Assembly (NCBI RefSeq): GCF_026914265.1
Contig: NC_069133.1
Span: 26,732,272-26,796,271 of the forward strand
From: Mya arenaria
Taxonomy: Eukaryota; Mollusca; Bivalvia; Myida; Myidae
DNA: 64,000 nucleotides
Direction: 5' to 3'
Shown here: positions 1-64,000 of the stretch, piece by piece
Layout: the number at the start of each line of letters is the position of its first letter
How positions within the stretch are numbered: the first letter of the stretch is position 1
Made by a program: the position numbers and the translations under genes
Notes under the pieces: model-generated
The model's input: the letters and a program-made list of their open reading frames with translations, nothing else
Database searches by the model: none
What the model was told of the DNA's origin: nothing

Positions 1-738
1 CCGTGGTCGGTTACCTCTCAAACAGGTGGCCACTTCCGGCGACCAGCCGCCTAAATATATCAGTTTTCAGTTACTTATACATTACGGAATTGTTGCCTTT
101 TTTATTAGCTCATTTCAACTCAACTCAATTTTATTTTAGGTAAAGGCATCCGGCCCAGAATATAGCATAAAACAATGTTTATAACAATAATAATAATAAC
201 AGTGCCACCCTACTTTCTTGACTGTTTTCTCTTTTTTCAATCACAGTCATTATTTGTGAAACAATGGATGCTTCTTACTTAGGGCTATTCCAGTAAAACA
301 TATAAGCCACAGGGGGGAGGCAATTATTTAAATAGTATAAAGGTAGGTGTCTTTTTTGCTAATTTACACCCCACAAAGGTAAATTTGCTTCCGTAGGGGA
401 TGGCATAATTTAAAAGTGCCCCCCTCCCCCCCGCGCAGGTTATATGTTTAAATGAAATAGCACTTAGTAGTACACGTCCCATAGTTATCCATTACCAGTA
501 GATGCTATAATGTAATTTGACATATGTCTGACCACTGTACCTATTTGAGAAATGTCTTTATACCTTATTAGTTTTATAATGTATTGTGATCTCATGTTAG
601 TAGGTTTTTTTCTTAAGTAAGGACCGGATAACTTTGGCCTATTGAAATAGTTTGCGTTGCAATTAACATTGAATAATCAACTTTTCGTGAACAATGCATT
701 TACAATGTGTGTGCAATCATATTCTTCTGTTATTTCAG
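1..738 (+). other. intron of the SLC18-like gene (5' exons lie outside the window)
   Basis: I see no exon here. The segment ends in a splice acceptor (tatttcag) directly before the first visible exon at 739. Bases about 139-270 carry a dispersed repeat beginning with a CGGCCCAGAATA motif and an ACAATAATAATAATAAC stretch. A second copy of this repeat, with the same order of short motifs, lies at about 52660-52800. Short poly-C runs occur near 420. Confidence 0.6.
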
Positions 739-3700
739 AGTTAGTTATCGGTACCTGCTCATGTTCGGAACTGGTGTTTTCGTGATTTCGGCTTCAAGTA
801 CGTCACTTTATAAAGTTATATACTCACTTAACACTTTTAGAAAATACAAACAAATAATTATATTGATTTTCTCATGAAGTCATCATTTAAGGCAATCGAT
901 ACCACTACATTAAAAGTATTATTGGATTTTCAGTGCTGGGAGCCAGCCAGACGTTCACGCCGCTACTCATCGGGCGGGCCGTACAGGGAGTCGGGTCCGC
1001 CGCCACCACAATATCAGGTATGTTTATTAATTAGACAAAAAGTTCATGTTTTCGATCTTCATATTCGCATCTTTTGCAATGTTAGTTTTTTCGACATTTT
1101 CTAAAACAGTGTTCATTTTCGAGTCAACACAATCTAACCATTTTATATATAAAATAGTGCTTTACCGCCAAATATATTATTTAATGTTTAGCATGACCAA
1201 ATTTACAAAATTGTTTTGAAAAACAATTCTTTGCCAACATAAATCTGTGATTTAGTCCATTTTGTATTTAAAATAGTGATTTACCCTGATATATAATATT
1301 TAATGATTATCATAACTAAATTTACAAATTGATTAAAAACCCAGTTCGTTGCCAACATAAATATGTGAGTGAGTGCCGTAAACGATTTGTTTCTGTTGTC
1401 TGTTGCCACCAGGTATGAGCATGTTGGCGGAATATTTCTCCGAGGACGAGAGGAGAAGCCAGGCTATGGGGCTCGCCATGGGAGGGTGTGCCCTGGGCAT
1501 TCTAGGTACGCAACCTTAGTAGTAATATTAATAGAGATGTCAAACACAGTCCATTACGTGCTAGATTGCAAATATCAGATTCAACAAAAGATATTGAAAT
1601 TTTTCACAGTATAGTCGAACCCCGTTGGCTCGATCTATCAGGGACAGGCAAAAACACCTCGAGCAAAACGAAAATGCTTATAGCTTCAGTGAAAAATAAT
1701 CGGACCTTAACGACATTGTTTTCAGTGAGCTATCCGTTCGGATCCAGTACGCGCTGTCGGAGACGACCCTGTTCATCGTCGGCATCGCCCCGCCAGCATT
1801 TCTTTAGATTCGGATTGATGTAAAATTATAGTGCTTTCTTTATATCTGACCTTGACCTTGCTTTTAGTGGGCTATCCGTTCGGCGGGCTCCTGTACGCGC
1901 TGTCGGGGAAGACTCTGCCATTCGTCGGCATCGCCCTTCTCGCTTTCCTTAGTCTAGGTTGGTATTGTATCTATTATTATCTGGGACTAAACGGACCCTG
2001 GCTTAAAACTGTCAAGCATTTTAAACATTTTGACGTCATCAATTCATATAGTTGACAAGAATTTCACAGTTAAGGACGCTTTTACAGGAGAGCAATTGCT
2101 GTATTTTCCCTCTAAATAGATCATGACTACTACATTTGCAGTTCATTTAAGACAGCTTGGTTTTAAATATTTGTAATTAATAAGAGACATTATTATATTA
2201 TATTAGTTTAGGCTCTTTCGCTTACTGTGCCTTGTATTCATCATATTATTGTCTGCAGGTCTTCAGTATGAGCTCTTCCAAAAGATCGAAAGCACAGGAA
2301 AGGTACACAAACTCTTTGTATGCCCCCGAAGGTGGGCATATTAAAATCGCACCGTCCGTCCGTCCGTCCGTGCAAGACCCGTGCCCCTACCTCAAAGGTC
2401 AAGGTCACACTTAGTGTTTATTCACAATGGAGTGCTGCATATAGGACATAGAGTATAGGTTGTCGTGTCCCGGCTGTAACTTTCCCTTGTATGGACAGAT
2501 TTTAAAATGACTTGCCACATGTGTTCCACATACCAAGACGACGTGTCGCGTGCAAGACCCGTGCCCCTACCTCAAAGGTCAAGGTCACACTTAGTCTTTA
2601 TTCACAATGGAGTGCTGCATATAGGACATAGAGTATAGGTTGTCGTGTCCGGGCTGTTACTTTCCCATGTATAGACAGATTTTAAAATAACTTGCCACAT
2701 GTGTTCCACATACCAAGACGACGTGTCGCGTGCAAGACCCGTGCCCCTACCTCAAAGGTCAAGGTCACACTTAGTGTTTATTCACAATGGAGTGCTGCAT
2801 ATAGGACATAGAGTATAGGTTGTCGTGTCCGGGCTGTAACTTTCCCTTGTATGGACAGATTTTAAAATAACTTGCCACATGTGTTCCACATACCAAGACG
2901 ACGTGTCGCGTGCAAGACCCGTGCCCCTACCTCAAAGGTCAAGGTCACACTTAGTCTTTATTCACAATGGAGTGCTGCATATAGGACATAGAGTATAGGT
3001 TGTCGTGTCCGGGCTGTTACTTTCCCATGTATAGACAGATTTTAAAATAACTTGCCACATGTGTTCCACATACCAAGACGACGTGTCGCGTGCAAGACCC
3101 GTGCCCCTACCTCAAAGGTCAAGGTCACACTTAGTCTTTATTCACAATGGAGTGCTGCATATAGGACATAGAGTATAGGTTGTCGTGTCCGGGCTGTTAC
3201 TTTCCCATGTATAGACAGATTTTAAAATAACTTGCCACATGTGTTCCACATACCAAGACGACGTGTCGCGTGCAAGACCCGTGCCCCTACCTCAAAGGTC
3301 AAGGTCACACTTAGTGTTTATTCACAATGGAGTGCTGCATATAGGACATAGAGTATAGGTTGTCGTGTCCGGGCTGTAACTTTCCCTTGTATGGACAGAT
3401 TTTAAAATAACTTGCCACATGTGTTCCACATACCAAGACGACGTGTCGCGTGCAAGACCCGTGCCCCTACCTCAAAGGTCAAGGTCACACTTAGTCTTTA
3501 TTCACAATGGAGTGCTGCATATAGGACATAGAGTATAGGTTGTCCTGTCCGGGCTGTTACTTTCCCATGTATAGACAGATTTTAAAATAACTTGCCACAT
3601 GTGTTCCATATACCAAGACGACGTGTCGCGTGCAAGACCCGTGCCCCTACCTCAAAGGTCAAGGTCACACTTAGTGTTTATTCACAATGGAGTGCTGCAT

Positions 3701-6700
3701 ATAGGACATAGAGTATAGGTTGTCGTGTCCGGGCTGTAACTTTCCCTTGTATGGACAGATTTTAAAATAACTTGCCACATGTGTTCCACATACCAAGACG
3801 ACGTGTCGCGTGCAAGACCCGTGCCCCTACCTCAAAGGTCAAGGTCACACTTAGTGTTTATTCACAATGGAGTGCTGCATATAGGACATAGAGTATAGGT
3901 TGTCGTGTCCGGGCTGTAACTTTCCCTTGTATGGACAGATTTTAAAATAACTTGCCACATGTGTTCCACATACCAAGACGACGTGTCGCGTGCAAGACCC
4001 GTGCCCCTACCTCAAAGGTCAAGGTCACACTTAGTCTTTATTCACAATGGAGTGCTGCATATAGGACATAGAGTATAGGTTGTCGTGTCCGGGCTGTTAC
4101 TTTCCCATGTATAGACAGATTTTAAAATAACTTGCCACATGTGTTCCACATACCAAGACGACGTGTCGCGTGCAAGACCCGTGTCCCTACCTCAAAGGTC
4201 AAGGTCACACTTAGTCTTTATTCACAATGGACTGCTGCATATAGGACATAGAGTATAGGTTGTCGTGTCCGGGCTGTAACTTTCCCTTGTATGGACAGAT
4301 TTTAAAATAACTTGCCACATGTGTTCCACATACCAAGACGACGTGTCGCGTGTAAGACCCGTGCCCCTACCTCAAAGGTCAAGGTCACACTTTGGTGTTT
4401 ATTCACAATGGAGTGCTGCATATATAAGAACATAACAGTGTCGGTTGTCAACTATGGGTGATATTTTTTATGTTTAGAGGCAATTTAAAATAACTTTCCA
4501 TATGTATTTGAAAGGCAAGATCAACTTTTCATGTACTGACCTTGTTCATAGGTCAATGTCACAATCGGGGGCATTCGTCACATACTGTGACAGCTCTTGT
4601 TTATTTATGAAACAAATCGGAAACATAAGTATTGTCTTTAACGCTAAAAATGGATGCGCATGTGTCGATTCGTCCCGTTTTGTCTCAGACACCAGAACGC
4701 CAAGACAAACTGCAGAACGCGAAGCCGACATTTTTCGTGTCGTTTTCTCTCGGGCAAATGTGATATTAAAATTATATTTTCGTTCTGTCCATCCTATTGC
4801 TGAGTGTCACGGTATGTTGCAGGTCGAGACTGGGTCCTCCTCGTTACTGACGCTTCTCTGGGATCCTTACATTGTTCTCTGTGCAGGTATGGGTCTATGG
4901 TTCTTTCTGTAGGACTTTACAAAATTAGCAAAAATACTAATAATATTATTTACTTCATTTTTTCCCCACTAAGACATAGCAAAAATGGTTGTTTCCGCTT
5001 TACCGACCCTATTTGTTGCACCCGACCCTTATATTTCTACATTTTCTATTGCCAGCAAATATAAGCTTTAATTTATTTTCTCCGTTTGGTATACATTTTC
5101 GGAAGTAGTTTCTTGCACGGGAAAGACACGAGAATAAACCAATACCTAATTGCGACTTTTGTTCGGTGTAAAAAATGATATTAATATTCAACTTTATTAA
5201 AATATATATATGAATAATTAAATATATCTACGCTAAACTTTTTGGCTTGTGAAATTGAAACCAATCCTTAATTTATTAGTATATTGATTATGATGTGGGT
5301 TGATCGAAGCTAACACAAATATCAAAACTACATCAACACTAGATATAAAATATAAATATACAAACTCTCCAAATTCCGTTGCTCCTTTAATGTTTCCCAG
5401 GAGTGATAATGTTGACGTCCATGTCGTTGGCGGTGCTGGAGTCCACAGTGCCCCTCTGGGTCATGGGCACAATGGACGCCAAACAGTGGCAGCTAGGTAC
5501 GTCGGAACTTTCGATGTTTACATTCCATTTATGCAAACTATGTTTGAAAAATGTGTTCACTAAATTTTGCATTCAGGAAAGTAAATCTTGATGCACAAAA
5601 AAAGACCAAATGTATACGTGCCCGTTCAAGCAATCAACACTCCTCGGCCATTTTCCATCGATTGTAACCGCGGATGTATACCGGTACGTCAGTAGAAGTA
5701 GTTCGTAAAATTATAAATAAAAGTATTACATGTTATTAATTGTAGTGTTTTAACGTGTTTTTTTTGCATTAATAAGTTTAAATCGATTGCCGGTGAAGAG
5801 TATCATTGCATATCAATCAAGATTACTTTTTTAGAGTTAAGTCAGTTGAAGAGTTGAACTTCTAAATTAAAATTACGACGCGGTCTACTTGCAGCGTATT
5901 TAAATGTTAAGATTTCTGCCATTGTAATTCGTCCATATACATCCGAGGCTGTTTTCGCTGGTAAATGACCGAGGAGTTCCGAATGCCGTTCAAGAAGTGT
6001 GACACAACCTACTCACTGTTTGAACTGGTACATGGATGAATGGGCTACTTTTTGTGCACAACGTCATCCAGGTTTTGTGTACATTGTACACGTTTAGAAT
6101 GGCGTGCACAAAAACACGCGGAAAGCGAATTATGCGACTATCAACGAGCCTAAGTTTAAATTGACATTTGGCAAACGACTTTTAAATTCAACTCCAACTT
6201 TAACATGCAAGTGAAGCTGTCATATAAGTGAACACACACGTCTTGTTTGGAAACCTCTTGAACGTCTTTGTACACCCACTTGAAGTTGCAACCTTTGTAC
6301 ACCCACTGCGTGGTTCTCCCGCTGCGGCAGTTTAATTGTCCATTTTGAAACTGTTTGCTTGGCAATATTATTTTAAAGTGTATTTTGAATTCATAATTTC
6401 CATCTCACGCACGGAAATTGTTGGCTTAATCAAGTATCGCTTATTTGTTCCAGGTCTGATATTCATTCCAGACAGCGTTGGCTATCTTGTTGGCACCAAT
6501 GTCTTTCCAGTTATCGCCAAAACCTACGGAAGGTGATGGAAATATTGTTTAGTGCCTTTTAAACTCTTGTTACAAGTATTGAAATCGTATTCGTATGACC
6601 TAAATAAACAAACTGATTTAGTCATCTTCTTAAATAAACTTAATTTATGCACTTTCATTAAATGTCATTGTTCTTTGGCTCAAAATTTGAATACTTAAAG

Positions 6701-9700
6701 ATGCACTCTTACTCCCAAATAAGATTAACCACCGGTAATAATATTGTTTTAATATTCCAAAAAGGATGAATAAATGTCGAAAACAATGGTTCATATGAAG
6801 GATAACGAGTTTAATGTGAAAGAAATGAGCATAAAACACGGTATTTCTACCTTATGAGACAATAGTAGATCACAGTAAATCTTTTAGCATTCACCAATCA
6901 TTTAATATTTTTGCGCTTTGTGCTATTAATAACACGATTACAACATTGTTATCAGTAATTAATATTTTCTTTACATTCATTAATTAGTAAGTAGTTAAGG
7001 GTTAATTAGTCAAAATTGATGTTTGTTATACATGTATATGTATTGATTTTGAATAAGAATGTCACTTTAATGTGTTACGTTTAATACGGATGCAGGACTA
7101 CAATGCCCGAAAGTGTTATCAGATGTGTAATAATTGATTAGTGATATAATTAATTAGTGATATCATACTTTACTTCTTGGAAAGATTTGTAAAATTTAGG
7201 CAACCTTTACGTCGAATGATCAACGTGTTGTCTTGTAATTTCAGGTGGCTTTTTACCGGTGGTTCTATGGTTTTGATTGGCCTTGGTATGACTTCTGTAA
7301 GTGAGTTTACATCAACGTTTTCTATATACATTGTAAATATTCTAAACACCCTTCATAAGACGGGACGCATTATTTATTCACCTGCGGTTGGTCGGATAGC
7401 TTCTAGTAAGTTATCCGCGCTCGAAGTTTTTATCTGATAATCGCCAAATTAGATTATATGTGTATTGGTTAAATATCTGGGCCAAGTTCAATAACCAAGC
7501 ATGTCGCCCTTGTCATTCCAAGGTTATAGCCCTTGAATTGTTGATATGTTATCCGCAATGTAATTCGAGGAGTGGAGCCTTGTCCGATCATCATCAAACT
7601 TGGACAACATTGTTAGGGGCAGAATATCACTGCCAAATTCGTGAACAAACCATTTCGACCTCTCTCTTAATAGTTATCGCACTTGAGTTGCTTAATTCAC
7701 TAAAATATTTCTGTTAACAACTGACAACAAATCATTATTTCGATGGGTATATCTAGTGACAGTCGAAAATCTTGTTGCTGTTGACGTATATGTATCTTAT
7801 AAGTCAACGATTAAGTTCCTTTCAATGTTTTAAAATGTTATGGTTTGACTGCCGATTGCTGATGCAAATAATGTCTAGGGTATTTTCAAAAAACGTCTTA
7901 AATATTTCTTAGAAACACTGGAATTTCACTTTAGATCACTTAAAATAAGTGAGTTCTTCCAAAAATATTTTGTATTAATGCGTCGTTGTGAACTATAGAA
8001 TACGGCCCCTTTTTGCCTGTTAACTTTGTGTTATTTTCAGATTCCATTTTGTCGGGAGATGATACATTTGATGATTCCGCACGTCTGTCTTGGCATAGGA
8101 GTTGGTATGTACTTCCATTTGCAAATGAACTTAGCATTTCAAGGTTTTAAAGAACAGCCAAGTGAACCGTCCCTCGACTTTACACATCAAGAGAATGTGT
8201 AATCGTTTTTGCATCATGTGGGTCTAATTACACCGAAAATCATCCATACATAAACAGTTGGTTGTTGTTTCACTTGAACCTGGCAACTAATTCGTAGCTT
8301 TATATTACGTAGCAATATCTGTTTGGTCCCAAACTATTTTTTAACTCCACCGATTCCTCTGGTGATGAGGTTTAAACTGAATCTTTCATCGGTGCAAAAT
8401 TGCACTGCGGGCGTGCTTTGTTAAACCGACTGATATAAGCGCTACATGCAGTTTAATTTTAATAGCACAATGGCTGTACTTGCTATATGCATGAAGATTA
8501 CGAAGTACTGTGATGCGTCACACCTGTGACCTGGCTGACTGCGCCATTGTCATCACGCGGTAATCGTTCCTGTTTCAGGCGTTGCTGACGCCGCAATCAT
8601 GCCGCTGTTGGCTCTACTGATGGACGGCCGTCACACGAGCACTTACGGAAGTGTGTACGCTATTGTTCAGCTTGCCGTCTGTTTAGCATACTCACTTGGT
8701 AAGTAGCTACGAACGTACTTTTATTATCAGGAGCTAGAACTTTGACATCTTGCCGATATTGGCTCTAGTGATGGAATGCCGTCATACAAGCACGTACGGA
8801 AGTGTTTACGCTACAGTAATGTTCAGCTGTGTTTAGCATACGCGCTTGGTGAGTAAAAACGTGCGTTAATGTTTCACATGATTTAATTGACATCTTACCG
8901 TGATTGGCTCTAACGGTGGACGGCGGTCATACACACATTGTTCAGGTAGCCATATGTCTAGACACCATACTGCTTTGGTAAGTAAAACCTTGCGTTAATG
9001 TATCAAAGTCAGAGGTCAAATGACATATTGCCTCTGTTGGCTCCACTGATTGACAGTTCATGCGACTAAATTTATAAAATGTTAATTTTTCCTCACACAA
9101 ATGGAATAGTTTATGTTGATCTTCATAAAATTTGATCAGGTTATTTGTATGAACGATATTTCTGATCGGTATAAGTCTGGGTCTTGTTAGTTAAAAAAAA
9201 TAGGTCATGAGCTTAATACTAAGATTTGCAAAATTGCATCATCAAAATAAAAAATCCAGCTTTAAAGTGGCGATGCTACTCACTTGGTTGGTTCAAACCC
9301 GCTTTTATGTAATACAATGGTTAGTTGACATATTGCCATTGTTGGCTCCACTGATTGACATAACATATGAGCACATACTCTGGTGGCGTTGTTGTCGTAA
9401 GTTGAAATTTGCGTATATGGTACTAGGGTCAATTGACATGTTGTTGTTGCTGCTGCTGATGATGATGATGATGCTGCTGTTGCTGTTGTTGTTTTCTCTT
9501 TCAATATTGCATTCATCTTTTTCAGGTCCAGCCATTGCAGGTACAATTGTCAAAAATTATGGCTTCAAATGGTAAGTTGACTACTACACGAAATAGTAAT
9601 TGCACCCGCAACATGAGTTTCTAACTTTTTAAAATTACACACGAGCGCGAAGAGCGAGTTGTATAATTTCGATCACGAATGTTGTGGGTAAGGTTACTGG

Positions 9701-11385
9701 TTTGTACCATGTTGTCGAGGCCAACGTTCAATAATTAGCAAATGTACAGTAAAACTGCGGTCGTTTGAAAAGGCGGTCGTTTGAGAACCGGCGGTCTCTC
9801 GAGGTCGGAGCTTTGTCCCGAACATGTTTCCTTCTATTTTCATATAAAATATACTGACGCTGCATCGAAACCTAAATCGAGGAGTCGAGCACTATAGCCG
9901 GTCCCAAATACGCAAATAATGAACAAAACCTTATGGCTCCCTCGATGTAATTATTTCACACTTTATCCCGAGCGTGTGTTCCAAAATAAACAAACAATTG
10001 CTAGGTGCTTTCGCAAGTTGAAAAAATTGCAATGACAGTTAAAAGGAAATTTGATTTTGCGAAATTTAAATCTGACTAATGCCATAATATATACTGTCAT
10101 ATTTAAATGTTGTTTAGAAAATGTGTTTTTTGTAAAAAATAAACATAATTAACTCTTTATTCATTTATGTTTTTTTTTTCTTTTACATTTCGTATACGAC
10201 AGCCTGTGGGCCTTTGGGCGTTTCCCACAACGCAACACATAATCGGTGTCGTAATAAACAGTAGGTTTGACGACTTCAAACTTAGTACACTGAAAGATAT
10301 TTCATAACAGGCTGGAAAATTGAAACTCAGGTCGTTCGAAACCTCGCTTTCGTCGAGGTTTCAACTCGGACCCCGGCATGCTCGAGCGATCACAGTTTTA
10401 CTGTATAAGTAAATAACGCTATAATTAATCCACACGATAGTAATGGCACGGTCAAGCTCCTATATATACGTGTAACCGTTATGTTATGGGGTTAAATGAA
10501 TATGCGAAAAAAGTGAAAACGGTCTCCATCATGGTACGAACTGTATTGTTACATTAATGATGATGGTGTTAAAATATAAATTAGATTTATTCACCATTTA
10601 AATCATAATCTAATTTGAAATGGTTCAAACACTATCCATTTACTTACGATATGTAACTGCTATTACGATGTCAAAGTATGTTAAATCGTCGGAACTTCCC
10701 AAGTAGGATGCATTCCGTTTCTTTCCATTCAACCCAAGGGTGGCTTTCACACGAAGTAGGGCGCACAGTCTGTTCAATGGGAAGTAACAGAATTGGTCTG
10801 TTGTTGATATCAAACAATGTTTACGTTTGGGTTTTATTGAATAAAATTGTGTTTTGTACTTAAGGGCAATGTGGGGAATGGCGGGTGCCAACTTGGTCTA
10901 TACGCCTCTGTGTGTCCTTCTGCGGGCGCCGCCTCTAGCTTCGGACACACAGGTCAGTTTAACAAACCTACTACAATTGTTGTGAACGTCAAAGCTATGT
11001 AAGACAACGGGTGCAAACCTACATACCATTGTGCGTGCTGATGCGGACCTATTGATTATTATGATATTCGTGAGCACTGATTGTATTTATTATAGGTACT
11101 GAATTTGATGAGCATTGCATTATTTTGGACGGCCTAGATGATCAGCCCTTTTTGATGTTTTAACTTATAGAACAAAATGTACATATTATCAACTAGCGGT
11201 CTAACATTTTCCAGGCTACTTAAAACGAACACAATCTTGCTTGTTAAGTTAAACCTAAAAATTCAATCCTGATCCATGGATATATTTGTATTCCTATCTA
11301 GTGTATTTTGGGGGACATGGACGACGATGACGACAATATCAGAGAGACGTCAGCTGACGTGCCGTCCTATACCGCTCTCGAATGA
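739..11385 (+). CDS. SLC18-family vesicular amine transporter-like protein, 3' part (14 exons, start upstream of window)
   Basis: Exons: 739-797, 934-1017, 1413-1505, 1868-1957, 2259-2302, 4823-4886, 5401-5496, 6454-6532, 7245-7296, 8041-8104, 8579-8698, 9526-9571, 10865-10952, 11302-11385 (stop TGA). Phases agree at every junction and give about 353 residues. The order of blocks follows vesicular monoamine/acetylcholine transporters of the major facilitator superfamily: LLIGRAVQGVGSAATTISG (TM4 area), YPFGGLLYALSGKTLPF, LLTLLWDPYIVLCAG, LAVLESTVPLWVM (TM7 with its conserved Glu), WQLGLIFIPDSVGYLVGTN, GVADAAIMPLLALLMDGRH (TM10), TYGSVYAI (TM10-11 loop) and LVYTPLCVLLRAPP (TM12), then a short acidic tail ending SYTALE. 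In rat VMAT1 numbering D404 and H419 are kept but D431 is Gln. The N-terminus with TM1 is outside the window. The family would load an amine into vesicles by proton exchange; the substrate is unknown. An SLC18 paralogue rather than a true VMAT or VAChT is the likely reading. Confidence 0.85.
1726..1815 (+). pseudogene. decayed duplicate of SLC18-like exon 4
   Basis: This stretch follows a splice-acceptor-like ttttcag and matches the working exon at 1868-1957 nearly end to end (GCTATCCGTTCGG, TACGCGCTGTCGG, TCGTCGGCATCGCCC shared in order). It has small deletions and substitutions that break the reading frame, and it lacks a usable donor. It sits about 50 bases upstream of the intact exon, so it looks like a tandem exon duplication left to decay in the intron. 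Confidence 0.75.
2316..4602 (+). mobile_element. Helentron/Pearl-like non-autonomous Helitron-type element
   Basis: The left end is a hairpin (TATGCCCCCgaaggtGGGCATA) followed by a GTCC microsatellite (GTCCGTCCGTCCGTCC) and then a long tandem core. The right end has an inverted GGGGGCAT, a small hairpin (TCACAtacTGTGA) and CTCTTGTT. Subterminal inverted repeats, a GTCY tract, a tandem core and a 3' hairpin are the architecture described for Helentron/DINE-1/Pearl elements. No coding capacity is present. It starts about 15 bases after an exon of the SLC18-like gene and fills that intron. The family name is an inference from structure only. Confidence 0.6.
2370..4395 (+). repeat. 180-bp tandem array, about 11 copies, two alternating subtypes
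   Basis: The period is exactly 180 bases over nearly the whole array and the copies are almost identical. Two subtypes differ at linked positions: A (gtgttta, gtaac, cccttgtatgg) and B (gtcttta, gttac, cccatgtatag). Their order from left to right is A B A B B A B A A B, then a B/A hybrid, then a diverged A-like end. Every monomer carries AGGTCAAGGTCA, a direct repeat of the nuclear-receptor half-site. The array is the core of the surrounding mobile element. Confidence 0.92.
5631..5985 (+). mobile_element. MITE with 9-bp target duplication, Mutator-like (copy 1)
   Basis: The element is flanked by CCGTTCAAG on both sides (5622-5630 and 5986-5994). Its ends are inverted copies of an ACTCCTCGGCCATTTT-type terminal repeat, continuing inward with an inverted ATACATCCGAGG-like block. 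A full second copy lies at 54774-55090 and a right-end fragment at 45519-45575. There is no coding region. The 9-10 bp target duplications fit Mutator-like elements. It lies in an SLC18-like intron. Confidence 0.75.
6695..7070 (+). mobile_element. TTAA-flanked MITE, family B (copy 1)
   Basis: It begins TTAAAGATGCACTCTTACTC and ends GAATAAGAATGTCACTTTAA, so the terminal repeats are inverted and the borders are TTAA. A second copy with the same internal order lies at 58110-58490. It has no coding capacity. TTAA target choice is typical of piggyBac-type transposases, which is an inference here. It lies in an intron of the SLC18-like gene. Confidence 0.7.
7480..7700 (+). repeat. dispersed bivalve-type repeat fragment
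   Basis: The text contains recurring phrases such as CCAAGTTCAATAACCAAGC and ATCATCAAACTTGGACAACA, which resemble the monomers of the roughly 145-150 bp repeats seen elsewhere in this window. No open frame of note is present. The fragment is intronic. Confidence 0.35.
8740..9400 (+). pseudogene. four or more decayed tandem copies of SLC18-like exon 11 (TM10-TM11 exon)
   Basis: The functional exon is 8579-8698. The intron after it repeats parts of that exon at about 8745-8850, 8885-8975, 9030-9060 and 9325-9395. The first copy keeps TTGGCTCTAGTGATGG, CGTCATACAAGCACGTACGG and TTTAGCATACGCGCTTGG followed by a GTGAGT donor. The second keeps GATTGGCTCTAACGGTGGAC and CTTTGGTAAGT. Copies three and four keep only the first third (TTGGCTCCACTGATTGACA). 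All carry indels that break the frame. Decay increases with distance from the intact exon. Confidence 0.8.
9437..9493 (+). repeat. mixed TTG/CTG/ATG trinucleotide repeat
   Basis: Runs of TTG, CTG and ATG follow each other in the intron. The tract begins with GTCAATTGACATGTTG, which resembles the start of the neighbouring decayed exon copies, so it may have grown out of one of them. Confidence 0.8.
9747..10403 (+). mobile_element. pogo/Tc1-like MITE with TA target duplication
   Basis: The ends are CAGTAAAACTG and CAGTTTTACTG, perfect inverted terminal repeats, each bordered by TA (9745-9746 and 10404-10405). The inner ends (GGTCGTTTGA near the left, CGAGGTTTCAACTCGG near the right) are also partly inverted. 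Related right halves occur at about 59190-59376, and a diverged copy at 37921-38203. TA duplication with CAGT ends fits Tc1/mariner-pogo elements. No transposase is encoded. Confidence 0.75.
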
Positions 11386-11740
11386 CAACGAGTGTCCAGA
11401 GTGGGAAATAATTGAATACAAGACAGCGACTGTGTCACTCTTAAAATGAAAAGATTATAAGTGTAAATTCTGATTCGATGCATATCACAATTTATCAGGA
11501 AATGTGGGAAAATAAGCGTTCAAGATGCCCAATTCAGCAGGCTTGCTGTTAATTTCTCTATCCGTGAATTAAATTCAAATACATTTGCTAAATGCTACAT
11601 GTAAATGGTTGAAAATGCGAATTAATACCATTTTTTAGTCTCAATCTTTAGACCTTTCGTAAAATGGTCCCACTAAGAAGCGTCTATACCATTGTAGATG
11701 AATGGAACGCAAACAGTGCTATGTAGAATACAGAACTCGT

Positions 11741-11746
11741 AATAAA
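11741..11746 (+). terminator. poly(A) signal of the SLC18-like gene
   Basis: An AATAAA lies about 355 bases after the stop codon at 11385 and is followed by a T/G-rich tract (TTTATTTTGTATGTTTTTG), the usual downstream context. Confidence 0.6.
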
Positions 11747-11759
11747 ATGTTTATTTTGT

Positions 11760-12873
11760 ATGTTTTTGTCCATTTACGTATACGCCTATTGAGAGTTTGT
11801 GAGGCAAGCTTATGTACTAGATACAATATTTTATTTGGGAAGGCAATTCAGAAGTTCTTGCTCGGAAGGAGATATTGATGTATGAACACAAAGGATGAAA
11901 CTGCATTCAAACGACTCGCCCATGTTTTGGCACCATTTTTTCTCGGTTTTGCATCTGAAAACTCTTATATTATATCTCTGTTACTTTTGATACTGAAATT
12001 CCAGAAAGGAACACTTAACATATTCTGAATTAAGTGTGGTGCGACCTAACGCCAGTACAGTAAAGAAATAAAACAAATTAAAACTGATAGCAAAATCACA
12101 GGCCCACAATTAAGGCCTCGTTCGATAAAATAAAGGGTTCCAGCCGTCAGTATCGTAGTTTTTATACCCCTAATGATTTGCCACACGTATTTTCCTCATA
12201 CAAAAAATGCATTTTACAAACACATGAGCGAGACCCTTTACAGTAGCCTGAAACCCATGAGGCGAATGCGAACATTTTATTTTTATACTTATTATTCTAA
12301 CGACAAAATTATTATTGAAATTCGTTATCAAAGTATGAGTAAGTAAAATTTGAAAAAAAACATATCCTTATTTCTTACCTGGGAGTTAGTATTGTATTAT
12401 TGGTCCCATTTCTTATTTGTTAATCCGCATTTTGAAAAAACAAAAAAACTGTTGACTGTTTCCAAAGGGAAGTAACCGCTGCGGAGAGTACCTGAAAAAA
12501 AAGCAATAACTGCAAAACCTGAACAAGGCCAATATTTAAGTGCTTCCTTTATTAAGTTATGACAACATTCTGTCTACTACAACGAAAGACAACCACAGTC
12601 ACTGCTTGATGGTAAGTTTGAATGCAAAGTCCTGATATTATTACTGAACACAAGTCGTTTCTATCATGTTATCCGGATTTTCGATTTCGGATAGAATAAT
12701 GTTTTGTTTTTTCTCTGACAGGCTGTCGGATAAAATCCACAACCTCGAAGAAGAATTAACACGTTTCCGTGTCTTTGCCTGCACAATTAACTGAATAACA
12801 AAAGATCAGATGTATCATGAACAGAGAGGATATTGTGTTAATTTTAAAATAAGACTAAAATAAGTGCTGTTCA
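11760..12873. other. intergenic, no gene seen
   Basis: The stretch is AT-rich with no plausible exon. Bases about 12160-12245 hold a dispersed repeat (CCCCTAATGATTTGCCACA ... ACAAACACATGAGC). A related copy lies at about 25495-25570 (CCCCTAATAATTTGTCACA). Bases 12816-12873 are duplicated at about 13470-13523. Confidence 0.5.
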
Positions 12874-13210
12874 TGCACCAGTCAATTGTAACCAAGGGCA
12901 AGGCCCCCCAAGGTCTGGGGAATAGCAGGGACTTGGACTTTAGGTCCAGCCAACCCCGGCTAAAATCTCCAGCCTGTGGGGGCGAACAGATGGTAATAAA
13001 ATCCCCGCCAAATGCCCCTGCACCCCAGGGACCCTAGGTAATGTAGTGCAAGTGCACACTTTAGTAAGGCCCATTCCCCGCTATATTTAAAGCGAATACA
13101 AAACCACTGCATTCACCTGGCACTGCGGGGCCACCAGATAGGTAAAAACATGGCCCATTTCCCCCGCTATCCCGGTATAACCCCGGACCTGGGGGGGCTG
13201 TGGTTACAGG
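12874..13210 (+). mobile_element. Harbinger-like MITE, diverged copy 1
   Basis: It begins TGCACCAGTCAATTGTAACC and continues with the GC-rich body seen in the better copies (GGGGAATAGCAGGG, GCCAACCCCGGC, GCGGGGCCACC, CCCCGGACCTGGGGGGG). The right terminal repeat is eroded near 13210. It belongs with 13524-14458, 21387-21704 and 61400-61842. It has no coding capacity. Confidence 0.65.
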
Positions 13211-13235
13211 TCCAGGGAGTTGCAGGGACTTTGAC

Positions 13236-13500
13236 TTTCCATCCTGTTAATCGCGGGTAAAATTGTCCAGAACCATATCTTGGTAGGCATTGATCAGAAA
13301 ATGTTCAAACTTGGTCAGAATGTTCCCCCTGATCAGATGTCTACCACTCGTAAAAGTGGGTCACATGGGGTCAAAAACTAGGTCACTAGGTCAAATCTTA
13401 GAAAAATATTTGGAACAAACTAGAGGCATTATACATGATCAAACATTCATGAAACTTAATGAAAATGTTTTCCTTGATGAGATTGTGTTAATTTTTAAAC
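13236..13500 (+). repeat. dispersed repeat with GTCAC/GGTCA phrases
   Basis: The text has the phrasing of a mollusc interspersed repeat (TTCAAACTTGGTCAGAATGTT, GTCAAAAACTAGGTCACTAGG, TTCATGAAACTT). It lies between two Harbinger-like copies that share the same 35-40 base left flank, so it is part of a local tandem duplication. Confidence 0.4.
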
Positions 13501-13523
13501 AAGACTAAAATAAGTGCTGTTAA

Positions 13524-14458
13524 TGCACCAGTCAATTGTAACCATGGCCCCCCAAGTTCTGGGGAATAGCAGGGATTTGGACTTTCGGTCCAGCCAACCC
13601 CAGCAAAAATCTCCAGCCTGTGGGGATGAACAGATGGTAAAATCCCTGCCAATATATATATATGTGGTTATAGTCAATTATCACCAACATAAAGCTCCTA
13701 TGAGCTTGAAAATAACACACAGTGAACATGATCAACAGGTACCTTAAAATGTCATTTTCCACTTTTTACTGTTATCACTTCAGACATGTCTGAACTTTCA
13801 CTTTGAAATCATTTAAATTCATAGAAACTATTACAAATGTTACTCTATATACAAAACTTTTATTTCAAATAATTCCTAACAAACTCAAACTTGTATCCAA
13901 CATTCATAACGGTCCATTTCTCTGCAGCCATATTACATGTTAATATAGGAATATTCCACCTACTTTTTCATTTCCAATCCATGAACTTTGCCTAATCAGG
14001 TGGGGGATATCAATTCAATGAATTTGCTTGTTTTAACAGTGTTTAAGCCAATACTTTCTCTTGGTACACTTAAGTGTTTCATGAAACACTAATTCAGATC
14101 GACATCTGTCAACAAAGCATAGCCATTTTGGAACTATCGAGCAGGTGCCCATTATCTTTCCGCTCTATATATTTAGTCCTGGGATCTGTCATTCTTGGCC
14201 AGGAAAACAACAAGTGGGATATGGACCTGTAGAGTCGCCAAAACAAACTGTCAATGACTCTGAAGCGCGCCTTTATATGGACTACACCTCGGGATACCTA
14301 GGTAAGGCCCAATTCCAGCTATTTTTGGTGCTAAAACAAAACAAGCGCAGTCACTCGGCACTGCGGGACTACGTGGAAGGTAAATTCACGGCCCATTATT
14401 CCCGCTATCCCCAGTATACCCCAAGACCTGGGGGCCGTGGTTACAATTTGCTGGTGTA
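13524..14458 (+). mobile_element. Harbinger-like MITE copy 2, split by an inserted segment
   Basis: The left end TGCACCAGTCAATTGTAACC and the right end TTACAATTTGCTGGTGTA are inverted, and TAA lies on both sides (13521-13523 and 14459-14461). The left half runs to about 13650 and the right half resumes at about 14295. Between them lie about 640 bases absent from the other copies. That insert starts with a short TA repeat and holds a TATA-like CTCTATATATTTAG near 14163; its identity is unknown. Confidence 0.65.
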
Positions 14459-14903
14459 TAAGTATTTACTAAACTCTAACAGATAGTTGCATGACCAAAT
14501 AATATGTATCTTTTCAACATAATTTCAATTTGAAGTTCTAAAGCAAAATACAACTGCAATGGAAACTTCTACCATTCCTTTACTACATAAAGAGTGGTTT
14601 AAAAAGTAGAGCCCTAGAATATTGTGCATGTACCAGTATTACAAGAGCTTTTTATTAAAGCATAAAAATTTCAGGTTAGGTAGTCTTCCGCAATGCATAG
14701 TTTTAAGATTACACTTTTTCTTTCAGTTATGTCTTGGTCTTTTTAATGCAAAATAAAAAAGACTAAATATGAAAGCCTGAATAGCCTATTGCAATGATGA
14801 CTGGGAAGTACCAATTCAATTTGTTTCTTTGTAAATAGACTGGAGCCCTACATGTACGTTATTATCACTAAGCAAACATGCTGTTTGTTTTGTCAGTTCT
14901 GAG

Positions 14904-17900
14904 ATGGCTGTATACATGATGATGTTGTATGTGACGAGGGAGCAGGAAAATGCAATACATGAGCTCTTCTCTCAGCGTACATGGCCTTTGCTCAAGTCAG
15001 GTTAGTATATAGAAGTTGGTGACTGTGAGTGTTCTTTCCTGAACTTTTTTTGTCTTTTACATCAACAAATTTACAGCCTTAACCATTTTGTATTAAAGAT
15101 TTGGTCTTTTGTAAAGGGACTTACTTTTTTTCTTTATTTGTGTCTATCTTGAACACATTCTTGTTCCTTTCTAGGCAAAATTGGAATTCCAATTTTTTAT
15201 CAAAATGATGCATTTTTCCCAATCATAAAGGCCCCCATAACTGGTTCCTAGAGTAACTTGAAATGAAATCAGCTTTAATAAGAAACTGGTTATGGCCTGA
15301 CATTTTACACAATTCCTTTTTGAAACAACACAAAACAGATGTTCATGTGTAACAAGCATCTAAACCCAGGCAATTGCCAGCTCAAGCATGATTAAGATCA
15401 AAATAGACTTGGAATATTGTATAAAGCCTTGACAATTCAGAACCAAGTTACAAATTCTTCTTGTAAGTTGGTATGTTTTTAGAAGATAAAATACAGTACA
15501 TTCAACGAGTTGGACCCACTTTCCGTTTCCCTCCGCGGATTTTTGCTATCGCGGCCAACACAATGATTTTATCGACTGTCCGCGAGTGAGGTATCAGGTG
15601 TTGTCATAGACTTGGGTTGGGGAAGGCTGATGGTGTCCTTCAAAAAGTTCAACCTTGGCCATTATGCAGTGGTCGAAATTAGCACAAGCCCGCAAGCCCT
15701 GCACTGGCACATGTCTTCCGGGCTTGCTCAAATTTTGAATTTAATATAGCAGGGCTTGTTCAAATATATGATTCCATGCAATAGTATAAGAAATTGGGCT
15801 TGTTCATCCAAAAGTCTAATTTCAATGACTGATTATGATTACTTAAAAACCGTTTAAGATATTATTATGACATATGGCATAGGGCAATAGTCAATTGTAT
15901 CAAGGCCTATAACTCTTGCTTTAATGAGCATCAAGTTATGCTCCGTTTAGACTTGAGACAAAGCCAAGCCATGGTATTCCCAACCTCCAAAGGTACCAAA
16001 TCATTAAACATTAACATTTTATAGTGTAAATAAGATTAAAGATGATTTCTTTATTTTATTACTGACAGATCCATCAAGTGTTCTGAGAGGGCCACAGCAT
16101 GTGTTCACATTTGGTAGTCTTCAGGATAGAACATGGGAGTTTCATACAGTACCTGCAACACAGCTGTCAGGTAAAATTAAAAAAAATCACATAGCTGTAA
16201 GATTTATTTAACTAGCAATGTACGCAAAGTATGTCTTACAAAATAGTGTAATTTTAATTTGTTGTGTGTGAATGCACTAGGGCATTATTCAACAGCCAAT
16301 TTGTTGTTGTTGTGGTTATAAAGGTTTGTCTGTACCCTATAATGGCTATAAAGGGTACAATTGGAAAGATTTGTGTAACCCATTTGTGTGGTTCAACCCA
16401 GGAATGTTGTATCCCATGTATCAGTGCTTTACACTGAGCATGTTAAAGGGACTACTCCGTATGATAAAAAAGAAGAAAATTGTCGAAAACTGACATGAAC
16501 TTGGTATCGATGTTTACAATGCATTGTAACTTACTAACTGAAGTTCCACATAGTTTACAATTAATTTATTTTTCGCAGTTTTTTCGTATTTTTCCATTAA
16601 AAAATATTACTAGGTATGTCTACCTAGTAGAGTTCATTCCTTATGCGTAATTGGCTAGTCGATGTTATCACGTGATATGACCATGTTAGGTATATAGCTT
16701 AAATATTCCAACTGTTTAGAGTAAGCCTTTGTAGCACAGTGGATACGGCACTGGACTGCAATTTTGGCAACACTGGTTCAAAACCTGTCTCGGATTCGAT
16801 TTTTTTTTTACATTTTGTTATGTTTTTTTACAATTATGATATCAAAGAGTAAAACATTTTATTAAAATATTTTCCTGAGATTTGTTACAGAATATAACTT
16901 TTTGGTGCCAATCTGGTGTACAGTCCCTTTAAAGAACCAAGAGGTCTCTTTGCAAAGAGCTAGGGTAGCACCCTGATCTCTTGTACATGTATCTCATTCT
17001 GTTCCTTCAAGTCTTCCAATGTCTGGATTTGACTGCAAGCTGTTGTCTCTTCTTTCTCATGTCACTTATGGCATTATGATTTCGTCATTGTGGGGTCAAG
17101 CCATAAATGCAGCCAATGGGTACGGGCAGACCTTAATAAGTGAAAGTTAATGTTATGATTGTATTTGTATCATTTAAAAGCATGTTGTGCACTGTGATAT
17201 GGGCATCTTTTTTACTTGCAGGCCCATCCAGCTTGGGAACAAATGATCCATTGAAAGGCCAACATGAGTTTGTGATGAGTTTTGATAAGAAAAAGATTGA
17301 ACCAGCTTTCAACTGCAAAGTACTTGTTGAAAAGTTGCCGCCGGAAGCATTAACAGGGGCTTGCTCACGCAAAGTGAAAGGTGCTGGTACATCAATTAAA
17401 CAAGCTAATAAGGAAACTGCACACATAAGAGGAAAGACCAGACAGTCAAGTAGGTTGATAATTAAGCTGAACCAACCAAGTGTGACAAGCTTAAAGAAGA
17501 AAGAGGAATTAAAAGGTTTTTCTCAATTTAATGGAAGTGTGTCTACTGGTAAGAAACAGATCAGATTGAAGTCAAATAAGTTTACCAAACATTCAGCTAT
17601 GCCTGCAGAGGAGGGTGAAGAAAACAATATTGTAAATGGGGAGGGAGTTGAAGTCCAGGGTGTTTCTGAACTGAATGACAATCATGGAGGTAAAACTTCT
17701 GAAGATATTAGAAACTCTTCTAATAAATTAGATGAGATTGCCAATAATATTGAAGATGCGGAACACGATACTGAAGACATGTCCAGTAACATTCAAGATA
17801 TGGAGGACAATACTGAAGATATGTCTGACAACATTGAACACATGGATGACAACATTGAAGATAATATTGAAGATATCGAGGACAAGAAGGTCGATGACAA

Positions 17901-19263
17901 GAAGAAAAGTGATAACAGTAGAAAGAAAAAGAAAATCAATGATGATGATTACATTCCTTACAAATACACGTACCCTAAGCCACCTAAAAAACCTAAAACC
18001 CCTAGAAAAGACAAGGAATCAAAACCTCCAAAACCTAAAGTTCGAAAAAAAGACCCAAATAAAGGACGTGGAAGATTTCCATGTCAGTTTTGTAATAAGG
18101 TATACACCTTTAAGCGTGTTTTCGATGGCCATTTTATCAAAGAAGGAACTTCATGCATGAATGTTTGCACATATTGTGGGAAAATCTATGGACCAAAATT
18201 CATTAAAAGGCATATTTTCTATCGTCACGAGAGGGATTTAGAGATCAAAATTAAGTGCGAAACTTGTGGTCGAAACTTTATGGGAACACATGATCTTAAA
18301 CAGCACATGGAAATACACAGTTTAAAGCAACATGTATGCCATATTTGTGGCGCCATGTTTAAGAACCACTTGTCTTCTTACAGTCATATGAAAAGGCATG
18401 AAGGCGAAAAATTAGGCCTCAAACATACCTGCCCAATTTGCAATAAAACATTCACATGCCAGTACTACCTTAAATCTCATATCAGTGTTACTCATAACAA
18501 TGAGCAATATCACATTTGTGATATATGTGGCTCCACCTTAAAGTCTAAAGCATCCTTGAAAACACATATAACATGTTTCCATGGTAACCAAAGAAAGTAC
18601 AAGTGTACTGTGTGTGGCAAATCCTACAAGTATTCCCACCAAGTCTCAACTCATAAGAAAATGTACCATGATAAAGTGAAACGATTCCATTGTAAGGAGT
18701 GCGGTAAATCGTTTTATTTTGATAACCAGTACAAGGATCATTTGAACATTCACCTTGGACTGAAGCCGCACAAGTGTGGGTATTGTCCGTGCGTGTTTGC
18801 AACCAGAGAGCAAAGGACCCAACACAGAAGAAAACACAGGGGAACACATCAGATTGGTGCTAGCCTTAACGGTGGGAAATCTAAAATGGGGAGTAACTCC
18901 AGGTTTGTCCTAGAAATGGGAAATGACTCTATGCATGCCCAAGAAATGGGGAATAACTCCTTGGATGCTCTTGAAATGGGGAATAACTCTAGGTCTGCCT
19001 TAGAAATGGGGAATAACTCTGTGTCTGCCCTTGAAATGGGGAATAACTCCAGGGATGCCAGTCAAAACATTGAAGGTGATACCGCCGATAACTTTGCCCA
19101 GAACTATGAACCATCAGATACAGAATGCACCATCCAAGACGTGGGTAGTTATGTGTCATTCCAGGACCCACAGTATGAGGCAGTCTTGGCACTAAATTCT
19201 CAAGTGTCCCCGAAAGTTCAAGTAGAGTTTCTCTATCCAGAAAAGGGGGCCAAATCACCTTGA
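14904..19263 (+). CDS. C2H2 zinc-finger protein, nine fingers
   Basis: Exons 14904-15000, 16069-16170 and 17222-19263 join in phase (1, 1) to about 746 residues. ATG 14904 lies seven bases after an acceptor-like TTTTGTCAG, so an upstream exon is possible. The order is an N-terminal part without a recognised domain, an acidic region rich in (N/D)IED repeats, a lysine/proline-rich basic stretch, then nine fingers from CQFC to the last HRRKH. Fingers 2-9 are C2H2 (CTYC, CETC, CHIC, CPIC, CDIC, CTVC, CKEC, CGYC); finger 1 ends in Cys rather than His. Linkers are mostly not the TGEKP type. After the fingers comes a 10-residue repeat (LEMGNNSxxA, about six copies), then an acidic tail. Reading through the intron from an ATG at 17140 is possible but less likely, since a strong acceptor precedes 17222. 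It is probably a nuclear DNA-binding protein; its targets are unknown. Confidence 0.85.
15660..15830 (+). repeat. dispersed repeat with GGGCTTG phrases
   Basis: It shares order and wording with about 37850-38285 (CACAAGCCCGCAAGCCCTGC versus CACAATCCTGCAAGTCCTGC, then two GGCTTGTT-type blocks). The copy at 37.9 kb is interrupted by a pogo-like MITE and this one is not. It lies in intron 1 of the zinc-finger gene. Confidence 0.5.
16320..17035 (+). mobile_element. SINE family 2 fragment, split by a TTAA element
   Basis: The parts about 16370-16442 (GTATCAGTGCTTTACACTGAGC) and 16933-17035 (AAGAACCAAGAGGTCTCTT, AAGAGCTAGGGTA, TCTTGTA) align in order with the SINE body at about 28560-28690. Bases 16443-16932 between them are absent there. 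The SINE is therefore older than the element inside it. It lies in intron 2 of the zinc-finger gene. Confidence 0.65.
16447..16928 (+). mobile_element. TTAA-flanked element, family C, with an internal tRNA-like segment
   Basis: It is bordered by TTAA at 16443-16446 and 16929-16932, with inverted ends AGGGACT and AGTCCCT. Bases about 16723-16800 look like a tRNA promoter: a box-A-like TAGCACAGTGGATACGG and a box-B-like GGTTCAAAAC at normal spacing. A partial relative lies at 37623-37830. It has no protein coding capacity. Confidence 0.65.
18880..19060 (+). repeat. 30-bp coding minisatellite in the zinc-finger gene
   Basis: About six in-frame 30-base units encode LEMGNNSxxA-type repeats. The first half of each unit (GAAATGGGGAATAACTC) is nearly identical between copies while the codons for the two variable residues differ. 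The array lies between the last zinc finger and the acidic C-terminal tail. Confidence 0.9.
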
Positions 19264-19526
19264 TTTCTGAAAAGCTGAAACATGTTGAATTTTCCAATAA
19301 TTCTGCTGACCAGTTTTAACAAGTATGGCCAAAAACGTTTTAGCAATTTGAAGTAATGACATTTATTATATCATTATTATTAATATTACATCTGGTTTAT
19401 AGGTCCGTGATGTTACAAATTATTACAGTTATTTTTAAGCCAATCCTAAGACATTTGTATGTCGATTACTACAAATAAGTAAATAAAGGAATTTCTATGT
19501 TATAGTATCAGTTTATGTTTCATGAC

Positions 19527-19532
19527 AATAAA
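19527..19532 (+). terminator. poly(A) signal of the zinc-finger gene
   Basis: AATAAA occurs about 265 bases after the stop codon. A second possible signal lies at 19482-19487. Confidence 0.5.
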
Positions 19533-19931
19533 ATAAAAATCTATGTTGCTTGATATTCATCAAATTTATTCTACTGCTTCGTATCAATTCAAATAATACA
19601 TCTTGAACATTCAACAATCAATATATGGATTGATGATGCTAATGGTATTTCTGAATCATTTCGCACTTTTATGACCCCACTTATGTTAAGAATTTTGATA
19701 CGCTAAAATTAAAAGGGTTGAATTATTCAGAAGTCCAAGTTCGATGACTTGAATGCAGAGTTATGGTCCTTGACTCAGTAAAAACACGTACACCAAAACG
19801 CTTGTAATTTGGCGCTTGATACTCCGAAAGTACGAGCTAGCAGAGTCACAAATATTAACAGGAATGTAACCAGCATATAAGAGAGAACATCTGTGGTTTT
19901 ATTTGTTGCTGTGCTCAGCAGAAATATGGCC

Positions 19932-20286
19932 TTAAGGCTGCACTCGCACAGATTTACCGTTTTGACATCTTTTTTTATTTTTTGTCTTGGAACGGGCTAA
20001 TTTTTGCGTAAATATCTGCAAACCAGTGACATAAGACTGCTGACAAAAGATCAGATCGCAGATTTTCATATTTCCGTTCGAAAATTAATATGTCTAAAAG
20101 CGTTACTAACGATTTAAGCAAATTGCATAAGACATCAATTTTTTAACTTAAATATGAAAATCTGCGATTTTTTTTATTGTCAGCAGTCTTGTTGTGTTCC
20201 ATGCATTTTCGCGTAAATTAACTCGTTCCAAGATAAAAATAAAATAAAGTTGTCCAAACGTTCAATCTGTGAGAGTGCAGCTTTAA
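19932..20286 (+). mobile_element. TTAA-flanked MITE, family A (copy 1)
   Basis: It starts TTAAGGCTGCACTCGCACAG and ends CTGTGAGAGTGCAGCTTTAA: inverted termini with TTAA borders. The interior is itself loosely palindromic (GACAAAAGATCAGATCGCAG on the left, GCGATTTTTTTTATTGTCAGC on the right). The usual length is about 350 bases. Other copies lie at 20681, 24274, 28297, 33097, 34821, 36077, 46808, 53065 and 57223. Confidence 0.85.
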
Positions 20287-20554
20287 GGGATAAAATGTGG
20301 ATATTTTTTCCATCATTTGAAGTTGTTCAAAACTGGCAATTTTAATGCGCATTCATCGGCTAAGGGCGAAATAAAGACCCTTGCTTTTGCGACAAAGGCA
20401 GGAACGGTGGGGCATCTGTATCATGTGGAAACATTACTTGTTTGTTTTCATTTAAAAAGCATTTTATGTAGAGAAAAAAACTAGTGTGTACATACTGTAA
20501 AAGTAATAAGCTTCCTTAATTTTACCTTTTTTATATTTATTTTTTAGGATTTCA

Positions 20555-20665
20555 TTTAAATGCTGCACTCTCACAGATTGACCGTTTTGACAGCTTTTTA
20601 ATTTTTCGTCTTAGAATCAGTCATTTTTTGCGTAAATGTCTAGATCAGATCGCAGGTTTTCATAT
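20555..20665 (+). mobile_element. TTAA-flanked MITE, family A, left-end fragment
   Basis: TTTAAATGCTGCACTCTCAC and the following about 100 bases match the left part of family A. The copy stops abruptly, just before a full copy begins at 20681. Confidence 0.7.
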
Positions 20666-20680
20666 TAACTAGTTTTATGC

Positions 20681-21040
20681 TTAAAGCTGCACTCTCACAG
20701 ATTTACCATTTTTACAACTTTTTATATTTTTTGTCTTTGAATGAGCACATTTTTGCGTAAATATCTACAAACAAATGATGTAAGATTGCTGACAAAAAAT
20801 CAGATCGAAGATTTTCATACTTCAGTTCGAAATTTAATGTTTTATGGCCTAAACCGTTAATAACGTTGAAAGAAAATGCATAAAACATCAATTTTTGAAC
20901 TTAAAAAATCTGCGATCTAATTTTTTGTCAGCAGTCTTATCTAACTGGATTCAATGGATTTTATAAAAAAAAAATGGCTTGTTCCAAGACAAAAAATAAA
21001 TAAGTTGTCAAACGTTGAACCTGTGTGAATGCAGCTTTAA
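20681..21040 (+). mobile_element. TTAA-flanked MITE, family A (copy 2)
   Basis: TTAAAGCTGCACTCTCACAG at the left and GAATGCAGCTTTAA at the right, with the standard family interior. A degraded fragment of the same family follows at about 21140-21285. Confidence 0.85.
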
Positions 21041-21386
21041 AGCTATTGAAACGTTTTTAGCCATAAAACAATAAATTGCAAACGTGAGACTATGAAAACT
21101 CATTCTCGTACATCTGAATTAGATTTATCACTATCAAACCTCTGATGAATGAGAATGATTAAAACTGCGATCTGATCTTTAGTCAGCAGTTTTATAATAT
21201 CAATGATTTTTAGACATTCACGCAAAATTTGCCCTTTCCCGAAAAACGTAAAAATTAAAGTTTTTTATAAACTTTTAAAGCGATATGTCTTCTTATTATT
21301 TCATTCATTTTACCAGTTTTCGAATAATTTTCATAGGATTTCATTTTAATTTCTGTTGCTGTTTTAGTAAAAGGTGAAACGTGTAA

Positions 21387-21704
21387 TGCACCAGTCAATT
21401 GTAACCACGCCCCCCCCCCCCCCGGTCCGGGGAATAGCGGGGATTTTGACTTTCGGTCCAGCCAACCTCGGGTAAAATCCCGGCCCTGCGGGGACGAACT
21501 AATGGTAAAACCCCGGCCAAATGCCCCCGCACCCCAGAGACTCTATATAAGGTCCAATCTCCACTAAATTTGGCGCTAAGACAAAACCACCGCGGTCACC
21601 CGGCCCTGCGGGGCCACCTGAAAACTTAAAACACGGTCCTTTACCCCGGCTATCCCCAGTATATCCCCGGACCTGGGGGGGCGTGGTTACAATTGACTGG
21701 TGCA
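21387..21704 (+). mobile_element. Harbinger-like MITE, best preserved copy (318 bp)
   Basis: The ends TGCACCAGTCAATTGTAACC and GGTTACAATTGACTGGTGCA are perfect inverted repeats, extended by CGCCCCCCC/GGGGGGGCG. TAA precedes the element. The duplicated neighbour (unit B) has an empty site reading GTGTTATGG at the same place, consistent with a three-base TWA target. That size and sequence fit the PIF/Harbinger superfamily. The body is GC-rich and non-coding. Confidence 0.8.
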
Positions 21705-23073
21705 TTTCGGTACATGGCGGCCACCAGCATGAGCTAGAAACGTGCTCGAACGCATGTATACACCATACCGTGACAGGAAACTTACCGGGTCGTTGTCCTC
21801 CCGTTAGTTGTTATATACGTAACGTAATCGTATGTTTATATGCGTTGTTTGTCTTGATTGATGACTAACTATATAAATGTGCATGGATGTGATTTAGTTG
21901 TTATGAAAACCAGTGAACGCGACAATATATGCCTCTTGCGGATCCATATGGGGGGGCACACCAAGCCCCCACCCCCACCCCCCAAATCGCCCAAGCTTAC
22001 TATTCATTTCAGTATAGAGGACAAAAAATACGCTCGAAATGCACTTTTTTTGACTGGGGATCGTTAAAATTTCTTTGGGGAGTACCCTCAAACAACCCCC
22101 CCCCCCACTTGCCAACACTTGAATCAAATTAATAAACTTCGGTGAGGAGAGGGGATCGCAAGCCAAATGTTACGGGCACTGATACAATAACGAAATAAAA
22201 TCGTGATATCTTGAGTTAAACTTTTTTTTAAGGGATAAAACATGGATATTTTTTCCATCATTTCAAATTGTGCAAAACTGGCCGAGTATATAAAACATAT
22301 TTATCGACTGGGGGCTAAAAAAACTGAGACCGTTGTTTTGCGATAAAGGCAGGAGGTGGGGCAAAAACTATATCCTGTATTCAACTGTATACATACATTT
22401 CTAGTTTGTAAACATTTAAAACACATTTGATGAAGAGAAAAAAATAAACTCTAGTGTTGAGATCACATAGTGTAAAAGCAATACGTCAACTATTGTTTCC
22501 TTCATTTTACCACTTTTCGAATAATTTTCATAGGATTTCATTTGAATTCCGGTTGTTGTTCTAGTAAAAGGTGAAACGTGTTATGGTGCATGGCGGCCAC
22601 CAGCATGAGATAGAAACGTGCTCAAATACGTATACACATTTAACACACGCAACGTACCTAGTCGTTTCCCTCGCGTTACAGGTTATACGACACACGTTAT
22701 CTTACGTAACTATGTGAGTAGTTTGTCTTGATTGATGACTAACCAACTATACAATGTACATGGATGTGGTATAGTTGAAATATAAACCTACGAACGTGAC
22801 TATTAATGCCACTAGCGGATCAAGGGGGTGGGCACACACCCCCCCCCCCCAAAAAAAAAAAGAAGTCCATGTTAACTTTTTATTTCAGTATTCTATAGAG
22901 ACAAAAAGGATTAAAATACGCCCGAAATGCATATTTCTCACTGGAAATTGTTAAAAAAAACACCTGCCAACAGGATAAATTTCGGTTCGGAGGGAGAGGC
23001 GTAAGTCAAAATGTTACGCCCCCAAGTCCCTCCCCCTCTTACGTCAAATCCTGGATCCGCCCGAACTAAACGA

Positions 23074-23120
23074 ATGCACCATCATCATCATCAGCAGCAG
23101 CAGCAGCAGCGGCAGCGGTA
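23074..23120 (+). repeat. CAT/CAG trinucleotide repeat
   Basis: A short run of CAT units is followed by CAG and CGG/CAG units. No exon surrounds it. Confidence 0.85.
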
Positions 23121-23359
23121 GCATAATACTAATACTTATACTGATAATAATACTTCCCATGGATAAACCTCTGTCATTTTTGACTAGGTAGACCATACCT
23201 CCAACATAAATTTCATAATGTGGACAAAACATCCCAGACCATTTTGACTTGATGGTGTAATCATCCCCTTCCTGGACCTATTAGATCCTATTAATGTCGG
23301 TGGTTTTTCACAAAATATTTCTAAACTTTAATGATTGTTTCTTAACTAGTACTGGGCTC

Positions 23360-23575
23360 AAATGATTTGGGATGTTTTGTTCGCCTTGTCAAAATGATCT
23401 GGGATGTTTTTGTTCACGCTGTCAAATGATGTAGGAGGTTTTGTCCACCTATTAAAAATACATGGAAGGTTTTGTCCATGGGAGATTTTGGCCATGAGAG
23501 GTTTTGTCCATGGGTGGTTTTGTCCATGGGTGGTTTTGTCCATGGGTGGTTTTGTCCATGGGTGGTTTTAACCTA
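23360..23575 (+). repeat. minisatellite with TTTTGTCCATGGG units
   Basis: The left part holds degenerate units of about 45 bases (GGGATGTTTTGTTCGCC, GGGATGTTTTTGTTCACG, GGAGGTTTTGTCCACC). The right part (about 23500-23575) is a near-perfect array of GGTGGTTTTGTCCATG, 16 bases long. Confidence 0.85.
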
Positions 23576-24273
23576 CACCATGTCGTTTATCTATGGTAAA
23601 GTATGTGGACTGGTTTGACGTGTTGATGAAGAACTCTTGAACGCTGCACAAAACCCCTTTAATCTACTCTTTTGATAAACCTTATATAACGAGTCTTTTG
23701 GCACGGGTTCTATGCCCAGTACGTTTAAGTGGCAATTTGAACTGATACGGAATATAATATGAATGTACTTTAGTTTGTCCTTAACCCATATACATAATTG
23801 AATGTATAATAAAGCACTACTGGAGTCAGGGAATGATTCACTGGGGTTCGCGACCCTATACTTTGTGCAAATGCACATTTCAGGTCAAATTAGTTGCATG
23901 AATTTTACCAAATTTTCGCTGATCTAATAGCGTCAGGAACCAAAAAAACTTATTAAAAATGTTCACTGATTGTATACGGTTGTTACTTTGTTTGTAACCT
24001 GTTTATTTGTTTATTCGACTTTGATATAAACTCCAGTTTTACTATTACGGTAGTATGCTTTAAGAATTCATCCCCAGTGCGGGTTCAAGTCTCCCCCACT
24101 GATCCCACCGCCGAAATGGTTTCAGCCCTTCAGCAGCTAGATCAACCGCAGAACTGCCGTTTTATACTCATATAAGCCTACCCAAAATAAGGGAGAAGAC
24201 CCCCTCCCCCATTCACTTGTTTACAGCTTATTTTGGGTATTCGTGGGGAAAGGGGCGCATGAGTAATGCCCTT
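23576..24273. other. intergenic, no gene seen
   Basis: No exon, repeat family or RNA gene is recognised here. The sequence is AT-rich with a weak CT-rich patch near 24085. Confidence 0.4.
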
Positions 24274-24653
24274 AAAAAAGCTGCACTCTCGTGGTTTTAT
24301 CGTTTCTTACAACTTTTTCAAGTTATTTTTTGTCTTGGAAAGAGCAAATTTGTGTTAGTTTCTGCAAACCAATGATAAAAGATTGCTGACAACAGATCAG
24401 ATGGCGGATTTGCATATTACCGTTCGAAAATTAATGTTTTATGGCTTAAACTGCATGTTACTCAACAGTTTTAGAAAAATGCATAACATTTAATTTTTGG
24501 ACTTAAATATCAAAATCTGCGATCTATTTTTGTCAGCAGTCTTATATCACTGGTTTCCATGAATTTTCGCAAAAATTGGCTCGTTCCAAGACAAAAGCAA
24601 AATAATTTAAATAAAGTTGTCAAAACGTTCGATCTGTGAGAGTGCAGCTTTAA
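24274..24653 (+). mobile_element. TTAA-flanked MITE, family A (copy 3)
   Basis: Left end CTTAAAAAAGCTGCACTCTC, right end CTGTGAGAGTGCAGCTTTAA, with the family interior intact. Confidence 0.85.
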
Positions 24654-25054
24654 ACGAAGCCCCACCTCCGGACATCAAAACCTGAAACCGCCTTTGTTAT
24701 GTGTCATTGTTCTCCTGTGGAAAATCTTAACAGGCTATTCAGTTATGTTTTGCGTTGGTTCAAACAGTGCCACGGTGCCGAACTTAAATGTAACCTTATA
24801 ATTTAAGTAATATCATTAAATGCATTCGCAACATTTCGGTTAATTACGGAAACATCCGACTGTCGCTGCATGTTGTGTGCGCATGCGGAACGATTGAAAC
24901 GCTCTGTTAACTGCGTTTTGTAAATAACTATTGGACTGGTTTAGTTATTATATCGTTGAATATTCACCGGATAAGTTGGAGAAGAAGAGCAGTCTATCCG
25001 TTCCACGCGCTTGCCAGCTGATACATCAACAAGGACTAACACGTTAATGTTCAT

Positions 25055-27345
25055 ATGTTGAAAATATTTAAGGTAAGTTTTGTGCTTTATAAATACGATT
25101 TTTAATAATTGAAGAAATGATAATATGATTGTGAGATTATATTCACTGCCTTTCTGATACGGTTGGTGATGTTACCGGATTTAAAAGTTCAAGGAATTCT
25201 GGAAATTTCAGGAATTACTAAATTGAAAATAAAAAAAATGTTCCATTTTTATTGCGTGGATTTTACATGAATATGCAACCTAAAGTTTATTCAATTCAGA
25301 TGTTTAATATTGATATGACATTTGTAAATTAATTAGGAGTGATGCTCAATGTTAGAACCACAAGGCCACAAGGACCTATACAACCATGACAGATACTATT
25401 ACGTTACAACAATACATTGATAACATCCCGTGAATACCAATTATAACCAATTATCAACATTTAATGAAGGGTTGCGACTGTCTGTATCTTTGTTTTTAAG
25501 CACCCCTAATAATTTGTCACATTTAATTTCGTATTTAAAAAGTGCATTTTATAAACAATGAGCTAATCCCGTAGCATTTCATATGCTACGATTTTCGCCA
25601 GGTGGGTGCTTCGAGAGGAATAGGGGATTAAGGTCACCTTGTATGTGGCTGTTAAGATTTTGACTCACAAAAATGGTATTTTTTTAAATTAAATTAGTTT
25701 TAGGTTTCAACAGTCAAAACTATGTTAAGTGCGTATTTATAATCATATTATAATTTTCAATCAAGAACAAAAGAAATATTTAACATTTAATTCTATAAAA
25801 GCAGAAGGGTGACAATGCTGGTCTCCACTAGGGCAGAAGGGTGCTACCCTTGGCACCACCCTTCCATAACTATTGGCCTAAAACCTAAATATGGTATTTA
25901 CTCTCCATTTATCAATTGGTTGGTAGTGCTATAAAATCAAAACATTGACCAAAATCTCTGAAGTGGAGGATTCGTGGTCTAGTAGAACACACTACACTGT
26001 CAATCCAGGGGTCGCAGGTTCGATGCCCTGCAACACCACTAAATTGTAATCGTTTTCCGGGAGAGACATTAAATGGGATCCCGTATGATAGTGGATACAC
26101 TGGTGCACGTTAAAGAACCAGGGTAGCTCTAACCAGGGTTACAGCTGTCTGTACACTATGCTCCAACAATCTAAAATGACTAACAATCTTATCGGAGCAC
26201 TCGCCGAATGAGCAAGGCCCGAGTGCGAGTATAAATAAGCTTACACACACAAATCTCAGAAGGGTTATTTTGCATAATGTGAATACATGAAAATGAAAAA
26301 CATCGAACGTGTCTTATAATACCCTTTTTGCGATATTGCGCCATAGGACTGACATATATGCATTTTCAGCTATAAAATGTGCATTTTTGTTGTTTTTCAG
26401 CTGATTGCCTCACATAATCTAGTCAAACTGCCAGAAACGGGTACAAAGATGGTGAAAATTACAAAAGTTGGTTCCTGTAACAAGAAGATTTGCATCAGGT
26501 TGGTCTGACATTACCACTCGTATATATGACGTATTGCAATATTATCTAGCAACGAGTGATTAGCCATTCAACCAAACCGCTAAACTGTATTTAAACAAAA
26601 AATGAAGACGACCCATATGGATGCTGTTCTGTTTCGTGTATTTGTAGTATATTTACAACTTTAATACAATTGTAATATACTGTTCAGAGTGTTCCGCGTT
26701 TTATCAACTGATTGATCATAAGTTTACTATCTATCGCTGTAAGATTTCTGCGTTGTTGTCAGAATTTAACTACATGTATGTCTCGTATAATCTTTTTGAG
26801 CTTCTGCCAGAATTTTACTTTGACTGTTACACCCTTTCTGCGCTACTGTCAGAATTTTTACTATGTCTCCTAAAAGTATTTTGCGCTGTTGTTCTATTTA
26901 ACTATATCTCTTGTAACCTTTTTGAGCTTCTGACAGCATTTTATTTTGTATCTTATCATCTTTTTTAGCTTCTGTCAGAATTTTACTTGAACTCTTAATA
27001 TTTTTCGGAGCTACTGTCAGAATTTCACTATGCCTCTTATATGCTGTCAGAATTTTACTGTATCGCTACAGTGTCCATTTCTAATTTTTCGGCGTTTACC
27101 TTTATTGCAGAAACCGTAACCAACGTTACAACTTCGGCTATCGTCCCGACATGTCAGACATTCGCCTTGACGTGACGGCCGGCCATTCGCCCATCTTCCA
27201 GCGAAATCCAGCCCAAACAGGTCACCAAGCCGGGAACCAATCCAGAGCACTGAGTCTGTCTCAGGGAAACGGGAACCAGGGTGGAAACTGGGGTATTGAG
27301 AACTGCCCAGACCGCGACGCCTTCGTAGCCATGCACATTGCTTAA
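25055..27345 (+). CDS. small three-exon gene, protein of about 116 residues, unrecognised
   Basis: Exons 25055-25072 (MLKIFK), 26401-26498 and 27111-27345 join in phase (0, 2), each with good donor and acceptor sites, ending TAA with AATAAA at 27475-27480. The middle exon reads LIASHNLVKLPETG then KMVKITKVGSCNKKICIR; the last reads RNRNQRYNFGYRPDMSD, DVTAGHSPIFQRNPAQTG, a G/N/Q-rich stretch and CPDRDAFVAMHIA. The ATG at 26449 sits in a better Kozak context (aagATGg) and would give about 100 residues, so the start is uncertain; a short upstream ATG at 25047 precedes the first one. There is no signal peptide, membrane segment or family motif that I can name. It could be a lineage-restricted gene. 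The call rests on splice phase and the poly(A) signal, not on homology. Confidence 0.6.
25955..26255 (+). mobile_element. tRNA-derived SINE, family 1 (copy 1)
   Basis: The tRNA-like head has a box-A-like TCGTGGTCTAGTAGAAC and a box-B GGTTCGATGCC. The body follows with CCGGGAGAGACATTAAATGG and GGTAGCTCTAACCAGGGTTA, and the tail ends GAGTGCGAGTATAAATAAGC. Other copies lie at 60995-61290 (+), 33757-33930 (-) and 36657-37195 (-). It lies in intron 1 of the small gene. Confidence 0.75.
26750..27060 (+). repeat. degenerate tandem repeat with CTGTCAGAATTTTACT units
   Basis: CTGYCAGAATTTTACT-like blocks recur about seven times at irregular spacing of 30-60 bases, joined by CTTTTTGAGCTTCTG and related text. 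The array lies in the last intron of the small gene, close to the final acceptor. Confidence 0.6.
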
Positions 27346-27474
27346 ATTTGATTCCTTACAAGTGCAATGCAGCGAACTTACTGATTGCCATACGTCGATG
27401 AATCTCAAGAATAACTGTTATAACCATAATGATGTGAATGAATTAAGTTTATGTGATATAATATGTATAATTGA

Positions 27475-27480
27475 AATAAA
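27475..27480 (+). terminator. poly(A) signal of the small gene
   Basis: AATAAA lies about 130 bases after the stop codon. Confidence 0.6.
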
Positions 27481-27499
27481 TACATAAAATTGATGTGTG

Positions 27500-28296
27500 C
27501 TAATATCGGGGCTATCTTGTTTAGTTCCGAAAAACGGTGTTTACCTTTTACAATTTATGGATTAAAACGAGCGCGCATAAAATTAATATTATTGTTCCCT
27601 GTAAAATCGTCTATAATATAGCATCATACATAGTCGAATACGAAACCGGAAACGTCGCATACAATGCGTTCATGGAAAAAAAGGACTACTCTTTCAATTG
27701 CACTTTTTCATTTTTTCTTGATTTGTAGGCCAAGAAATGAAATAAGAGAGGTATAGGCGTCCCTGAAAAGGTATACCAAAAGGACCGACTCACTTACCTT
27801 TTAAGAAAATAAAATAGTACGGCCACTTTGATACAAATTAATTAAATAAGGGGTACGAAAGTGTGTGGCTTAGAACACGATTTGTCAAATGTCTCTCTCA
27901 GGGTCCCTCCCTATTTTTTTCAGACATGTCAGGAACCAGCACTCATTATTTTTTTTTCAAAAAAGTTATATCGTTGATCATCAGATGTAATTCAATGGGA
28001 TTTTATAGTTGGCGATATTGTTGACGTATAGTATACACATCTTTTTGAGCGTAATTGCGTAAAATCGCAACCAGGGAAGTATCTTACGCTTAAATATTGA
28101 ATAAAAATTGAATAACGATATTAATGTTTTTTTATAAGAACTCCTGCAATTTCTGATAAATAATCCATTTTAAACGCTCCGTACGTTAGATGGTTTCATG
28201 TAGTTTAATCATGGATCTTTGATATCAATTTACACACGTTTGATCATGCTAACCCCCCCCGCCCCCCCCCCAATTTTTTTTTTATAAAAAATCAAC
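27500..28296. other. intergenic, no gene seen
   Basis: The stretch is AT-rich with no credible exon. A poly-C/poly-T junction lies at about 28253-28283. Confidence 0.4.
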
Positions 28297-29017
28297 ATTT
28301 AAAGCTGCACTCCCACAGGTTGACAGTTTTGAGATTTTTTTAATTGTTTGTCACAGCATCAGCTTATTTTGGCATCAATGCCTTCAACCATTTACGTGGC
28401 CCAGTGGTTAAGGCTGTGCGCCTACGAATCGGGAGGTCATAAGTTCGATCTTTGGCCGCGTCATACCCAAAGACGTTAAAAGTTGGTACATATAGCTCTC
28501 TTACCCGGCGCTCGGCAATTAAAGGGTAATGCTTGGAAAAGTGGCGTTCCCAGTACTGGTTTAACCCACGAAAGTTGAACCTCGTGTATCAGTGCTTTAC
28601 ACCGAGCAAGTAAAAGAACTAAGGGGTCTCTTCGAAAAAAGCTAGGGTATCGCACCCGGACTTTCTTGTATCCCACCACTGTCTCTTCTGTGTGCTATCC
28701 CTTCAGCAAAAAAGGGACCCCGTTTGAAATAAGTGTTTGCACTTTCACGGGTTATACTTCACTGCAAGGAAAAGAAATACAACTCATTCATACAAGATAA
28801 CTTTCAATGGAACATAATCTCCACTTTTCGAAAAGTGACCGAAAAAATACTAAATTAGAAACGTTTTAAGCCGTAAAACATCAATTATCGACCATAAATA
28901 TAAAACAAATGTGATCTCATCTTTAGTCAGCCTTTTTATATCATTGCTTTAAAAAAAATGGCCTTTTCCAAGACAAACAAAGTGTAAAACGGTCAAGCGG
29001 TGAGAGTACAGCTTTTA
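28297..29017 (+). mobile_element. TTAA-type MITE, family A (copy 4), split by a SINE
   Basis: The left end TTTAAAGCTGCACTCCCACA and right end GTGAGAGTACAGCTTTTAA belong to family A. About 350 bases of an unrelated SINE (28389-28745) separate the halves. Confidence 0.75.
28389..28745 (+). mobile_element. tRNA-derived SINE, family 2
   Basis: The head reads TGGCCCAGTGGTTAAGGC (box A) and AAGTTCGATC (box B). The body includes GTATCAGTGCTTTACACCGA, AAGGGGTCTCTT and AAAAGCTAGGGTA. The same body, split by another element, is found at 16320-17035. It is nested inside a family A MITE, so it inserted later. Confidence 0.75.
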
Positions 29018-29517
29018 AGTCCCACTCGCCGCTTTTACCAGTGTAGTTATTGAATTGGGTCTCTTGAACGCTTCTTAATACCAAACTACCTTATAGCAGA
29101 ATTTGCCGACAAAAATGATAGCTTAAATGAAATTCTAATAGAGTATTGTAATGACCCTGTCATTATGCAGGTTACTCACCTGGACATGTACTTGCCATCT
29201 TTCTGTGGAACTAATATACAATACTGAGATATATTTAAAGACTATATATGATATGTTTTATAAAGTTGCACTTACCTTAGGTCATGTCTGTTTAAATTCC
29301 ATCCAATCATATAATTCCTGTTGCTATGTATATACAAGGGGGGTTCTCCACCCACTTTACATTTACGTGTTGAATGTATTTGACTGTTTCATAATCTTCG
29401 TAATTAGATAAACATTATTTATTAGTAGTTGTCCTACAATAATCATTTATATTTGAGCCACTTTGCTACTGCTTGATTTTATGTCTTGAATTTGTATTTT
29501 TAATATTGTAAACAAAC

Positions 29518-30122
29518 TGTCATGGCTGCCGGACCGCCCGGTGGGCACTGTGAGTACCGCCCTACCGGTCCTTCTGTTCTGTCAGGGCGGTCCTCCGGTC
29601 CTTTGGTGATTGGTCAGCGTTCCTCCGGTCCTCCGGTGATTGGTTGGATGTTTGACCGGTCCGGCCGCCATTGGTCAGTTTTGATCACGTGGGCATATAT
29701 GGTTCTCTATATAAACAGCGTTCATTTCGGGATCAACAGCTTGATCTTTGACGTCGGATAGCTCGTTTTGGGTAAGGTTACCCTCGTATGTTTGAGCTGG
29801 GTTTTTGATGTCAAATAGCTCGTTTGGGTTAGAAAACACCCGTAAATCTGATCTATTAGTCTAGTACTTTGACATTACTTTAATATTTATAACAAGTTGT
29901 TTTAACAAAAGATAATTAATAGTTGACAAATATAGAAAACTAGAGAGCCCATGCAACTTAAACTGATACATGTATCTATTGACTACACATTGTGTTTAAT
30001 ATTTATGATTCAAAGTTAAAGAATACAATATAAACCGTTAAATATTCAACTCGGTGTTCGTTGTATTTCAACATCTTCCCTGACTTGAAAGAAGTTTTGC
30101 CTTGACTTCGTATAGGTCGTTA
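29518..30122 (+). mobile_element. possible solo LTR (fossil), family undetermined
   Basis: The segment starts TGTCA and ends TTACA. It contains a promoter-like block with three ATTGG (inverted CCAAT) boxes at about 29610, 29640 and 29670 and a clear TATATAAA at 29707-29714. No matching target duplication is obvious at the borders, and no internal retroelement region is recognised nearby. It could equally be an isolated promoter of a lost or unrecognised gene. Confidence 0.3.
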
Positions 30123-30429
30123 CAGTATGCTCAATTTTCCAAGCACAAAAAACAAACATTTAAATCTTCACTTTTCCGTTTCAATGTTGTCGAACTCCAC
30201 CGACGTTATAAGTTGTGTTCAGATATTACATTAAAACAACAACAACAATAACTCTCTGACAACAATAGTGAAGTGATATATGGTCTTCGAATGAAAATCC
30301 CGATTACCCGGCCTAGAATCCTGCTGGCGTCAGATTTAAAACAAATCTGTTTTTTATCGTTTTATTTATATTATTTGTTTTTGTCAAATTGAATACTTTG
30401 ATTTCTTTCGTAAATTCAATAAATTCATG

Positions 30430-31090
30430 AATATACATGAAGACGAAAACTTGCAGATCTTCTTTAACCCTCGTGCGAGGTGTATTTACAGGAATGCTGT
30501 TATGCCCGCAACTTTCTACAGTACTGGTTTGAAGTTAAACGCACGAATCCCCGATTCTATACTCGGCCAAGCTGCTCTTGAAGCCCTCGACGCAACCGGT
30601 GGTGGTCAGCGCCGCTGGTAGCTGGAGGAATATAATGGAGTCGCAGTGCGTATCATTTATACCAAACAAGAGCTTTCGTAGGTAAGCAGTGGCCTTGACC
30701 TTTACCCCAGGGACCACCAAATGCAATCCCATGAAAGGTCTCCTTAAACCCTTCCTATGTACCAAGTTATATCATTATATGTAAAACCTAACCAAAATTA
30801 TTCGATACCATAGATCGATGAGTTTGACGCCGCCAATCTGCCAACGAAGCACGCCATTAGAACTAATAAACGGGTGTCAACGTGTCACTTTATGAGGAGA
30901 GCCTTGATGTTGAAATGCGGCTCTCTAAGGGCATTTCTGTACAGGATGAACGGCAACGGACCACTGCCCAGTAAGAACGGGTGTTGAAGATGGGGATGTG
31001 TACCTTCGATCAGCAGGTTGCGGACCATGGCATTATGTATACGTGGAAAATCGGGTTTGGTTCCTACATCACAGTTTGGTATGTGGGAAA
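30430..31090 (+). other. unexplained GC-richer segment upstream of GLRX3
   Basis: Base composition is more balanced than the surroundings. An open frame of 64 codons (30427-30621) reads FNPRARCIYRNAVMPATFYS and LNARIPDSILGQAALEAL, which looks protein-like but matches no family I know. More protein-like text, not in one frame, follows to about 31090. It may be the remains of a gene or element. Confidence 0.3.
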
Positions 31091-31668
31091 CTGGCTGTGA
31101 ATTATTTTATATTGAGATATGGCCAGATCAGTCATTAAGAATAATTGCTTTGGCAGTCCTGGAAAAAAACTTTTCAAAAGTTTATTTTTAATCTTAATAT
31201 AATACCTTTTTCATTTTTTTCAAAACACGGTGCACATAGCCATGAAAGCACAGTGCAACAAGGTTCTGTGTGACTTCCAATGTCTTTATTAATAAACTTG
31301 CTGTAGCACGGTAAGAAAAGCATTATTGAACATTACTTAATTTTCTCGACATATTGATATGTCGGTTACTCGCTTTTCATAATCAGTAGACAAACTTATC
31401 CCTGGTGAAATGGCCCGAGTATGTATTGAAATGAAATGTAGAACATTTTATTAAAGGATTAATTCCAATTTGGTTGTTAAATAAGCACTGGTTACAGATT
31501 ATTTTCAAATCATTTGTTCACAACGTTTGACCTTGGACCAATATCAAATCCTACTCCAAGGCAAAGACATTCGTGATTCCTTGTCAAACCAATACAGGTC
31601 TCTCAAATAAGTAAACTGTTGTCTGCCGTCAACTGCTGCCGACGCAAACTGTTAAGCGCTCCTTCATC

Positions 31669-34600
31669 ATGGCCGCTGTGAAAGAAATTCCGGACGTATC
31701 AGGCTTTCGGGCAGCAATTAAAGAGAATGTGGGGTAAGCTCTTAAAACATATCGATAAATTTAAACAAATCACCTATTTACTGACATGTTATGTAATATT
31801 ACAATAATGTCCGTCATTTAAGAGGTTGAATATGAGGCTATAAAATCGGAATGACTACTATTTCGGACACAAAAACTTAAAAAGGGTAAAAACCAATATT
31901 TATAACACAATAAAGACATTTAAATGTTGTTGTACTTTTATATGTTAGTAATAGGCATGCTTATTTGTTTTAGATGATCTAATCATAATTTTAAATATCC
32001 ATTTTTGTGAAACAGTTAATCATGAACTTGATGAAGTGCAACTAAAATTTGCTTTTGGAATCAAAATTTAGAACAACATCTAGTATTAGCCTTTGCAAGG
32101 TAACATGATCTAAATGATTAAAGGCTTTTTTGATAGTTTTACTGAACTAATAACATAAAACAACTTCAAGAAGGCTAAACTTGCAGTAATATTAAAGCCA
32201 AAAAGGTTGGGGTTACTGTCATAGCTTTGAACTTAAAGTGAAGATTCAAGTGTTGACAGCTTAAAAAACATAACCTTGGGGGTAAGTAGTGTTTTATATT
32301 TTGTGGTCTAATTCAGCACACACTATTTAGCCCTGAACTGGTAAAATGCTTTACTAACTTGCTCTTATTCTGGATTTTTTAAAGCAGAGCTTGTTCAGAA
32401 TTTTGAAAAATGTTGGTACCCATTCATGGTAAAAATTGGTGTTTTTCAGATTTCAGTGACAACATTGTCAATCTGCCCCAACCCACGTTGGGAGCTGATG
32501 CATTCTACACTCATGCTCAGCTTTTCATTTAGAATAAGAATTTAAATATGAGATAAGACTTATTTCCTATCCTTATAAGTGATATTAATGTTAAATCACT
32601 GTTAAATTGATATTATTGTACACAGATATATTTGTGACATTGTAGGAAGTTGAGTGTAGTTCACTTCGCTGCAACATGGGCTCCACAGTGTACCCAGATG
32701 GACGAAGTTATGGTGGAGTTGGCAAAGGATCAACAAAATTCAACAGTCAGCTTTATCAAGGTACATTGTTGAGGATTATTTTAGAAATCTGGGAAACATC
32801 TTTGCTATAGTACCAGTTGTGCATAAAATGAGGGAGTGAACCAGTGAGGCCGAGAAAATATTGTAGCTCGAACCATTTAGATCGCTGTATTGTTGATACT
32901 GTATCTGGTATAAGTTGACCAAATTTTTGTAACTTATTAAAAAAATACATAAATGAAGACAATGATGACATTTTTTCAAAACTGGACCATTGATAACCAA
33001 GTTCATAAGCCATCTGCTGCCATAGAGCATACATTTAAGTCAGTACAACTATGCTCTAAGTAAGTCATTGGGTGTTTGTACATGTTAACATTTACCTTAA
33101 AGCTGCTTTCTCACAGACTGATTATTTTGACAGCTTTAAAAAAAAAATGTCTTTGAATGACCCTAATTTTGCGTAAATATCTGAAAACCGTGCGGTGATA
33201 TATGAGTGCTGGTAAAAAGATTAGTTTGCAGTTTTCAATATTTGCATTCAAAAATTGGATGTGTTATGGCTTAAAGCATTATTTATGCTTTGAGAAAAAT
33301 GCACATTTTGGCAGTTTTCAAAATATCTGTTCTATTGTGAGTTATCTTATTTGACTGAATTGAAAGCACTGATACCAAAATCAGCTGATTCTGAGACAAA
33401 AAAAATAAATAGTTGTCGAATCAGATAATCCGTGAGAGTGCAGCTTTAAAGCACATTTTGGAATTTTCAAAGTTAAACCAAATGTTGTTAAACTTGAGTT
33501 TCCTGTTGTAGGTGGAGGCAGAGGATGTTCCTGAGATCTCTGAGGAGTTTGAGATTTCTGCTGTTCCAACATTCATTTTCATCAGGGTATAGTTTTATAG
33601 AAAAAACTTCTTCAAAAACTCATAAAAATGCATGGTGCTTATAAATAACAATTGCTATACAACACTGTACACTATAATGCACAGATTAATTCAGTACCAT
33701 GAGACATAACAGGACAGAGAGACAAACAGAAATGTTTATTGTCTTGGTGTGTGTGTATGTAAGCTTATTTATACTGGCACTCAGGCCTTGCCCATTCGGC
33801 GAGTGCTCCGTTAAGATTGTTAGTCATTTAAGGTTTTTGGAGCATAGTGCACACACAGAATGTAACTCTGGTTAGAGCTACCCTGGTTCTTTAACGTGCG
33901 CCAGTGTATAGCACTGTCACATGTCTTTACCATGTTACCGGTATATAACAGTTTCTTAAAAAATATAAACATATATATAAATAGTCAGTTCACAACAAAG
34001 TCTTGTTTGGTAGAAAAATAATAACATTATCACCAACTTCTTAGGCCTAAAAAAAATTGTATGGTTTAATAGGGTTACATCCTTTTCAAAAATAGGTAGG
34101 TTAGGTAGGCTTTTTTATTAGGCTTTATAGGAATGTCATTTTCATCATCGGTTAATGGTGTTAAAGTTATCTTCAGTATAAGCATTTAAGGTTTTCAACT
34201 ACAAAGTGAGCAGCAATTAAAAAAAATAAAATCCGTAGGTATGGTTGGGATCCCATACCAAATGTATTATTTTTAGGCCTTATTAATTTTTCTTATTTTT
34301 GACAGACACATACATGTAATTTTCAAACAATCTGCCATGAACATGTTACTTTCGACAATACCAGGATATGCCTTTTTTATTTAGATAAATGGTAAATAAC
34401 TGCCGTTTCACTCTTTGTTAATGCAGCTTGTATTCACACATAGACTTTAGTGAGGAAATTAACATTTGCTACATTGTTCACCTTGTAAAATTATCTTACA
34501 AAGCCTAGAACCACTGAATTTTTTAGAGGTGATTTTTTCTGCTTGTTCTAATTATTTTGCATATAACTTTCTTAATTATTATATATAAAGATGCACACAC

Positions 34601-37600
34601 ATGTGTTTAAACACTGAAATATATAATAAAACACTCTTTTTATATTCGTGCAGAATGGGAAAAAGGTAGACAGACTGGATGGGGCGAATGCGGCTGAGCT
34701 GACAAAGAAGGTTAAACTGCTTGGCTCACAGACTGGGGTTGATGTGCCCCAAATTCCAGACGCACCAAAAGAGGTATGATTGTACTACACTATGTGACAA
34801 TAGGCTGATTGCTCAGAACTTTGTAAAAACTGCACTCTCTCAGATTTACCATTTTTACAACTTTTTTATTTTTTATCTTGGAAAGAGAATATTTTTGCTT
34901 AAATAATTAATATCTGCAAACCAATAATAAAAGACTGCTGACAAAAGATCAGATCGCAGAAGTTCATATTTCCGTTCGAAAATTAATGTTTTTGGCTTAA
35001 AATGTTACTAACGGTTTAAGAAAAATGCATAAAACATCAATTTTAAATATAAAAATCTGTGATCTACTTTTTTGTCAGCAGTCATATATATATCTGGTTT
35101 CCATGGATTTTCGCAAAAATTGGCTCGTTTCAAGACAAAAAATAAAAAAAAAGTTGTCAAAATGCTCAAGCTGTGAGAGTGCAGCTGTAAAGGTAACAAC
35201 ATTGTTAACATCATTGGTGTTTACTTGTGAATCTTGACTGCTCTGGAAGTTTAATGGATACACTATAAGATATGAGACAACTGTTTGAGCTTTTCTTGTT
35301 TTATTTAAACAGAAAAGATAGATGAATACATCATCAATTATATCTTTTTAAATGTCAATAAAGATCTCGTTAATGATTAAATCATGTTGTTAACTTTGAC
35401 AATGTTCTGAACTATCAGCCCAATGTCTTGGTCGTTTAATGAAATTGTATGCCAAAGCTGAGATATAAACAATGCCATGTTTGATGCCATAATGTGGCCA
35501 CCATAAAAAAATAGTTTGGTAAGTTTTTCCAAAAGTACCCATTTAGGTGTAAAAATAAATTATTTTGTTTTCAACTAAAGAGTACCACCTTATGTTTTCC
35601 TCCTGATCCTTCACTATTTTTAGTGTATATTTTTTCTTGGTAATTTCTTAAAAAATCAGCATTGGTTGAGTGATCATGTTAAAATTTGACCATTTTATAT
35701 TTATTTTTTGCTACAACAGCTACCCTGATATAGGTATTACCACATTAACTGCCATTCTAAACAGCATTCTAAATCATTTGCATTTTTTTTTAATTCTTTA
35801 AATTTATGAAAACTCAGGTATTCAAAAAACATTGTAAAATTTAGTGATAATGAAAAAACATGTTAATTTTAGATTTTTGATTCAAGAACATGTTCTTTAA
35901 TGTAGAAAGAAATGTCACATTAAATGTTTGCTGAATTGAATTGATTCTCCTTCAGGACCTGAATGCTAAGCTGAAGAGATTGATCAATGCTGAAGATGTC
36001 ATGTTATTCATGAAGGGCATTCCAGCTGAACCAAGATGCGGTATGAGCTTGTATTTAGAATTCATTGCTCAATGCTTTAAAGCTGCTTTCCCGCAGACCG
36101 CTTGTTTTGATAACTTTTTTATGATTTTTTTTTTCGAATTTCCGGGTAGCTCATTTTGGCATACCTTTAAGTAACTTAAATTCAGTCATATAAGATAACT
36201 CACTTTAGAACAGATCTCAATTCTTTAATAAACTGCCGAAAATTTCACTTTTCATAAAGCTTTAGGAATGCTTTAAGTCATGAAACATCAATTTTTGAAC
36301 ATAAAGATCAAAAACTGTTAGCTCATTCATAGGCAAAACGATCAATCTGTGAGAATGAAGCTTTAACATGCCTCGTGTGAAGCAGTGATAGATGGGATAC
36401 TAGTCTCCTGGATTAATACCAGTGAGACAGTCTCCAAACTGCTCTGTTTAACCCTTATATTTTTAAACATCTTTTTGAATGACATGGCCTGGTATTGAAC
36501 ATGCAACCTAATGCAGTTGAATATCACCCAAATCTTATTAATAAAGTTCTATCAAATTCTGTAAACTTTGTTAAGATAATTATGATTATTACAAGTATAA
36601 TAAGGTATTCATATGTATGGTTTTTTTAAAAAAAATACACAAATTAACTTGGGTGTGTACGCTTACGGGGGTATTTATACTCGCACTCGGGTCTTGCCAG
36701 ATAAGACTAATAGTCATTTAAGGTAAGCACAGACAGAATGTAACCCTGGTTAGAGATACCCTGGGGCAGTGATTACGAACAGTCTCAAGTCTGAGTTCAG
36801 ACTCAAAACACATTATTGCAAAACTTCATTTCATTGTAATTTTCCTTTTATCAGAGCATTGATAGTAAAATTTGCTGAAAGATATTGCTATTTGAATATT
36901 TTACTAAAATTTACCTATTTTTGTAAAAGAAATGAATTAAATATGATTTTTTCTTCCTTTAAAAAAAATGCTTTTCTGAGGCTGAGTCTAGACTTGAGAG
37001 TGTTCATAATCACGGCCCCTGGTTCTTGGACGTGCACCAGTGTATAGCACTGTCACACAGGACGCCCATTTAACACCCATTTAACATCTCGCCCGGAAGA
37101 CGATAAGTATTTTTTAGTGGTGTGGTGGGGAATTGAACCTGTGACTCCTGGATTGACAGTCAAGTTTGTAACCTATAGACCACGAAACCGCTACAAATTG
37201 ATTTATGTTACCATCTTTTATTGAGCATTAATAGTCAAAGGGAAGTAATCCTGTTTAATATATCATAAGTGGTTTTGATGCCTTCCCTTGACACAGCATA
37301 TCTTGTATTTGTTTCATGTTGTGTAAAATGGTTTCTTTTGGACTGCGGCCTTATGTCACCAATGAAACAAATGACCGGACTTGTTCTCTACATTTTCAAT
37401 AAACAAAATCTATACTTTAATATGAATGCATCTTTGGCTTTGTTTTTGTAGGATTCAGTAAGCAGATCATACAGATCTTGAATGAAAACAATGTCAAGTA
37501 CGGCTCCTTCAACATTCTAGCTGATGAAGAAGTTAGACAAGGTTTGTATGTTTACATATACATTACAAGGTCTTAACTATATTGGCTCTGTTTGTTATGC

Positions 37601-40600
37601 TTCAAAATGATGTATTTAAATCTTAAAGGGGCTAGACACCAGATGATACAATTGCAAGAAAAAAAGAAAATTGTCAAAAACTTACATGAAATTGACATCT
37701 TTGTGTACGACACATTGAATCGTACTTACTGATGTATGACATTGCTTACAACACATGCGTCTTTCGCAGTTTATGCTCATTTTTCCAATTCAAAATTTAC
37801 CAGGGTTGTCTACCAGGTAAACTTGTTCACTTTCATTAGCTAAACTGGATGCAATATGCACAATCCTGCAAGTCCTGCTCTGGCAATGTGCTTTCCTTGT
37901 TTGCTCAACTACTGGATTTTTCAGTTAAACTGCAATTATTCGAACAGGTGGTCATTTGAAAACTGTTTTTTTTACATATTCACGTTTAGTAATTGGGAGC
38001 CTTAGAACATACGAGGAATTTTCGCAACGCAATACATGACTGGTGCTGAAGTATACAATTGGTATGACACCTCCAAATTTAAAAAAACAACATTATGAGA
38101 CTTTTCATAACAGACTAAATTGGAAACTTGGGTCGTGAAAAAAATCGGATAACTCAAGGTATCAACTCGGGTCCCAGTGTCCTCAAGGGATTGCAGTTTT
38201 ATTTATAAAGCGAGGCTTGTTTATATTTGTATTCCAAGCATTTATATTAGAATTCAGACTTGTTTATCCAAAGACTTTTGGGATGTACGTAAGTAAAGAT
38301 AATAAATGTTAATGGAACTAGAGTAAACCGAGGTTGTGGGTTTGATCTATGTGATTGGATTTCCAACAATGAGATATAGGTACTGGTATGTAAAAGTGTC
38401 TATTTCATGTAGAAAGTCAAGTCAAATATAGAAGCTAAAGTAGTGTCTGCATTTACTCTGTCTATGTAAAACAAACAATCTTGGACGTCCTCTTAAATCA
38501 GTTAAAAATGTAAAAAAAAATCTTCATACATAGAAAATGTCTTAATGCTTTAGTAAAAAAGTAAATGAGTATGTAAGAAGTTAACTCATAAAGATGTTTG
38601 TAAGTGAGTGGCATATTTGATATAAATCATATGTTTTCTACCCTGTATTTTGTATATCGTACAGGCCTGAAGACATTCTCTAACTGGCCAACGTACCCGC
38701 AACTGTACAGCAAGGGGGAGTTACTTGGCGGACTAGATATCGTCAAGGAGCTGGCTGAGAGTGGCGAACTAAAGTTGCAGCTACCGCAGCAACAGTCACT
38801 TGATGACAGGTGGGTTGGGTAACCTGACAACAGGTGGATTGGGGGTCCTTGGGTGATGGTGTGTTTGAGGTGATTTGTTGACAAGTGGGTGGGGTAACAC
38901 CACAACCGGCATGTTGGTGTTTTTTTTAATGTGCTGACACTTTCTTTTGTCTTTAAGCTATTGTGTTCAGAATAAGCCTTAAACACACTGATTACTTGAT
39001 ACCAAAAAAATGTTTCAGCCTCATAAATCGTATGTTCCATACCTATTACATACAAGGTCGAAGGGCCTCATAAACCAGGCCCCTGTGATGTTATTCATGC
39101 AGGTAGATTAGACCATTCCTTAATCATATGTCAACATTACATAATATACCCTTTATATGCCAAGAGGAAGGACCTCATCAACCATGTGCCAGTGATGTTC
39201 ATGAAGGAAGACAGGGCCGCTCCTCGATGTGGCCCCTGTAAACAATACTTTATATTTATATCTGTAAAGTACTGGGTTGAAGGCCTCATCAACAAGGCAC
39301 TTGTGGTGAATTCATGAAGGGAGAGAGAACTCCACCACAATATGGCCTCTGTCAACAGAACTTAATAATCATATCTGTTATAAACCAGGTTGACATGCCT
39401 CACCAACCAGGCCTCAGTGATTTTGTTCATGTGACCCCTGTCAACAGTACTTAATATTCATATTTGTTATATACCAGGTTGAAGGGCCTCACCAACCAGG
39501 CGCCAGTGTTGTTGTTCATGTGACCCCTGTCAACAGTACTTAATATTCATATTTGTTATATACCAGGTTGAAGGGCCTCACCAACCAGGCGCCAGTGTTG
39601 TTGTTCATGTGACCCCTGTCAACAGGACTTAATATTCATATTTGTTATATACCAGGTTGAAGGGCCTCACCAACCAGGCGCCAGTGATGTTGTTCATGTG
39701 ACCCCTGTGAACAGTACTTAATATTCATATTTGTTATATACCAGGTTGAAGGGCCTCACCAACCAGGCGCCAGTGATGTTGTTCATGTGACCCCTGTCAA
39801 CAGTACTTAATATTCATATTTGTTATATACCAGGTTGAAGGGCCTCACCAACCAGGCCTCAGTGATGTTGTTCATGTGACCCCTGTCAACAGTACTTCAT
39901 ATTCATAGTTGTTATATGCTAGGAGGAAGGGACTCATTAACCAGGCCTCAGTGATGTTGTTCAAGAACTGCACCACATTGTAGATTCAGTAAACAGTAAT
40001 TAATATTCATATCTGTTCTATACCAGGTTGAAGGGCCTCATCAACCAAGCTCCAGTGATGTTGTTTATGAAGGGAGACCGGGCCGCACCTAGATGTGGTT
40101 TCAGCAAACAGACCATTGCCATATTGAATGAATCAGGGTATAACACTTACAGATAGATAATACAATTTTGACATTCAATGCTTGAATTTCAATACATATT
40201 TACAAAATAAGACTCCACTGTCTAAATACTACAGCTTTTGACATTCAATGCTAAGACTCCACTGTCTAATTACAGCTTTTGACATTCAATACTTAGACTC
40301 CAATATCTCAATTGACATACATTGCTTAGATTCCACTGTCTGTTTACAACTGTCACATTCAATGATTAGATTCCACTGTCAAATTACAACTGTGACATTC
40401 AATTATTAGATTCCACTGTCTAATTACAACTGTGACATTCAATGCTTAGATTCCACTGTCTAATTACAACTGTGACATTCAATGCTTAGATTCCACTGTC
40501 TAATTACAACTGTGACATACAATGCTTAGATTCCACTGTCTGTTTACAACTGTCACATTCAATGATTAGATTCCACTGTCAAATTACAACTGTGACATTC

Positions 40601-42335
40601 AATTATTAGATTCCACTGTCAAATTACAACTGTGACATTCAATTATTAGATTCCACTGTCTAATTACAACTGTGACATTCAATGCTAAGATTCCACTGTC
40701 TAATTACAACTGTGACATTCAATGCTTAGATTCCACTGTCTAATTACAACTGTGACATTCAATGCTAAGATTCCACTGTCTAATTACATTTTTTACATTC
40801 AATTCTAAGATTCCACCATCTTATTAGAGTTTTTGACATTCAATGCTAGGAGATAACGGTTTAATTAGGACTTTTGACATTCAATGCTGAAACTCAATTA
40901 CAATTTTGACATTCAATGGTTAGATTATACAGTCTAATTTCAAATTTTATATTCAATGCTAAGATTCCACTGCCTTATTACAACTTTGACATTCATGCAT
41001 AGATACCACAAACACTTTTAATTTTTAAAACATTCAATGCTTAGATTCCACTGTCTATTTACACTTTTGACATTCTATGCATAGAAACTTATTTTGTTTA
41101 CAGTGTAGAGTACAGCACATTTGACATACTGGGAGATGATGAAGTACGCCAAGGCCTGAAGACTTTCTCCAACTGGCCCACATATCCCCAGTTGTATGTG
41201 AAGGGGGAGCTGGTCGGGGGGCTGGATATTATCAAGGTATGAATGTTTTCATTCTAGATTAAAGGTTCCTCTTCTGAATGCATAGCATGACAGACACACA
41301 GGGTTTACTATATCCTTCTCTGAAGTTTTGTCAGCTATCATCTGCTATCAGTGTTGGTATTTAATGGTTTGCTGTTGCTATCTTCAAGCTACACTTCTGC
41401 TGGGCATAAAACATCTTAAGTCATTTTCAAACTTATGTAATTTTCCTATATTAAGTATCTTGCTCAACATTTGAAAACCCTTATACTTTTATTTTGATTT
41501 GACCAAGAATATAGTTGAAATCAAATGAAGTTAACTTTTGATTTTTTTAATACCACCCCTGTGCTTAAACTTCTTTGTATTTTGAGGATGGCATATTCTT
41601 TCCTGCAATGTGAAATTCTTTACAAACCTTTTTAACACTTAAGTTTTGCATTATACCCCCAATTAGGAGTTGAACAAGTCTGTTATAAACGTCACAAAAT
41701 CTTGTGTCACAGTTAGCTGCATAATTTTGCACTTACTCTCCTGAAACTTTACAGTATTGTTTATTAGTATGGGAAGTTGGGCACCAGATATTTGTGTGGC
41801 ATTTCACTTGGTCCAGCCGTCTAAAAATTGTTCTGGCCCTTGAGATAGCGAAAAATGGTCAGAAATTCCTGTGTCAAATATTGCACCAAAGCAAGAGTAT
41901 TGCACTAACACTCATGAAACTTTGGTCAGCATGTGGAAATTGTGTATCAGCAATTTTTGTGACATGGTCTTACAATAGTTATGGCCATTTACATAGTAAA
42001 AATTGGTCAGAAAAATATTGTGGTGCATTAACTCCAAATGGTTTGCAACTACACTCATGAAACTTTATAGATTTGTTGGTCAACAGTGGAATTTGGGCAT
42101 GTGCAATTTGTGTGACATTTTGCGTGGTCTTATAAGAGTTATGACCCTTGACTTGATCAAAATGATATTTAAACAGTATTCTATTTTTTGAAAATAAAAT
42201 CCATGAAAATGGTTCGTAGCTTATTTTCAGATAAAGTTTACAAAACACAAGAGTTACCCAAATATGTTTATCTATCTATTCCAGGAACTGCAAGAGTCAA
42301 AAGAATTAGTGAACATTCTGAAGAACGGACAATGA
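31669..42335 (+). CDS. GLRX3: glutaredoxin-3 (PICOT), complete, ten exons
   Basis: Exons 31669-31733, 32646-32760, 33512-33586, 34654-34773, 35956-36040, 37452-37541, 38665-38809, 40027-40137, 41104-41236 and 42285-42335 join in phase to 329 residues; human GLRX3 has 335. The order is an N-terminal thioredoxin-like domain with [19 protein letters not shown] and the cis-proline region [11 protein letters not shown], then two monothiol glutaredoxin domains. Each has MLFMKG, a CGFS active site (the first split by the intron at 36041-37451), [21 protein letters not shown] or its close variant, and GELxGGLDI(V/I)KEL. The family handles [2Fe-2S] clusters, partners BOLA2 and acts in the cytosol and nucleus in cytosolic iron-sulphur assembly. 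All active-site cysteines are present. Introns hold many MITEs, two SINE copies, and an array of decayed copies of exon 8 just before that exon. Confidence 0.97.
33097..33449 (+). mobile_element. TTAA-flanked MITE, family A (copy 5)
   Basis: TTAAAGCTGCTTTCTCACAG at the left, GTGAGAGTGCAGCTTTAA at the right. It lies in GLRX3 intron 2 and ends about 60 bases before exon 3. Confidence 0.8.
33757..33930 (-). mobile_element. tRNA-derived SINE, family 1, 3' part
   Basis: Read on the minus strand it gives the family 1 body and tail (CACTGGCGCACGTTAAAGAA, GGTAGCTCTAACCAG, TAAATAAGCTTACA). The tRNA-like head is missing. It lies in GLRX3 intron 3. Confidence 0.7.
34821..35190 (+). mobile_element. TTAA-type MITE, family A (copy 6)
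   Basis: Left ACTGCACTCTCTCAGATTTA, right CTGTGAGAGTGCAGCTGTAA, with a well-kept interior. The outer TTAA is eroded on both sides. It lies in GLRX3 intron 4. Confidence 0.8.
36077..36366 (+). mobile_element. TTAA-flanked MITE, family A (copy 7, diverged)
   Basis: Left TTTAAAGCTGCTTTCCCGCA, right ATCTGTGAGAATGAAGCTTT. The interior is shortened. It lies in GLRX3 intron 5, 37 bases after exon 5. Confidence 0.7.
36657..37195 (-). mobile_element. tRNA-derived SINE, family 1, split by a MITE
   Basis: On the minus strand the tRNA-like head (near 37195) and the body (GTGGTCTATAGG, CACTAAAAAATACT, ACGTCCAAGAACCAG) are followed, after an interruption at 36765-37017, by the rest of the body and tail near 36660. 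It lies in GLRX3 intron 6. Confidence 0.7.
36765..37017 (+). mobile_element. MITE with 5-bp target duplication, nested in a SINE
   Basis: The ends GGCAGTGATTACGAACAGTC and TGTTCATAATCACGGCC are inverted repeats, continuing inward with CTCAAGTCTGAGTTCAGACTC and GAGTCTAGACTTGAG. CCTGG is repeated at both borders (36760-36764 and 37018-37022). Uninterrupted SINE copies at 26.1 and 61.1 kb show the empty site. The superfamily is unknown. Confidence 0.75.
37623..37830 (+). mobile_element. TTAA-type element, family C, left part only
   Basis: TTAAAGGGGCTAGACACCAG and the next 200 bases match the left third of the element at 16447-16928 (GAAAATTGTCAAAAACTTACATG, TTTCGCAGTTT, GTCTACCAGG). The tRNA-like part and the right end are missing. 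Confidence 0.65.
37850..38285 (+). repeat. dispersed repeat interrupted by a pogo-like MITE
   Basis: The outer parts match the uninterrupted copy at 15660-15830. The inner part, 37921-38203, starts CAGTTAAACTGCAATTATTC and ends TTGCAGTTTTAT and resembles the MITE at 9747-10403 in several inner blocks (TTCGCAACGCAATACATGAC, AACTCGGGTCCC). It lies in GLRX3 intron 6. Confidence 0.6.
39052..40020 (+). pseudogene. tandem array of decayed GLRX3 exon-8 copies (89-bp period)
   Basis: About ten copies precede the real exon at 40027-40137. The five best (starting near 39475, 39564, 39653, 39742 and 39831) are 89 bases apart and nearly identical. Each begins with an acceptor-like ATACCAG, then GTTGAAGGGCCTCACCAACC and CAGTGWTGTTGTTCATG, then TGA in the exon frame, then a remnant of the exon's CGFS-side text (ACCCCTGTCAACAG) and ACTTAATATTCATATTTG. 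Older copies at about 39052, 39160 and 39270 keep more of the exon; the one at 39160 is still open as [19 protein letters not shown]. This exon has become a minisatellite inside its own gene. Confidence 0.88.
40150..41095 (+). repeat. 40-bp minisatellite in GLRX3 intron 8
   Basis: Units of about 40 bases read GACATTCAATGCTTAGATTC then CACTGTCTAATTACAACTGT. Roughly 20 copies are present, most regular between 40330 and 40780, with degenerate units at both ends. A 180-base block (40321-40500) recurs at 40501-40680, showing higher-order duplication. The array ends just before exon 9 at 41104. Confidence 0.9.
41750..42165 (+). repeat. degenerate tandem repeat of about 150 bp, three units
   Basis: Blocks such as CACTCATGAAACTTT, TTTGTGTGACATTT, TGGTCTTA and GAGTTATGACCCTTGACTTG recur in order at about 150-base spacing. 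It lies in the last intron of GLRX3. Confidence 0.5.
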
Positions 42336-42480
42336 GATATACAAGACAGAGCATGTAATTGTATATAACCAGTGTCATATCGGCATTCGTGTTTGCTGGT
42401 GAGAACAAAAATATTAAAGGCTGCATTCAAAATATCTGCTTATTCATAGATAAACATTTTTTTTCAAATTCATATTTTAA

Positions 42481-42486
42481 AATAAA
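42481..42486 (+). terminator. poly(A) signal of GLRX3
   Basis: AATAAA lies about 146 bases after the stop; another is at 42748-42753. Either could be used. Confidence 0.5.
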
Positions 42487-43176
42487 CTGTTTTCTTGCTC
42501 TTAAGAACTAAAGCGTTTCTTCAAATTGTTAAAAATAATTGTATTGTGGCCATATTTTTTAAGTCTGGTATTATTTCTTACTGTTAATTTCTATGATGTT
42601 TTTTAATTGTGAGAAGTGCTTATATTTATATAAAGGATTATAAAAAAGTATTCCCAATTTGAAATGTCTTTCTGTGTTTTCTTCTATTAAAATTAATCAA
42701 AAAGAAAATAAGAAGTTTTTGAGATGTCCATATGAATTGTTTACGGGAATAAATGTTAAGTTTACTGCATGCTTTTGTTGATTTTACCCCCAGATATATA
42801 TTATCTGAGTGCTATAAATGAGTCGTATATGTCATGTCACAAAATCGAGAGTTGCATATTCATGTAACACTAAACTTTCACAAGACAATTTACAAAACAA
42901 TTTATTTATAATTCTCAGTTTGCATAGACCATATTCCTTACAAATGAAATAATGGATTTTAATTCAGTGGGTCCTGGGTGTTTTACCACCATTTACAAAC
43001 AAAGATCAGGGCATTTCTGATTTAATAGGAAAATTTATTATTATTTTAAAATATCTTCACCTAAAAGATATAACAAAAAATCAATCAATAACGCCATAAA
43101 CAAACAAGATTTTTTCTTGAAATAAGTCATAAATATAATTAAATGACTTTGTACACTTAAACTTCAATTTCATTTT

Positions 43177-44977
43177 ATTATGCCCCCCTTCGAAGAAGAG
43201 GGGTATATTGCTTTGCACAGGCATGTCGGTCGGTCGGTCGGTCGGTTGGTCGGTCCGTCGGTAGACCAAAGCTTGTCCGAGTGATAACTCAACAATTCCT
43301 AGACGTATGGTCACCAAACTTCACATGAAGGTTGGGCCTGACCAGTAGATGACCCCTATTGATTTTGGGGGTCATCGGGTCAAAGGTCAAGGTCACAGTG
43401 ACCTTTAATGGTAAAATAATTTTAAAGCTTGTCCGAGTGATAACTCAAGAATGCCTGCACCCATGGCCCTCAAACTTGACATGGAGGTTGGGCCTGACCA
43501 GTAGATGACCCCTATTGTTTTTGGGGGTCATCAGACCAAAGGTCAAGGTCACAGTGACCTTGAATGGTAAAAGGTTGTCCGAGTGATAACGTGACAATGC
43601 CTGCACCCATGGCCCTCAAACTTGACTTGGAGGTTGGGCCTGACCAGTAGATGACCCCTATTGTTTTTGGGGGTCATTGGGCCAAAGGTCAAGGTCACAG
43701 TGACCTTGAATGGTAAAAGGTTGTCCGATTGATAACTCAACAATGCCTGCACCCATGGCCCTCAAACTTGACTTGGAGAATTGGCCTGACCAGGAGATGA
43801 CCCCTATGGTTTTTGGGGGTCATCTGGCCAAAGGTTAAGGTCACAGTGACCTGGAATGGTAAAAGGTTGTCCGAGTGATAACTCGATAATGCCTGCACCC
43901 ATGGCCCTCAAATTTGACTTGGAGGTTGGGCCTGGCCAGAAGATGGTCCCTATTGATTTAAGGGGTCATTGGGCCAAAGGTCAAGGTCACAGTGACCTGG
44001 AATGGTAAAAGGTTATCCGAGTGATAACTTGACAATGGCTGCACCCATGGCCCTCAAACTTGATTTGTAGGTTGAACCCGGCCAGAAGATTGTCCCTATT
44101 AATTTTAGGGGTCATTGGGCCAAAGGTCAAGGTCACAGTGACCTTGAATGATAAAAGGTTGTCCAAGTGATAACTCAACAATGCCTGCACCCATGGCCCT
44201 CAAACTTGATATGGAGGTTGGGCCTGACCAGTAGATGACCCCTATTGATTTTAGGCGTCAAAGGTCAAGGTCACAGTGACCTTGAAAGCAAACTCGACAA
44301 TTCTTGGACCTATGGTCATCAAACTTGACATGAAGGTTGGGCCTGCCCAGTAGATGACCCCTATCGACTTTGGGGGTCATCAGGCCAAGGTCAATGTCAC
44401 AGTAACCTTTAACGCAAAAAAGTTAACAAATCTTCCCCCACTGATATCTCAACAATGCCTGAACCTATTATCATTAAACTTGACATGGATGTTAAGCCTG
44501 ACCAGTTGATTCATAGAGCCACAGGTCAAGGTCACAGTGATCTTGAATGGTAAAAGGTTGTCCGAGTGATAACTCAACAATGCCTGAACCCATGGCCTTC
44601 AAACTTGACTTGGAGTTGCATCTGACTTGTAGATGACCCCTTATGATTTAAGGGGTCATCGGGTCAAATTTCAAGGTCACAGTGACCTTGAACGAAAAAA
44701 ACTTGTCTTGTGATAACTTGACAATGCCTGCACCCATGGCCCTCAAACTTGACATTTAGGTTTCTGGTGACCAGCTGCTGACTCTGGATTTTGAGTTCAT
44801 AGAGTCAAAGGTCATGACGGTCATAACACACTTTATCCTCACACTTTAATGGTCATAATCTTAAAACAGCAACAAATCAGCTGTCATTTCAGTCCATGCA
44901 TATTTCATTCAATTGTCCATATAATCCTGACAACATGGCGCTCAGGGGGGCATAATGTTTGACAAACATCTCTTGTT
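43177..44977 (+). mobile_element. Helentron/Pearl-like element with a tandem core of about 11 units
   Basis: The left end is ATTATGCCCCCCTT with a hairpin to GAGGGGTATA, then a GTCGGTCGGTCGGTCGG tract. The right end is an inverted AGGGGGGCATAAT and CTCTTGTT. The core units are about 147 bases: TGTCCGAGTGATAACTCAAC, CACCCATGGCCCTCAAACTT, AGTAGATGACCCCTATTG and CAAAGGTCAAGGTCACAGTG. The build is the same as the element at 2316-4602 with a different core. No coding capacity is present. Confidence 0.65.
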
Positions 44978-44986
44978 ATTATTATT

Positions 44987-45290
44987 AATAATCCCTCGCC
45001 ACGGAGTGGGGAGGGGATTATAGGAATGCACTTCGTCAGTCTGTCTGTCCGTCCGTCTGTCTGTCCGTCCGTCTGTCCGTCTGGCTGTAACATTTCGTGT
45101 CCGGGCTATAACTTAACTTATGCATTGATGGATTACCATATTACTTGGTACAAATTTTGTCCTCATTGAGACGATGTGCAGTGCTTAGTGCTCCATCAAG
45201 CGGCGGTTTTGGGAAAAGGTTTGTCGAAGTGTTTTAAAATACTGAATGCGGGGCTATGTAAGCGGCGTAGACTGCGCCTTGTTTCATATA
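44987..45290 (+). mobile_element. third Helentron/Pearl-like element, short
   Basis: It starts with a hairpin AATAATCCCTC...GGGGATTAT, then a GTCTGTCCGTCCGTCTGTCC tract, then CGTGTCCGGGCTATAACTT, which resembles CGTGTCCGGGCTGTAACTTT in the 2.4-kb array. The right end is not clear. It directly abuts the element at 43177-44977. Confidence 0.5.
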
Positions 45291-45299
45291 ATATGGTGA

Positions 45300-46535
45300 A
45301 CAAATAGTAAAGTTATCTTTGTTTAAAGTCCTCATTGGAAGCAAAATATAGCATTTATGACGTAATTAATCACGTGGTATACACATACTGTATTTGTTTC
45401 GGACTAGATAATGGAATCAGATAAATAAATGATAGGAGGATTATGCCACATGATTGTGTTCCTTATCACAATCGTACTCACCAATATTAAAATATTCTAA
45501 ACATTGTAAACAATCCATATACATCCGAGGTTGTTTTCGATGTAAAATGGCCGAGGGGTTCCGAATAGCCGAAAGTAACAAAAGCGGCCCGATTCGAAAA
45601 GGAAAACTGCTTTAAGTTCTTTTTATGCTATCAATTTTAAAGAAACATAGCGCAGTATTTGGGGAAAATATGTCATGCATTACCATATTGTTAAAACAAT
45701 GTTAAATTAATGTAATTAATAATATGTGAAAAATATATGATTCTGTTGACATAATATGTGCGATTGGAGCAAGGGCCGATTTGAACAAATGTCTCTCATA
45801 TACGAGAGAAGACTTAATGAACTTAAAATAAAACAAGGCTTACTTACCCAACCAATAGATTTTAAACAATACTTCTGTATTACTAATAGTCACAAGATCG
45901 AACCAGAAAGTCATACACGGTATTAACAAAGTGGCGACGTCATCATCAAATGAGTGTACTCCATATTTTAGAGATAACATATTGTATATATATATATTCG
46001 TTTGATTTTGAAAAAGGTATGCATTCAAATACAAATGTATACGATTAGCACTGGGCCATACCTGACATAAAGGAAACTACTCGTCGTTATCTCTTTATAT
46101 TTGCAAAATTGATATTGAATCGGAATGTATCGTGATTAAATGTTTTAAACAGGGTGAACGCCTTTACGGATAATTGGAGTATGCACCAATTTCGAGTTTA
46201 ACAGGTTTAAGTATCTTATTTCGTATAGCCGAAGTACTGAAACTTGATTTTACAAATGGAAAGTAGATATCATTGAAAAAATTAAAATAAATTTTCTTTA
46301 AAAGTCTCAAAACTCTTTAAAATGAGAACAAAGCAAGGATAGTGTGATTACCGAACTGTTTGATATACGGGACTTAAGGTTGTTCGAGAAATTGGGGAAA
46401 AAGAATCATACGACTTTACAAAAGGAAATGTAATATACAACACATGTGAACGTTGATCTATTGAAGTATATTTTTTCATGCACATTTTACTACCTGAAAC
46501 GTCCATCAAAGGAATATGCGAGTTCATGACAACAA
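45300..46535. other. intergenic / upstream region of the Rab-like gene
   Basis: No coding exon is seen. Bases 45519-45575 are the right end of the Mutator-like MITE (CATACATCCGAGG, CCGAGGGGTTCCGAAT). A short TATATATATAT run lies near 45988. No clear TATA box or initiator can be assigned to the gene that starts at 46536. Confidence 0.4.
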
Positions 46536-49500
46536 ATGGAAACCAGCGGAGTAAATTACGTGTTTAAGTGTGTCATTGTCGGGGACAGCCATGTGGGGAA
46601 GACCACCCTGCTAGGGCGGTACATGGGTGAACCCTCTACTTCCGGAAGGGTCAGCCCCGCCTCTGTGTCCAGGCAGCCATTTGTCCAGAAACTGGTCCAC
46701 ACACGTGGCGGGAAAACGGTCGAGTTGAAGATATACGACACTCTGGGTAAATAGCTATCCATAAATCACTCATATACATGTCTTTGAGGCACTCCCTCAA
46801 TAAATTGTTAAAGCTGCACTCTCACAGATGTATCGTTTTGACAACTTTTTTATTTTTTGTCTTGGAAACAGCAAATGTTTGCGTAAATATCTGCAAACCA
46901 ATGATAAAATATTGCTGACAAAAGATCAGATTTGTTACTAACGGTTTAAGAAGAATCCCTAAATCATAAATTTTGGAACTTAAATACAAACATCTGCGAT
47001 CTATTTTATGTCAGCAGTCTTATGTTAATGTTTTCCATGCATTTTTTGCCAAATTTGGCTCGTTCCAAGAAAAAAAAAGAAAAAAAGTTTTCAAAACGTA
47101 CAATCTGTGAGAGTGCAGCTTTAACAATTTCTTGTCCGCAAAGATTCACTTTGAGCGTATTGTATTATTTTTATTTCGATATGGACTTCACAAGTTAACA
47201 TTCCCCTCCATATAACCGCTTGTGAAAATTTCAGGTAGGTTTTGCGCTGGTACTTTTGATTTTATGCATTTGCGGAGAACGTTTTGTAGTTCGTTCCCAT
47301 ATACAACGAATTCGCGCCGTTATTGCATCTTATTCATCGACTTTTCATGCGGACATCTGTACTGTTACCTCATAAATCATAATTTCCTGATGTTAACTGA
47401 TAGTCATGTTAATTTTATGAATAAACATGTTTGTTTACTAGCAGGAATTTTACCTACAGTTGATTGGCGAAAACGACAACGAGTGATTATTTAAGAAATA
47501 ACTTAAAAATAATCTTTCATAATCTTAGGATATCGCGAGGTAAAATTCTACCAACGCTATCTATTTCACATGTCCATATCACACCTCAGCTTGAAATTTT
47601 TGTTAATGTTATATACATATAGGCTGTTCCTTATTGTAACTTGATGTGTGACTTTTTTATCACATGAATACCATGTACCCGGCTTTATAAAACCTTGTAC
47701 AAAACACGTGTCATTAATTATGTGTAACTTTGCTTTATTCACATTGGTAAAAATATATTGTCACTCTGATTGACTATGATCAATTGGTTCACATGTGAGT
47801 TTAAAGCACTTAAGCACTTAAGAAACCCTAATTGGCTAACGGTGTTTTGCGGTTTTATAACTTATATAAGTATTAAGAAACCCTAATTGGCTAACGGTGT
47901 TTTGCGGTGTTATAACTTGTATAAGTATTAAGAAACCCTTATTGGCTAACGGTGTTTTGCGGTGTTATAACTTATATAAGTATTAAGAAACCCTAATTGG
48001 CTAACGGTGTTTTGCGGTGTTATAACTTATATAAGTATTAAGAAACCCTAATTGGCTAACGGTGTTTTGGGGTGTTATAAGTATTAAGAAACCCTATTTG
48101 GTTAACGGTGTTTTGCGGTGTTATAAGTATTAAGAAACCCAATTTGGTTAACGGTGTTTTGCGGGTTTATAAGTATTCAGAAACACTATTTGGTTAACGG
48201 TGTTTTGCGGGTTTATAAGTATTCAGAAACACTATTTGGTTAACGGTGTTTTGCGGTGTTATAAGTATTCAGAAACACTATTTGGTTAAAGGTGTTTTGC
48301 GGTGTTATAAGTATTCAGAAACACTATTTGGTTAACGGTGTTTTGCGGGTTTATAAGTATTCAGAAACACTATTTGGTTAATGGTGTTTTGCGGGTTTAT
48401 AAGTATTCAGAAACACTATTTGGTTAACGGTGTTTTGCGGGTTTATAAGTATTCAGAAACACTATTTGGTTAACGGTGTTTTGCGGGTTTATAAGTATTC
48501 AGAAACACTATTTGGTTAACGGTGTTTTGCGGTGTTATAGCTCTTAAAAACTCCATTTGACTAAAGGTGTTTTGCGGTGTTATAGCTCTAAAGAAACCCT
48601 ATTTGGTAAACGTTGTTTTGCGGGTTTAAAAGTATTAAGAAACCCTATTTGGTTAACGGTGTTTTGCGGTGTTATAAGTAATGAGAAACCCTATTTGGTT
48701 AACGGTGTTTTGCGGTGTTATAAGTATTAAGAAACCCTATTTGGTTAACGGTGTTTTTCGGGTTTATAAGTATTAGGAAACCCAATTTGGTTAACGGTGT
48801 TTTGCGGTGTTATAAGTAATGAGAAACTCTATTTGGTTAACTGTGTTTTGTGGTGTTATAGCTCTAAAGAAACCCTATTTGGTTAACGGTGTTTTGCGGG
48901 TTTAGAGCACGTAAGAATCCCTATTTGGTTAACGGTGGTTTGTGGGTTTAGAGCAGTAAGAATCCCTATTTGGTTAACGGTGTTTTGTGGGTTTAGAGCA
49001 CGTAAGATTCCCTATTTGGTTAACGGTGTTTTGCGGGTTTAGAGCACGTAAGAATCCCTATTTGGTAAACGGTGTTTTGCGGGTTTAGAGCACGTAAGAA
49101 TCCCTATTCGGTTAACGGTGTTTTGTGGGTTTAGAGCACGTAAGAATCCCTATTTGGTTAACGGTATTTTGCGGGTTTATAGCTCTAAAGAAACCGTATT
49201 TGGTTAACGGTGTTTTGCGGTGTTATAGCTCTAAAGAAACCCTATTTGGTTAACGGTATTTTGCGGGTTTATACCTCTAAAGAAACCCTATTTGGTTAAC
49301 GGTGTTTTGCGGTGTTATAGCTCTAAAGAAACCCTATTTGATTAACGGTATTTTGCGGTGTTATACCTCTAAAGAAACCCTATTTGATTAACGGTGTTTT
49401 GCGGTGTTATAGCTCTAAAGAAACCCTATTTGGTTAACGGTGTTTTGCGGGTTTATAGCTCTAAAGAAACCGTATTTGGTTAACGGTGTTTTGCGGTGCT

Positions 49501-52500
49501 ATAGCTCTAAAGAAACGCTATTTGGGTCACGGTATTTTGCGGGTTTATAGCTCTAAAGAAACCCTATTTGGTTAACGGTGTTTTGCGGTGTTATAGCTCT
49601 AAAGAAACCGTATTTGGTTAACGGTATTTTGCGGGTTTATACCTCTAAAGAAACTCTATTTGGTTAACGGTGTTTTGCGGGTTTATAGCTCTAAAGAAAC
49701 CCTATTTGGTAAACGGTGTTTTGCGGTGTTATACCTCTAAAGAAACCCTATTTGGATAAGGGTGTTTTGCAGGTTTATAAGTATTCAGAAACACTATTTG
49801 GTTAACGGTGTTTTGCGGTGTTATAGCTCTTAAAAAACTCCATTTGGCTAAAGGTGTTTTGCGGTGTTATAGCTCTAAAGAAACCCTATTTGGCAAACGT
49901 TGTTTTGCGGGTTTATAAGTATTAAGAAACCCTATTTGGTTAACGGTGTTTTGCGGTGTTATAAGTAATGAGAAACCCTATTTGGTTAACGGTGTTTTGC
50001 GGTGTTATAAGTATTAAGAAACCCTATTTGGTTAACGGTGTTTTTCGGGTTTATAAGTATTAGGAAACCCAATTTGGTTAACGGTGTTTTGCGGTGTTAT
50101 AAGTAATGAGAAACCCTATTTGGTTAACGGTGTTTTGCGGTGTTATAAGTATTAAGAAACCCTATTTGGTTAACGGTGTTTTTCGGGTTTATAAGTATTA
50201 GGAAACCCAATTTGGTTAACGGTGTTTTGCGGTGTTATAAGAAATAAGAAACTCTATTTGGTTAACGGTGTTTTGTGGTGTTATAGCTCTAAAGAAACCC
50301 TATTTGGTTAACGGTGTTTTGCGGGTTTAGAGCACGTAAGAATCCCTATTTGGTTAACGGTGTTTTGTGGGTTTAGAGCAGTAAGAATCCCTATTTGGTT
50401 AACGGTGTTTTGTGGGTTTAGAGCACGTAAGAATCCCTATTTGGTTAACGGTGTTTTGCGGGTTTAGAGCACGTAAGAATCCCTATTTGGTGAACGGTGT
50501 TTTGCGGGTTTAGAGCACGTAAGAATCCCTATTTGGTTAACGGTGTTTTGAGGGTTTAGAGCACGTAAGAATCCCTATTTGGTTAACGGTATTTTGCGGG
50601 TTTATAGCTCTAAAGAAACCGTATTTGGTTAACGGTGTTTTGCGGTGTTATAGTTCTAAGAAACCCTATTTGGTTAACGGTGTTTTGCGGGTTTATAGCT
50701 CTAAAGAAACCCTATTTGGCTCACGGTGTTTTGCGGGTTTATAGCTCTAAATAAACCCTATTTGGTTAACGGTGTTTTGCGGTGTTATAGCTCTAAAGAA
50801 ACCCTATTTGGTTAACGGTAATTTGCGGGTTTATAGCTCTGAAGAAACCCTATTTGGTTAACGGTGTTTTGCGGTGTTATAGCCTTAAAGAAACCCTATT
50901 TGTTTCACGGTGTTTTGCGGGTTAATATCTCTAAAGAAACTCTATTTGGCTCACGGTGTTTTGCGGGTTTATAGCTCTAAAAAACCCTATTTGGTTAACG
51001 GTGTTTTGCGGGCTTATACCTCTAAAGAAACCCTATTTGGTTAACGGTGTTTGCGGCGTTATAGCTCTAAAGAAACCCTATTTGGTTAACGGTGTTTTGC
51101 GGTGTTGTAGCCTTAAAGGAACCCGATTTGGCTTACGGTGTTTTGCGGGTTTATAGCTTTAAAGACACCCTATTTGGTTAACGGTGTTTTGCGGTGTTAT
51201 AGCCTTAAAGAAACCCTATTTGGTTCACGGTGTTTTGCGGGTTAATATCTCTAAAGAAACCCTATTTGGCTCACGGTGTTTTACGGGTTTATAGCTCTAA
51301 ATAAATCCTATTTGGTTTACGGTGTTTTGCGGGTTTATAGCTCTAAAGAAACCCTATTTGGTTAACGGTGTTTTGCGGTGTTATAGCCTCAAAGAAACCC
51401 TATTTGACTCACGGTGTTTTGCGGGTTTATAGCTCTAAAGAAACCCTATTTGGTTAACGGTGTTTTGCGGTGTTATAGCCTTAATGAAACCCTATTTGGC
51501 TCACGGTGTTTTGCGGTGTTATAGCTCTAATGAAACCCTATTTGGCTCACGGCGATTTCCAGGTTTATACCTCTAAAGAAACCCTATTTGGCTCACGGTA
51601 TTTTGCGGGTTTATAGCACGTTATAAACCCTATTTGGCTCACGGTGTTTTGCGGTGTTATAGCCTTAAAGAAACCCTATTCGGTTCACGGTGTTTTGCAG
51701 GTTAATATCTCTAAAGAAACCCTATTTGGCTTACGGTGTTTTGCGGGTTTATAGCTCTAAAGAAACCCTATTTGGTTAACGGTGTTTTGCGGTGTTGTAG
51801 CCTTAAAGGAACCCGATTTGGCTTACGGTGTTTTGCGGGTTTATAGCTCTAAAGACACCCTATTTGGTTAACGATGTTTTGCGGTATTATAGCCTTAAAG
51901 AAACCCTATTTGGTTCACGGTGTTTTGCGGGTTAATATCTCTAAAGAAACCCTATTTGGCTCACGGTGTTTTGCGGATTTATAGCTCTAAAGAAATCCTA
52001 TTTGGTTTACGGTGTTTTGCGGGTTTATAGCTTTAAAGAAACCCTATTTGGTTAACGGTATTTTGCGGTGTTATAGCCTCAAAGAAACCCTATTTAGCTC
52101 ACGGTGTTTTGCGGGTTTATAGCTCTAAAGAAACCCTATTTGATTAACGGTGTTTTGCGGTGTTATAGCCTTAAAGAAACCCTATTTGGCTCACGGTCTT
52201 TTGCGGTGTTATAGCTCTAAAGAAACCCTATTTGGCTCACGGCGTTTTACAGGTTTATACCTTTTAAGAAACCCTATTTGGCTCACGGTATTTTGCGGGT
52301 TTATAGCACGTAATAAACCCTATTTGGCTCACGGTGTTTTGCGGTGTTATAGCCTTAAAGAAACCCTATTCGGTTCACGGTGTTTTGCAGGTTAATATCT
52401 CTAAAGAAACCCTATTTGGCTCACGGTGTTTTGCGGGTTTATAGCACGTAAGAAACCCTATTTTGCGGTATTATAGCACTAAAATACATTTTGCGGGCTA

Positions 52501-55500
52501 ATAGCACTAAAGAAAACCCATTTCATTAACGGTATTATTTGGGTTCATAGCACTTAAGGAAACTCCATTTTGTTTCTCTCTTAGACATAGCAAGAACAAA
52601 AATGGAACACACTTTATATGTTAACTAACCAAATATGGCTCACTTTGTATTTGCAAATAAAGGCCTTCGGCCCAGAATACAAAATAATGCAACAACAACA
52701 ACAACATTTTTTACAATAATAATATATAAGTGCTACCACCATGCGTTCTATACACCATGAGTTTTATCTGTTTTCAATCTCATTCATGATATGTAAAATA
52801 AAATATACAAGCTGTTGAATGATATATGTATCATAACTTTTCTTTCTATAAAATAATAATTGATTTCTCTGGACAGTTTAAAAGATGGTTTATTTTAATT
52901 TCCTCATATTTGAAACACACGAAAAAGGCATTTATAATTGAAGTTTCGACTTATCGCTGTAATTTGCATTTTATTAATTATACTCATTGTTAATAACTTC
53001 CCATTAATACTAATAATGCAACCAAGCGCTGCCATAGCGCTGTACATTTAAATGTCTACTCAGTTTAAAGCTGCACTCTCACAGATTTACCGTTTGGACA
53101 ACTTTGTATTTTTGTCTTTAAATGGGCCATATTTTGCGTAAATATCTGCAAACCAGCGACATTAGACTTCTGACAAGAGATCAGATCGCAGATTATCATG
53201 TTATGATTTGAAATCCCAAAATGCACCATTTCAGATTAGAAATTGTCAATGTTTTCCCCCAAACCCCACTCCCAACACTTTTACCAAATAAATTTTGATT
53301 CTGAGGGAGGGGCGCAAGTCAAATGTTTACGCTCCTAAGTTACGCCCCCTGTACGTCAAATCCTGTACCCGCCCCTGATAAACACGCTCAATAATGGCAT
53401 ATATGTTCTGTGACAGTAGTATTTGTTTGCTGGTTGATACCAGTGGGCGGGAAAATTTAACACGCAATGTAAACTCGATTGTCAGTCATAAGTCATAACA
53501 GTTTGTGTCCTCATCAAAAAAATATGAATTCAATTTCATAGGTACGAAAGTATTTTTGAATACTATATCAAGAATTTCTTCTGCGAATTGGATATTTAAG
53601 TAAAGATACTAAACTAAAATATGCATACATGTTCAAGATATGGGATATAGTATACCTATTATTTACAATCCCCATATATAAATGTTTGCTCACAAAATCT
53701 AACAATGTGATAAAAAGAAAAGATCAGATAAACATGTCTCAAAATATCTCTTTAAATGAGGTCGTTTTCAACATTTGACCTCGAAATTGATCTGGATCAT
53801 AGATGTATTGTGTATACTAAGTTTAACCCTGTTTTAATACAAAGTAGTATCAATGCACATGTCTAAGCACTTAAATGTATACTTTGTAACATGTTTTGCC
53901 GTTGGATACCCATTGGTTGAATACATTTAAACGGCCGCCATTTTCTCTACAAAATTAGATATGTAGAAAAAATGCTGCGTCCTCATAATAAACTAGTTTA
54001 AGAAATCCATTTTATATATTAAACAGTATTTCTGAATACTGACATGTATTTTGTAAGAAGATGGTTCTTTCAAATGTTTCTGAAATCTAGAAATTTTAGT
54101 TTTACATGAAGTAAAATACTCAACCGTTATTATCATTCATGGCATTCTTCTTATTACATGTATTTACATTTAAACATAATGTTTGCTGGCAAAATCTTCC
54201 ATTCTGATTGTGATAAATAATAAAAATATTTTACACTTGAATGTGGTCATATCTCTAAATGTATCTTAAAATGTAGTCATTTTCAATATTTGACATTTAA
54301 TTTGACTTTAAACATCCTTTTTAAAACACATATAAATATTTATGCATTATATATGCAAACACAGTTGGTTATTTATTTTTATACACTACACTGAAAGATC
54401 TTGGACGCCATCTTGGATTGTTTCGCAAGTCGTTATAAATGTAAATTGTATTGATTTATTCAGTTCATATATTAAACTATCGATTAGAGCAGACATAAAA
54501 GTACACTGTATATCATTTCGGGAACTTTTAAAGACTTGGGCCTTTACTCCCTGACTAACCATCGAGTGTAATTTTAACATTTAATCAGCAAATATTTTCG
54601 TCCGCCCCAAAATCTTGTTTATTTTTGAAGATGATATTAAGTAAATATAAACTTAACCTTAAACATTTTTATGAAGGGTTAAAACTTATTTAGTTTACTT
54701 AGAGTTTAAAGTCACCAAACAACAAAAAAAATCAGATGTTTTTTTTTCTCTCAGGTAAGTCAACGTTTATGACCATTCGGAACTCCTCGGCCATTGTTTG
54801 CCGGTACATCGGTTGAAGTAGTTCGTAATATTTTGAATTATATCACTAATTAAATGTAGTGTTTTAGAGTTGTATTTATTGATCTAAGTTTAAATTGATC
54901 GCCAGTGAAGTGTTTTATTGCAAACATAACTAAGATTGCCAAGAGTTAAGTCATAAAGTTTAACTGCTAAATAAAATTACTACGCGATTTACTTGCAGCG
55001 GACTTAAAATTACCACTTTTTGAGTATGTAAACAGTCCAAATACATCTGAGGTTATTTCCGATAAAAAAATGATCGAGGAGCTCCGAATGCGTTTATGAC
55101 CATATATTCAAGTTTACTTGAATTATCTCATCTAAAATCAATATTGAATGCCAACTTTCAGGCCAGGAGCGATACCGAAGTTTGACGCGGTCCTATTTCC
55201 GTGACGCCCAGTGCTGTCTCGTTTGCTTTGACGTCAACAATCCAAGCTCGTTCGAACATTTAATCGAGTGGTAATATTTCTTTGGTGGTTTCTTTTTTCT
55301 TCATTGAATTTATACCTAAGTTTTTACAATGTTTTCATTACCATATTTGAGAACAAGTGGCAGCGAGGAATCCAGGTTTGGCCAAAAACAGATCGTTGAA
55401 TATTGATGAAAAAAAAACCACACACACAAAATACGCATATGTAAAACATAGTTCATATGCGAATAATGCAATATTAAGACGATACCGAATTAATGTATTA

Positions 55501-55527
55501 TCAGTTATGCATCAAATCAAATATTAT

Positions 55528-55573
<46 letters not shown>

Positions 55574-56917
55574 CTCTAAGTTTGAATGTGTATGAATTAG
55601 TAGAAAATTAATTTCCGTTTTAATGTAGCGTAATATCCGCTAGGTGGCGGATTATTGAACATTTCGTGCATGTTAAATTAAGTGTAACTGTCATTCAGCT
55701 TAAGGCTTCAACAATTTTCTTTTAAGTTTTAATTATTTTTTTTGAAAGTGACAAATGTATTGGCAGAAATACGTGTACAATATATAAATATTGCATGGCT
55801 TCCAATGTGACAGTACATATTGTCAACATGAGGGAAATACTGTTACCCGAGGCGAAGCCGAGGGTTACAGTATTTACCCGAATGTTGACAATATGTGCTG
55901 TCACATTGGAAGCCATGCAATATTTATTTTATAATACCGAACACAGTTAAATTTATATACATAGATATAAAGAGTTTTCACCATTTCACAACTTTCAAGT
56001 TTAATCAATTTATTCTGTAATTATAGCTTGTTTACATTAGCTGTTATTTTGCTGCAAATGTGGCTTAGAAATAATGCAAACACCGGAAGTTACCAGATTT
56101 ACAACATATTTTAATAAGCACTTACCACCTCAGACTTGGGAAATCAAAAAATGCCTATTTTTAGATGTGACAGAATCTTGTCAACTGGTCAAAACGGTAC
56201 TGTGTGTGGCAGTACGAAAATGCCCATGATGGGTATATGAGAATTTAACATAGGCAGGTCACGTGAGGTATAATAACATGAAATATAAGTTATTAAACAG
56301 GGATGATGTTAATGATATGATTTAAAAATGATTCCTGTTTAATTCAGTTTTAATATATCATTGTGTTGTTTGACTATATGTGTACATGTACAGTTGGTTG
56401 CCCAAGTACTTAAACAAGTATTAAATCTGAACTGCTTGAAATAACATTGGCGTTCTGAGTTGTTTTTGACGTTAGATTTGAAGTGTGTTCATGAAAGTTT
56501 GTCATGATTGCCTAACTTTTATCAGTCTGATCACACACGTTTTCTCTATCTTGCAGGATGAATGACATAAACAAATACATCGGAGACAATCATGAAAGCA
56601 GAACAGCGAAGCTCATTGTCGGCATTGCCCGACAGACAATGTCCTCTTACGACGTGCCCAACGGGTTGTGTCCGCGGACCAGTGTTCACTACTGTCAACC
56701 AGTAACGCATGACCGCGCGGAACTTTTTGCCACTCAGTATAACGTTCCGTACAAGTTTGTAAACATACATGATGATGATGATGTTGCGATGTGTTTTGAA
56801 GCGGTTGTTGAACAGAAAGTACAGGAACTAGATAAAGAGGATGCATGTTTAACTCTTGGGCAAGACTCTGTAGACTTGAGACCAGGAAGGAATGGTCGTC
56901 AGTCATCATGTTGCTGA
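46536..56917 (+). CDS. divergent Rab-like small GTPase, G4 and G5 motifs missing
   Basis: Exons 46536-46746, 55162-55270 and 56557-56917 join in phase (1, 2) to 226 residues. The first exon has the Rab core YVFKCVIVGDSHVGKTTLLG (P-loop with His where Gly is usual) and VELKIYDTLG; the second continues QERYRSLTRSYFRDAQCC and LVCFDVNNPSSFEHLIEW, matching the DTAGQERFR switch II and the following strand of Rabs. The third gives WMNDINKYIGDN, KLIVGIARQ where NKxD is expected, a Rab-like helix (ELFATQYNVPYKF), VNI where SAK is expected, and a tail ending SSCC, a double-cysteine prenylation site. The usual T-I-G of switch I is also not recognisable. It should be a membrane-attached Rab relative with altered or lost guanine specificity. 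The first intron is 8.4 kb and holds a 4.7-kb minisatellite. Confidence 0.82.
46808..47124 (+). mobile_element. TTAA-flanked MITE, family A (copy 8)
   Basis: TTAAAGCTGCACTCTCACAG and CTGTGAGAGTGCAGCTTTAA at the ends. It lies 61 bases after exon 1 of the Rab-like gene. Confidence 0.85.
47815..52565 (+). repeat. large 46-bp minisatellite, about 100 copies, with higher-order blocks
   Basis: The common unit is AAGAAACCCTATTTGGTTAA then CGGTGTTTTGCGG and a variable linker. At the left edge the unit is 55 bases (linker TGTTATAACTTATATAAGT); most of the array has 46. Linker subtypes come in runs: AAGTATTCAG near 48.2-48.5 kb, AGAGCACGT near 48.9-49.1 and 50.3-50.6 kb, AGCTCTAAAG elsewhere. Two long blocks recur: about 48.5-49.3 kb resembles about 49.8-50.7 kb, and about 51.2-51.7 kb resembles about 51.8-52.4 kb. 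Short open frames inside are artefacts of the repeat. It fills more than half of intron 1 of the Rab-like gene. Confidence 0.95.
52655..52805 (+). repeat. dispersed repeat with CGGCCCAGAATA motif (copy 2)
   Basis: It shares the order CGGCCCAGAATA, AACAATAATAATA, AGTGCYACC and TTTTCAATC with about 139-270. It lies in the Rab-like intron right of the minisatellite. Confidence 0.5.
53065..53375 (+). mobile_element. family A MITE left half joined to another dispersed repeat
   Basis: TTTAAAGCTGCACTCTCACA starts a family A copy that stops near 53205. It continues straight into a repeat with GAGGGAGGGGCGCAAGTCAAA and TACGTCAAATCCTG, which also occurs at about 22985-23060 and, less well kept, near 60690-60870 on the other strand. 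Confidence 0.6.
53376..54763. other. intron sequence, nothing recognised
   Basis: AT-rich part of the first Rab-like intron. No exon, transposon end or RNA gene is seen. Confidence 0.4.
54774..55090 (+). mobile_element. Mutator-like MITE (copy 2) with 10-bp target duplication
   Basis: CGTTTATGAC flanks both ends (54764-54773 and 55091-55100). The termini CATTCGGAACTCCTCGGCCA and TCGAGGAGCTCCGAATG are inverted. The interior matches 5631-5985. It ends about 70 bases before exon 2 of the Rab-like gene. Confidence 0.8.
55535..55570 (+). repeat. TA microsatellite
   Basis: About 18 TA units in the second intron of the Rab-like gene. Confidence 0.9.
55784..55927. repeat. 144-bp near-perfect palindrome (hairpin element)
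   Basis: The left arm runs ATAAATATTGCATGGCTTCC, AATGTGACAG, ATATTGTCAACAT; the right arm is its inverse ending GGAAGCCATGCAATATTTAT. The arms meet at CCGAGGcgaagCCGAGG near 55855 with almost no spacer. Few mismatches are visible. It lies in the second Rab-like intron. It is probably a foldback MITE, since the AT ends are simple and no gene is nearby. Confidence 0.85.
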
Positions 56918-57222
56918 TCTACCATTATATGGTAGTGGATTTTTAATAGTGAAGTTTTTTTCTGAACGAATTATTGATGTTATTGGCGACATTTGTGTTT
57001 TTGGTGCTTTTTGGTGAACAAATGCCGAAATATAACTCCACATATTCCGTATTCTTACCGTTCGGTAAGCATTTTAATATTGTGCTTCTCTGGAATAATT
57101 ATTATTATTTTTCAGTAACATCAGGAACTCACTTACTGTAACATGTGAACTCAGGTAATGTTAGGAACTCACTTACATGTTCTATTAGGGCTTTTTCATC
57201 ATGATCATCATTATGTGCTCAT

Positions 57223-57573
57223 TTAAAGCTGCATTCTCACAGATTTACCGTTTTGAAAACTTTGAAAATAATTGTCTTGGAATAAGCCAAATTTTGCGTA
57301 AATGTCTGGAAACCAGTGATACAAGACTGTTGACAAAATATCAGGTTCGGTTATTTATATTAATGTTTGACAATTGCTATTTTATGGCCAAATGCGTTAC
57401 TAACGGTTTCAAAAAAAAAAGAGTTTTTCGGCATTTTCAAAACAATTGAGATTTGTTATATTGTGAGTTATCGTATATGACTGAATTGAAGGTATTGATA
57501 CTAAAATCAGCTGATTCTGAGACAAAAACTAAAAAAATGTCAAAACTGTCAATCTGTGATAGGGTAGCTTTAA
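57223..57573 (+). mobile_element. TTAA-flanked MITE, family A (copy 9)
   Basis: TTTAAAGCTGCATTCTCACA and AATCTGTGATAGGGTAGCTT at the ends. It lies 300 bases downstream of the Rab-like stop codon. Confidence 0.75.
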
Positions 57574-57734
57574 AACAGTAATTATATAATATTGTATTAT
57601 ACATTGATCTCTCTCTGTGATATAGGGATGACTTGTCGTTAGCAATTTTCAGTCTCTGTGGTATTTCGTGACATTAGTTTAAACTTGTATATTTTACAAC
57701 GATTGTGAAACAAAGTTATTACAGCATTATATTA

Positions 57735-57917
57735 ATCACTCTCGTTGGCACGATTTTACGCGAGAGTGCGGTCTTGTGTTGTTGGGGAAAGCGGAGTACC
57801 CGGAGGAAACCTATTTGTCCAGCCTGGCGACCACAAACCAAACTCGCATGCGCCCAGGGAGGGAAACGAACCCAGGCAGCCTAGCGCGTGCGTTAACCAC
57901 TCCGCTAACCGGACAAC
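57735..57917 (-). mobile_element. tRNA-derived SINE, family 3
   Basis: On the minus strand the head reads GGTTAGCGGAGTGGTTAACG (box A) and TGGGTTCGTTTCCC (box B), followed by a body with CCTCCGGGTACTCCG. One copy only was found in this window. Confidence 0.65.
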
Positions 57918-58109
57918 CTTCGTAATTACATGATAAACTAAAACTTAAACATACAATACTAGTTATGATGAAGAAATGAAACATATTTGAAGTCAAAATT
58001 TTACAGATATCGTAATGCCTTTATAGAGAAACATTAGAATAATAAAAGTTGGTTAACTTACTATTCTTTGATACAGCAATTTTATTGAAAGTACTGTATG
58101 ACTGATATG

Positions 58110-58490
58110 TTAAAGATGCACTCTTACTCCCAAATAAGATTTAACACAATTTATACATATGTTTTACCATACCAGAAAGGATGGATAAATGTCGAAAAGA
58201 ATGGTTTTAATGGGGATAGTAAGTATGATTTGAAGGAAAAGTGCAGAAAACACTGTAATTCTACCCTATGAGACGATAGTAGATCGCAGTAAATCGTTTA
58301 GCACTCACCAATCATTTAATAATTTTGCGTTTTCATATATTAAATACACAAATACAATCTTGTTATCAGTTATTAATAGTTTCCATAAATGCATTAATTA
58401 GTAAGTATTAAGTAGTTAAAGGATTCTTACTAACAATTTATGTTTGTTATGCATGTGTATGTATGATTTTGAATAAGAGTGTCACTTCAA
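58110..58490 (+). mobile_element. TTAA-flanked MITE, family B (copy 2)
   Basis: TTAAAGATGCACTCTTACTC at the left and GAATAAGAGTGTCACTTCAA at the right, with the same interior as 6695-7070 (GATAGTAGATCGCAGTAAAT, CACCAATCATTTAAT). Confidence 0.8.
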
Positions 58491-59185
58491 CATTTATATT
58501 CAGAACATATCCAATTTTGTATTTGACTACGGTCAATTTCAACATTGTGCGTTTTACAATTTATTTAAGTGATTCTGATCTCGAACTATTCCTATTAATT
58601 GTAAAATTTAAAATGTAAAAAAAATCAAAAAAAATCATGAGAACTAAAATAACATTATGTATAAATAACTCTGAATGCTTCCAACTGCCATGATAGTTCA
58701 TTGACTCTGGCTCTCTACTAAGGCATGGTAAACGTTGCAATATTCCATGTCAAATATATTGATTCAATAAAAAATGTATACGAACTAAAACAAAATATTT
58801 GTTTAATAACTGCAATTTATTTAGTCAATTAGATTGAACAGGTATTTTTTTATCATGTGTCATACACATTTGTCCATTTTTAGGTTAATAAATATTTTTG
58901 AGCCAATAAATTCTTTTTTTTTTCAACAAATACTCTTTGAGATCTAGACCATAAGTATGTTTTTAATAAATATATTGCAATTATAGAACACATATTTTCT
59001 TAGTTGAGTTCGTATATTTCTTTATGCAATAAATATATTTGACATAGAACATTGCAAGGGTTTATTACGCCAAACTCTCTTTGTATTTATGTGGCAACAA
59101 TTAAGCATTCTTTTTTTTCACTGGCAATTTACTTTTTAAAAAAATGTATTGTGAAAAATTTTGTAATGTAAGAAATCTATATATA
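58491..59185. other. intergenic, nothing recognised
   Basis: Strongly AT-rich, with no exon or element ends. Confidence 0.4.
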
Positions 59186-59189
59186 TGAG

Positions 59190-59376
59190 CCATTTCCACA
59201 ACGCAGCACATAATCGGTTTCGTAGTAAACAGTTGGATTGACGACTTCAAACTTAAAAAACGCTGAAAGATATTTCATAACTAACTGGAAAATTGAAACT
59301 CGGGTCATTCGAAACATCGGTTCCCTCGAGGTTTCAGCTCGGACCTCGGCGTCCTCGTGCGAAAGCAGTTTTACTG
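59190..59376 (+). mobile_element. pogo-like MITE, right half
   Basis: It matches the right 190 bases of the element at 9747-10403 (CCACAACGCAGCACATAATCG, GACGACTTCAAACTTA, GAAACTCGGGTCATTCGAAA) and ends CAGTTTTACTG followed by TA. The left half is absent. Confidence 0.75.
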
Positions 59377-59559
59377 TATGTAATATTAATTTGTTAGCCT
59401 CTATGTGATATTTTAGTTGATATGACCTCTTTTATCCATGTATGCATTGGAATGAGGGAAAGTTGACCAGGGCAAGTATTCAATATTTTTTTTGTAATAC
59501 TTTTTATGTGAAGGCCATGCTGGAAATAAGTAGTATGTCTGTAATGATTGTACACTTAG

Positions 59560-59605
59560 TATGTAACCTTCGTTGAATAAAGTTGTTGTTATTATTATTG
59601 CAATA
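59560..59605 (+). repeat. possible retroposon 3' tail
   Basis: GAATAAAGTTGTTGTTATTA followed by TTATT units looks like the 3' end of a poly(A)-signal-bearing retroposon (LINE or SINE tail). No upstream body is recognised. Confidence 0.3.
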
Positions 59606-59734
59606 TTAGTCTTAAATGGATCTAAGAATGATGTAGCTAATCGGATTATTTGTTATTGATAACTGGCTAATAGAGTGAATGAAGTCAATGATGCATCACC
59701 ATAAGATTTACTTAAGTAGAATATTGAATACCGC

Positions 59735-60160
59735 CCCTAACTTGAGAACGACCTGACAATTATCTCCTGAGGTAATAGTTAAAACATATGAATGTACAAT
59801 CTCGATGAGCATGCTGTGTATGACCATCCTCCCTACCAAGTTTGAGAACAACAGGACTAAGCAAACTCTACTAATCCATCGGACAAGCTTTTTGGGTACA
59901 AGATCACCATGACCATGACCTACTGATCTCAAAATCAATCTGGGTCATTGCTGGTCATAACCGACTTCCATATCGAGTTTGTAGATAGTCTGATTAAACA
60001 AACTCTAGTTATCAAAGGACAAGGTTTTTTTAACATACTAACCTCAAAATGAATAGAGGTAATCTGCTTGTCACGAGTAACCCTCCTTCTAAAATTCAAG
60101 ACCATAGAGGGCCAAGCATAATCGAGTTATCAATCGGACAAGTTTTTTGTTTTTGAAAGA
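59735..60160 (-). repeat. bivalve-type repeat of about 145 bp, three diverged units
   Basis: Units contain CTACCAAGTTTGAGAACAAC, CGGACAAGCTTTTTGGGTAC, GACCTACTGATCTCAAAATC and TCATTGCTGGTCATAACC. On the minus strand the wording resembles the core units of the element at 43177-44977, so they may share an ancestor. Confidence 0.5.
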
Positions 60161-60179
60161 TTTCTACGCGGATGTATTT

Positions 60180-60586
60180 CGGCTTGTTGCTTGACGTGGA
60201 GGGTTGCATTTGGTAAACGAAAGTCGAGCAGGCGAGATTGCAGCGGCCGCCGTTCATTACCACGAGTCCAATTGTTCTATTATGTTGGTGACCACGGCGC
60301 GTGTGCTTTACGAGATGATGTTCGACTTCTGGGATGTTCTTACTTTAAAAGTTTCGCAATTATAGAATGTGTTTCCCATAGAGCTTATACCGAATTTAAT
60401 TACATTAGTTTTGACATGACAACAGGGTCATTTCGGCAACAGACACATGATAATTTGAACAAAAAACAAAACAAAACTAAACAGAGTTTATACAATTGTT
60501 TTTTTTTGTTGTTGTTTTTTGTATTTTCTCATTTAACGAAATCCGGCTATATGGATGGTTTCTTTGTCACTGTGTGTTACAAATAA
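60180..60586 (+). other. open frame of about 130 codons, unrecognised
   Basis: An ATG at 60191 opens a frame reading VAFGKRKSSRRDCSGRRSLP and FYYVGDHGACALRDDVRLLG, then turns AT-rich with an A-rich and a T-rich run. The first half has balanced base use and could be an old exon, but no family is recognised and no splice model is compelling. Confidence 0.2.
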
Positions 60587-60994
60587 TGCAATGAGTTGGA
60601 ACGGTTTCAGGATTTGACGTTTGAGGGCATCAGGCGTAAGCTTTTGAATAGCGCCCCACACTCAGAACCGAAATGTATTGGTTAAAAGTGAAGAAGTGGG
60701 TGTTTTGGGTACTCACCCATGTTTTCAACAATTTATAGTTCGAAATGGTGCATTTTAGGCGGATTTTATTAGGTTTTTCTCCTCTATTAAAATGAAAAGT
60801 AATCATTAACAATTTAGGGGTGGTGGAAAGGTATCCCCCCACTCCATCCCCCTGGATCCGCGGGTGACGAGTGTTGTAATGTTGCCAGTTGTGTTGGGGC
60901 CTCCGGGATTTCGATAAATTCTGGCCAGTTAAATATCGGCGGCATGTATATTTTTGTTTTGATTGATGCTAGTGTCGGTTTCTTAGTTTTCAGT

Positions 60995-61290
60995 TTTAAA
61001 AGACACTTGACTCTCAATCCAAGGGTCGCAGGTTCGATTCCCCGCCGCACCACTGAAGAAATACTACAGTAATCGTCTTCCGGGAGTTCGGAACGTTAAA
61101 TGGGGTCCCGTGTGACAGTGCTATACATTTGTGCACGTAAAATGACCAGGGTAGCTCTAACCAGGGTTACATTCTGTCTGTGCACTCTGTGCCAAAAACC
61201 TAATATGACTTAACAATCTTATCGGAGCACTCGCCAAATAGGCAAAGCCCGAGTGCTAATATAAACAAGCTTGCATACACCTATTCGCAC
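60995..61290 (+). mobile_element. tRNA-derived SINE, family 1 (copy 4)
   Basis: AAGGGTCGCAGGTTCGATTC (box B), CTTCCGGGAGTTCGGAACG, AGGGTAGCTCTAACCAGGGT and GAGTGCTAATATAAACAAGC follow the family 1 order. The box A part of the head is missing. Confidence 0.75.
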
Positions 61291-61399
61291 TGAACTGAAA
61301 GTCAGCATTTATGTTTGCTCTTCTTAACTGTGCCCGGCCTGCCGACTTAGTCTTCGGGAAGACCAAAAATGTACACTATCTGCTATAGTAAGTTAATAA

Positions 61400-61842
61400 T
61401 GCACCAGTCAATTGTAACCACGCCCCCCCCCCCCCAGTTCCGGGGATTAGAGGGGACTTTGACTTTCGGTCGAGCTAATCCCAGGTATAATCCCCGCCCT
61501 GCGGAGACAAAATCCCCGCCAAATGTCCCGCTCCCCAGGGACATCCTAGGTAAGGCCTATTATAATGTACATATTAAAAGCATACTGTGTATGTTTTTTT
61601 TTAAATATTGCGAGATCTTGTTAAACTCCGGGGAAAACTTGGCTACCACGCTGACAAATCCCGTTAAAAGAACGGCACAAAGCCACGGCCCATTCCCCGC
61701 AATTTTCGGCGCGAAAACAAAACCATCGCATACACTCGGCACTGCGGGGCCACCTAAAAGGTAAAAACACGGCCCATTCCCCCGCTATCCGCGATATAAC
61801 CCCGGACAGGGGGTGGGGTCGTGGTTACTATTGACTGCTGCA
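61400..61842 (+). mobile_element. Harbinger-like MITE, copy 4, with an internal insertion
   Basis: TGCACCAGTCAATTGTAACC at the left, ACTATTGACTGCTGCA at the right, with TAA before it. The body is longer than the 318-bp copy because about 110 AT-rich bases lie near 61560-61670. Confidence 0.7.
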
Positions 61843-61874
61843 CAAAACATGAATAGCAAAACGGAATGCTTACA

Positions 61875-61978
<104 letters not shown>

Positions 61979-62129
61979 TTTATATCGTCCTTTTCAATCG
62001 GTAAATTTTGATTACAACATCCATAATGACAAAAATATTAAGTTTCTAGAGTTAAAATTTTGAACTAGTTTTCGGGCTTGATTTCAGTTTTATTTTGTTT
62101 ACTAAAACATATACATTTTAGTTTATCCG

Positions 62130-62365
62130 TGGACTGTCCTTTTTCTTGAGAAGTCGCGCATCAGTTGAAACGACACGGACCGGGCACGTGCGCATTGGAA
62201 TGTACCCCCCAACATTTTCTGGACACGCGTGGACGTGTGCACGGAGACAGCCCACGGATCTATAGAATACCGACCTATTCCACATTATGTTCGCGTCTGC
62301 TGCTGCTGCGTATTACCAGCGTCCGCAACCCATGCCGCTAAAATCGCTCACATTTATCTGACGAA
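62130..62365 (+). other. CpG-richer island with a short open frame
   Basis: The stretch is richer in CpG than its surroundings (GTCGCGCATC, GGGCACGTGCGCATTGG, ACACGCGTGGACGTG). An ATG at 62287 opens a frame of 24 codons reading MFASAAAAYYQRPQPMPLKS then LTFI and a stop. The frame looks protein-like but is short and has no donor. It may be a promoter or a first exon fragment. Confidence 0.3.
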
Positions 62366-62877
62366 GACAGGAAATTATCTTGGAAATCTATAGAAACGTT
62401 GATAAAAGGTTATGTACGAACAATTAATGAACTAAAATGCATAAAAATGTTGTCTAATATCAAAATGTAGGTTGAATGAAACGTTTTAATAAAGCCACAC
62501 TCATGAATTAATGATTGTACTTCAGACATTTGTATAACTGGAGATTGCGACCTTTGAAAAAAGTACTTACCCGATGATAGAGTACTTACGACTTTAACCA
62601 TAATTTTGGCGAACACATGGAATAAGGTATCCGGTAAATATGCTAATGCGAAGGTAGGTTGCTGACAACGGACGCGAACATCATCTTTTGGTTGAAATTT
62701 GACAAAGTGAAAGCCTCTCAAACATGGTCATCTCAGCAAATATGGGGAAATACAGGGACACCATTTACAGAAATAATATAATAAAAATATTTTGCGAAGT
62801 TATCATTATATATATATATAATAGTGACAGTTCCCCCATCACTTAATAAGCCTGGGACTATTTTCAAGTCATAAAAA

Positions 62878-62900
62878 AATAGGGGGGGGGGGGGGGCGTT
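62878..62900 (+). repeat. poly-G tract
   Basis: About 16 consecutive G residues, a possible G-quadruplex former or an assembly weak point. Confidence 0.8.
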
Positions 62901-63374
62901 GTCAAAGAGGTGTGTCAATACAAGGCGCCGTCCCCTGCGTATGGAATAGCAGTACCCGTGCAGTTTGTGTATAATACTATGCCACAAGCGGTGACCGTGT
63001 AAAAAACGTAACGATGGCCATCCGTACCATGGCTTTGGGCAAACAGTCAAAACTGTTCGTAAAAATCAATCTCAAATGAAAAAAGGATAAAAAGTGAGGA
63101 AAGTATAGTTCACTAAATACATTACAACTGGGACCAATCCTACTCACAGATTACAAGTAATACTGATAATGATATCATATTAATTATTTACCTATTACGG
63201 GCAGAAATTGTCAATTATATTGCATCACTATGGCGAGCAGTAATAAAATAGCGTAAACCCGTACGAAATGCCCATAATTGACCATATTATACCAGGTGTG
63301 TCATAAATTGTGTCAGTATTTGTGAGTAATTGGCTATTTACAAAACGAAAGTAGAATTGTACCAAATATGGGCA

Positions 63375-63476
63375 TCAAATCTGACGCATGCGCACTGTTA
63401 TTTCACTTCCGTGTTTTGATACCGTCGCCGGCAATTTTTTGTTGATTTAATTTTTGCCACAAGTAGAAGTGTTAAA
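63375..63476 (+). promoter_or_regulatory. TATA-less promoter with NRF-1 and ETS sites
   Basis: GACGCATGCGCAC is a good NRF-1 palindrome, followed about 15 bases on by CACTTCCGTG (ETS type). No TATA box is seen. The first coding ATG follows about 95 bases later. This arrangement is common for housekeeping genes. Confidence 0.55.
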
Positions 63477-63495
63477 ATGTCGAAGCCTGAGCTAC
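63477..63495 (+). CDS. first coding exon of an unidentified gene, running off the window
   Basis: ATG 63477 in a fair context (aaaATGt) is followed by SKPEL and a strong donor (C then GTAAGTATG) at 63496. The upstream NRF-1 and ETS sites support a start here. Seven residues do not allow a family call; the next exon lies beyond 64000. Confidence 0.5.
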
Positions 63496-64000
63496 GTAAG
63501 TATGAGCTTATTTAACCATATTTTAGTAGTAAATGCTCTCCAATAGTTCACATTAGCGAGAATTTCTGCGTTAGAAATAAGAATTGCAATTAAACCGGAA
63601 GTAGGAAGCGATTATTGTTGTAAAATGTTGTACGAGAAAACAATCGTTTCTGGCATTTAACAGATGTCTCTTAACATATCGAAAGTTATTAAACTCCGTT
63701 GATTATGCTGCTTCCAATTTATAAATTGTATTGATAATGACTGTCAGTTCGGTTTATGTGAAAATCTTTCGTACTCAAATAGTTTCGTACTGCGGCTGTT
63801 TTCGAAGGCATGACATTTACTGAAACATTTCCCAAATGTTAATTTTCGGAAATCGATTGTTAATTAAATTGAAATAAATTAATTAATAAATTTATGATTT
63901 CGCTATGACATCAACCATTTCCATAACCAATATTGTACAAACTCAACCCACAGTTATTGTTAGTCCATATAAACAGCCACTTCAGAGTCTTCAACTATTT
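63496..64000 (+). other. first intron of the gene starting at 63477, nothing recognised
   Basis: AT-rich, with no second exon visible before the window ends. Confidence 0.4.

Follow-up and report, generated by a model that had tools for sequence, protein, structure and literature searches.

A minisatellite of decayed exon 8 acceptor ends in intron 7 of the GLRX3 gene of the clam Mya arenaria

Decoy and poison exons are splice-site-like intronic sites that give rise to unproductive RNA, the decoy exon of OGT (PMC12017769) reportedly being an example. It is the presence of splice-site-like sequence within an intron that they have in common with the repeat array described here, which is located in the GLRX3 gene of the clam Mya arenaria, displays a single donor-like site by a crude rule and is known from sequence alone.

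Tandem duplication across an intron–exon boundary has been described as a route to new introns (PMC4974935). In potato as in the clam, the duplicated piece reaches from an intron's 3′ end into the exon that follows, and comprises branch site, tract and acceptor; in potato, however, one duplication yielded a new intron making use of the donor of the upstream copy, whereas in the clam the existing intron absorbed the copies, whose number rose to ten. Internal tandem repeats of the minisatellite type are also found at the exon–intron boundaries of human duplicated genes (PMC2812944), where they alter the structure of the gene and are able to switch on cryptic splice sites. The clam array shares with them the minisatellite units at an exon–intron boundary, but the human repeats are described there as recent, variable between paralogs and supported by transcripts, whereas the clam array looks old and is documented by its DNA letters only. 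Finally, intronic copies of exons, either unannotated or degenerate, have been catalogued (PMC9013439, PMC12343006) and they resemble the clam case in that exon-like sequence is found through similarity in the neighbouring intron; in the clam, on the other hand, the acceptor-side part of the exon alone was copied and became a homogenised 89-base array.

The clam array is of a known kind, its distinguishing traits being the copy number, the acceptor-only unit and a two-step history of shrinking and spreading. Among the literature matches listed, no title or opening of an abstract describes an exon whose acceptor end is repeated ten times within the adjacent intron, a silence that is weak evidence of absence. 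The reading that we favor, with a probability of roughly 0.8, is that an old tandem duplication across the intron–exon boundary was amplified as a minisatellite that is normally bypassed and persists as a neutral fossil inside a functional gene.

The GLRX3 gene and the array in its intron 7

Nine GLRX3 exons spliced from the window (i.e., the whole 64,000-base stretch of DNA that was analysed) form an open frame of 313 residues, while a motif search gave no location for the last exon of the gene. The translation of exons 1–9 contains a PF00085 stretch and two PF00462 stretches, TIGR00365 (Grx4 family monothiol glutaredoxin) matches the spliced product twice and the best PDB match of the exon 7–8 part is glutaredoxin-3 (2yan). 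A thioredoxin domain and two CGFS glutaredoxin domains are thereby found in one gene, and GLRX3 architecture consists of Trx plus two monothiol Grx domains. Exon 8, for which the coordinates given in an earlier note on this DNA proved correct, is bordered by an AG/G acceptor and a GT donor (a slash marks the splice junction throughout) and an open frame connects it to exons 7 and 9. The relevant features, all on the + strand and numbered within the window, are the following.

38665-38809, + strand: GLRX3 exon 7, the upstream neighbour, with donor CAG/GTGGGT
38810-40026, + strand: GLRX3 intron 7, host of the array
39027-39133 (approximate), + strand: U1, an old degenerate copy; junction ACAAG/G, stop after 18 codons
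39134-39245 (approximate), + strand: U2, an old near-full copy; CCAAG with a one-base shift of the junction; counted from its AG, a stop follows after 10 codons
39246-39358 (approximate), + strand: U3, an old near-full copy; junction AG gone
39359-39447, + strand: U4, an 89-base unit with CCAG and TGA
39448-39536, + strand: U5, an 89-base unit with CCAG and TGA, identical to U6
39537-39625, + strand: U6, an 89-base unit with CCAG and TGA, identical to U5
39626-39714, + strand: U7, an 89-base unit with CCAG and TGA
39715-39803, + strand: U8, an 89-base unit with CCAG and TGA
39804-39892, + strand: U9, an 89-base unit with CCAG and TGA
39893-39996, + strand: U10, an old copy adjoining exon 8; CTAG, a separate 11-base deletion, TTCAGTAAACAG retained, stop after 20 codons
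39997-40026, + strand: working 3′ splice site of exon 8, equivalent to the intronic part (30 bases) of the unit; position −9 is C here but A in all ten copies
40027-40137, + strand: GLRX3 exon 8, from which the array derives; 111 nt long, opening the second glutaredoxin domain and containing its CGFS motif

Between 39027 and 39996, the acceptor end of exon 8 is thus repeated head to tail in ten decayed copies, the borders of U1–U3 being good to within a few bases. Tandem Repeats Finder (TRF) reports an 89-base array at 39349-39963 (6.9 copies, 94% matches), and a search of the window with a profile of the unit finds 11 places with E ≤ 2.7e-20, namely the ten copies (39029-39996) and exon 8. 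Since this profile was made from the same units that it then detected, a BLAST search with exon 8 and its 40-base flanks is the more independent line of support; it yields ten matches upstream of the exon, one per unit, with E values from 1.7e-28 to 9.6e-13; an eleventh match of this query is 17 bases long and lies in intron 8. Local alignment gave no signal of an additional copy to the left of U1 (p = 0.09 and 0.35). Identity to exon 8 amounts to 76–84% for U4–U10 and 66–71% for U1–U3, and U4–U9, each 89 bases long, are 87–100% identical among themselves, as befits a minisatellite. The claims of the earlier note that about ten decayed copies derived from exon 8 precede it in the intron and that most of them have a period of 89 bases are borne out by these data; the start of the array, placed there at 39052, has to be moved to about 39027–39029. 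The exon's homologue in the first glutaredoxin domain (35956-36040) was considered as a source and rejected, its match to the unit profile having E = 0.025.

Searches of the genome (1,216,080,610 bases in 18 contigs) at the DNA level, for which the exon and a single 89-base unit served as queries, carried out by skipping very common words and scoring the best candidates alone, returned matches at the GLRX3 locus only. That the array might be an artefact of the assembly appears extremely unlikely: apart from the identical U5 and U6, the copies carry distinct substitutions and indels, and a length of ~1 kb is within the reach of the PacBio reads of what we presume to be the source assembly (PMC10663159). 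A number of family matches occur in pairs of equal or nearly equal score 1–2 Mb apart on one contig (e.g., C2:68469080/C2:69988790 and C10:12125893/C10:13352927); these pairs may represent haplotypes kept twice in the assembly. GLRX3 exon 8 is found once.

Anatomy, age and drift of the copies

A full unit measures 115 bases, of which 30 are the end of the intron and 85 the beginning of exon 8, and it ends with AAACAG; the duplicated piece therefore straddles the boundary. For the last 26 bases of the exon and for its donor side, intron 7 offers no match at E ≤ 1, which indicates that it was the intron–exon boundary, and not the exon, that was duplicated. U4–U9 lack the 26 bases between the ATG at exon positions 41–43 and the ATG at 67–69, and 115 − 26 = 89 corresponds to the observed period; neither 115 nor 89 is a multiple of 3. 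U10 keeps TTCAGTAAACAG like the exon (TTCAGCAAACAG), whereas U2–U9 have CTGT preceding AACA. Of the earlier proposal that full exon duplications came first and a shortened unit spread afterwards, the shrinkage from 115 to 89 bases, the lost piece being delimited by an ATG on either side, and the subsequent spread are supported, but the starting point has to be replaced by the 30 + 85 bases of the boundary.

U5–U9 share 95–100% pairwise identity and U4 is 87–91% identical to these, while U1–U3 and U10 are 60–80% identical to each other unit. The branch lengths given by FastTree follow suit (U1 0.31, U2 0.17, U3 0.25, U10 0.22; U4 0.10, U5–U9 0–0.025, exon 8 0.06), although the supports of the deep nodes are weak (0.27–0.79), so that the order of the early events is not fixed by the tree. 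The young copies lie in the middle of the array and the old ones at both of its ends, U1–U3 on the left and U10 on the right; there is accordingly no ageing from left to right, and the suggestion that the long old copies are those at the left holds for U1–U3 but overlooks U10. An order with old ends and a young middle is expected for arrays homogenised by unequal exchange and for this reason unequal exchange, or replication slippage, is the most likely mechanism of the spread.

As the anatomy of the unit shows, the process began with the tandem duplication of the last 30 bases of intron 7 together with the first 85 of exon 8; further copies then arose, and one of them lost the 26 bases between the two ATGs. 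This shortened version of 89 bases went on to give the six copies of the mid-array, most likely through the exchange or slippage just mentioned. The copies are now intron sequence endowed with a 3′ splice-site module and early stops but devoid of the exon 8 donor, while exon 8 itself presumably stayed under purifying selection.

In a hand alignment there are seven columns in which no copy has the base of the exon, one in the intron (−9) and six in the exon (22, 25, 40, 53, 73 and 79), and all six exonic differences are silent in the exon frame. Since the silent share of the possible single changes is 21%, or 28% under a 4:1 transition weight, the chance of this outcome is 9e-5 or 4.5e-4, respectively. 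In an automatic alignment column 53, which is based on three copies and on a deletion placed by hand, drops out and column 73 is covered by three copies instead of the nine of the hand alignment; the remaining five of five columns are again silent, with a chance of 4.3e-4 to 1.6e-3. The silent character of these differences argues for continued selection on the exon during the drift of its copies; on the simplest polarity, the exon would have changed silently under selection and the copies would have retained the older base. Private changes of U1, U2, U3, U4 and U10, counted by codon position, amount to 8/122, 13/124 and 14/128 (p = 0.46) and reveal no bias, as would be expected of unconstrained copies. 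These private changes reach a somewhat higher density in the intronic portion of the unit (22/144) than in the exonic one (35/374; p = 0.06), an excess that a wholly neutral array would not predict and that may be an effect of the alignment.

These data also bear on the idea that the array is a decayed cluster of mutually exclusive variants of exon 8. U2 does retain a readable stretch of 27 residues in the exon frame, but such variants would each consist of a full exon with acceptor, open frame and donor, whereas here the 3′ end and donor of the exon are the very parts unmatched in intron 7 at E ≤ 1, the unit length of 115 is not divisible by 3, the private changes show no third-position bias and all nine copies that possess an AG at the junction meet an early stop, the tenth having no AG. 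We regard this origin as very unlikely.

Splicing potential of the copies

If the copies are a fossil, what is left of the splice site that they contain? The junction AG persists in 9 of the 10 copies, the first exon base behind it being 39057, 39165, 39389, 39478, 39567, 39656, 39745, 39834 or 39923, compared to 40027 at the true site; CCAG, attributed to each of them by the earlier note, is confined to the six copies U4–U9, the others having ACAAG (U1), CCAAG (U2), CTAG (U10) or no AG at all (U3). U5–U9 display branch-like yTnAy matches at −27 and −21 and an AG-free stretch of 28 bases, exactly like the true site; U4 has the match at −27 alone, and U10 has both but an AG-free stretch of 12 bases. 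Between −20 and −5 pyrimidines occupy 10 of 16 positions in U5–U9 (8–10 of 14–16 among the copies), compared to 11/16 at the true exon 8 site and 9–13/16 at the other GLRX3 acceptors (exons 2–7 and 9). With AG in nine copies, and yTnAy at −27 in U4–U10 as in the true site, the copies do not look plainly defunct as splice sites, a point that speaks against the fossil reading.

By a rule of at least 7 of 9 matches, which is crude since the true exon 8 donor itself scores 5/9, the array contains one donor-like site, CAG/GTAGAT at 39100 in U1, and none in U2–U10, compared to five sites in the stretch before the array, the true exon 7 donor among them. Recursive splicing at CCAG/GTTGAA was discarded in view of the fact that, by eye, GTTGAA agrees with GTRAGT at the GT only.

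When the nine copies having a junction AG are read in the phase of the exon, all run into a stop after 10–20 codons, so that splicing to them would, as had been predicted for the younger ones, truncate the product; the TGA ascribed to the younger copies is indeed found in the exon frame of 6 of the 10, U4–U9. The combination of acceptor and premature stop typical of a poison exon is accordingly at hand and might be taken to mean that the copies tune GLRX3 output as decoy acceptors or poison exons, through early stop and mRNA decay. To the nine AGs, the nine early stops and the pyrimidine counts given above one may add that the donor-like site of U1 could close a frame-shifting exon of 46 bases. 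Yet this site, the sole one to reach 7/9 in the array by a rule that gives 5/9 to a working donor, falls outside the young copies, and CCAG has been changed or lost in 4 of the 10 copies; moreover, since U4–U9 are one recent lineage, the CCAG common to them is no evidence of selection. A regulatory role of this type would seem quite improbable.

A non-adaptive leak can also be envisaged, whereby competition by the upstream acceptors would cause occasional skipping of exon 8 and yield a GLRX3 deprived of the CGFS motif of its second glutaredoxin domain. Several acceptors with the same sequence module do lie upstream and, exon 8 being 111 nt long, its skipping would preserve the frame; this leak is nevertheless purely a prediction, and an unlikely one. 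According to the fossil reading, the spliceosome would normally skip the copies by exon definition, because the true exon alone possesses an acceptor and a donor 111 bases apart, and at most a low level of mis-splicing would occur, ending in early stops.

A related idea concerns the lost 26 bases. These include a purine-rich piece (AAGGGAGACCGGG...) which, by resemblance to SR-protein motifs, we take to be a putative splicing enhancer, and spread might have been enabled only after the deletion had removed it and left the unit as a splice-silent acceptor: U2 and U3 would have kept the piece, stayed single and decayed, while the copy without it multiplied. The C of the true site at −9, where all ten copies have A, could then be a matching gain of strength. 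Such a dependence is quite improbable.

Controls and neighbouring repeats

To what extent is the array exceptional? Among 69 control loci (L015–L083), which correspond to fewer independent cases than this number suggests since they include GLRX3 exon 9 itself (L020) and form 50 clusters at 85% identity, eight have a single second match to the exon region within 1.5 kb and none has two or more, whereas GLRX3 exon 8 has ten upstream. The controls are the best-scoring matches to PF00462 (9 of 9), PF00271 (best 30 of 150) and PF00076 (best 30 of 128), and some lie within long open frames with no introns nearby; the same strand was searched over 1.5 kb on each side, and L001–L014 were excluded because they are the GLRX3 array itself. 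When the other eight GLRX3 exons are subjected to the same test, seven have no match and exon 7 has one. One control, an open frame for a helicase domain (L040, 1906-2032), is directly followed by a single, decayed duplicate of the 3′ portion of that frame (81% across an alignment of 145 columns).

Tandem arrays with a period of 10 or more occupy 10,683 of the 64,000 bases of the window (16.7%), so that non-coding DNA is often amplified here, in keeping with the fossil reading. In a region so rich in arrays, the amplification of an exon edge is no surprise as a type of event, even if it rarely befalls a given exon. Large arrays are present at 2369-4424 (180-base units), 43268-44762 (146-base units) and 47818-52463 (46-base units), and the consensus of a 30-base repeat at 18884-19059 contains CCAGGTATGCC, a donor- and acceptor-like string. 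A 40-base minisatellite at 40210-41085 fills most of GLRX3 intron 8, almost up to the exon 9 acceptor. It was rejected as a second exon-derived array: the match with the exon 9 query (p = 0.003) falls entirely in the intronic flank, where the array continues, and exon 8 gives p = 0.71.

Intron 7 also contains a donor-side counterpart of the acceptor array:

38819-38909, + strand: two decayed copies of the exon 7 end and donor (GACAG/GTGGGTTGGG), 24 and 75 bases downstream (whole region 38795-38909)

This duplication, three copies with the true one, is supported by 24/29 bases (p = 0.003, the minimum with 300 shuffles), but is given little weight since single matches of exon fragments are found in 8 of the 69 control loci.

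The copies seem to preserve older silent states of exon 8 and would thus represent an internal record of the purifying selection acting on it. Were the reading based on the 26-base deletion true, the array would show, as an experiment of nature, how an exon is distinguished from nearly perfect copies of itself. Should the spliceosome ignore the copies, the locus would offer a clean natural test in which a real exon is opposed to six copies having a similar branch-like site, CCAG and the first bases of the exon; should the copies be used, the GLRX3 output of the clam would depend on a repeat whose copy number is possibly changing.
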